DNA of 26,249 bases from a virus. Both the position numbers and the translations under genes were made by a program. This document shows, piece by piece, positions 1 to 26,249 of this stretch. The notes beneath the pieces were generated by a model. It saw only the letters and a program-made list of their open reading frames with translations. It searched no databases and had not been told where the DNA came from. The number at the start of each line of letters is the position of its first letter. Positions within the stretch are counted from its first letter, which is position 1. The DNA is taken from positions 1 to 26,249 of IMG/VR virus record IMGVR_UViG_3300023199_000048; one strand, 5' to 3'.

Positions 1-1761
1 CTTGAGCTTCTTGCCCTGGAAGCTCATGGCGTCCAGGGCGGAGAACCCGGCGTCACCCAATGCATCCGACGCGGCCTCGGCCGCCTCGGCCGCCTGCCGT
101 TCCTGTTCGATGGCCAGGACCAGCGCCTCGATGCGGGCGCGTTGCGCATCCGTGGCCCCGGCCAGCTGTTCGCGCAGCTGAAGCAGGCGGCGCTGCGCCG
201 GGTCGGTCAGGTCGAGAAGCTCGCGCTCGGCCTGCAGGCCGCGGATCAGGCGGTCGATTTCGTCGGCTTCCTGAGACGCGCCGCCGCCGGGATCGGTGCC
301 GGGCAGGTCAGGCGTTTCGCCGGTTTCGTCAGGCGGATCTATTTTTTCCGACGCCTCGGCCGCGTCCCCGGCCGCGTCCGCCAGTTGCCGCCACGATTCG
401 AGCGGCGCGACCATGTCTTCCTTCAGCCCCTTCGCCTCGCCCCTCAGGCGCTTGCTGCGTTGCTCCAGAGCGCTGGCCGTGGCCTCCATCTCGATCATGC
501 CGGCCGCCGCCTCGGCCGATGCGGCGCCGATGCTATCGGCCAGGCTACCCATTCCGGGCAGGTCCGACGCGGTCGCGGCCACGCCGGCAAGAAAGGCCGA
601 CCACGCGCCCCGCAGAGTCGCAACCATCCGCAGAAATGCCGCCTGGATTTCGGAGAACAGGGCGACGGCGTTTTTCTTGAACGCCTCCACGCCGAGGCCC
701 AGCCGGTTCCAGACCTCGATCCCGACATCCATCATGGCCTTCATGGCCGCGCCGAAGTCGACCATCTTGCCCTCCGCCTGGGAGGCCCGGAGGATCAGTT
801 CGCCAATGAGGACGGCGAGGGCGCCGATGCCGGTTCGGATCAGTGCCACGCGCAGCAATCGCAACGCGCCGGTCAGCCGGGCGGTCGCCAGTACGGCAGC
901 CCCCATGGAGAACACCCAGCGGCCGGCGAGAAATGCGGCAAAGGTTCCCATGTGGATGACCAGACGGTCGAGATTGCCGAAGAGCGTGGCGATCGCGCGG
1001 CCCATGGGGCCGGAGCTGCGGAACACCGCGACCATGCCATCGGCGATCCGCTGCAACGCCGGCGCCGCCGCCACCGCCGCCTGGTTGAAGCCGCCGGTCA
1101 GGATAAGGCCCATCCGCGACAGCGCGTCGTTGGTAAGCTGGATCTGGTCGGCATCCGCTTTCGACACGGCGATGCCGAGTTCCTCGACGTCTTGTGCCGC
1201 GATATTGATCGTTTCGGTATCGAGCCGCTGGAACGCCTTGAAGGCGCGGTCGCCGAAGAGCTGGCTCAGCAGCGCCGCGCGCTCGTTCTTCGTGGCAAAG
1301 TCTTCGAGCGCCTGGTTGATGACCCGCATGCGTTCGTCGAGCGGCATGTCGAGCAGCTCGGCCGCATTGAGGTTCAGCTTCTCGATGGCTTTCTGGGCCG
1401 GCCCGCCGCCGTCCTGCACGAAGAGCGACAGCCGCCGGGTCAAGCGCGAGAAGCCTTCGTTCAACTCGCCGACGCGCACGCCCGCCAGATCGCCCGCGCG
1501 CTGCATGACCTGCACGCTTTCGGTGGTGGTGTTCAGCGAGCGGGCCAGCTTCGCCTGGGCGTCGATGGTCTGCAGGCTGTTGCGCAGCATCAGTCCGAAG
1601 CCCGCCACCATGGCCGCGCCCATCAGGCGCGCGCGGCTGGCCACCCGGTCGAAGGTGCGGCCCAGCCGTTCCGCGCGCTTCTGCGCCCGGTCGGTATTGC
1701 GGCGCAGGCCGCGATCCCGGGTGTCGAGGTCGAGAACCGCCTCGCCGATGCGTTCAGCCAT
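1..1761 (-). CDS. Tail tape measure protein (partial, C-terminus outside window)
   Basis: The frame is open from the ATG at 1761 to the window edge, giving 587 codons with no stop. A strong ribosome-binding site (AGGAGG, 7 nt upstream) fixes the start. The N-terminus (MAERIGEAVLDLDTRDRGL) and the following alanine- and arginine-rich helical stretch are typical of siphovirus tape measures. So are an internal hydrophobic region around residues 290-340 and a low-complexity acidic/proline linker further on. Tape measures set tail length and are later ejected with the DNA. The start overlaps the stop of the frameshifted tail chaperone (1754) by 8 bp, which is the classic order chaperone, then tape measure. 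The family call rests on position, length and composition rather than on a diagnostic motif. Confidence 0.85.
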   Translation of the reverse strand, partial: MAERIGEAVLDLDTRDRGLRRNTDRAQKRAERLGRTFDRVASRARLMGAAMVAGFGLMLRNSLQTIDAQAKLARSLNTTTESVQVMQRAGDLAGVRVGELNEGFSRLTRRLSLFVQDGGGPAQKAIEKLNLNAAELLDMPLDERMRVINQALEDFATKNERAALLSQLFGDRAFKAFQRLDTETINIAAQDVEELGIAVSKADADQIQLTNDALSRMGLILTGGFNQAAVAAAPALQRIADGMVAVFRSSGPMGRAIATLFGNLDRLVIHMGTFAAFLAGRWVFSMGAAVLATARLTGALRLLRVALIRTGIGALAVLIGELILRASQAEGKMVDFGAAMKAMMDVGIEVWNRLGLGVEAFKKNAVALFSEIQAAFLRMVATLRGAWSAFLAGVAATASDLPGMGSLADSIGAASAEAAAGMIEMEATASALEQRSKRLRGEAKGLKEDMVAPLESWRQLADAAGDAAEASEKIDPPDETGETPDLPGTDPGGGASQEADEIDRLIRGLQAERELLDLTDPAQRRLLQLREQLAGATDAQRARIEALVLAIEQERQAAEAAEAASDALGDAGFSALDAMSFQGKKLK

Positions 1762-2089
1762 TTTCCGCCTCCTGTGTGGCCGGCACGATCTCCACCGCGA
1801 TACCCATCGCCTGCAGCGTCTGCGGCGTGGGCCGGGCCAGCTTGCGCCGCCCGCCCGATGCCGCCCGCTCCAGCGCGCTCATCGCCTTGCGTGCGACATC
1901 CTTCTTGACGAAGCCGGAGCCCAGCGATGCGGCCTGGACGGCGGCGATCTGTTCCTCGGCTTGCAGGCGCGGCAGCATGGCGAGACAGGCCCGGATCAGG
2001 CCGACCGGCGTTTTCTGGAGCCAGTCTTGCGGCGCCCCGCCGAAGTGCCTTTGGAGCCGCGGGATGAGCTCGCCCCAGTCGGGTGCTGC
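1754..2089 (-). CDS. Tail assembly chaperone, -1 frameshift extension (T-like)
   Basis: This frame lies -1 relative to the upstream chaperone ORF. It has no plausible start of its own: no ATG, GTG or TTG precedes the sensible-looking protein. From about 2080 it reads as a normal protein (DWGEL, then DWLQKTP) and continues to a TGA at 1754. Before that it is a Gly/Arg-rich shadow. In lambda-like phages a -1 frameshift joins gpG to gpT between the tail tube and tape measure genes, and that is exactly this position. I infer the same here, making a fusion that begins at 2466. I could not find a canonical X XXY YYZ slippery heptamer, so the slip point is only bracketed, at roughly 2060-2100. Confidence 0.6.
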   Translation of the reverse strand, partial: AAPDWGELIPRLQRHFGGAPQDWLQKTPVGLIRACLAMLPRLQAEEQIAAVQAASLGSGFVKKDVARKAMSALERAASGGRRKLARPTPQTLQAMGIAVEIVPATQEAENG

Positions 2090-2466
2090 ATCGTCTCCGC
2101 CGTCACCCCGGCCGCCGCCAGCCGCTCCGCCATCGCGCCCGCCGACTGCATCCTTGCCGCCAGCAGACGCTCGGTAAAAACCTCGGCCACCGCGAGGCGC
2201 TGCATGCCGGACAGGCGGTCGAAGACATCGTCCGGCACGTCGACGAGGACGCACCGGGCAGTGTCGGTGATGACCTCGTCGAGCTGATCGGCCGCTTCCG
2301 GGCCGGCCGCGTGCAGACGCTCGATTTCCTCGCCGTTGCGAGTGAGCCGCGTGCTTTCCACGATGCTCAGCTCGTCGGGATTTCTCAGCTCATAGGGCGT
2401 GCCGTCGATGTTGACGCGCTCGCGTTCGATCAGTGTCGAGAGGTCGAGGAGGGGCTTTTGGGCCAT
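1996..2466 (-). CDS. Tail assembly chaperone (G-like, pre-frameshift product)
   Basis: The protein is 156 aa and starts at the ATG at 2466, with GAAGGA about 9 nt upstream; it opens MAQKPLLDLSTLIERERVNI. The first 130 residues read as an ordinary acidic phage protein. The last 25 or so turn into an Arg/Ser/Gly-rich tail, which suggests the zero frame is not the functional C-terminus and that ribosomes slip to the -1 frame. The gene lies between the tail tube and tape measure, the usual place for chaperones that coat the tape measure during tail assembly. Assignment is from synteny and the two-frame architecture. Confidence 0.65.
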   Translation of the reverse strand: MAQKPLLDLSTLIERERVNIDGTPYELRNPDELSIVESTRLTRNGEEIERLHAAGPEAADQLDEVITDTARCVLVDVPDDVFDRLSGMQRLAVAEVFTERLLAARMQSAGAMAERLAAAGVTAETMQHPTGASSSRGSKGTSAGRRKTGSRKRRSA

Positions 2467-2651
2467 GGATCGGTTCCTTCGCCGTTGATGTCCAGGGAGA
2501 TGCCGAGCTCGGCGCATTTGCGCCGGAGCCCCGCCAGTTGCTCGCGCGCGTTGCGCGCCGCCCGGCGGTGGCGCCCTGCCTCGCGCTTGTGATGCCGGGC
2601 GGCGGCGTCCAGCGCGCGGGCGCGATCCCGATATGCGCGCGGATCGTTCAT
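2430..2651 (-). CDS. Small hypothetical protein, basic helical
   Basis: The protein is 73 aa, from the ATG at 2651. This ATG shares one base with the tail tube stop (TGATG), so translation is probably coupled. The 3' end overlaps the start of the tail chaperone by 37 bp. Residues 3-50 are rich in Arg, Ala and His and should form a long charged helix or coiled coil. It contains no motif I recognise. Its place between tail tube and chaperone suggests a minor tail or assembly role, but the overlap with a better-supported gene leaves some doubt that it is expressed. Confidence 0.5.
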   Translation of the reverse strand: MNDPRAYRDRARALDAAARHHKREAGRHRRAARNAREQLAGLRRKCAELGISLDINGEGTDPWPKSPSSTSRH

Positions 2652-3256
2652 CAGGGGAGAGGCAGTTCGTGCTGCGCCTTCAGGCGGCCGAACTTGTCGG
2701 CGTCGCTGGCGGCGTTCGGATCGACCAGGACGCGGAATTCCAGCGCGATCCCCGCCGGCTCGGCCTTGCGGTAAACGACCTCGGGCGCGCCGTTCTGATA
2801 GCAGTAGGGTACCTCGTACTGCATCTTCATCGCGTCGCCGTAGGGCGAGACATCGGCGCGCAGTAGGAGCGCCATCGTCGCCACCTGTTCGCCGCGGTAG
2901 AAGGGCAGTTCCTTGAAGCCCGCCGTGCCGGTGGCGGCGGCGGTGGTGGTGACGGTATTGCTGTTCATCGCCAGCAGATAGTTCTCCAGGCTCACGTCCC
3001 AGAGCGTGAACCCGAGCACCAGGCTTTCGGAGGCGCGGAACGCCTTCACCGCGCCGGTGGAGCCCAGCGGGCGCGCCTCGTTGACCTCCTGTTCGTGGGT
3101 GACGGTCACGCCCTCCTCGTCGTAGCTCTCGTCGCCCGACGTGCCGATCATGGTCCAGTTGCCGGCCGGCGCCGCGTCGATCAGCGGAAACGTCTCGCCG
3201 AGCGGCGCGTACCAGGCCGTGAAGGGGGCCGCGATGATTTCGAAAGGTGCGGGCAT
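2651..3256 (-). CDS. Major tail (tube) protein
   Basis: The protein is 201 aa, from the ATG at 3256. The ATG overlaps the preceding stop (TGATG) and has GAGGAGG upstream. It opens MPAPFEIIAAPFTAWYAPLG and is rich in beta-strand-like, Gly/Thr-containing sequence with an acidic N-terminal half. This fits tail tube proteins of long non-contractile tails. It follows the tail terminator and precedes the chaperone pair and tape measure, the standard siphovirus order. No sheath gene is present beside it, which argues against a Mu-type contractile tail. The call is from synteny and overall composition. Confidence 0.7.
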   Translation of the reverse strand: MPAPFEIIAAPFTAWYAPLGETFPLIDAAPAGNWTMIGTSGDESYDEEGVTVTHEQEVNEARPLGSTGAVKAFRASESLVLGFTLWDVSLENYLLAMNSNTVTTTAAATGTAGFKELPFYRGEQVATMALLLRADVSPYGDAMKMQYEVPYCYQNGAPEVVYRKAEPAGIALEFRVLVDPNAASDADKFGRLKAQHELPLP

Positions 3257-3681
3257 CAGGCCGCCTCCTCTGTTGCGTGGAAGATCTGATAGGGGCGCCG
3301 GACGATGGCCCAGCGGCCGTCGGGATCACGGGCCTTGGACGCGCCGCCGGCGGGCTCGGCCCAGTGGACCAGGACGCTGCCGATGAGCTGACGGCGGATC
3401 GCGGCGAGCGAGCGCCGCGCCAACGCCGCCAGGTGGGCGGCGCGCTCCGGGGTCGTGCCCCAGGCGATCACGTCGACACGCTGCGTGTCGTGCTGCGACC
3501 AGGTGCCGGCGGCCAGCGAGACGCCGCCGGAGAGCTCGATGACCAGGGCGGCCTGCGGCATGGCGGCCACCGCCGCGCGCGGCAGCGCATCGCCATAGAC
3601 ATGCGCGCCCACCTCGGCAGCCACGTTCGTGTCCGCCAGCAGGTGGGCGCGCAGGGCCTGTATGATATCCGCCTCAGCCAT
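3256..3681 (-). CDS. Tail terminator / tail completion protein (DUF3168-like)
   Basis: The protein is 141 aa from the ATG at 3681; a GTG two codons upstream is an alternative. It begins with a helix (MAEADIIQALRAHLLAD), continues with a segment typical of DUF3168-like proteins (VAAEVGAHVYGDALPR, then QAALVIELSGG), and ends with a beta-rich part. Such proteins cap the tail tube and join it to the head. It sits between the HK97-gp10-like protein and the tail tube, as expected. The start codon has only a weak ribosome-binding site, so expression may depend on coupling to whatever is translated just upstream. Confidence 0.6.
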   Translation of the reverse strand: MAEADIIQALRAHLLADTNVAAEVGAHVYGDALPRAAVAAMPQAALVIELSGGVSLAAGTWSQHDTQRVDVIAWGTTPERAAHLAALARRSLAAIRRQLIGSVLVHWAEPAGGASKARDPDGRWAIVRRPYQIFHATEEAA

Positions 3682-3799
3682 GCGCACAGCCTACGGCTGC
3701 AGGGCGCGGGAGGTATACCCGCGCGGGTGCGCGGGCGGCTTCGGATCCGGGGGATGCGGTCATGGTTGGGATGCGCGCGGCAGCTGTCAAGACCATCAT
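3674..3799 (-). CDS. Possible 41-aa ORF in the gp10-tail terminator gap
   Basis: An ATG at 3799 overlaps the gp10-like stop (ATGA), and the frame stays open to 3674, just past the tail terminator start. The coupling geometry matches the rest of the operon. However, the peptide is Ala/Arg/Pro-rich and about half of it is encoded by the hairpin repeat at 3718-3735. It may be only the means by which ribosomes reach the next weak start. Confidence 0.22.
   Translation of the reverse strand: MMVLTAAARIPTMTASPGSEAARAPARVYLPRPAAVGCAHG
3718..3735. repeat. Hairpin repeat element, copy 1
   Basis: A perfect 7-bp stem (CCCGCGC / GCGCGGG) with a 4-nt loop, followed by GG..CTTCGGAT. Related copies lie at 8165-8182 and 15205-15222. 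This copy is in the gap between the gp10-like gene and the tail terminator. No T-run follows on either strand, so it is not a standard terminator. Confidence 0.7.
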
Positions 3800-4239
3800 C
3801 CCGCCCCTCCTGTCGAGCCCCTCTCGAAGGCCTTTCGGATCCGCTTCGCGAGCTTTGGATATTCGCGGTCGGCGGCGGGGCGCAGATAGGGGCGCGCGGG
3901 AATGGTAACGGATGAGACGAAGGCGACGCCGCCGTCGGGCTGCGGGATTGCAAGTGCCTCGGCGTTTCTGGGCACGATCGTGCCCCCCTCTTCGTGGATG
4001 CGGGCATAGGCCACGTCGCGCACGCCCCAGGTGCCGTGCACGCCATCGCCCTCGTCGCGGGCAAAGTCGACGATGTCTATGCCACCCTCCAGCACGCCGG
4101 TGCGGTTGTTCCAGTCGTGATTGGCCTTGGCGTCCTGCGCCGCCTTCGCCATGGTCTGGTTGACGCCGGTCTTCTGCGCCGCGCGCAGCTTGGCGGACAC
4201 CCGCTTGCCGAACCATTTGAGGGACTTCGACTTGGCCAC
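3796..4239 (-). CDS. HK97 gp10-like head-tail/tail component
   Basis: The protein is 147 aa from a GTG at 4239, two bases after the stop of the head-tail adaptor gene. It starts V/MAKSKSLKWFGKRVSAKL. The second half has the HK97-gp10-like signature: a YARIHEEGG turn, then ALAIP, and IPARPYLRPA followed by a C-terminal amphipathic helix. Members act at the head-tail interface or in tail completion. The order connector, adaptor, gp10-like, terminator, tube is the usual HK97/lambda arrangement. The GTG start is chosen because the longer frame upstream overlaps the adaptor gene and reads as a shadow. Confidence 0.72.
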   Translation of the reverse strand: MAKSKSLKWFGKRVSAKLRAAQKTGVNQTMAKAAQDAKANHDWNNRTGVLEGGIDIVDFARDEGDGVHGTWGVRDVAYARIHEEGGTIVPRNAEALAIPQPDGGVAFVSSVTIPARPYLRPAADREYPKLAKRIRKAFERGSTGGAG

Positions 4240-4241
4240 GG

Positions 4242-4583
4242 TCAGTCCAGGCGCCGCAGCGCCGCCTCCTGGTGGGTGTGCTTGCGCTGCACCGGCCCCT
4301 CGATGCGCAGCCGGCCGGAGATCAGCACGGTGCCCGCGCGGCCGGTGACTTGGGCGATCTCGTCGTCGCCGCGGATATCGGCGTCGAGCGCGAAGATCGC
4401 GCGCAGGTCCTCGACCATCGCCACCTTGCCGTCGACCACCTCGCGGCTGTTCTTCGACCACACGAAACAGCGCAGCGTGGCGAGCGGCTGGTAATCCGCC
4501 GGCACCGGCTGGCCCCAATCATCGGTGCCGGCGGCCTGGTCGCGCTCCACGTCGGCGCGCATGGTGAGGCGGCCGGCGATCAT
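4242..4583 (-). CDS. Head-tail adaptor / head closure protein
   Basis: The protein is 113 aa, with its ATG at 4583 overlapping the previous stop (ATGA). It opens MIAGRLTMRADVER and runs into a beta-rich body (LATLRCFVWSKNSREVV). It ends with the LRIEGP..R.H.H motif region often seen in phage head-tail joining proteins of the SPP1 gp16/HK97 gp8 type. These proteins close the portal-connector channel and provide the docking surface for the tail. Position between the connector and the gp10-like gene supports the call. Confidence 0.6.
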   Translation of the reverse strand: MIAGRLTMRADVERDQAAGTDDWGQPVPADYQPLATLRCFVWSKNSREVVDGKVAMVEDLRAIFALDADIRGDDEIAQVTGRAGTVLISGRLRIEGPVQRKHTHQEAALRRLD

Positions 4584-4795
4584 GCCGGCGCCTCAAGGAC
4601 ATGTTCGCAGACGCGCAGGTCCGGCTCATCCTGGAACAGGCGGCGGCGGTAGGCCATGGCGTCCTGTTCCGCCTGGAACCGATGCGCCTTGAAGGCGTCC
4701 CTCGTCCAGCCGAAATCCGACGTCAGATACATCGGGGCGCACCCCGGGCCCTTCTCGATCAGCCATACGTATTTTTCGACCATACCTGCCCTCAT
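4580..4795 (-). CDS. Small hypothetical protein
   Basis: The protein is 71 aa from the ATG at 4795, which overlaps the connector stop by ATGA. An alternative start lies at 4783 (MVEKYVWLIEKG). It contains a compact aromatic fold-like stretch (YLTSDFGWT) and a Gln/Arg-rich helix (FKAHRFQAEQDAMAYRRRL). The sequence resembles small accessory proteins that sit among phage head genes, but I do not recognise the family. Overlaps at both ends show it is a genuine member of the operon. Confidence 0.6.
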   Translation of the reverse strand: MRAGMVEKYVWLIEKGPGCAPMYLTSDFGWTRDAFKAHRFQAEQDAMAYRRRLFQDEPDLRVCEHVLEAPA

Positions 4796-5373
4796 GCCAT
4801 CGGGAACGCGCCGGCGCCGGCGGTGGCGGTGAGCCAGTCGAACACCGCCTCGCGCGCCGCCTGGCGTTCCGCGCCGGTGGCGGCCGTCCAGGAATAGTCG
4901 CCCGCCTTCTCGGATTTCAGCGCGCCGCGGTCGGACACGTCGATGGCCATCAGCCGGATCACCGCCTCGTCGCGAAGGCCCGCCACGCCGACGGGCGTGT
5001 AGGTGACGCGCACCAGCGGCGCCCAGTGCCGCCGGCCGTTGGTGCCGTCGAAGAGACGCTGCAGCGTGCGCCCGCCATGCAGCGCGCGCCAGTCATCCGC
5101 CGCCAGCGTGGTTTCATTGGCTGCATCACCGCTCCAGCCCGGCTCGATCTCCACGACGGTCACCGCCTGCGCGGTGTCCATCGGGCGCGCGAGCCGCAGC
5201 GTGCTGCGGTCGCGCGTCCAGCCGTCGGCCGGGTTGCCGAATTCCACGGTGATCGCCCCGGCCGGGCCGAGGCGCGCGTCGATCTCGGCCGTGACCGCGT
5301 CGATCATCGCCTGCAGCTCGGTATCGGACAGGTCGGTGCCCGTGCGCTCCTTGACCCGGTCGATCAGCGCCAT
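4792..5373 (-). CDS. Head-tail connector protein (HK97 gp6-like)
   Basis: The protein is 193 aa from the ATG at 5373. The N-terminus (MALIDRVKERTGTDLSDTEL) begins a helical region with an AEIDARLG motif. A beta-rich middle follows, then the C-terminal helix pair (EAVIRLMAIDVSDRGALKSEKAGDYSW). Proteins of the gp6/gp15 connector class start with this kind of helical bundle, attach below the portal and stabilise packaged DNA. It is the first conventional head-tail joining gene after the capsid block, followed by the adaptor and gp10-like genes, which fits. Confidence 0.7.
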   Translation of the reverse strand: MALIDRVKERTGTDLSDTELQAMIDAVTAEIDARLGPAGAITVEFGNPADGWTRDRSTLRLARPMDTAQAVTVVEIEPGWSGDAANETTLAADDWRALHGGRTLQRLFDGTNGRRHWAPLVRVTYTPVGVAGLRDEAVIRLMAIDVSDRGALKSEKAGDYSWTAATGAERQAAREAVFDWLTATAGAGAFPMA

Positions 5374-5376
5374 GCA

Positions 5377-5631
5377 TCAGCTCTCCGGCACCGGCTTCGT
5401 CGCTGCCTTGACGGCCCACATCGCCGCCTCCTCGGCCGCCGTCATGGCCAGGGCACGGCAGCGCATGCGCTCCGCTTCGCGCGCGCTCTCGGCGGTGCTG
5501 GATGCGGCCTGCATCTGCACCTCCGCCTCGATGATGTCGATCAGGTCGGCGGCGGCGCGCTTGATGCGGTCGACGCTTGTGTCGCCGGAGGGATTGAAGC
5601 CGATGCCGACACGATATTTACCGGTGCTCAT
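5377..5631 (-). CDS. Acb2/Tad1-like helical-hairpin protein, candidate anti-defence sponge
   Basis: The protein is 84 aa from the ATG at 5631, with AGGAG upstream. A short N-terminal motif (KYRVGIGFNPSG, residues 5-16) precedes two predicted helices, about 17-45 and 48-78. The second ends EEAAMWAVKAATKP. This KYRVG..FNPSG plus A(M)WAVKA layout matches small phage proteins I associate with the Acb2/Tad1 hairpin family. Members of that family bind cyclic nucleotides made by CBASS or Thoeris defence and stop the signal. That link is from memory of the family, not a search. The gene lies between the SH3-like gene (9 nt upstream) and the connector gene, and has no obvious structural role. It could instead be a minor head protein. 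Confidence 0.55.
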   Translation of the reverse strand: MSTGKYRVGIGFNPSGDTSVDRIKRAAADLIDIIEAEVQMQAASSTAESAREAERMRCRALAMTAAEEAAMWAVKAATKPVPES

Positions 5632-5640
5632 GAAACTCTC

Positions 5641-5943
5641 CTAAAGCTTGGGGCCGGATGTGCGGGGCGGCGGGATGTCCGCCCCGGTGCGACGCTGGCT
5701 GCGCTCGACGACCTGGTCGACCAGCTTCTCGACGCGCTCGACATCGAACCAGACGCCGTCTTTCAGCTCGTTGTCGCTGTCGGAGGCGGGCAGGACATAA
5801 ACCTGGTTGCATCCGGTCAGGTGCTCGGCCCGGCCAAGAACGATACCGGTGAACCCGCTGAGCGTGTCCTTGACCTTGTCGCCCATGGCGATTCCGCCGA
5901 AAGCATCGTTGTCTCCGAAGCGCCGCTGAAATATCCGCATCAT
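5641..5943 (-). CDS. SH3-like phage protein, possible partner of the Acb2/Tad1-like gene
   Basis: The protein is 100 aa from the ATG at 5943, which overlaps the HhH gene stop (ATGATG). The conserved domain begins at residue 20, so the ATG at 5886 is a real alternative start. The core (MGDKVKDTLSGFTGIVLGRAEHL, read in two parts, then GCNQVYVLP and GVWFD) matches a widespread phage family of small SH3-like barrels. The spacing GDKVKD, then SGF.GIV, then GCNQ, then FD..R.E is diagnostic of that group. The residues after about 80 form a Pro-rich tail. Tad1 proteins combine a helical hairpin with a beta core; together with the next gene this pair could supply both halves, but that is hypothesis only. 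Confidence 0.6.
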   Translation of the reverse strand: MMRIFQRRFGDNDAFGGIAMGDKVKDTLSGFTGIVLGRAEHLTGCNQVYVLPASDSDNELKDGVWFDVERVEKLVDQVVERSQRRTGADIPPPRTSGPKL

Positions 5944-6392
5944 GCGGTGCCCTCGGTCATCGCCATGGCGGCGGCGGTCCAGCCGGCCCAATCGGCGGTG
6001 GCGCCGAGCCCCGCGACCTCGGGCGGATCGTTCGGGTCGACCTCCGCCAGGGCCGTGAAGCTGCCCAGGCCCGCCGTGCCCAGGACCCGGGCCGTGGCCG
6101 CGCCGATGCCCTTGATGGCGGTCAGGTCGTCGACGCTGGTATTGCCGGATTTGTCATCGCCTGCCTTGCGCTCCTTGTCGGCCGGAACCTTCTTCTCCTT
6201 GGCGGCCGCCTTCTGCGCGGCTGAGCCCTTGACGAACCCGTCCGAAAGGCCGAAGCGTTCGGCGGCCTCGGCCGGGATGCGGTGCCCCGGCGCGGCATAA
6301 AGCGTGGCGGCGCGCTTGTCGCCCTCGGCCACGACGCGCTTGCGGTCCGATGTCAGGTACATGCGCTCCTGCGCGATGGTGAAACGTGCCAT
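5940..6392 (-). CDS. Helix-hairpin-helix protein in the capsid region
   Basis: The protein is 150 aa from the ATG at 6392, one base after the previous stop. The first 50 residues (MARFTIAQERMYLTSDRKRV) look like a small beta-rich capsid-associated domain. A Lys/Ala-rich linker (about 55-85) follows, then a helix-hairpin-helix motif at 88-118 (DDLTAIKGIGAATARVL). HhH motifs bind DNA backbones non-specifically. In this location the protein could be a head-joining or decoration protein, or a DNA-contact protein near the portal. I do not know the specific family. Confidence 0.6.
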   Translation of the reverse strand: MARFTIAQERMYLTSDRKRVVAEGDKRAATLYAAPGHRIPAEAAERFGLSDGFVKGSAAQKAAAKEKKVPADKERKAGDDKSGNTSVDDLTAIKGIGAATARVLGTAGLGSFTALAEVDPNDPPEVAGLGATADWAGWTAAAMAMTEGTA

Positions 6393-6393
6393 G

Positions 6394-6660
6394 TCAGTCC
6401 TCCTTCTCGGCCCACAGGACGTGCAGGAAATCGCCCGTCGTGTCGGTCGTGGTGTTGGTGATCGAGCCGCCCTTGCCGGCAGTGATCGAGAATTCCGAGG
6501 TGATGTCGGCGCGCGTGGGCGGCGCGCCATCGGTGATGTGCTCGACCGACAGCAGCGTGTCGCCGTCGCCGATGGCGCCCGGCACCTGGTGCTCGCCCAC
6601 CGGCCCGCCCGGAATCAGGGCGCAGCCGACAGCTTTGGAAAATCCGGATATCGTGGGCAT
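6394..6660 (-). CDS. Hypothetical protein downstream of major capsid (possible decoration protein)
   Basis: The protein is 88 aa from the ATG at 6660, with GAGAGGAGG as ribosome-binding site. The sequence is Gly/Thr-rich and beta-like (SVEHITDGAPPTRADITSEF, then SITAGKGGSITNTTTDTTG), with no transmembrane segment or catalytic motif. Small beta proteins immediately after the major capsid gene are often capsid cement proteins, but I see nothing specific. It lies 68 bp after the capsid stop, beyond a strong hairpin. Confidence 0.55.
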   Translation of the reverse strand: MPTISGFSKAVGCALIPGGPVGEHQVPGAIGDGDTLLSVEHITDGAPPTRADITSEFSITAGKGGSITNTTTDTTGDFLHVLWAEKED

Positions 6661-6682
6661 GAAAGCCTCCTCTCAAAGGGCC

Positions 6683-6716
6683 GGTCGGCGGCGCCAAAGG
6701 ATAAACGCCGCCGACC
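6683..6716 (-). terminator. Hairpin after the major capsid gene (partial terminator or mRNA stabiliser)
   Basis: A perfect 11-bp stem (GGTCGGCGGCG / CGCCGCCGACC) with a 12-nt loop, lying 12 bp after the capsid stop on the minus strand. No T-run follows; the next bases on the minus strand are GGCCCTTTGAG. It is therefore more likely to attenuate transcription or protect the abundant capsid mRNA than to be a full terminator. Confidence 0.5.
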
Positions 6717-6728
6717 GTGAGACCGGAT

Positions 6729-8054
6729 TTACAACCCGGTCGTCTCGCAGAAAGCCGCGGGGCGGAAGACCACGAAGGCCAGGCGCATATCCGCGCGGAT
6801 GGTGCGCTTGCCTTCGGTGAACTGGGTGCCGACATAGCCCACCTGAACGTCGATGCCGCGCCGCTCGAACAGGCTCAGCCAGGCCGGCTGGAACGAGCCG
6901 ACGTAGCCGGTGCCGGCGCTGCCCGCATCCTGTTGCACCACGGGCAGGCCCCACATGCGATCGGGCCCGGCCTCGGACGGCGAGCCCCAGATGTAGACGC
7001 CGTCGCTGGTGCGCAGCAGGCGCACGCCTTCCCAGTCGGTCGGGTGGATGACGTGGTGGGTGGGCATCGCCCGGCCCGTCACACGCACCTTGGTCATCGC
7101 CTTGAAGAAGGTGTCGGGCACCGGATCGGTGCCACGCGCCTGGGTCTGGATACCGGTGACGTTGGCAAGGCCGGTGAGGTTCGAGCCCACGCCGTCACCC
7201 AGGAGCACCTGCCGGTCGGCGCGCTGGCGCAGGCCGAAGGTCAGGCGGCCGTTGATGTAGCTTTGGGTCTGGGGCACGTCCTCAAGCTGCTCGTCGGTGA
7301 CGGGGATCGAATCCGCGATCTTGCGCACCGGGCTGGTCCGCTCCGCCAGCGCGAAGGCGCTTTCGGGGAAGGCCACGCCCTCGGCCGTCTCGGCGGCGGA
7401 GTGGGTGCGCGTCGTTTCCTCCATGTACACGACCTGCTCGAAGCCGGTCTGCGCGACGGGGATGATGTCGAGCAGCTGTACGGGGCGCGCGACGGCGTCG
7501 ACAACCGCGCCGATGCGCAAGCTCTCCGGCGCCCAGCCGGCGCTGGTCGACATCAGCGTTTTCGACTGGATGGTCTGGGCCAGCATCGCCTTGGCCATCA
7601 CGTCCGAGGGCATCGCGTCGTCGAACTGCAGCGTGATGCCGCCGCCGGCACCGCCCCGGGCATAGGCCTGATAGGCCTTGTGTTCGGCCACCAGGTCGCC
7701 GAGCGATTTCAGCGCATGGGCGGCGGCCTCGCGCGCGCTCCCGCCGCCAGGCATCGGCGGCCGGTTCCGCGCCTTTTCGCGGTCGGCCTGGGAACTCGCG
7801 GCCCGCTCGGCGGCCTCCAGCGTTTCGGCATGCTCGGCAAGTTCGTTCAGCTCGGCATCCATCTGCTTGACCTTTTCGGCCACCGCGATCGATCCGGTCA
7901 CGTCCTTGCCCAGGCACTTCACCTGGTTGAAATCGTATTGCGTCCGGCCGTCATCGCCGGTCACCTTGGCCTCGTCGAAGACCTTGGCCAGTTCATCCTG
8001 CTTGGCGCCGAGCTTCTCGCGCGCCTCCTTCAGGGTCAGAGTCTCGGTGGGCAT
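6729..8054 (-). CDS. Major capsid protein, HK97 fold
   Basis: The protein is 441 aa from the ATG at 8054. GGAGG lies just upstream; an ATG four codons earlier (8066) is less well placed. Residues 5-105 form an Ala/Glu-rich coiled-coil delta domain that ends in a Pro/Gly linker (NRPPMPGGGS). The capsid body follows, with typical HK97 features: SAGWAPESLR, a VYMEETT stretch, DSIPVTDEQLEDV, and the AWLSLFERRGIDVQVGY end region. The delta domain would be removed by the protease encoded upstream, so no separate scaffold is needed. Mu itself uses a different capsid protein, so this is one of the signs of a mosaic genome. Confidence 0.9.
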   Translation of the reverse strand: MPTETLTLKEAREKLGAKQDELAKVFDEAKVTGDDGRTQYDFNQVKCLGKDVTGSIAVAEKVKQMDAELNELAEHAETLEAAERAASSQADREKARNRPPMPGGGSAREAAAHALKSLGDLVAEHKAYQAYARGGAGGGITLQFDDAMPSDVMAKAMLAQTIQSKTLMSTSAGWAPESLRIGAVVDAVARPVQLLDIIPVAQTGFEQVVYMEETTRTHSAAETAEGVAFPESAFALAERTSPVRKIADSIPVTDEQLEDVPQTQSYINGRLTFGLRQRADRQVLLGDGVGSNLTGLANVTGIQTQARGTDPVPDTFFKAMTKVRVTGRAMPTHHVIHPTDWEGVRLLRTSDGVYIWGSPSEAGPDRMWGLPVVQQDAGSAGTGYVGSFQPAWLSLFERRGIDVQVGYVGTQFTEGKRTIRADMRLAFVVFRPAAFCETTGL

Positions 8055-8164
8055 TGCCCCCTCCATCGTTGCTGAGTTTTCGGGACGCACGTCCGCGCAC
8101 GTCGGCGCCCCGCAGCCGGCGCGGGGATGAGGCGATGCTACCCGGGAGGAGGTTCGGACGGACA

Positions 8165-8182
8165 CCCGCGCAGGTGCGCGGG
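8165..8182. repeat. Hairpin repeat element, copy 2
   Basis: CCCGCGC, AGGT loop, GCGCGGG, followed by CGGGCCTTCGGGAT. The similarity to copy 1 extends past the stem into the CTTCGG segment. It lies in the non-coding gap upstream of the capsid gene and has no T-run. Confidence 0.7.
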
Positions 8183-8286
8183 CGGGCCTTCGGGATGTGG
8201 GAGGGGATCGCCGCCACCCTCGCCGATCGGGCCGAAATTGGCAAGCCGGCGCGTTCCGTCAGGTCTGCCGGCGGGCGGGCATGCCC

Positions 8287-8316
8287 TTTTGAGAGGCAAT
8301 GGGGCATTTTGAGAGG
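8287..8316 (+). repeat. TTTTGAGAGG direct repeat pair
   Basis: Two identical 10-mers, at 8287-8296 and 8307-8316, are spaced exactly 20 bp apart, about two helical turns, in the central non-coding gap. The same word recurs in the same orientation near the right-hand phage end (25966-25974 as a 9-mer, 25999-26008 in full). Confidence 0.6.
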
Positions 8317-8395
8317 GGGGTAGACGTGTTCGCGGGTCGAGACACCCGGCACCGGCCTGACGGGCCTCAGCGGGCCGCTCAGGCGGGTTTTCGAT

Positions 8396-8545
8396 TCAGA
8401 AGGGGATGCAGTCCCAATGCGCGGAGAGGATATTCCGGCGGCCGCAGTCGGGGCAGCGCCGGCGCCAGCCGCCGTGCGCCCACAGATTGCGCCATTTCCA
8501 CCACGACCTGAGACGCGGCGCGAGCGGCACGCGCGACCGGCGCAC
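8396..8545 (-). CDS. 49-aa zinc-ribbon-like small ORF
   Basis: A GTG at 8545 overlaps the protease TAG by one base (TAGTG), and the frame ends with a TGA at 8396. The peptide is basic and Trp-rich (SWWKWRNLWAHGGWRRR) and then has CPDCG, with a further Cys 14 residues later (HWDCIPF). The CxxC pair suggests metal binding, perhaps as half of a site completed by dimerisation or by the nearby His. I do not recognise the family. Mu encodes a small zinc protein, Com, but I see no sequence match. The tight overlap with the protease gene supports its being translated. Confidence 0.5.
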   Translation of the reverse strand: MRRSRVPLAPRLRSWWKWRNLWAHGGWRRRCPDCGRRNILSAHWDCIPF

Positions 8546-9276
8546 TAGCGCACCCGCCGCCGCGCGGCGCGCGTCAGGAAGTTCGCCGCGAGGCGCTCGG
8601 CCTCGGCCGCCAGCGCCTTGGCACCGTCTTCCGTGACCGGGGCCGTGATCAGCGCATCGAGCCGTTCCCGCAGCCCGACCAGCTGGTCGAGCCGCGCCTT
8701 GCTCATCCCGCGCCCGTCCGCGGCGCGCAGGGCTTTCACCTCATCGGCCCGGCCGAGCGCGTCGTCGAGCTCGGCGATCAGCGCGTCGAGGTGGTCGGCG
8801 AAAGACCCGCGCGATTTCATCGACAGGGTGGCGGTGCCCTGGCCGGCCCCGCGAACCACCGGCGAGATCTCGTGCACGTCGAGCTTCTTCAGGACATTGA
8901 CCCGCTCGCCGTCGCGCGTCTCGGTTTCGTGGTCGAGCACGCCGAACCCGTACGACCATTCCTGCACGGCCTTGCCGTTCTCAAGATCGAACTTCAGCGC
9001 CTTGTGCCAATCGGCGCCGGCGGAGGTGCCGAGGTTCATGTGCAGCTCCGCCAGGGCGGCGTCGCCGTCCTCGTAAAGCCGGGCCTTGCCCAGCGGCAGC
9101 GACCTGCGGTTATGCGCCGGCAGGATCGGCACCCACTGTTCCTTCCAGGCGAAGGCGCCGGGCGTGTAGGTGTCGCCGTCATGGTCGACCGCGCTCAGCG
9201 TGGCGATACGGGCCAGGCCGTGGCCCTCGCCATCCATCTTTTCGACGGTCATGGTCTTGGTTTGCGTCTGCGGCAT
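8545..9276 (-). CDS. HK97-family prohead protease
   Basis: The protein is 243 aa from the ATG at 9276, with GAGGAGG upstream. It has the S78 protease layout: an early RIATLSAVDHDGDTYTPGAF region, a catalytic His in PILPAHNR (residue 55), and a Ser in EWSYGFGV (residue 108). The protease matures the capsid by removing the delta domain of the major capsid protein encoded next. The C-terminal third is helical and Ala-rich, and probably serves to package the protease inside the prohead. The order portal, protease, capsid is the HK97 order. Confidence 0.88.
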   Translation of the reverse strand: MPQTQTKTMTVEKMDGEGHGLARIATLSAVDHDGDTYTPGAFAWKEQWVPILPAHNRRSLPLGKARLYEDGDAALAELHMNLGTSAGADWHKALKFDLENGKAVQEWSYGFGVLDHETETRDGERVNVLKKLDVHEISPVVRGAGQGTATLSMKSRGSFADHLDALIAELDDALGRADEVKALRAADGRGMSKARLDQLVGLRERLDALITAPVTEDGAKALAAEAERLAANFLTRAARRRVR

Positions 9277-9289
9277 GGATCCGCCTCCT

Positions 9290-11341
9290 CTACTCGTCGT
9301 CCTCGTCGTCCCCGAAATGGGGCGAGAAGCTCAGGGTTCCGTTGGGGTGCTCGTTTGCGGCCATCTCCTCGGCCTCGGCCGCCGTCACGATGGTGCCGTC
9401 GCGGGCGATGTGACTGGGGGTCGACCGGTCGGGGCCGAGGCGGCCGTCGAACACGATGAAGCGCTCGACGCCCTCGTGCCTAGCCCGCTGGACGGTCGAG
9501 ACGTTCTGCGCGTACTTGGTCTCGGTCCGGGCGATGGTGCGGGCGCGGGTCTCGGCGCTGGTCCAGGGGCCGCCCTCCACCTGGTCGCGAATGCGGGCGG
9601 CGAGCTGTTCCGCACCCTCGCCCTCGGCGCGGCCGTCGGCCAGCGCATCGAAGATCGCCTTGCGCGACTGATCCTCCAGATCGACGAGCCCGGCGCGCCG
9701 GCCGCCGGCGCCGACGACGGCGCGCGCCACCGGGTCGGGCAGGCTGCCCGCCAGCCCCGCCAGCTCGCCCGCCGCCGCCACGTCCTGCGCGACCGCGAGA
9801 TACTGCGCCTCGTAGAGTTCCTTAAATGCAGCCTGGTGCGCCTCGATTCCCATCGCCTTGAGGATCGCCCTGACCAGGGCCTCGTCGCCGGCCGCCTTGG
9901 CGGCCTTGGGCAACTCCGGGCGCGCGGCCTCGGCGGCGTCACGCGCGAGGGCCTCGAAAAAGTCCTTCAGGCGCGGTTCGAAGGCGTCGCGAAGCCGCTC
10001 TTCCCCGGCCCGCAGGCGGCGGATATACGCCTCGCCCCGGCTGATGGCAGCGCGCGAGGCGCGCGCCTTTTCGCCCCGCCGCTTGGGCGCGTCGCCGCCG
10101 CCCGGATCGCGTGGCGCGGCACCGTCGGGTACCTCGATCGCCGAGAAGGGGCGCAGATAGATGCGGTGGCTGGCGTCGACATCGAGCCCGTTGGCCTCGC
10201 GCGCCTCGGCCACCATTGCCCAGCCGCCCTGGACCATCGTGTTCCAGCGCGTCGCCTCCTTGTCCTTGTCCTCGGAGAGCGCCAGCACCTCGCTTGTGTC
10301 CCAGCTGATGTCGAGCCCGCCCGCGGCCCCGAAATCCGGCAGCAGCGACCGCTGCGCCTCATCGGCCAGCGTCCGCGCCAGCGGCAGGATGCCGTTATGC
10401 CAGGCGAGCTTGCGCAGCTCGGACATGGTGGCGCCGACCTTGGTCTGCTGCAGCCCCGCGCCGAAGCCCACGACCGCCGCCGGGATGCCGAGGCAGGCGC
10501 AGACCCGTTCCTCGGCCACGTCGCGGGACGCCGACATATCCATTTGCTGCGGGTTGAAGCCGTAGGGCGATACATCCGTGGGCGCGCCCATCACCAGCGG
10601 GGCGCCGCGATTGTCGCCGCCGAACGCCTCGCGGAACCACTGCTTGGTGGCCTCGACATCCTCGGGCGCGGGCATCGCCCCGCCCTTGGGGGAAATCACC
10701 ACGCCCGGCACGCCCATGTTCCGCAAGAGCGCCGCGACGAAGTTGGACGTTTCCAGGTCCATGAAGATCTCGCGAAGCACGCCGCCGATCGGCGAGAGCC
10801 CGAGCCGCGGATCGCGCGGGTTCAGACCGGCCCGGAAATGCACCACGTCCTCGGGCATCAGCCGCATCGGCGCCAGCCCGCCGCCGGGCCGGTATATATA
10901 ATGTGTCAGGAACTCGCTGCCGTCCTCGCTGCCCTTGGAATCCATCGTCCAGTGCGGCACGTACCAGAGCTCGGCCGGCCGGCCGGCGCCGTTGCGGACC
11001 TTGATCCAGTAGGCATTGCCTGCGACGCACCAGCTCCAGACCGTGGCATGCCAGAGCGCGACGTCGCCGTAGAACGGATTCGGCCGCGCGATGAGCTGCG
11101 GCAGCGGATGGTCGGGTCGCTCTTCCACCTGCCCCGTGCGCTTGCGCTGCCGGACTACCAGCCGCGCCTCGGGCAGGGCGCGCGCCATCCACTGCACCGG
11201 CGCGGTGACGACCGAGGCGTCGAGCGTATCGCCCACCTCGCGGGCATAGTCGACCTTCGTACGCTTCAGGAACCGCCCGACAAAATGGCCGCGGGGGGCG
11301 TGGCGCATGGCGCCAAGCGCTTTGGAGAGGCTCTTAAACAT
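9290..11341 (-). CDS. Portal protein fused to a MuF-type head morphogenesis domain
   Basis: The protein is 683 aa from the ATG at 11341, overlapping the terminase stop by 8 bp. Residues 1 to about 400 are an HK97-type portal: VTAPVQWMARALPEARLVV, then GNAYWIKVRNGAGRP, ELWYVPH, and LGIPAAVVGFG. A charged linker follows (about 420-450), then a helical region. A SPP1 gp7/MuF-like domain ends the protein: IARTET at 603-608, a Gly-Val segment, FDGR at 631-634, and HPNG near 665. The usual HPNCRC zinc-type motif is altered to HPNGTL. Most phages encode the two proteins separately; HK97-type portals average about 400-450 aa, so this is a natural fusion rather than a start-site error. Confidence 0.88.
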   Translation of the reverse strand: MFKSLSKALGAMRHAPRGHFVGRFLKRTKVDYAREVGDTLDASVVTAPVQWMARALPEARLVVRQRKRTGQVEERPDHPLPQLIARPNPFYGDVALWHATVWSWCVAGNAYWIKVRNGAGRPAELWYVPHWTMDSKGSEDGSEFLTHYIYRPGGGLAPMRLMPEDVVHFRAGLNPRDPRLGLSPIGGVLREIFMDLETSNFVAALLRNMGVPGVVISPKGGAMPAPEDVEATKQWFREAFGGDNRGAPLVMGAPTDVSPYGFNPQQMDMSASRDVAEERVCACLGIPAAVVGFGAGLQQTKVGATMSELRKLAWHNGILPLARTLADEAQRSLLPDFGAAGGLDISWDTSEVLALSEDKDKEATRWNTMVQGGWAMVAEAREANGLDVDASHRIYLRPFSAIEVPDGAAPRDPGGGDAPKRRGEKARASRAAISRGEAYIRRLRAGEERLRDAFEPRLKDFFEALARDAAEAARPELPKAAKAAGDEALVRAILKAMGIEAHQAAFKELYEAQYLAVAQDVAAAGELAGLAGSLPDPVARAVVGAGGRRAGLVDLEDQSRKAIFDALADGRAEGEGAEQLAARIRDQVEGGPWTSAETRARTIARTETKYAQNVSTVQRARHEGVERFIVFDGRLGPDRSTPSHIARDGTIVTAAEAEEMAANEHPNGTLSFSPHFGDDEDDE

Positions 11342-12743
11342 CGGCGGGGATCCAGTTCCTGTCGAGCTGATCTTGCGCTGCGGCGCCCCTCGCGGCGCCG
11401 TTCATCGGCCGCCAGGCGGCGCCGTCGCCGCCGTCTCCGGCCGCCAGTGCCAGGGCCAGTGCCCAGAACCTGTCAGCGTGGCCGTCCGGCGTGCGCTCTG
11501 CCGTGAACCGGATGTTGCCGGCGGCGGTGACCTGCTTGGTGACCGAACGCAGATCGGCCCTGACGGCGCCGTCATGCGGGATGCGCAGACGCCTGTCCTC
11601 CATCCGGGCGCGCACCGGGTAGGCCATGGCCTCCTTGCTCTGGCGCGTGAAGGTGACGCCCTCCACCTTGTAGGTGCCGAAGCGCGCCTGGGCGTCGTCC
11701 ACCCAGCCGATGCCGAGTCCGGTCGCGTCAATGCTGGTCCTGGCGCAGCGTTCGATCCACGGCCAGATCACCTTCTCCTGGTCGGCCTTGGTCATGTTTT
11801 TCAGCGCCTCGATGTGGCGGCTATAGAACACGTCGCCCAGCCGCTCGACCACCCAAAGCACGGTGAGATCGTACTTGCGGCCGATATCGACGCCGGCGTA
11901 AAGTTCGCCGCCCTCGATCGCCGTCCAGTCCGCCCCGGCCGGATACTCGGCGGCGGCGATCAGATCGTATTCCAGGAAGGCCGCGTCGTCATCGGCGGGG
12001 CGGCACATGTATTCCTGCTGGAAGCTTTCCTCGTCGGCGGCCCCGCTGCGCACCCAATCGAAATACGCCGCCTCGTCCATGTCCTGCCGCTCGTCCCCGT
12101 CCGGCAGGCTTTGCTGCAGCTTCCACAGGAAGCCGGCATCAAGCGCATCCTGCAGCGTGACGGTGTGCAGCGAGATGTTCTTGGGGTTGCCGCCTTCGCG
12201 GATTTCGCGCACCAGCCCGTTGAAGAAGTTGTGCGATCCGCGATGCGTCGAGATCACCTCCATCGAGCCGCCCCAGGTGATGCCGGGATAGGCGATGGTC
12301 CAGAGCTTGCGCGGGTCCGGGTGCAGCGCGAATTCGTCGAGCACCCGGCCGCCGCGCTTGCCGGCCTGCGCATCGGCGTTGGAGCTCATCGAGTGGATGC
12401 GCCGGCCGTTCGCGAAGCGCAGCACCAGGGCACTGTGCCGGGCGTCGCCGTCGATCGCGACCTCGCCCAGATCGCGGGCCGCGATATCGGCGATGCCGGC
12501 CCAGAGCTTGCAGTCTTCCAGGAACAGCCGCGCCTGTATGTCGTCGCGCGACGACACCCATTCGTCATGCCGGGCCGAGGCCAGGGCGATCCGCGAGACC
12601 TGCGCGTAGGCCGTCGACCAGCTGAGGCCGATCTGTCGCGATTTCTCGATCAGCTTCAGGCGCGAATGGTCGGCGATCCAGCGCGCCTGGTAGGGCAGGA
12701 ACACCGCCTCTCGGTCTGCGGGGATGATCTTCGCGCCCCCCAT
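11334..12743 (-). CDS. Terminase large subunit
   Basis: The protein is 469 aa from the ATG at 12743, which overlaps the small terminase stop. The ATPase half has a Walker A-like stretch (EKSRQIGLSWS, residues 33-43) and a Walker B (RVLDEFA, 133-139). The nuclease half begins with LYAGVDIGRKYDLTVLWV (281-298, Asp286), an RNase H-like strand with acidic residues further on (SIDATGLG). It packages DNA through the portal. Its direct partner is the DUF3486 protein encoded upstream, a pairing typical of Mu-like phages, which package by headful and carry flanking host DNA. Confidence 0.92.
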   Translation of the reverse strand: MGGAKIIPADREAVFLPYQARWIADHSRLKLIEKSRQIGLSWSTAYAQVSRIALASARHDEWVSSRDDIQARLFLEDCKLWAGIADIAARDLGEVAIDGDARHSALVLRFANGRRIHSMSSNADAQAGKRGGRVLDEFALHPDPRKLWTIAYPGITWGGSMEVISTHRGSHNFFNGLVREIREGGNPKNISLHTVTLQDALDAGFLWKLQQSLPDGDERQDMDEAAYFDWVRSGAADEESFQQEYMCRPADDDAAFLEYDLIAAAEYPAGADWTAIEGGELYAGVDIGRKYDLTVLWVVERLGDVFYSRHIEALKNMTKADQEKVIWPWIERCARTSIDATGLGIGWVDDAQARFGTYKVEGVTFTRQSKEAMAYPVRARMEDRRLRIPHDGAVRADLRSVTKQVTAAGNIRFTAERTPDGHADRFWALALALAAGDGGDGAAWRPMNGAARGAAAQDQLDRNWIPADV

Positions 12744-13309
12744 CAGGCCAGCCCCGCCAGGCGCTGGTTGATCTTGCGCATCGCCTCTTCGGAGACGCCC
12801 TGCGCCTTGCCGATCTCGGCCACGTCCTCGGCCGCGTCGGCGACCCTGGCGGCGAGCTCGTCCTCAAGCTTGCGGCGGTAATCGGCCGAGCCTTTCTGCG
12901 CCGTCGTCACGTCCTTGGCCGCGCGCGCCAGGGCCATCACGTCGGAGGGCGAGAGCTGGCCGCCCTCGGCCAGCTTGAAGGCGGCCATCTTCAGCATCTC
13001 GGCGACGGCGATGGTCATCTGGTCGGCGCTGTCGACCTGCAGCATGTCGGTGAGGTCGGCGGCGATGCGGCGGGTCTCGTCCAGCTCGCGGAACTGCATC
13101 GCCTTGCGGACCGAATAGCGCGAGAAGGCGCCCTTGGATATCGGGCCGATGCCGAGCGCGGCGAGGCGCGCGTTGAACTGGGCCAGCAGCGCCACCTGCG
13201 TCTGCTTGCCGTCGCGCAGCTCTCCGTTCAGCCAGGCGAGATCGGCCTCGGCCTCTTCCGGCAGGGTATCGAGCGTGGAAAGCCGCCCGCGCCCGGTGCG
13301 CCGCGCCAT
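12743..13309 (-). CDS. Small terminase subunit, DUF3486 (Mu gp27-like)
   Basis: The protein is 188 aa from the ATG at 13309. It starts MARRTGRGRLSTLDTLPEE and continues with ALGIGPISKGAFSRYSVRKAMQF, read in two parts, the hallmark of the DUF3486 family found before the large terminase in Mu-like phages. A long helical C-terminus follows. The basic N-terminal part is thought to bind DNA. The gene ends exactly at the start of the large terminase (shared base at 12743). Placement and motif agree. Confidence 0.85.
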   Translation of the reverse strand: MARRTGRGRLSTLDTLPEEAEADLAWLNGELRDGKQTQVALLAQFNARLAALGIGPISKGAFSRYSVRKAMQFRELDETRRIAADLTDMLQVDSADQMTIAVAEMLKMAAFKLAEGGQLSPSDVMALARAAKDVTTAQKGSADYRRKLEDELAARVADAAEDVAEIGKAQGVSEEAMRKINQRLAGLA

Positions 13310-13312
13310 CGC

Positions 13313-13609
13313 TCAGACCGCCGGCGAGGGGTGCGCGATGCCCTCGATCACGCTGCGGCGCTCGACATGGTCGAGGCCGGCGCGGGTGATTGCCGCCACC
13401 AGCACGCTGCCCGCCTCGGTCACCTCGATCGCGCCCAGCTCCGCCATCTTGCGCAGCTGCGTGCGGATCCAGTCGCGCGACCGGCGGTGCCCGAACACGT
13501 CAAGCACCCGCTCGATCAGCGCCTCGTTGAGCCGTCCGTCGCCCTGCAGCGCCAGCTCCTTCAGGATCGTCAGGCGGGCGTCCTGTTCCAGATGATCGCC
13601 GAACTTCAT
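13313..13609 (-). CDS. Winged-helix phage protein (Mu gp26-like, VpaChn25_0724 family)
   Basis: The protein is 98 aa from the ATG at 13609, overlapping the DUF2730 stop. The sequence pattern is that of the small winged-helix family found just before the DUF3486 gene in Mu-like phages: DHLEQDARLTILKELAL, VLDVFGHRRSRDWIRTQL, ELGAIEVTE, then LVAAITRAGLDH. The helix-turn-helix and wing are clear, and it may act in packaging or regulation. No function has been established that I know of. Confidence 0.75.
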   Translation of the reverse strand: MKFGDHLEQDARLTILKELALQGDGRLNEALIERVLDVFGHRRSRDWIRTQLRKMAELGAIEVTEAGSVLVAAITRAGLDHVERRSVIEGIAHPSPAV

Positions 13610-13929
13610 TTGTCGTCCTTCTTCAGCAGGTAGTCCTCGATGCGCCGCACCCCGCGCACCAGGCCGGCGTTGCTTTCCTCCATGCGGCCAAGCCGGCCGC
13701 TGACCTCGCTGATCGCCAGGCGCAACCCGGTGATCTCGTCCTTGTTCGGCAGATGGTCCAGCTCGCTTTCGACTGACTGGATGCGACGGTCATGCTCGAC
13801 GAGCTTCTCCTCCTGCTTCCTGATCTGGGTCTCGTTCTGGCGCGAGCGCGCCGTGATCCAGGTATAGATCAGGGAGGCGATCGACAGCACGGCCGCCACG
13901 ATACCGGCCCAGGCCTTGACGTTCTCCAT
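13606..13929 (-). CDS. DUF2730-type membrane coiled-coil protein (Mu gp25-like)
   Basis: The protein is 107 aa from the ATG at 13929. An N-terminal transmembrane helix (AGIVAAVLSIASLIYTW, about residues 8-25) is followed by a long charged coiled coil to residue 100 (QEEKLVEHDRRIQSVESEL and onward). DUF2730 proteins of Mu-like phages have this form and lie between the lysis and terminase genes. It is plausibly an inner-membrane partner in lysis, perhaps acting as a spanin-like component, but that role is inferred from position. Confidence 0.7.
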   Translation of the reverse strand: MENVKAWAGIVAAVLSIASLIYTWITARSRQNETQIRKQEEKLVEHDRRIQSVESELDHLPNKDEITGLRLAISEVSGRLGRMEESNAGLVRGVRRIEDYLLKKDDK

Positions 13930-13932
13930 GCC

Positions 13933-14535
13933 CTATCGCTCCGGCCCTTGCTGCCGGCGCATTGCCGTCAGCGCCGGGTTGCTATCGCCGGGCCAATGGG
14001 CCGTCGCGTGCAACTCGGCGCCGACATCCGTACCGGTGCCGGCCTGGCCGGGTGCCTGGCTCGTGCGCGGGCGCAGCGCATTGAGGGCGTGCAGGTTTTC
14101 CACTACCTGCGGCGTGCGGGCCATGGTGGCGGCGAGCGATCGCTGGAAGTCCTGCCCCTTGGCCTGATGCCGGGCGCCGAAATAGAAGCTGACGATCGCC
14201 CCCAGAAGCCACCACAGCGGTTCGGGCACTAGGGCGATGCCCTGCATCCGTTCGGAAAACCAGACCGGGTGGATCATCGCCGACAGGAACAGGGCCAGCG
14301 TGCCAAGCGCCATCGCCGGGCGCGGCAGGCGGTTCGCCCCGTCGATCAGCCGGTCGTACCAGCCCTTGCGCGGCTGGCCGAACTCGGCGGCCAGCTGCGC
14401 CAGCGCCGCGCCTTGCAGGTCGGCTGCGCGCTGGTCGCGGGCATCGGCATTGACGCGGAACACCTCGGCCGTTTCCGCCACCACATTGCGCCCGCCGCCG
14501 AAGAACGCGGTGAGGAATCGCTCGATCAGCCCCAT
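13933..14535 (-). CDS. Holin, GTA 3TM type
   Basis: The protein is 200 aa from the ATG at 14535, overlapping the endolysin stop. It begins MGLIERFLTAFFGGGRNV and has the family layout: a soluble helical N-terminus (ETAEVFRVNADARDQRAAD), then hydrophobic segments at about 72-93 and 104-123 (WWLLGAIVSFYFGARH). This is the 3TM holin class known from alphaproteobacterial gene transfer agents and related phages. It forms membrane lesions that free the endolysin. Pairing with the adjacent GH108 endolysin supports the call. Confidence 0.82.
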   Translation of the reverse strand: MGLIERFLTAFFGGGRNVVAETAEVFRVNADARDQRAADLQGAALAQLAAEFGQPRKGWYDRLIDGANRLPRPAMALGTLALFLSAMIHPVWFSERMQGIALVPEPLWWLLGAIVSFYFGARHQAKGQDFQRSLAATMARTPQVVENLHALNALRPRTSQAPGQAGTGTDVGAELHATAHWPGDSNPALTAMRRQQGPER

Positions 14536-15137
14536 GCCGCCACCCTTTCCCGGAATTCTTCGTCGCTCATGTGATAGCGGGGCGAGATGAATGCCTCGGC
14601 CCGTTTGATCCAGCCGCCCTTGCCGCCCGCGCGGGTGCGGGCGTATTTGCGCGAGGCCGGGCGCGCATCGGCCAGCCGGAAGTAATAGTTGCGCCGCGCG
14701 ATTCCGTAGGCATCGGCGAGGTGGTCGGGATGGGCGCGCCAGGCCGCATCGGCCGCCGCGATGGTCTGCGGCCCGATTGCCCCGTCGACGGCAATGTCAT
14801 GCCCCAGCTCACGCAGCAGCCGCTGAAGGATCTTCACCGCATTGCCCCCGGCGTTCACGTACATGTCGAAGACCGTTTCGTGCAGCGCGGGCGGAAGTTC
14901 GACGATGCGCGGGCGGCGGAAGTAGTGCTCGACGAAGATATCGACCGCCTGGTCCTGCGTGAGCTGGCGCACATCGGCGGCGTCGACATCGCCGTCTCGA
15001 TCGAGGTCGAGCCCCAGTCGCCGCATTGTGTGGATGGTGACCCCGTGATTGGTGGCGCCGCCGGGGTCGTCGGGGTCGTTGACGAAGCCGCCCTCGCGGG
15101 CGACGATCTCCTGCGCTATGTCGCGCACGCGTTTCAT
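14526..15137 (-). CDS. Endolysin, glycoside hydrolase family 108
   Basis: The protein is 203 aa from the ATG at 15137, with GGAGG upstream; longer frames have no such signal. The catalytic motif EGGFVNDPDDPGGATNHGVT begins with Glu15, the family's general acid. A C-terminal peptidoglycan-binding-type segment (GAIGPQTIAAADA) follows, as in GH108 proteins. An unusual insert, DLDRDGDVDAADVRQL (about 46-61), looks like a calcium-binding dockerin-style loop with D-x-D-x-D spacing. The enzyme cleaves peptidoglycan at lysis. There is no signal peptide, so it depends on the downstream holin. Confidence 0.9.
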   Translation of the reverse strand: MKRVRDIAQEIVAREGGFVNDPDDPGGATNHGVTIHTMRRLGLDLDRDGDVDAADVRQLTQDQAVDIFVEHYFRRPRIVELPPALHETVFDMYVNAGGNAVKILQRLLRELGHDIAVDGAIGPQTIAAADAAWRAHPDHLADAYGIARRNYYFRLADARPASRKYARTRAGGKGGWIKRAEAFISPRYHMSDEEFRERVAAWG

Positions 15138-15157
15138 GTGGATGCCTCCGCTCGCCT

Positions 15158-15189
15158 TTTCCCGGTCATGTGCCCAAAATGCCGGGAAA
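15158..15189. promoter_or_regulatory. Dyad upstream of the endolysin
   Basis: Perfect 8-bp inverted arms (TTTCCCGG / CCGGGAAA) are separated by 16 bp; adding CAT/ATG inside makes 11-bp arms with one bulge. It fills the 64-bp gap between the GemA-Mor stop and the endolysin. It could be an activator site or an mRNA stem-loop. Its centre is only about 36 bp from the endolysin ATG, too close for a standard Mor-dependent promoter. Confidence 0.5.
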
Positions 15190-15201
15190 TGGCGGGCCGG
15201 A

Positions 15202-16188
15202 TCACCCGCGCGGCTGCGCGGGCGGGGCGGTTTCGAACATGTCGAGCTGGCGTGGGTCTGGGCCGTTGAGCCACCGCCGCACGGTCGCGACATCGGCCCG
15301 GACCTTTCGCGCGATCGCGGCGGTGGCGTGGCCCTCTTCCTTCATCACCTGCGCCACCCACTTCCGCGCAAGCGGTATCTTAACGTAGCCCGGCCCGATT
15401 TCCCGGGCAAGCGCCTCGGCGCGGTCTGTGCCCACCGCGCCCGCCAGCATGCTGCGCCCCGAGGAGCGTTGCGGCAGGTAGACCTCGCAACCTCCCAGAT
15501 CGAGGATGATCTCCACCGCCGTCGCGGTGCCCAGCGCCCTGACGTAGGGCGCCACATGGGCCGGCGGATCGGGACGCACGGTCATTGCCGTGCCCCGCTG
15601 CCTGGCTTTCGCGCCGTTCCTCGCCCGGATCGACCGGCCCATGGCGCTTAACGCCGCGACCATCGCGGGTTCGTCGAGCCCTTCGATCTCGCCCACCGGC
15701 ACGCCAAGCATCCGGCATTGCGCGCGGATGACCGCCAGTTTCGACAGCCGGCTGTCACCGTGGCCCGGCCCGACAGGCCACTCGACACCCGCGTCGCGCG
15801 TCATCCAGCCTTCGAGCGCGGCGATCACCTTCTGCGCCTCGTCGCCGTGGCGCAGGAAGCGCGGATGGTCGACGCCCGTCTGCCGTTTGGCGAAGGCGAT
15901 GATCGCGCGGTCGCGTCGGTCGCGGACAAGGCCGAGGTTCCAGGCGCTGAGCCAGAGCGCCTGCAGCTTGCGGGCGAAGGGGCCGTCCAGGCGCTGCGCG
16001 GCCGGCGTGCCGTTCTTCGGCTTGAAGCCCATCTGCCGCATCTCCTGCACCACGGCGGATTTGTCGCGCGGGGACATGTCGCGCAGCCGGCGCTTGGCCG
16101 TGACACGGTGGTAAAGATCGCGCCGGTCGTCCTCGTCCTCGATCCCGAGCGCCCGCAGGCCGGCGTAGATGGCTTTCGTGGTGCTCAT
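15202..16188 (-). CDS. GemA-Mor fusion: DUF1018 regulator joined to a Mor-type activator
   Basis: The ORF is 328 aa from the ATG at 16188, four bases after the ORF6N stop. Residues 1-201 are GemA-like (DUF1018): RALGIEDEDDRRDLYHRVT, then SPRDKSAVVQEMRQMGF. Residues 202-328 are Mor-like: VEIILDLGGCEVYLPQR, a Gly-rich linker, IARKVRADVATVRRWLN as DNA-recognition helix. In Mu these are two genes, GemA and the middle-operon activator Mor (129 aa; the second half here is 127 aa). The second half begins with an in-frame ATG (15585) that would overlap a TGA in the +1 frame, so a separate Mor may also be made. The fusion could come from a lost stop or an indel. Confidence 0.82.
   Translation of the reverse strand: MSTTKAIYAGLRALGIEDEDDRRDLYHRVTAKRRLRDMSPRDKSAVVQEMRQMGFKPKNGTPAAQRLDGPFARKLQALWLSAWNLGLVRDRRDRAIIAFAKRQTGVDHPRFLRHGDEAQKVIAALEGWMTRDAGVEWPVGPGHGDSRLSKLAVIRAQCRMLGVPVGEIEGLDEPAMVAALSAMGRSIRARNGAKARQRGTAMTVRPDPPAHVAPYVRALGTATAVEIILDLGGCEVYLPQRSSGRSMLAGAVGTDRAEALAREIGPGYVKIPLARKWVAQVMKEEGHATAAIARKVRADVATVRRWLNGPDPRQLDMFETAPPAQPRG
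15205..15222. repeat. Hairpin repeat element, copy 3
   Basis: CCCGCGC, GGCT loop, GCGCGGG, then CGGGGCGGTTTCG. It overlaps the last codons of the GemA-Mor gene, so it encodes the PPAQPRG C-terminus. This is the only one of the three copies inside a convincing gene. Confidence 0.65.
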
Positions 16189-16192
16189 GGTT

Positions 16193-16798
16193 TCACACCT
16201 GATCGAACAGATCCGGCTGCATGCCGGCCGGAAGATGCGGGATGAGGCCCTGCGCCAGCATCTCGCGCGCGGCCTGTTCAAGTTTCGGTCGGCTGTAGTT
16301 GGTGTCGCGCCACAGCTGCTCGAAGCTGAACCCGGCCTCCACGTAGTTCTTGATCCACGTATAGATCGGCTTTTTCGAGATATCGGTACGGAGCTTGAGC
16401 AGCATGCGTTTGGCTTCGCGGACGGCGCGGGCCTCCTGCTCCGCGAAGGCGCGGTGGATGACCACCGACATCTGCGCCGCGACCTGCGTTTTCAGCACAC
16501 CCGAGAGCGCATAGGCGCCGATATGCGTGAAAACAAATGGCCGCACATCGACGCGCTTTCCGGGGGAGGTTGCCGCATTTTGCGGCAACCTCTCGGCTTC
16601 CTCGGGCTCCAGATGAAACGCGAAATCCGAGGGAAACCGCTCCGGGTTCCGTCGCACGGCTTCGGTCAGACGCCGATATTCCGTTCCGTAGATTTCGGCC
16701 ACGTCCCTGCCGATCAGAAACGGCAGGCGCTCCGGCAGAATGTGAATGCGGGCACGGATGCCCGAAACGTCGAACAGGGTGTCGGGGGTGAGTTTCAT
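16193..16798 (-). CDS. ORF6N-domain protein
   Basis: The protein is 201 aa from the ATG at 16798, overlapping the preceding stop. The ORF6N domain occupies about residues 20-120: LPFLIGRDVAEIYGTEYRRL, then RNPERFPSDFAFHL, then FVFTHIGAYALSGVLKT. ORF6N domains are common in phage DNA-binding or anti-repressor-like proteins. The C-terminal 70 residues are helical and end in a motif (LPAGMQPDLFDQV) that may be a sliding-clamp or partner-binding peptide. The function is unknown; it sits just upstream of the late regulators, so a regulatory role is plausible. Confidence 0.8.
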   Translation of the reverse strand: MKLTPDTLFDVSGIRARIHILPERLPFLIGRDVAEIYGTEYRRLTEAVRRNPERFPSDFAFHLEPEEAERLPQNAATSPGKRVDVRPFVFTHIGAYALSGVLKTQVAAQMSVVIHRAFAEQEARAVREAKRMLLKLRTDISKKPIYTWIKNYVEAGFSFEQLWRDTNYSRPKLEQAAREMLAQGLIPHLPAGMQPDLFDQV

Positions 16799-17040
16799 AG
16801 CATCCTCTCCCGCTCATCGGCGCGCGCGACCTCATCGTCCATCGCCTCGCGAATGCCGTCGATGCCCCGGTCGAGATCGTCCATGAGCATGCCGATCTCC
16901 GCCGAAACCGGCCCTTCCTCGAACATGCCGGCGGCTTCCACGACCAGGAGCGTGTAGGCACGGTTCCGGAGCGCCTTGAGCTTGCGGTTCACGCGGGCGC
17001 GGGCCTCGCGTTCGGATTTCGGATAGGTCGGAAAGGCCAT
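16795..17040 (-). CDS. Small hypothetical helical protein
   Basis: The protein is 81 aa from the ATG at 17040, with AAGG upstream. It opens MAFPTYPKSEREARARVNRK and is almost entirely helical and charged, with a short hydrophobic patch (YTLLVVEAAGMF). It has no catalytic or DNA-binding motif that I can identify. Operon position between the DUF3164 and ORF6N genes, with a 4-bp overlap downstream, supports expression. Confidence 0.6.
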   Translation of the reverse strand: MAFPTYPKSEREARARVNRKLKALRNRAYTLLVVEAAGMFEEGPVSAEIGMLMDDLDRGIDGIREAMDDEVARADERERML

Positions 17041-17044
17041 CGCA

Positions 17045-17695
17045 TCACACCTTGGCCAGATCGAGCAGGACGGTCTGCCACGGCGCCTCGGTCGTGGGCC
17101 GGTGCTTGACCCGCGCATAGGTGGCCTTGCCAACCACGCGCATGGCATCGCGGATGGCTTCCATGGCGCGCGTCCAGCGGCTGTCCTCGATGTCGAGCCG
17201 CAGCAGCATGAAGATCTCCGCCCGATTGATCTGGCCTTCCTTGTCGGTGTTGAAGGCGCGGGTGACGATGGCCTGGATTTCCGGGCGGCTGTCGGCGGAC
17301 CATTCGTTGAGGCATTCGTCGATCAGGCCCTTGGCGATCTGCAGCTCGGGGCCGAAATCCACACGGTCCTGCACCTGCACCTGCACCTGGTAGAGCCCGT
17401 CATAGCTGGTGAGCGTCTTGTTGCCCTTGGCGCCGCCGACGCGGGTCTCGTATTCCTGCGCGAGGATGGCCTCGAAGGCGCTGATATCGTCGAACGTATG
17501 CTCCTTGAAGCGGCGCAGCTGATCGCTCAGCGCCAGGGCATAGCCGGCGATCTTGCGCACCGTCTCGTCCTGCAGCTGATCCTGCGGGCGGACGAGATCG
17601 AGCGGCACCTCGCGGCCCTTGGCGTCGATCATCTTGCGCCGGCCGCTCTCCTCTATGACGCCCGAAGGCACCGGGTGGGGGATGAAATCAGACAT
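17045..17695 (-). CDS. DUF3164 family protein
   Basis: The protein is 216 aa from the ATG at 17695. The family signature is present: an N-terminal MIDAKGREVPLDLVRPQDQL, then LQDETVRKI, GAKGNKTLTSYDGLYQVQVQ as the start of a conserved central segment, and RAFNTDKEGQINRAEIFMLLRLDI, read in parts. DUF3164 genes are almost always found just after the A and B transposition genes in Mu-like phages. The function is unknown. It overlaps the small upstream ORF by 8 bp. Confidence 0.85.
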   Translation of the reverse strand: MSDFIPHPVPSGVIEESGRRKMIDAKGREVPLDLVRPQDQLQDETVRKIAGYALALSDQLRRFKEHTFDDISAFEAILAQEYETRVGGAKGNKTLTSYDGLYQVQVQVQDRVDFGPELQIAKGLIDECLNEWSADSRPEIQAIVTRAFNTDKEGQINRAEIFMLLRLDIEDSRWTRAMEAIRDAMRVVGKATYARVKHRPTTEAPWQTVLLDLAKV

Positions 17696-17906
17696 TGTCG
17701 TCTCCTGTTTCAGGGGGAGTTGGAAAGGGCGTCGACGGATCCCATGGCGCGACGCCCAGCAGCACCAGGTGCAGCGCCATGGCCCAGATTTCCTCGTGCG
17801 TGATCAGGTCGATCCCGCGCGGGCCGCGCGTGTCGATCCGGTGCAGCGCCAGGCGGGACAGGCGGATGATGTCCGCCTCGCGCAGGGGCGAAAGCTCAAC
17901 TGACAT
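17688..17906 (-). CDS. Small hypothetical protein
   Basis: The protein is 72 aa from the ATG at 17906, overlapping the stop of the HTH gene. The start is chosen because the longer frame upstream overlaps that gene and reads as a shadow. It opens with a helix (LREADIIRLSRLALHRI), has a hydrophobic stretch (IWAMALHLVLLGVAPW, not long enough for a membrane helix), and ends Pro/Thr-rich. I do not recognise a family. Confidence 0.55.
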   Translation of the reverse strand: MSVELSPLREADIIRLSRLALHRIDTRGPRGIDLITHEEIWAMALHLVLLGVAPWDPSTPFPTPPETGDDNV

Positions 17907-18249
17907 GGCCCGCCCCATCGTCGAGGATCGCATCGGCCAGCCCGTCACGGGCGATGGTGGTCAGCAGCCGCTCTGCCAGCATGGTGGTCGAGATGCCGCG
18001 CGCCACCGCCGCGGCGCCAAGGGCGGAAAAGACGCCCTCGGACACGCACAGGTTGCGCCTGGTTGTGTCCCGGGACGGCCCTCGCCGAAAGGTCGGCAGC
18101 CGGATGCCATGGCGGCGCGCCCAGTAAATATCGGCGTAGACGGTGTTGCGGCCGAGCCCCGTCTTCCGGATGATATCGGCCGGGCGAATACCCTTCATGG
18201 CCATCGCGATCACGTCGTCGCGGGACGTGCCTCTCGGAAACGCCATCAT
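17896..18249 (-). CDS. Helix-turn-helix protein, possible regulator
   Basis: The protein is 117 aa from the ATG at 18249; a second ATG follows at once at 18246. It overlaps the MuB-like stop and has GGAGG upstream. The N-terminal part has a clear helix-turn-helix (IRPADIIRKTGLGRNTVYAD, about residues 21-40). A second helical region (SEGVFSALGAAAVARGISTT, about 69-88) resembles a ribbon-helix-helix. It may regulate early genes or assist transposition, but no known family is evident. Confidence 0.65.
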   Translation of the reverse strand: MMAFPRGTSRDDVIAMAMKGIRPADIIRKTGLGRNTVYADIYWARRHGIRLPTFRRGPSRDTTRRNLCVSEGVFSALGAAAVARGISTTMLAERLLTTIARDGLADAILDDGAGHVS

Positions 18250-19190
18250 TCCGCCTCCACGTCGCGGTTGGCCCAGGCCGCGCGCAGATCGGCGAGCGTT
18301 ACGCCGCGCCCCTCGCCGTCGGCCGTCATGCGGGCAAGCTTGAGCGTCATCTCGACCTGGCCCAGGCCGCCTGGCTTGAGCCCCACGCCGGTGAGAAACT
18401 CGCGCTGCGTCTGGTCCTCGATGCCCCAGGCGTCGATGAAGGCGGTAAGATCATCACGGCTCGGCCGGTCGCGGCGCAGGCGGCGAAAGATGCGCCGGCG
18501 CAGTTGGCCGTATTTGTGGCCGTGGCCCCACTTGGCGAAGCGCCGGTAGGTCTCGTCGTTGCCCAGAAGCGCCACGCCGGCATCGTACATGTCGACGAAG
18601 TGGCGGAGCTGGTTGATTGCGTCGTCGCTCAGGTTCTGGGCCTCGTCGACGATCAGCAGCGTGCCGTCGCCGACCCGCCGCAGGCGCTCGCCGATCCTCT
18701 GGACCACCTCGCGGCTGTTGTTGGTGGCGACGCCCAGTGACGCGGCGATCTCGTGCAGCATGTTGTGCGGGCTGGAGCAATGCGGCGACATGGTCACCAG
18801 ATGCGCGTTGGCCCGCGTCCCGGTGTAGCGCCGCGCGGCCGTCGTCTTGCCGCAGCCGGCGCCGGCGGTGACCATCACCATGGCCGGCATGACCTGGGCG
18901 ATCGACAGCGTGGCGATGACCGCCTTGGCGAAGCCCAGTTCGATAAAGCCCGGCGCCTCGGGCATCGCCGCGGCGAGCTTTTCGAACTCCTCGATCGTGT
19001 CCAGCCACTGGCGGATGCGATCGTTGATCGCCTGAGTCTGGCAGCGATACCTGCCCTTGAGCCATTCGTGCAGGGTGCCCTGGCTGACGCCCGAGCGGCG
19101 GCTGATCTCCGCCACCGACCAACCGCGCGCCTCGGCCACCGCCTCGACACGTTGCACCAGGCCTTCTCGCTCCGTGCTTGTCTCTGTCAT
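18246..19190 (-). CDS. MuB-like transposition ATPase (target DNA activator)
   Basis: The protein is 314 aa from the ATG at 19190, with GAGGAG 8 nt upstream; the longer frame upstream overlaps the transposase stop. An N-terminal helix-turn-helix (about residues 24-45) precedes the AAA domain, with Walker A GAGCGKTT at 110-117 and Walker B LLIVDEAQ at 178-185. The length matches MuB (312 aa). MuB binds target DNA, stimulates the transposase and prevents insertion near existing copies. It lies 17 bp after the transposase gene, in the same order as Mu genes A and B. Confidence 0.9.
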   Translation of the reverse strand: MTETSTEREGLVQRVEAVAEARGWSVAEISRRSGVSQGTLHEWLKGRYRCQTQAINDRIRQWLDTIEEFEKLAAAMPEAPGFIELGFAKAVIATLSIAQVMPAMVMVTAGAGCGKTTAARRYTGTRANAHLVTMSPHCSSPHNMLHEIAASLGVATNNSREVVQRIGERLRRVGDGTLLIVDEAQNLSDDAINQLRHFVDMYDAGVALLGNDETYRRFAKWGHGHKYGQLRRRIFRRLRRDRPSRDDLTAFIDAWGIEDQTQREFLTGVGLKPGGLGQVEMTLKLARMTADGEGRGVTLADLRAAWANRDVEAE

Positions 19191-19207
19191 TTGGTACTCT
19201 CCTCGGT

Positions 19208-21103
19208 TCATGGAAATTTCAGCAGGCGGGCGCCGGCCTGGTCCGCGGCCCGGGCGAACGCCTCCTCGTGCTCCTCGGTCCATTCGGCCTGTTCCTTGAC
19301 CTTGCGGGCGGCGCTGCCGGCGGTCGCCAGCCGGGTCACGGCGGGCCGCCCCGGCGGCTCATCCGCCGGGGCGGGCCGCGTTGGCGCGTAAAGCCGCGCC
19401 AGTTCCTCGGGCGGCATCTGCACATGTTGCTCCTCCAGAGCGCGCACATGCTTGCGGAAGGTCCGCGCCTCGCGCGCCCGGCGCTGCGCGTCCTCCGCCG
19501 ACAGGAACGGCACGTCCTCGATCGCCTCCGCGGTACAAATGAGCTGGCCCGCCGTCGTGTAGATGCGCGCCGGGCGGGTCAGATCATCGGGATCGAAGCG
19601 GGCCACCACCTTGCGGCCAACATGATCCATCATCTCCGGCGCCCAGTAGCGCGCGCCCAGCAGGTGCACTTCGCCCGAAGGGCGGCGTGCGGTCACACCC
19701 TCGGCCGCCAGCAACCAGAAGTCGCGCTGTGCCGGCGTCGCGCGCCGCACCACGGTGTCCGGGGCCGCCATCGAGGCGCGGAATGTCTCATCCAGGCTGC
19801 GCCCCTTCGCCGCCGGACTCTTGCGGCCCGGCCGGGCGTTGTGATCGGCGATCCGGGCATCCACGAAGAGGCGGAACTCGTCCCACTCCAGCGCCCGGCT
19901 GCCGTAGTTGTCGGGCTTGGTGACGGGGGAGTTGCCGGTATAGGCGCCGGCGCAGAAAGGATGCTTCGCGATATCTTCGCAGAGGTCTCGAAAGGCCCTT
20001 TCGATGGGCTTGGACTGGCCGTGATAGGGCGTGGCCCAATGCACCGTGACGCCGAGCAGCGTCAGCAGGCCGTCCGGCTCATCGTCCTTGATCTTGAAGC
20101 AGTAGCGGGTCGGCTGCCCGCCGGTGATCCACTTGCTCGCGAAGCCCCGGCCGTTATCGAGGATTGCCTCATCCGGGATGCCGTAGCGCTCGACCACGTC
20201 GCCGAGCGCCAGGCGTACCGAGATGCGGCTTTCGCTCTCTGCCAGGCGCCAGGCGATCAGCTTGCCGCTGGCAATATCCTGCGCCGCCACAAGGCAGGGC
20301 CGGAACGGCGCGCCGTTGCCGTGCGGGCGGCGCACCATCACGTCGAAGGTGTGACCATCGAGCGTGATCGCCTGCATCGCGTGCAGATCGGCCTTGCTGC
20401 GCCGCTGCGCCGGCTGCAGCCTGGCGGCGGCCTCGCGGCCCTTGCGGCGGGCCACCACCACCGCCTTGGGCACCTCCGCCTCCAGGCGCCGCCGCAGCGC
20501 GGCCTCGGAGGGTATGGGCGCCCAGCCTTCCCGCTCGGCCGCCGCGCGCAGCCGCCGGTAACAGGCCGAAAAACCCGGAGCCTCCGGGCGCAGGTAATCG
20601 GATGTCAGGACGGCCCAGGCCTGCGGGTGGCACGCGGCATGACGGCTCCGGCCCTCCCGCCGCGGCGCGAGAGCCGCCAGCCAGTCGCTGGCCGGCAGGC
20701 CCGCCACACGGTCGATCCAGCGGCGCAGCGTGCTCGGCGAGATGCCATCCGCCGAGGCCACCATGGCGATCGCCTCGCCCTTGCGCCGGCCGGTCGCCAG
20801 TGCGGCCTCGAAGCGGCGAATGGCGTCCACCCGCTGCGCGGCCTCGGCGCGGACATGTTCGGGGAGCTGTTCGAACCGGCTCCAGTCGGCGGCGGCGGTT
20901 TCAGCCCTGCCCGAGGCCAGGGCCGCCTGGACCTGTTCGGGAAACAGGCTGATGTGAAATTCCCAGCCGCGCCCGACACGCCGCGCGCGGCCGCTGCCGC
21001 GCCAGCCCTCCCGATCGGCAATCTTGGACCATCCGAATCTTGTTTCCGGAAACCCGGCGACGCGCACCGCCGCCGCGTCGGACAGGCTGAACCACACCCG
21101 CAT
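19208..21103 (-). CDS. Mu-like DDE transposase (MuA)
   Basis: The protein is 631 aa from the ATG at 21103. Residues 1 to about 220 form the DNA-binding domain, with a winged part (VWFSLSDAAAVRVAG) and an HTH part (SPSTLRRWIDRVAGLPASDW). The RNase H-fold core has its catalytic triad at Asp249 (ITLDGH), Asp316 (AILDNG) and Glu368 (PIERAF). The spacing is close to that of MuA (269/336/392). The C-terminal domain would contact the ATPase. The enzyme catalyses replicative transposition. A second copy of its N-terminal domain is encoded immediately upstream. Confidence 0.94.
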   Translation of the reverse strand: MRVWFSLSDAAAVRVAGFPETRFGWSKIADREGWRGSGRARRVGRGWEFHISLFPEQVQAALASGRAETAAADWSRFEQLPEHVRAEAAQRVDAIRRFEAALATGRRKGEAIAMVASADGISPSTLRRWIDRVAGLPASDWLAALAPRREGRSRHAACHPQAWAVLTSDYLRPEAPGFSACYRRLRAAAEREGWAPIPSEAALRRRLEAEVPKAVVVARRKGREAAARLQPAQRRSKADLHAMQAITLDGHTFDVMVRRPHGNGAPFRPCLVAAQDIASGKLIAWRLAESESRISVRLALGDVVERYGIPDEAILDNGRGFASKWITGGQPTRYCFKIKDDEPDGLLTLLGVTVHWATPYHGQSKPIERAFRDLCEDIAKHPFCAGAYTGNSPVTKPDNYGSRALEWDEFRLFVDARIADHNARPGRKSPAAKGRSLDETFRASMAAPDTVVRRATPAQRDFWLLAAEGVTARRPSGEVHLLGARYWAPEMMDHVGRKVVARFDPDDLTRPARIYTTAGQLICTAEAIEDVPFLSAEDAQRRAREARTFRKHVRALEEQHVQMPPEELARLYAPTRPAPADEPPGRPAVTRLATAGSAARKVKEQAEWTEEHEEAFARAADQAGARLLKFP

Positions 21104-21789
21104 CAGCGATCCCCTTTCTTCTGTTGGCGGCGATAGGCGTGGGGATATTCAACCCTGAACCGGCGCCGCAGCGCGGCGTCGGAGGGTATGGGCGCCCAGC
21201 CTTTCCGCTCGGCCACCGTGCGCATCCGGCGCAGGCAGGCCGCAAACCCGCCCTTGCCCGGCTTCGACATCTCCCGTGCGAGCATCGCCCAGGCCTGCGG
21301 GTGGCATTCTGCGTGGCGGGGGCCGCTGCCGCCACGCTTGTGCGGGGCCAGCCAGACAAGGTAATCGCTGGGCGGCACACCCGCCACCCGGTCCACCCAG
21401 CGGCGCAGGGTGCGGTGGTTGAGGTCGGGATCGTCCATCGCGACCCGGGAAATCGAAGCCATCTTGCCATGGCCGGCCCGCATCAGGGCATCGACGGCGC
21501 GCACGGCCTTCGATCTGATTTCGGCCTTCCTGCGCTCATCGTCGGTCAGGCTTTCAAGGTGAGAAAATTTGGCCTCGGCCTCCATTTCCGCCTCTCTCGC
21601 GATCAGCAGGGACTGAGCGATCGGCGGGAACAGGCTGATATGGTATTCCCAGCATCGCCAGCCCCACCGGGCCTTGTCGTTCTCGCACCAGCCCTCCCTC
21701 TTGGCGAGGGCTTCCCAGCCGCGCAGGGTGGTTGGGCAGCCGGCCGCACGGATGGCCGCCGCTTCGTCGAGGGAATACCACTTGCGCAT
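21103..21789 (-). CDS. Stand-alone MuA DNA-binding domain (transposase domain I paralogue)
   Basis: The protein is 228 aa from the ATG at 21789, which overlaps the ParB-like stop; it ends on the first base of the transposase ATG. It matches the transposase N-terminus along its whole length: both open MR.W.SL..AAA.R.AG, both have WE.HISLFP at about 47-55, RTLRRWVDRVAG or its equivalent at about 126, and GWAPIPS.AALRRR near 198. It stops at residue 228, just where the transposase enters its catalytic core. It has no DDE residues. It could bind phage ends or the internal enhancer and compete with or assist the transposase. Some segments are nearly identical in DNA (around 20488-20542 and 21162-21215), suggesting local gene conversion. 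Confidence 0.88.
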   Translation of the reverse strand: MRKWYSLDEAAAIRAAGCPTTLRGWEALAKREGWCENDKARWGWRCWEYHISLFPPIAQSLLIAREAEMEAEAKFSHLESLTDDERRKAEIRSKAVRAVDALMRAGHGKMASISRVAMDDPDLNHRTLRRWVDRVAGVPPSDYLVWLAPHKRGGSGPRHAECHPQAWAMLAREMSKPGKGGFAACLRRMRTVAERKGWAPIPSDAALRRRFRVEYPHAYRRQQKKGDR

Positions 21790-22595
21790 CAGCCGTCGCC
21801 CCGCTCGATTTCGCGAAGCGCCGCACGGTGCTCGTCAGGATACTTGCGGATCAGCTCGATCAACGAACCTTTACGAGTTCGCTTGTCGAGCCGCGCGAAC
21901 ACCGCGATAAATCGGTTCTGGTCTCTGTCGACATCCGGCTTCTTGCCGCCTTTTGCCAGCGCCTTCTCGATGGCCTCGTCGAGCGTCGCCTCGCCGGAGG
22001 TCACGCGATCGACAATTGCCAACTGGTCGGCGGGCTGCATCTTGGCCAGCGTTGTCAGGATGCCGAGCCTGTCGGCCCAGACAGTGCCATAGAGCATGGC
22101 CTTAAGGCCGGGATCGAGAGTGCGGAGCGTCTGCCATCTCGCCAGCGTGACTCTGCTGACACCGATCCTGTCAGCCACATGGTCGAGTTCATCAGACCAA
22201 AGTGTCGTCGTGATACTTTGCTTGCCGCCGCGCGTGATCGGGCCGTGTTTTGCCTCGAAATCCTCGCGCAGGGCGATCACCGCGTCGGCGCGTTCCAGCA
22301 GCGACAGTTCGTTGCGGATCAGGTTCTCGTGGATCTCGTTGACCCGGGAGTCCGTGGCCGACATCACCATGCAAGGCGCGGTCTGCCAGCCCAGGCGGCG
22401 CATCGCGGTCAGCCGATGCAGGCCATGGATCAGGGTCCATCTGTCGGTGCGCGGCGTTTGGTAGACAGCGATCGGGGACAGCAAACCGCGTTCGCCGATG
22501 CTTTCGGCCAGCAGGGCGACATAGCCGTCGGTAAGCGGCCGGAGCCTTTCGCCCTCGTTTATCTTGTCGATCGGGATTTCCTTGAACGCGCTCAT
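21789..22595 (-). CDS. ParB-like protein
   Basis: The protein is 268 aa from the ATG at 22595, overlapping the preceding stop by ATGA; longer upstream frames are shadows. The ParB/Srx-type N-terminal domain is clear: IPIDKINEGERLRPL, GLLSPIAVYQ, and the GLHRLTAMRRLG motif (58-69). Then comes ENLIRNELSLLERA (90-103) and an HTH (VADRIGVSRVTLARW). Such proteins in phages act as DNA-binding regulators or nucleases. Whether it is a CTPase-type ParB or a nuclease cannot be told from the sequence alone. It sits next to a DNA methyltransferase, so a role in DNA modification or partition-like control is possible. Confidence 0.85.
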   Translation of the reverse strand: MSAFKEIPIDKINEGERLRPLTDGYVALLAESIGERGLLSPIAVYQTPRTDRWTLIHGLHRLTAMRRLGWQTAPCMVMSATDSRVNEIHENLIRNELSLLERADAVIALREDFEAKHGPITRGGKQSITTTLWSDELDHVADRIGVSRVTLARWQTLRTLDPGLKAMLYGTVWADRLGILTTLAKMQPADQLAIVDRVTSGEATLDEAIEKALAKGGKKPDVDRDQNRFIAVFARLDKRTRKGSLIELIRKYPDEHRAALREIERGDG

Positions 22596-22744
22596 TCCGC
22601 GGCCTCCCCGGTGTGATAGTCGTGATCGCCGCCGAGCACCTCCAGCGCCGCCGTCACCCGCGCCAGCGCGAGCAGGAGAAGGGCGATCAGAACAAGCGGC
22701 ACGCCCAGCCCGGCGAGGACGATTATGATCTGCAATGTCGTCAT
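22592..22744 (-). CDS. 50-aa single-pass membrane protein
   Basis: The frame runs from the ATG at 22744 to a TGA at 22592. It overlaps the methyltransferase stop (ATGA) and the ParB-like start (ATGA), and has AGGAGG about 7 nt upstream. Residues 4-28 form a strong transmembrane helix (LQIIIVLAGLGVPLVLIALL and onward). The remaining 20 residues are soluble and acidic. Start signal and overlaps at both ends make it a real gene despite its size. The function is unknown; small early membrane proteins of temperate phages often block superinfection. Confidence 0.75.
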   Translation of the reverse strand: MTTLQIIIVLAGLGVPLVLIALLLLALARVTAALEVLGGDHDYHTGEAAE

Positions 22745-23301
22745 GACGTTGCCTCCTGCATGTCGGTGAATTTCCGTGTCTCGTTGCCCTGGACCGTCCA
22801 GCCGGGGCGCTCTGCCCGGGCGAAAAGTTCCAGCTTGCGTGCATCCGGATAGGCCGCCTCTGCGGCCTCGTGGATGGCACCCGGCTTGCGGCTATGCTGG
22901 CGCCGCGGCGCCTCGATCACGGAATCGGCGAAGAGCGGACGGGGGCAATGCGGGCGGCGGTGCGTGCCGATCAGCAGCAGCTCATGCCGGTTCCGGACCC
23001 AATAGCCGGTGCCGATACGGTCCTTGATCCAGACGACCTGGCTTTTGTACCGGAACCCCCACAGGTCCATCACCGCCAGCGCGTCGGGCAGCATCGGGGC
23101 AGTGGCCCAAAGCAGCAGCAGGCAACTATCGCCAACGCAGAGGTGCACCGGCATTTCGGCGATCTCGTCCGCGGTCATGCAAGGATAGTGGGCCCTGGCA
23201 TTCCGCCCCGGCCGCCTCGCGCTGTTTGACGCGAACCGCCACGGCGGATCGGCCAGGATCACGTCGAAGGGGCCAGCGGGAAGCTCAATAGCGCCGCTCA
23301 T
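22741..23301 (-). CDS. MT-A70 family N6-adenine DNA methyltransferase
   Basis: The protein is 186 aa from the ATG at 23301, overlapping the preceding stop. The catalytic DPPW motif is at residues 18-21 (VILADPPWRF). Other family features are YPCMTADEIAEMP, LLLLWATAPMLPDAL, GFRYKSQVVWIKD, and RNRHELLLIGTHR. It is compact, as is usual for phage members. It probably methylates adenine in DNA, either to protect phage DNA from restriction or to mark it for replication control. No cognate restriction enzyme lies nearby, so it is an orphan methyltransferase. Mu's own DNA modification gene (mom) is unrelated. Confidence 0.92.
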   Translation of the reverse strand: MSGAIELPAGPFDVILADPPWRFASNSARRPGRNARAHYPCMTADEIAEMPVHLCVGDSCLLLLWATAPMLPDALAVMDLWGFRYKSQVVWIKDRIGTGYWVRNRHELLLIGTHRRPHCPRPLFADSVIEAPRRQHSRKPGAIHEAAEAAYPDARKLELFARAERPGWTVQGNETRKFTDMQEATS

Positions 23302-23822
23302 TCAGCGGCCTCCCGCAGACCGTGATGGATGCCGGCGTCGGCGATCCGCGCCCAGAGCAGCCAGCTGCGCAGCGCTCCTGGTAGGCTCGGGGTGGCCGCA
23401 CCGGCAATGCCGCCGAGCTCGACCTGCGTCAGGCCGTGGCCGGTGCTGATGGTGGCGCCGAGAGCGACCAGGTCGAACACCAGCGCATCATGCGCGCCGG
23501 GCCCCTGCACCAACACGGTGGCCCGGGTGTAGGAGTCCAGCGCCCGCCGCGCCTGGTCGGCGAGCACCGCCAACTCCGGGTCGGAGTCTTGACGGTCCGA
23601 TTGCTGGCCGGCACCGGCCGCCGATGCGGGCCCGGCGTCATCCAGCGCCCCGGCCTCGTTCAGGTCGATCAACATCTCGATCAGCGCGTCGGCAAGGGCG
23701 ACATAGCCCCGGGTGCCGGAGTCGCGCACGGCTTGGCTGGCCCCGTGCCGCATGTCGTCGCGATGCGCAGGGATACGTCTGACAATCTGGCGCACCCGCG
23801 CCCATTTTTCCTGTATGCTCAT
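23298..23822 (-). CDS. Hypothetical early protein
   Basis: The protein is 174 aa from the ATG at 23822, with GGAGG 6 nt upstream, which decides the start against a longer frame. It opens MSIQEKWARVRQIVRRIPAH; the first 60 residues are helical. A low-complexity Ala/Asp/Gln segment follows (about 60-85), then a helical second half with a Gly-rich turn (LGGIAGAATPSLPG). I do not recognise a family. It lies downstream of a terminator-like hairpin and overlaps the methyltransferase by ATGA. Confidence 0.6.
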   Translation of the reverse strand: MSIQEKWARVRQIVRRIPAHRDDMRHGASQAVRDSGTRGYVALADALIEMLIDLNEAGALDDAGPASAAGAGQQSDRQDSDPELAVLADQARRALDSYTRATVLVQGPGAHDALVFDLVALGATISTGHGLTQVELGGIAGAATPSLPGALRSWLLWARIADAGIHHGLREAAE

Positions 23823-23844
23823 GTCTGCCTCCAATCCCTCTTGC

Positions 23845-23902
23845 AAAAATCCCGTCCCCGCCGGAGCCGCCACGGGGAATTGGCCTGTATGCTCCGGCGG
23901 GG
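23845..23902 (-). terminator. Terminator-like hairpin between the first and second early genes
   Basis: On the minus strand, a perfect 12-bp GC-rich stem (CCCCGCCGGAGC / GCTCCGGCGGGG, at 23902-23891 and 23867-23856) with a 23-nt loop is followed 6 nt later by TTTTT (23849-23845). It lies in the 127-bp gap just after the first early gene. The long loop and the 6-nt gap before the T-run make it a likely attenuator rather than a strong terminator. Confidence 0.5.
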
Positions 23903-23949
23903 TGCCGCGGCGTGAGCGGTGGAATGGCCCGCGGCGCGCCATATCTGCG

Positions 23950-24537
23950 TCAGGCCTCCGGCGTTGCCACCGGCGAAAGCATCTCGGCGCCCAGCCCGGC
24001 CGGGCCGTGCGCGCGGCAGCGCCCGCACATCCGGTGGTGCGGCCCCTCGCTCAGGAAGGGTTTTTTGCAGGTCATGCAGGGGCGCCTTTTCGAGCGGCCG
24101 GCGCGGGCGTCCGCCTCGGCCATTTCGAGGCGGCGGGCATCGGCCGCGGCATGGCGTGTAAAGCGCTGCGAGACGCGCTTCTTGCCCCGGAACACGGCGT
24201 AGTGAACGCCGACTATCTTCACTGTCAGGGGGTGGGTCATTCGGGGTCTCCCTTTTTCGGCGCCGAGCGCCTTCTCGCACTCGGACAGATGCTTGCGCAG
24301 GCGGTGTACATAGAGGGCCTTCACCATCTCCGGACCGGCGTCCGCGACCATGCGGTCGATCATCGCCTGGCCACGCTCGCCTTTTGACTGGCCATAGGTG
24401 CAGTTGCGGGCGGTCGACGGATTGATGCCGTTCTCATGGCACCAGAGCTCGAAGCCGCTGCCTTGTGCCTTGAGGGCGCCGGCAATTGCCTGATGCAGGA
24501 TGGCGCCGGGCTGGAAATTGAAGCGTTTATGGGGCAT
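23950..24537 (-). CDS. First early protein: helical N-domain joined to a zinc ribbon
   Basis: The ORF is 195 aa from the ATG at 24537. An upstream ATG at 24588 lies inside the promoter and is rejected. Residues 1-95 are a small, Ner/Cro-sized domain (AILHQAIAGALKAQGSGFEL, WCHENGINPSTARNC). Residues 100-195 contain a zinc ribbon, CMTC (154-157) and CGRC (171-174). The two parts may once have been separate genes: an internal ATG at 24240 is preceded by GGGAG and would overlap a TGA in the +1 frame, the style of the rest of the operon. As the first gene of the early transcript it is a candidate for the Ner-like regulator. Confidence 0.65.
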   Translation of the reverse strand: MPHKRFNFQPGAILHQAIAGALKAQGSGFELWCHENGINPSTARNCTYGQSKGERGQAMIDRMVADAGPEMVKALYVHRLRKHLSECEKALGAEKGRPRMTHPLTVKIVGVHYAVFRGKKRVSQRFTRHAAADARRLEMAEADARAGRSKRRPCMTCKKPFLSEGPHHRMCGRCRAHGPAGLGAEMLSPVATPEA

Positions 24538-24573
24538 GGATAACTTGCGTGCTGTTAAGGTGCGGTAGTTGCC

Positions 24574-24601
24574 ATTATACCGATCCATTTGGATCGGTCA
24601 A
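24574..24601 (-). promoter_or_regulatory. Early promoter (Pe-like)
   Basis: On the minus strand: TTGACC (-35, 24601-24596), 16-bp spacer, TATAAT (-10, 24579-24574, perfect consensus). The predicted start is near 24567, 30 bases before the first early ATG (24537). The spacer is the operator dyad. This is the best sigma-70-type promoter in the window and would drive the whole early operon. Confidence 0.82.
24580..24597. promoter_or_regulatory. Operator O1 (perfect dyad in the early promoter)
   Basis: CCGATCC-ATTT-GGATCGG: perfect 7-bp arms. It occupies the whole spacer between -35 and -10 of the early promoter, so a bound repressor would block RNA polymerase. It is the probable primary site of the S24 repressor encoded next door. 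Confidence 0.78.
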
Positions 24602-24610
24602 TAACGAAAG

Positions 24611-24626
24611 CGATCCTAATGGATAG
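24611..24626. promoter_or_regulatory. Operator O2 over the repressor start codon
   Basis: CGATCC-TAAT-GGATAG repeats the O1 pattern with the last arm imperfect. It is centred about 30 bp from O1, near three helical turns, and includes the repressor ATG (24619-24621). It suggests that the repressor limits its own synthesis and binds both sites cooperatively. Confidence 0.62.
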
Positions 24627-25317
24627 TTTTGGTGACCGGCTGAGGTGTGAAAGGAAGCGCCTGAAGCTGACCCAAAAGGAACTGGCTCTCAAAGCCGGAT
24701 CGAGCGAGCCTTCTCAGAGGCGCTATGAAAGCAGTAGCCGTCAGCCATCAGCTGATTATCTGGAAAAAATCGCGTCGATGGGAATCGACATTGTCTATAT
24801 CCTCACTGGCCAGCGGGCGATTGATGCCATCGCGGCCAAAGAGGAGTGGCGCGCTACGCCGACGACCGAAATCGATCACGATCAGCTCGCTCTCGTCCCC
24901 CGCTACGACGCCCAAGGCGCCGCCGGCGACGGCGTGATCAACCTGGACGAAGCACCAGCCGATCACCTTGCCTTTCCGCGCGATTGGCTCGTGGCCAATG
25001 GCCTGCGGGCCGCCACCGCCTTCCTGATGACCGTGCGCGGCGACAGCATGGCGCCCACGCTTCAGGACGGCGACCTGATCATGGTCGACAGGGCCCGCAC
25101 CGGGCCCCGCTCAGGCCGAATCTACGTCTATAATGACCCGGCGGGCGACGGCACCCGCATCAAGCGGATCGACGCCGACGGCGGCGGCCTGGTCATCCGC
25201 TCCGACAACCCGGCGGCGGCCCCTGCGCTTGAGATGATCACCGATCGCGACCGCGCCGACGATCTGTTGGCGCGTATCATCGGCGAGGTGGTCTGGTGCG
25301 GCCATAAATTGAGCTGA
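24619..25317 (+). CDS. Phage repressor, XRE HTH + S24 (LexA/CI-type) peptidase domain
   Basis: The protein is 232 aa. The ATG at 24619 is chosen over a TTG at 24589, because the TTG lies inside operator O1. The HTH is at residues 5-50 (DRLRCERKRLKLTQKELALK, then SQRRYE). The C-terminal domain carries the Ser-Lys dyad, Ser143 in VRGDSMAPTL and Lys182 in DGTRIKRI. A candidate self-cleavage Ala-Gly is at 102-103 in QGAAGDG. Such repressors are cut when RecA is activated, so induction by DNA damage is expected. Mu's own repressor is a different family, so the control module has been exchanged. Two operators lie at the 5' end. Confidence 0.93.
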   Translation: MDSFGDRLRCERKRLKLTQKELALKAGSSEPSQRRYESSSRQPSADYLEKIASMGIDIVYILTGQRAIDAIAAKEEWRATPTTEIDHDQLALVPRYDAQGAAGDGVINLDEAPADHLAFPRDWLVANGLRAATAFLMTVRGDSMAPTLQDGDLIMVDRARTGPRSGRIYVYNDPAGDGTRIKRIDADGGGLVIRSDNPAAAPALEMITDRDRADDLLARIIGEVVWCGHKLS

Positions 25318-25380
25318 TCTCGCCATAGTCGCGCCATGGTGGCGGGGCAGATATCGGCCCGCATGTATAAGGAGGCCGCC

Positions 25381-25797
25381 ATGATACGGACGATTGCGAA
25401 GACGTTGGGCATCACGTTGGGCGCGATGGTGATCGCCGTGGCTGGCGGCTTTATATGGCTAATGAATTCTGTTGATAAGGCCGGCGACAGAGCGCAAGAG
25501 GCGGCCTCGGAAACGGTGCCGGCATCGGACGAGGATAAGAACGCCGCGCCCGATCCGGCCCTCACAGCCCGCACGGCCTGTTACCTGTTCATCAAGCCGA
25601 ACTTGCACGATCCCGGCTCTGCCGACTGGACAAAATGGTGGGGCAGCCCGGCCACGAAGGACCAAAACGGCATTTGGACGGTACGCGGGACATTGCGAGC
25701 CAAAAACGGCTTTGGCGCCAAGTCGATTAGCCGGTTTCACTGCGAGGTCGTGGAGATGGACGGCGAAATGCTGCTAATCGATCTGAGGGAGTTCTGA
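25381..25797 (+). CDS. Accessory membrane-anchored protein next to the repressor
   Basis: The protein is 138 aa from the ATG at 25381, with AAGGAGG 4-10 nt upstream; this decides the start over upstream ATGs. Residues 8-28 form a membrane anchor (LGITLGAMVIAVAGGFIWLM). A Ser/Asp/Ala-rich linker follows, and a C-terminal domain from residue 63 with a C67-C121 pair, SADWTKWW, and a TLRAKNGFGAKSISRFHCEV region. The conserved KN.FG plus Cys pattern occurs in small exported proteins of unknown function. Transcribed with the repressor, it is probably made in the lysogen and could alter the host envelope, for example by excluding other phages. Confidence 0.65.
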   Translation: MIRTIAKTLGITLGAMVIAVAGGFIWLMNSVDKAGDRAQEAASETVPASDEDKNAAPDPALTARTACYLFIKPNLHDPGSADWTKWWGSPATKDQNGIWTVRGTLRAKNGFGAKSISRFHCEVVEMDGEMLLIDLREF

Positions 25798-25872
25798 TCG
25801 TCAAATCCGTTCTCTTGCGAACCACTCGCAAATAAAGCTAAAGTGCTGTACCGACACACTATTTCACTAGTG

Positions 25873-25896
25873 ACAATACTTTTGCCGGAGTATTGT
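25873..25896 (+). terminator. Weak hairpin after the accessory membrane gene
   Basis: ACAATACT / AGTATTGT, 8-bp arms with an 8-nt loop, followed by a short T-rich run (TTGCCGTTTG). It lies 75 bp after the stop at 25797. The stem is AT-rich, so at best it is a weak terminator of the repressor-side transcript. Confidence 0.35.
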
Positions 25897-25965
25897 TTGC
25901 CGTTTGCCCTCGATGCCTGATACCAGGCCCCTCTCGACACGACCTCAACGCCGCTTTTTCCCTTG

Positions 25966-26008
25966 TTTGAGAGGGGTTTGCGCTAAACGCGGCAGATTTT
26001 TTGAGAGG
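25966..26008 (+). repeat. TTTGAGAGG repeats near the phage end
   Basis: TTTGAGAGG at 25966-25974 and TTTTGAGAGG at 25999-26008, same orientation, about 34 bp apart. The identical word occurs twice in the central gap at 8287-8316. They could be transposase-binding sites of the end, but this rests only on position and recurrence. Confidence 0.5.
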
Positions 26009-26182
26009 TTGCCTGAAAAGTTACCAAACCAGGTGAAAAAAAATTGTCCAAAAGCGCCGCAAAACGCTATAAAATACCGATATTACAATAGGTTGCGTCA
26101 TGTGCAGAACAGCTGCAAAATTTGTCAAACTTGGCGACGGCTAACACCCGGTCTTCTTCTGGCCGGAAATATCCCAGGGGGT

Positions 26183-26203
26183 CTGGGGGACAGCGTCCCC
26201 CAG
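26183..26203. terminator. Strong GC hairpin, probably in flanking host DNA
   Basis: CTGGGGGAC-AGC-GTCCCCCAG: perfect 9-bp stem with a 3-nt loop. Sequences of this kind (GGGGTCTGGGGG...CCCCCAG) are frequent between genes in Rhodobacterales as I know them. Together with the return to high GC it suggests that the phage ends before about 26,160. Confidence 0.5.
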
Positions 26204-26249
26204 GGGCTGCGTGCCCCGAACGCAATCGGACGTCTTGCGCCGCAAGGCG

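Follow-up and report, generated by a model that had tools for sequence, protein, structure and literature searches.

We have examined a 26,249-base virus record (the window; this is the whole stretch of DNA analysed, and it may be a fragment) and found that an 84-amino acid protein encoded in its head operon genuinely belongs to the Acb2/Tad1 hairpin family. The protein is probably an Acb2-type sponge, one that would bind cyclic oligonucleotide alarm signals and block CBASS-type effectors, and its gene would be cargo carried within a Mu-like phage's head operon. The Acb2 family, its mode of action and its broad distribution among phages have already been published, and the family is already defined in Pfam. 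What is mildly new here is the repeated lodging of the hairpin gene in Mu-like head operons, together with a subgroup of the family that carries an FNPSG loop.

The window encodes a MuA-type transposase, MuB, a terminase, a portal with a fused Mu F-like domain, a prohead protease and an S24-type repressor, and the phage is Mu-like by this gene set. On the minus strand, the genes of the head region follow each other in the order major capsid protein (Phage_capsid), an 88-amino acid protein, a helix-hairpin-helix (HhH) protein, an SH3-like protein, the hairpin protein and the head-tail adaptor, or connector. The features at issue are these:

4792-5373, minus strand: head-tail adaptor (connector), the downstream neighbour (phrog_442, E 6.8e-5)
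5377-5631, minus strand: Acb2-type hairpin protein, 84 amino acids (PF24729, phrog_717, structural model and BFVD fold matches)
5632-5640, minus strand: spacer of 9 nt, read from the sequence; TAGGAGAGTTTC is the preceding SH3 stop plus this spacer, and includes the hairpin gene's Shine-Dalgarno sequence, AGGAG
5641-5943, minus strand: KOW/SH3-like small barrel, 100 amino acids, the adjoining neighbour (phrog_16275, 61.8 bits; five-strand model)
about 5940-6392, minus strand: HhH protein, the upstream neighbour in the head operon (HHH_5, 26.8 bits against a cut-off of 27)

A sequence-only reading of this DNA had described two small adjacent genes between the HhH and connector genes, and both open reading frames lie there, with all of the quoted motifs (KYRVG, FNPSG, MWAVKA, GDKVKD and GCNQ) present. 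The position of the HhH gene between the capsid protein and connector genes is conserved in relatives, and 23 relatives of the head-tail adaptor were found. The 4 genes from HhH to connector are packed in an operon-like manner. The HhH stop and the SH3 start form an ATGA overlap; the next junction, TTTAGGAGAGTTTCATG, consists of the SH3 stop TAG, then the AGGAG Shine-Dalgarno sequence, then the hairpin ATG; and the hairpin TGA is separated from the connector ATG by 3 nt. Elsewhere in the window, we observed a portal protein fused with a Mu F-like domain in a single 683-amino acid open reading frame (9290-11341, minus strand; Phage_portal at residues 43-384, Phage_Mu_F at 563-667) and, in the early region, a gene for an MT-A70 family methyltransferase (22741-23301, minus strand).

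The sole Pfam match of the 84-residue protein was PF24729 (Acb2_Tad1_hairpin), at 47.7 bits against a curated cut-off of 27 (E 1.8e-12), and its best viral family was PHROG 717, at 40.6 bits. The latter family also recognizes proven Acb2 proteins, namely PaMx33 Acb2 (114.8 bits) and T4 Vs.4 (94.5 bits), both of which match PF24729 as well. Relatives of the protein were encoded in 515 of 550 candidate stretches from IMG/VR, and the gene had no match in 14 control genomes; with the Pfam E-value, these counts exclude chance as the source of the assignment. Searches of other kinds gave less. A tblastn search with the hairpin protein against 50,697 phage records returned none at E 0.01, PADLOC and NCBIfam scans returned nothing useful, and a single-sequence search of the PDB gave chance matches only. 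In a profile search of the PDB, Acb2 homolog 43 and Vs.4 did appear, at insignificant E-values (0.22 and 0.5), and this result was not used alone. Weak sequence scores against the solved Acb2 proteins mean little, because even PaMx33 Acb2 retrieves T4 Vs.4 at no better than E 0.032.

Structure prediction pointed in the same direction. An AlphaFold2 model of the 84-residue protein, made with 21 sequences (pLDDT 93.5), has helices at residues 3-8, 18-37 and 46-77 and no strand, and hence is without the N-terminal antiparallel beta-sheet of Tad1. The modelled layout matches that published for Acb2, which is a short N-terminal helix followed by two long antiparallel helices, with no beta domain (PMC10419184; PMC12043709). 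In a Foldseek search of 350,542 PDB chains the first match was T4 Vs.4 with cGAMP (probability 0.72, 26% identity), with a poor E-value. Direct comparison of the model with T4 Vs.4 gave a Z of 7.0, a value that unrelated two-helix proteins also reach, so that comparison of hairpin folds alone is not decisive. In the viral fold library BFVD, the first two matches are annotated as Acb2/Tad1 hairpin (E 8e-6 and 2e-3). The link to this family that the sequence-only reading had proposed was thus borne out, with profile searches placing the protein in PF24729 and structure prediction giving a helical hairpin.

The known Acb2 proteins used for comparison were those of Pseudomonas phages PaMx33 (gp24) and PaP2 (p26; PDB 8h2j, 8h2x) and Vs.4 of T4 (PDB 7uq2). 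The window protein resembles them in its Pfam and PHROG families, in length (84 amino acids, versus 93 and 89) and in helical layout; its gene is embedded in the head operon, in contrast to PaMx33 acb2, which comes after the structural genes and is encoded on the opposite strand. PF24729 also covers Tad1. Likened to Tad1 by family and published layout, the protein has in common with it the family of the C-terminal helical hairpin domain, but its 84-residue chain is predicted to do without the N-terminal antiparallel beta-sheet. Because that sheet is absent from the model, CBASS-type signals would seem a likelier target than those of Thoeris.

We counted residue conservation over 67 distinct relatives of the 84-residue protein. 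Positions G4, F12-N13-P14, V20, I31-D32, R57, A62 and E67 are invariant among them; the invariance of the MWAVKAAT stretch is partly an artefact, since the search was seeded in part with this peptide. In PaMx33 Acb2, Y11 and K26 reportedly belong to the dinucleotide site, and R67 is said to belong to the trinucleotide site. Three MAFFT modes and hhalign aligned K26 with K24 of the window protein, and R67 with R57; K24 is kept in 66 of the 67 relatives and R57 in all. Y6 of the window protein was aligned with Y11 in only 2 of the 3 MAFFT modes. The N-terminal tyrosine of T4 Vs.4, which also aligns with Y6, is Y8; together with F82 it is a dinucleotide-site residue, F82 stacking on the ligand base (PMC12657218). 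The change T68M in the T4 protein lowers binding (PMC12657230); T68 aligns with T64, which is kept in 62/67 relatives. The position of F82, in contrast, is occupied by T78 in the window protein. Differences were also seen in the FNPSG loop, which stands against LSQEE in PaMx33 and KPHTE in T4, and in which FNP is invariant (67/67). Judged from these alignments, the putative ligand site is largely, though not wholly, kept, and the preferred ligand could therefore be another than for T4 or PaMx33 Acb2. A search of the open-access literature found no report of ligands for the FNPSG subgroup.

These differences bear on an alternative that we consider unlikely, namely that the protein is a sponge of the Acb2 fold that chiefly binds something other than a CBASS dinucleotide, either a Thoeris gcADPR isomer or a cyclic trinucleotide (for example cA3; CBASS, some type III CRISPR). 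The span of PF24729 across Acb2 and Tad1 hairpins would accommodate it, the invariant FNP that sets the loop apart from its PaMx33 and T4 counterparts hints at another ligand preference, and R57 is invariant while F82 of T4 is not kept. Yet a Tad1-like N-terminal beta-sheet is missing, and K24 and T64, which align with known dinucleotide-site residues, are kept. A related and likewise doubtful extension is that the FNPSG subfamily as a whole (the 515 IMG/VR relatives) forms a group of sponges with a distinct ligand preference, and that late placement in a head operon would serve against defences set off at a late stage, for instance when capsids are produced.

The tight packing of the gene between head genes might instead suggest a minor accessory protein of head assembly or DNA packaging in which the hairpin fold is coincidental. 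We find this improbable from a comparison of 66 distinct connectors with an upstream HhH gene, in which genes no more than 40 nt apart were scored as abutting. The HhH gene abuts the connector gene, with nothing between them, in 39 of these operons; in the remaining 27 the two are separated, mostly by other small genes. Only 4 of the 66 have a hairpin gene, which diverges in sequence among them and occupies one of two positions. It stands alone in the HhH-connector gap in L084/L098 and shares that gap with the SH3 gene in the window; in L096 and L160 it directly follows the connector, and the L160 hairpin passes PF24729 at 67.1 bits. Between the window and these relatives, the hairpins are 48, 40 and 33% identical, whereas the connectors are 54-59% and the capsid proteins 53-61% identical. 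The hairpin closest to the window's (65% identity) is on a contig where no head-operon gene was found, and none of the window's capsid, HhH or connector genes occurred in the flanks examined of the other 79 viral hairpin relatives. The varying positions, the greater divergence of the hairpins than of the connectors and capsid proteins, and the location of the closest relative on a contig with no head-operon gene found argue for separate gains of a mobile accessory gene and against a structural part. The hairpin gene is probably accessory cargo in the late operon of a Mu-like phage.

The adjoining SH3-like gene raises another alternative, put forward in the sequence-only reading, that of a split Tad1 or two-component inhibitor in which the barrel would provide the beta portion and work jointly with the hairpin. 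The two genes do adjoin, and in Tad1 two helices follow a beta part (PMC12043709). The assignment of the 100-residue protein as an SH3-like barrel was sustained: although no Pfam family matched, its model is a five-strand barrel (strands within residues 23-75, mean pLDDT 71) with disordered tails. Its fold, however, resembles the KOW/SH3 barrels of HspQ, the Spt5/NusG KOW domain and R67 DHFR, and a profile search of the PDB with the SH3 family matched nothing. Proteins of the phrog_16275 type conserve G21, D26, G30, G33, G44-C45, Q47, W65, D67 and R70; single-protein scans for relatives found few. The gene is surrounded by replication and nucleotide-metabolism genes in RcKai, PMBT3 and Shewanella phage 1/44; in L109 it has lysis genes on one side and methyltransferase/terminase genes on the other. 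No hairpin accompanies it in these, whereas the window copy adjoins one. No PF24729 match was seen anywhere in the 8 other SH3-bearing records (four phages and four viral contigs), and an SH3 gene was near the hairpin at 0 of 80 hairpin loci (flanks of up to 5 kb per side, shorter on small contigs). Also, L084/L098 carry the hairpin alone in the same slot. For want of linkage in these loci and records we set aside both the split Tad1 and a working pair as very improbable indeed; nothing in these comparisons or in the PDB profile search marks the barrel as a detached half of Tad1, and the SH3-like neighbour appears to be an unrelated bystander of the hairpin.

We note several further observations on these loci. 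Other small genes fill the HhH-connector gap in L126, L130, L132, L136, L164 and L176, and several of them look like one beta-rich family (e.g., ...FLHVKNGATDCVVTVQ...). An Acb2-hairpin gene is also present in a Rhodobacteraceae metagenome-assembled genome, CATOSB01 (L219-L225, at about 5908-6183 in each), where the hairpin-bearing stretch occurs in at least 7 near-identical copies of over 8 kb each, on seven contigs. The copies could represent a multicopy transposable phage, or a set of related prophages that binning brought into one genome. The alphaproteobacteria Camelimonas, Defluviimonas, Paracoccus and Pseudoruegeria (L206-L209, L215) have hairpin genes that share 56-58% identity with the window's, and sequence relatedness suggests an alphaproteobacterial host for the window phage.

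To return to the Acb2-type sponge, which we favor, the proposed action follows that of the known proteins. The hairpin gene would use the transcription of the head operon together with its own Shine-Dalgarno sequence, and presumably would be expressed late. By analogy, the 84-residue protein would assemble into a compact oligomer, a hexamer in known Acb2, which would bind host cyclic oligonucleotide alarm signals tightly and without cutting them. With the signals sequestered, CBASS-type effectors would stay inactive and infection would continue.

These results provide an annotation backed by tests for a protein to which generic phage databases assign no function, and they indicate that Acb2-type sponges travel as cargo in the conserved head operons of Mu-like phages. 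Gaps of this kind in the head region may be a good hunting ground for other counter-defence genes. Should the FNPSG group prove to have a different ligand, the known binding range of viral sponges would be widened.

Follow-up and report, generated by a model that had tools for sequence, protein, structure and literature searches.

A separate gene for a MuA-type DNA-binding domain lies ahead of the transposase gene in a Mu-like phage

The transposition enhancer of phage Mu is bound by both the transposase and the repressor, which recognize it through related Iα domains. Within the transposase, MuA, subdomain Iα binds the enhancer and subdomains Iβ and Iγ bind the phage ends; within the transpososome, Iγ is additionally engaged in extensive contacts with protein (PMC3362531). 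Elsewhere among transposable elements, the 66 kDa and 207-aa KP proteins of the P element keep the DNA-binding domain of the transposase, lack catalysis and repress transposition (PMC7776569). Mu itself, as an earlier note on the present DNA had stated, has no separate gene for the MuA N-terminal domain. Here, we analyse a phage locus with an unusual arrangement, in which the complete MuA-type DNA-binding domain is encoded as a separate gene ahead of the transposase gene, tnpA. The window, that is, the whole stretch of DNA analysed, is a single virus record of 26,249 bases, one contig from IMG/VR.

The product of the extra gene, P0002, shares with MuA domain I (PF02316, PF09039; 1tns, 2ezk, 2ezh, 4fcy) its three subdomains, their order and their predicted folds. 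In contrast to domain I, however, it has its own gene, lacks the catalytic core and the C-terminal region, and is evolving faster. Its likeness to the N-terminal domain of the Mu c repressor (1qpm, 1g4d) consists in an Iα-type winged helix-turn-helix carried by a separate small DNA-binding protein. The Mu repressor, a short protein with a regulatory tail and no Iβ–Iγ, is encoded divergently from the early operon. P0002 possesses both Iβ and Iγ, and its gene is part of the early operon itself, read from the same strand. The divergent repressor of this phage is of the LexA/CI type, unlike Mu c, and its Peptidase_S24 and HTH_3 domains bear out the earlier description of it as LexA-like. Like the P element repressors, P0002 is a catalysis-less protein that is encoded by the element and derives from the element’s own transposase (tree support 100/98; no DDE domain). 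Those repressors belong to the unrelated THAP-domain family and are products of alternative splicing or of elements with internal deletions, whereas P0002 is encoded by a tandem gene; moreover, repression has been demonstrated experimentally for the P element proteins, whereas for P0002 the parallel extends to conserved recognition elements.

Table 1 Features of the locus and its surroundings (window coordinates).
Feature	Position	Strand	Basis or remarks
Free MuA-type DNA-binding-domain gene (P0002, 228 aa)	21103..21789	-	ORF, translation, Pfam, AF2
Iα-like winged helix-turn-helix, residues 1–66	21592..21789	-	Foldseek 1tns, TM (target) 0.64
Iβ-like end-binding subdomain, residues 75–157	21319..21567	-	2ezk, TM (target) 0.72
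Iγ-like end-binding subdomain and tail, residues 158–228	21106..21318	-	2ezh, TM (target) 0.73
TGATG stop/start overlap, parB-like gene/P0002	21787..21791	-	Sequence, ORF ends; A21789 shared
TGATG stop/start overlap, P0002/tnpA	21101..21105	-	Sequence; A21103 shared; SD-like AAAGGGG ahead
25-nt stretch identical in both copies	21179..21203, partner 20505-20529	-	Part of GWAPIPS, shared ATA codon
Complete MuA-type transposase gene tnpA (P0003, 631 aa), parent paralogue	19208..21103	-	Pfam, PHROG 310
ParB-like gene, upstream in early operon	21789..22595	-	Pfam ParB_N
MuB-type ATPase gene, downstream of tnpA	18246..19211	-	Pfam Phage-MuB_C, AAA_22; start inferred from reading frame
LexA/CI-type repressor gene, divergent from early operon	24589..25317	+	Pfam Peptidase_S24, HTH_3
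Candidate left-end transposase sites, three degenerate T-TTTTGAGAGG-TTGC copies	25963..26100	+	Repeat families D1, D3 (tentative)

The early operon runs on the minus strand in the order parB-like gene, P0002, tnpA (encoding the transposase P0003) and MuB-type ATPase gene. The 228 codons of P0002 contain no internal stop, and its residues 1–226 align with transposase residues 1–222 at 111 of 226 identical positions (49%, E = 6e-62, BLASTP), in agreement with the earlier account of a product that matches the transposase from residue 1 to about 222. Both HTH_Tnp_Mu_1 and HTH_Tnp_Mu_2 are matched above the curated Pfam cut-offs, whereas DDE_2 and Mu-transpos_C, which P0003 carries in addition to these two, have no Pfam match in P0002. 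Together, the Pfam, PHROG and structure matches identify MuA-type Iα, Iβ and Iγ without a catalytic core. The boundary is less sharp than first described, when the protein was said to end precisely at the start of the core: the last P0003 residue aligned is 222 and the DDE_2 match in P0003 begins at 239, leaving P0002 about 16 residues short of it. The match to the Iγ model PF09039, which has 109 positions, ends at 86 and so lacks the final 23 (roughly a fifth), and the last 14 or so residues of P0002 align poorly with P0003 (29% identity). The protein carries a net positive charge, with 44 lysines and arginines to 28 acidic residues. Both junctions of the gene are one-base TGATG overlaps; the single base shared with tnpA was correctly described, whereas the ATGA overlap proposed for the upstream junction was not found. 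P0002 is thus a separate, intact and translationally coupled gene, as had been claimed, with all three MuA N-terminal subdomains.

An AlphaFold2 model of P0002 has a mean pLDDT of 93, a confidence that partly reflects the homologous alignment, and Foldseek matches it to the solved Iα, Iβ and Iγ subdomains of MuA, each separately. The Iα-like part also matches the DNA-binding domain of the Mu repressor (1qpm, TM (target) 0.56); it retains nearly all the conserved residues present in the parent transposase, and its wing signature reads GWRCWEY instead of VGRGWEF. The best-kept stretches of the protein are the Iβ helix TLRRWVDR and the Iγ turn GWAPIPS. The former lies in a recognition-helix stretch, RTLRRWVDR, common to P0002 and its own transposase, and helix H125-134 is 70% identical to that transposase compared with 39% to related ones. 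The Iβ part additionally contains in-frame insertions, one and two codons long, that are private to this copy. In Iγ, the turn is 100% identical in the two proteins and GWAPIPS-AALRRR is retained, SDYLRP is replaced by REMSKP, and the near-invariant residues D173, L175, R176 and P180 are lost, as is W75 outside this subdomain. This combination of kept end-binding stretches, an altered wing and lost Iγ invariants suits a protein still able to sit on the end sites but not to join the assembled complex, and the retained sequence tips the balance slightly towards end binding by P0002 rather than enhancer binding.

To place the gene among its relatives, we gathered MuA-type loci from IMG/VR, GTDB genomes and phage records. 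Single-sequence scans returned no close relative of P0002 in viral and genome contigs, or of P0003 in viral contigs, and relatives were reached by alignment scans and a MuB scan. A maximum-likelihood tree of 84 N-domain rows places P0002 as sister to the N-domain of P0003 with support of 100/98, and the pair nests in a clade with Mwe-Yong1, L012–L017, L076 and L127. When thirds of the domain were analysed alone, the first two gave the same pair at 96/95 and 98/97 and the last again grouped P0002 with P0003, without strong support; because the pair is recovered from separate thirds, the grouping does not stem from a single converted patch. L479–L481, the phages nearest by MuB (MuB 63% and transposase 51–53% identical), have one continuous transposase each and no extra gene, and their addition leaves the pair unchanged. 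Every related phage found likewise has a single continuous transposase and no P0002-like gene. The sister grouping and the relatives without the gene therefore point to a partial duplication private to the lineage of this phage: among everything searched, P0002 is a lineage-specific duplicate of the 5′ third of tnpA. The aligned codons of the two copies are 60% identical at the DNA level, so the duplication is not recent.

The end of the gene carries a possible trace of how it arose. The last 45 nt of P0002 match the end of the parB-like gene at 22 of 45 positions in a stop-anchored, ungapped comparison (controls, 12.6 ± 3.1), a value equalled or exceeded by 10 of 3,735 control gene ends; when the last 9 nt, which comprise the stop and the ribosome-site region, are left out, 2.3% of controls reach the similarity. 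Gapped alignment of the two ends gave no informative signal. These matches suggest a tandem duplication that spanned both the end of parB and the 5′ part of tnpA, in which case the duplicated parB end would have supplied the stop of P0002 and tnpA would have kept its native start context. The near-identical DNA patches that had been attributed to gene conversion are present, as identical runs of 25 nt, longer than expected in a longest-run permutation (p = 0.007), and 20 nt. They encode GWAPIPS and CHPQAW, motifs that are conserved across the whole family, the 25-nt run falling in the most conserved of all its motifs, and for this reason conversion is possible but not demonstrated.

Our survey took in 391 reading frames for full-length MuA-type transposases, 329 of them distinct in sequence, and beside none of them did we find a second intact Iα–Iβ–Iγ gene without a core. 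The Iγ family occurs at 17 places in 385 alphaproteobacterial genomes, each of them in a frame of 571–950 aa; across 398 genomes of the phylum, it is carried by two short frames (201 and 134 aa). The full-domain pair, which the earlier note had proposed to seek in other phage genomes, was therefore not met again, whereas free genes with a single subdomain do occur upstream of tnpA, rarely. A literature search, with most subscription journals outside its coverage, turned up no description of the MuA N-domain as a gene of its own.

Three loci offer such partial parallels: like P0002, their genes are separate and lie upstream of tnpA on the same strand; in contrast to P0002, each holds one subdomain, their origins are independent and none has the complete set. 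In L037 (404-772, plus strand), a 122-aa free Iα gene lies between parB and tnpA and overlaps the tnpA start. The first 40 or so nucleotides of these two genes are nearly identical and form a direct repeat where each gene starts, and the best match of the free domain is not the transposase of its own phage. In L058 (4602-5228, plus strand), an upstream gene contains an Iγ copy that is 71% identical to Iγ of its own transposase and is flanked by two similar stretches, VREFVAKWDKP and VREFITEWDKP. In L456 (G998:C2:33500-40500; 3972-4568, minus strand), a 198-aa protein combining a CI-like helix-turn-helix with MuA Iγ is encoded upstream of a 764-aa MuA-type transposase frame, which is the best match of its Iγ (57%). 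The free Iγ of L058 and L456 thus resembles P0002 in matching its own phage’s transposase best. A fourth locus, L073 (1739-4604, plus strand), is a mosaic, with a transposase of a different type that has an Iα-like start and, in the frame just upstream, an Iγ-like remnant.

Several other candidates were set aside. In StopSmel, Aussie and POA1180, the hypothetical proteins whose genes separate parB from tnpA belong to PHROG 2345, ‘transcriptional regulators’, and are not free MuA domains, and the split transposase annotated in POA1180 is covered by one stop-free frame. An ORF with only the N-domain in L070/L133 (Sinorhizobium saheli) runs into an unrelated frame with no tnpA core nearby, and we read it as a prophage deletion. 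The transposases of L042, L117, L123, L124, L126, L129 and L135 are broken by stops or frameshifts.

The most likely role of P0002, to which we give a little under an even chance, is that of a non-catalytic competitor at the sites of the transposase: a tnpA-derived protein made in the early operon that occupies the end sites without catalysis and damps transpososome assembly. Duplication of the tnpA 5′ third in the lineage of this phage gave the operon the order parB–free N-domain–tnpA–muB. The product of the new gene would be folded and bind DNA but have neither catalytic parts nor parts that contact MuB, and would be translated beside the transposase and roughly in proportion to it. Through Iβ–Iγ this protein would occupy the transposase sites at the phage ends, unable to catalyse, and once bound would damp or time transpososome assembly in the manner of the DNA-binding-domain-only repressors of other transposons. 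In favour of this reading we count the paralogy, the nearest relatives without the gene, the intact frame, the well-kept end-binding elements, the positive net charge and the two other free Iγ genes that best match their own transposases. We infer that P0002 is expressed, binds these sites and acts as a competitor. Candidate sites at the left end consist of degenerate copies at 25963, 25997 and 26081 (spacing of about 34 and 84 bases), and a scan of the window for near-consensus T-TTTTGAGAGG-TTGC found the copies at 25997 and 26081 and no others; sequence beyond about 26100 may be host DNA. At the start of the repressor gene, positions 24583-24624 hold an inverted repeat (ATCCATTTGGATCG / CGATCCTAATGGAT, 14 nt, 93%), which is likely an operator.

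The main rival to the competitor reading, and one that we consider a serious though lesser possibility, is neutral decay: P0002 would be a partial tandem duplicate that is open by chance and drifting to loss, with no function beyond perhaps keeping tnpA translationally coupled to parB. Its absence from all relatives fits this explanation, as do the loss of invariant residues and a branch about three times longer than that of its paralogue (1.18 compared with 0.39 in the 84-row tree). In branch codon models, ω = 1 is not rejected (p = 0.15), although these models are saturated and do not discriminate. Changes are spread flat over conserved and variable columns, with P0002 unchanged in 76% of low-entropy, 73% of middle-entropy and 56% of high-entropy columns (parsimony, p = 0.12, confident ancestral states), whereas comparably diverged transposases give 94–97% versus 57–60% unchanged in the same test. 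Highly conserved columns are kept at 67%, compared with 94–100% in most transposases. We count the codon result, the flat pattern, the 67% retention and the lack of a second phage with the full gene against the competitor. Neutral decay, however, has to account for 228 codons without a stop or frameshift at the present divergence, for which neutral simulations at matching amino-acid divergence give a probability of about 0.02–0.2. All indels relative to relatives are whole codons and in frame, which together with the open frame is improbable over a long neutral history, and GC3 is normal (0.82, compared with 0.86–0.89 in neighbouring genes). The open frame and in-frame indels argue for selection and maintenance of the gene; overall, we regard P0002 as being under relaxed constraint, its maintenance probable but unproven. 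The gene had been called maintained rather than decaying: the lack of visible decay stands, and purifying selection is not established at the p values above. The earlier note had also considered that the copy might derive, by recent duplication and decay, from a single continuous transposase in related phages; such transposases are what the relatives carry, whereas neither the recent duplication nor the decay is seen.

A different role, which we consider improbable, is that free Iα binds the internal enhancer or an early operator, taking over the shared-site function of the Mu c repressor. The well-conserved Iα and its modelled similarity to the Mu repressor domain are consistent with this role, as are the free Iα gene ahead of tnpA in L037 and the divergent repressors with an Iα-like domain that, as Mu c would lead one to expect, are common throughout the Mu group. 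The wing signature, however, is lost (GRG to WRC), the gene is co-directional with the early operon rather than encoding a divergent repressor, and enhancer or operator binding would not need the retained Iβ and Iγ.

Still less probable is an architectural role, in which P0002 would occupy accessory end sites as a partner without catalysis and aid the assembly of a mixed transpososome. Its retained recognition elements and its production together with the transposase would suit such a partner, but relatives manage without the gene, and loss of the invariant Iγ residues L175, R176 and P180 argues against a structural role, given the extensive protein contacts of Iγ in the Mu transpososome (PMC3362531). 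We give practically no credence to an assembly artefact or misjoined duplicate: the record is a single contig, but copies with only 60% DNA identity can be produced neither by read mis-assembly nor by strain collapse.

If the partial parallels are considered together with P0002, MuA-type phages might repeatedly copy pieces of the transposase DNA-binding region into small early genes immediately upstream of tnpA, the copies regulating by competition for the phage’s own sites, a generalization that we think on balance unlikely. Mu-type repressors, with their sites in common with the transposase, could also have arisen by way of such self-derived copies. A phage that combines a LexA-type repressor with a free copy of the whole DNA-binding region of its transposase makes it possible to test directly whether such copies are brakes or assembly factors. 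If P0002 has no effect, it is a dated case of a phage gene that was partly duplicated, the copy then slowly decaying. If it inhibits, Mu-like phages have a self-encoded, operon-coupled control of transposition dose, comparable to that of eukaryotic P elements.
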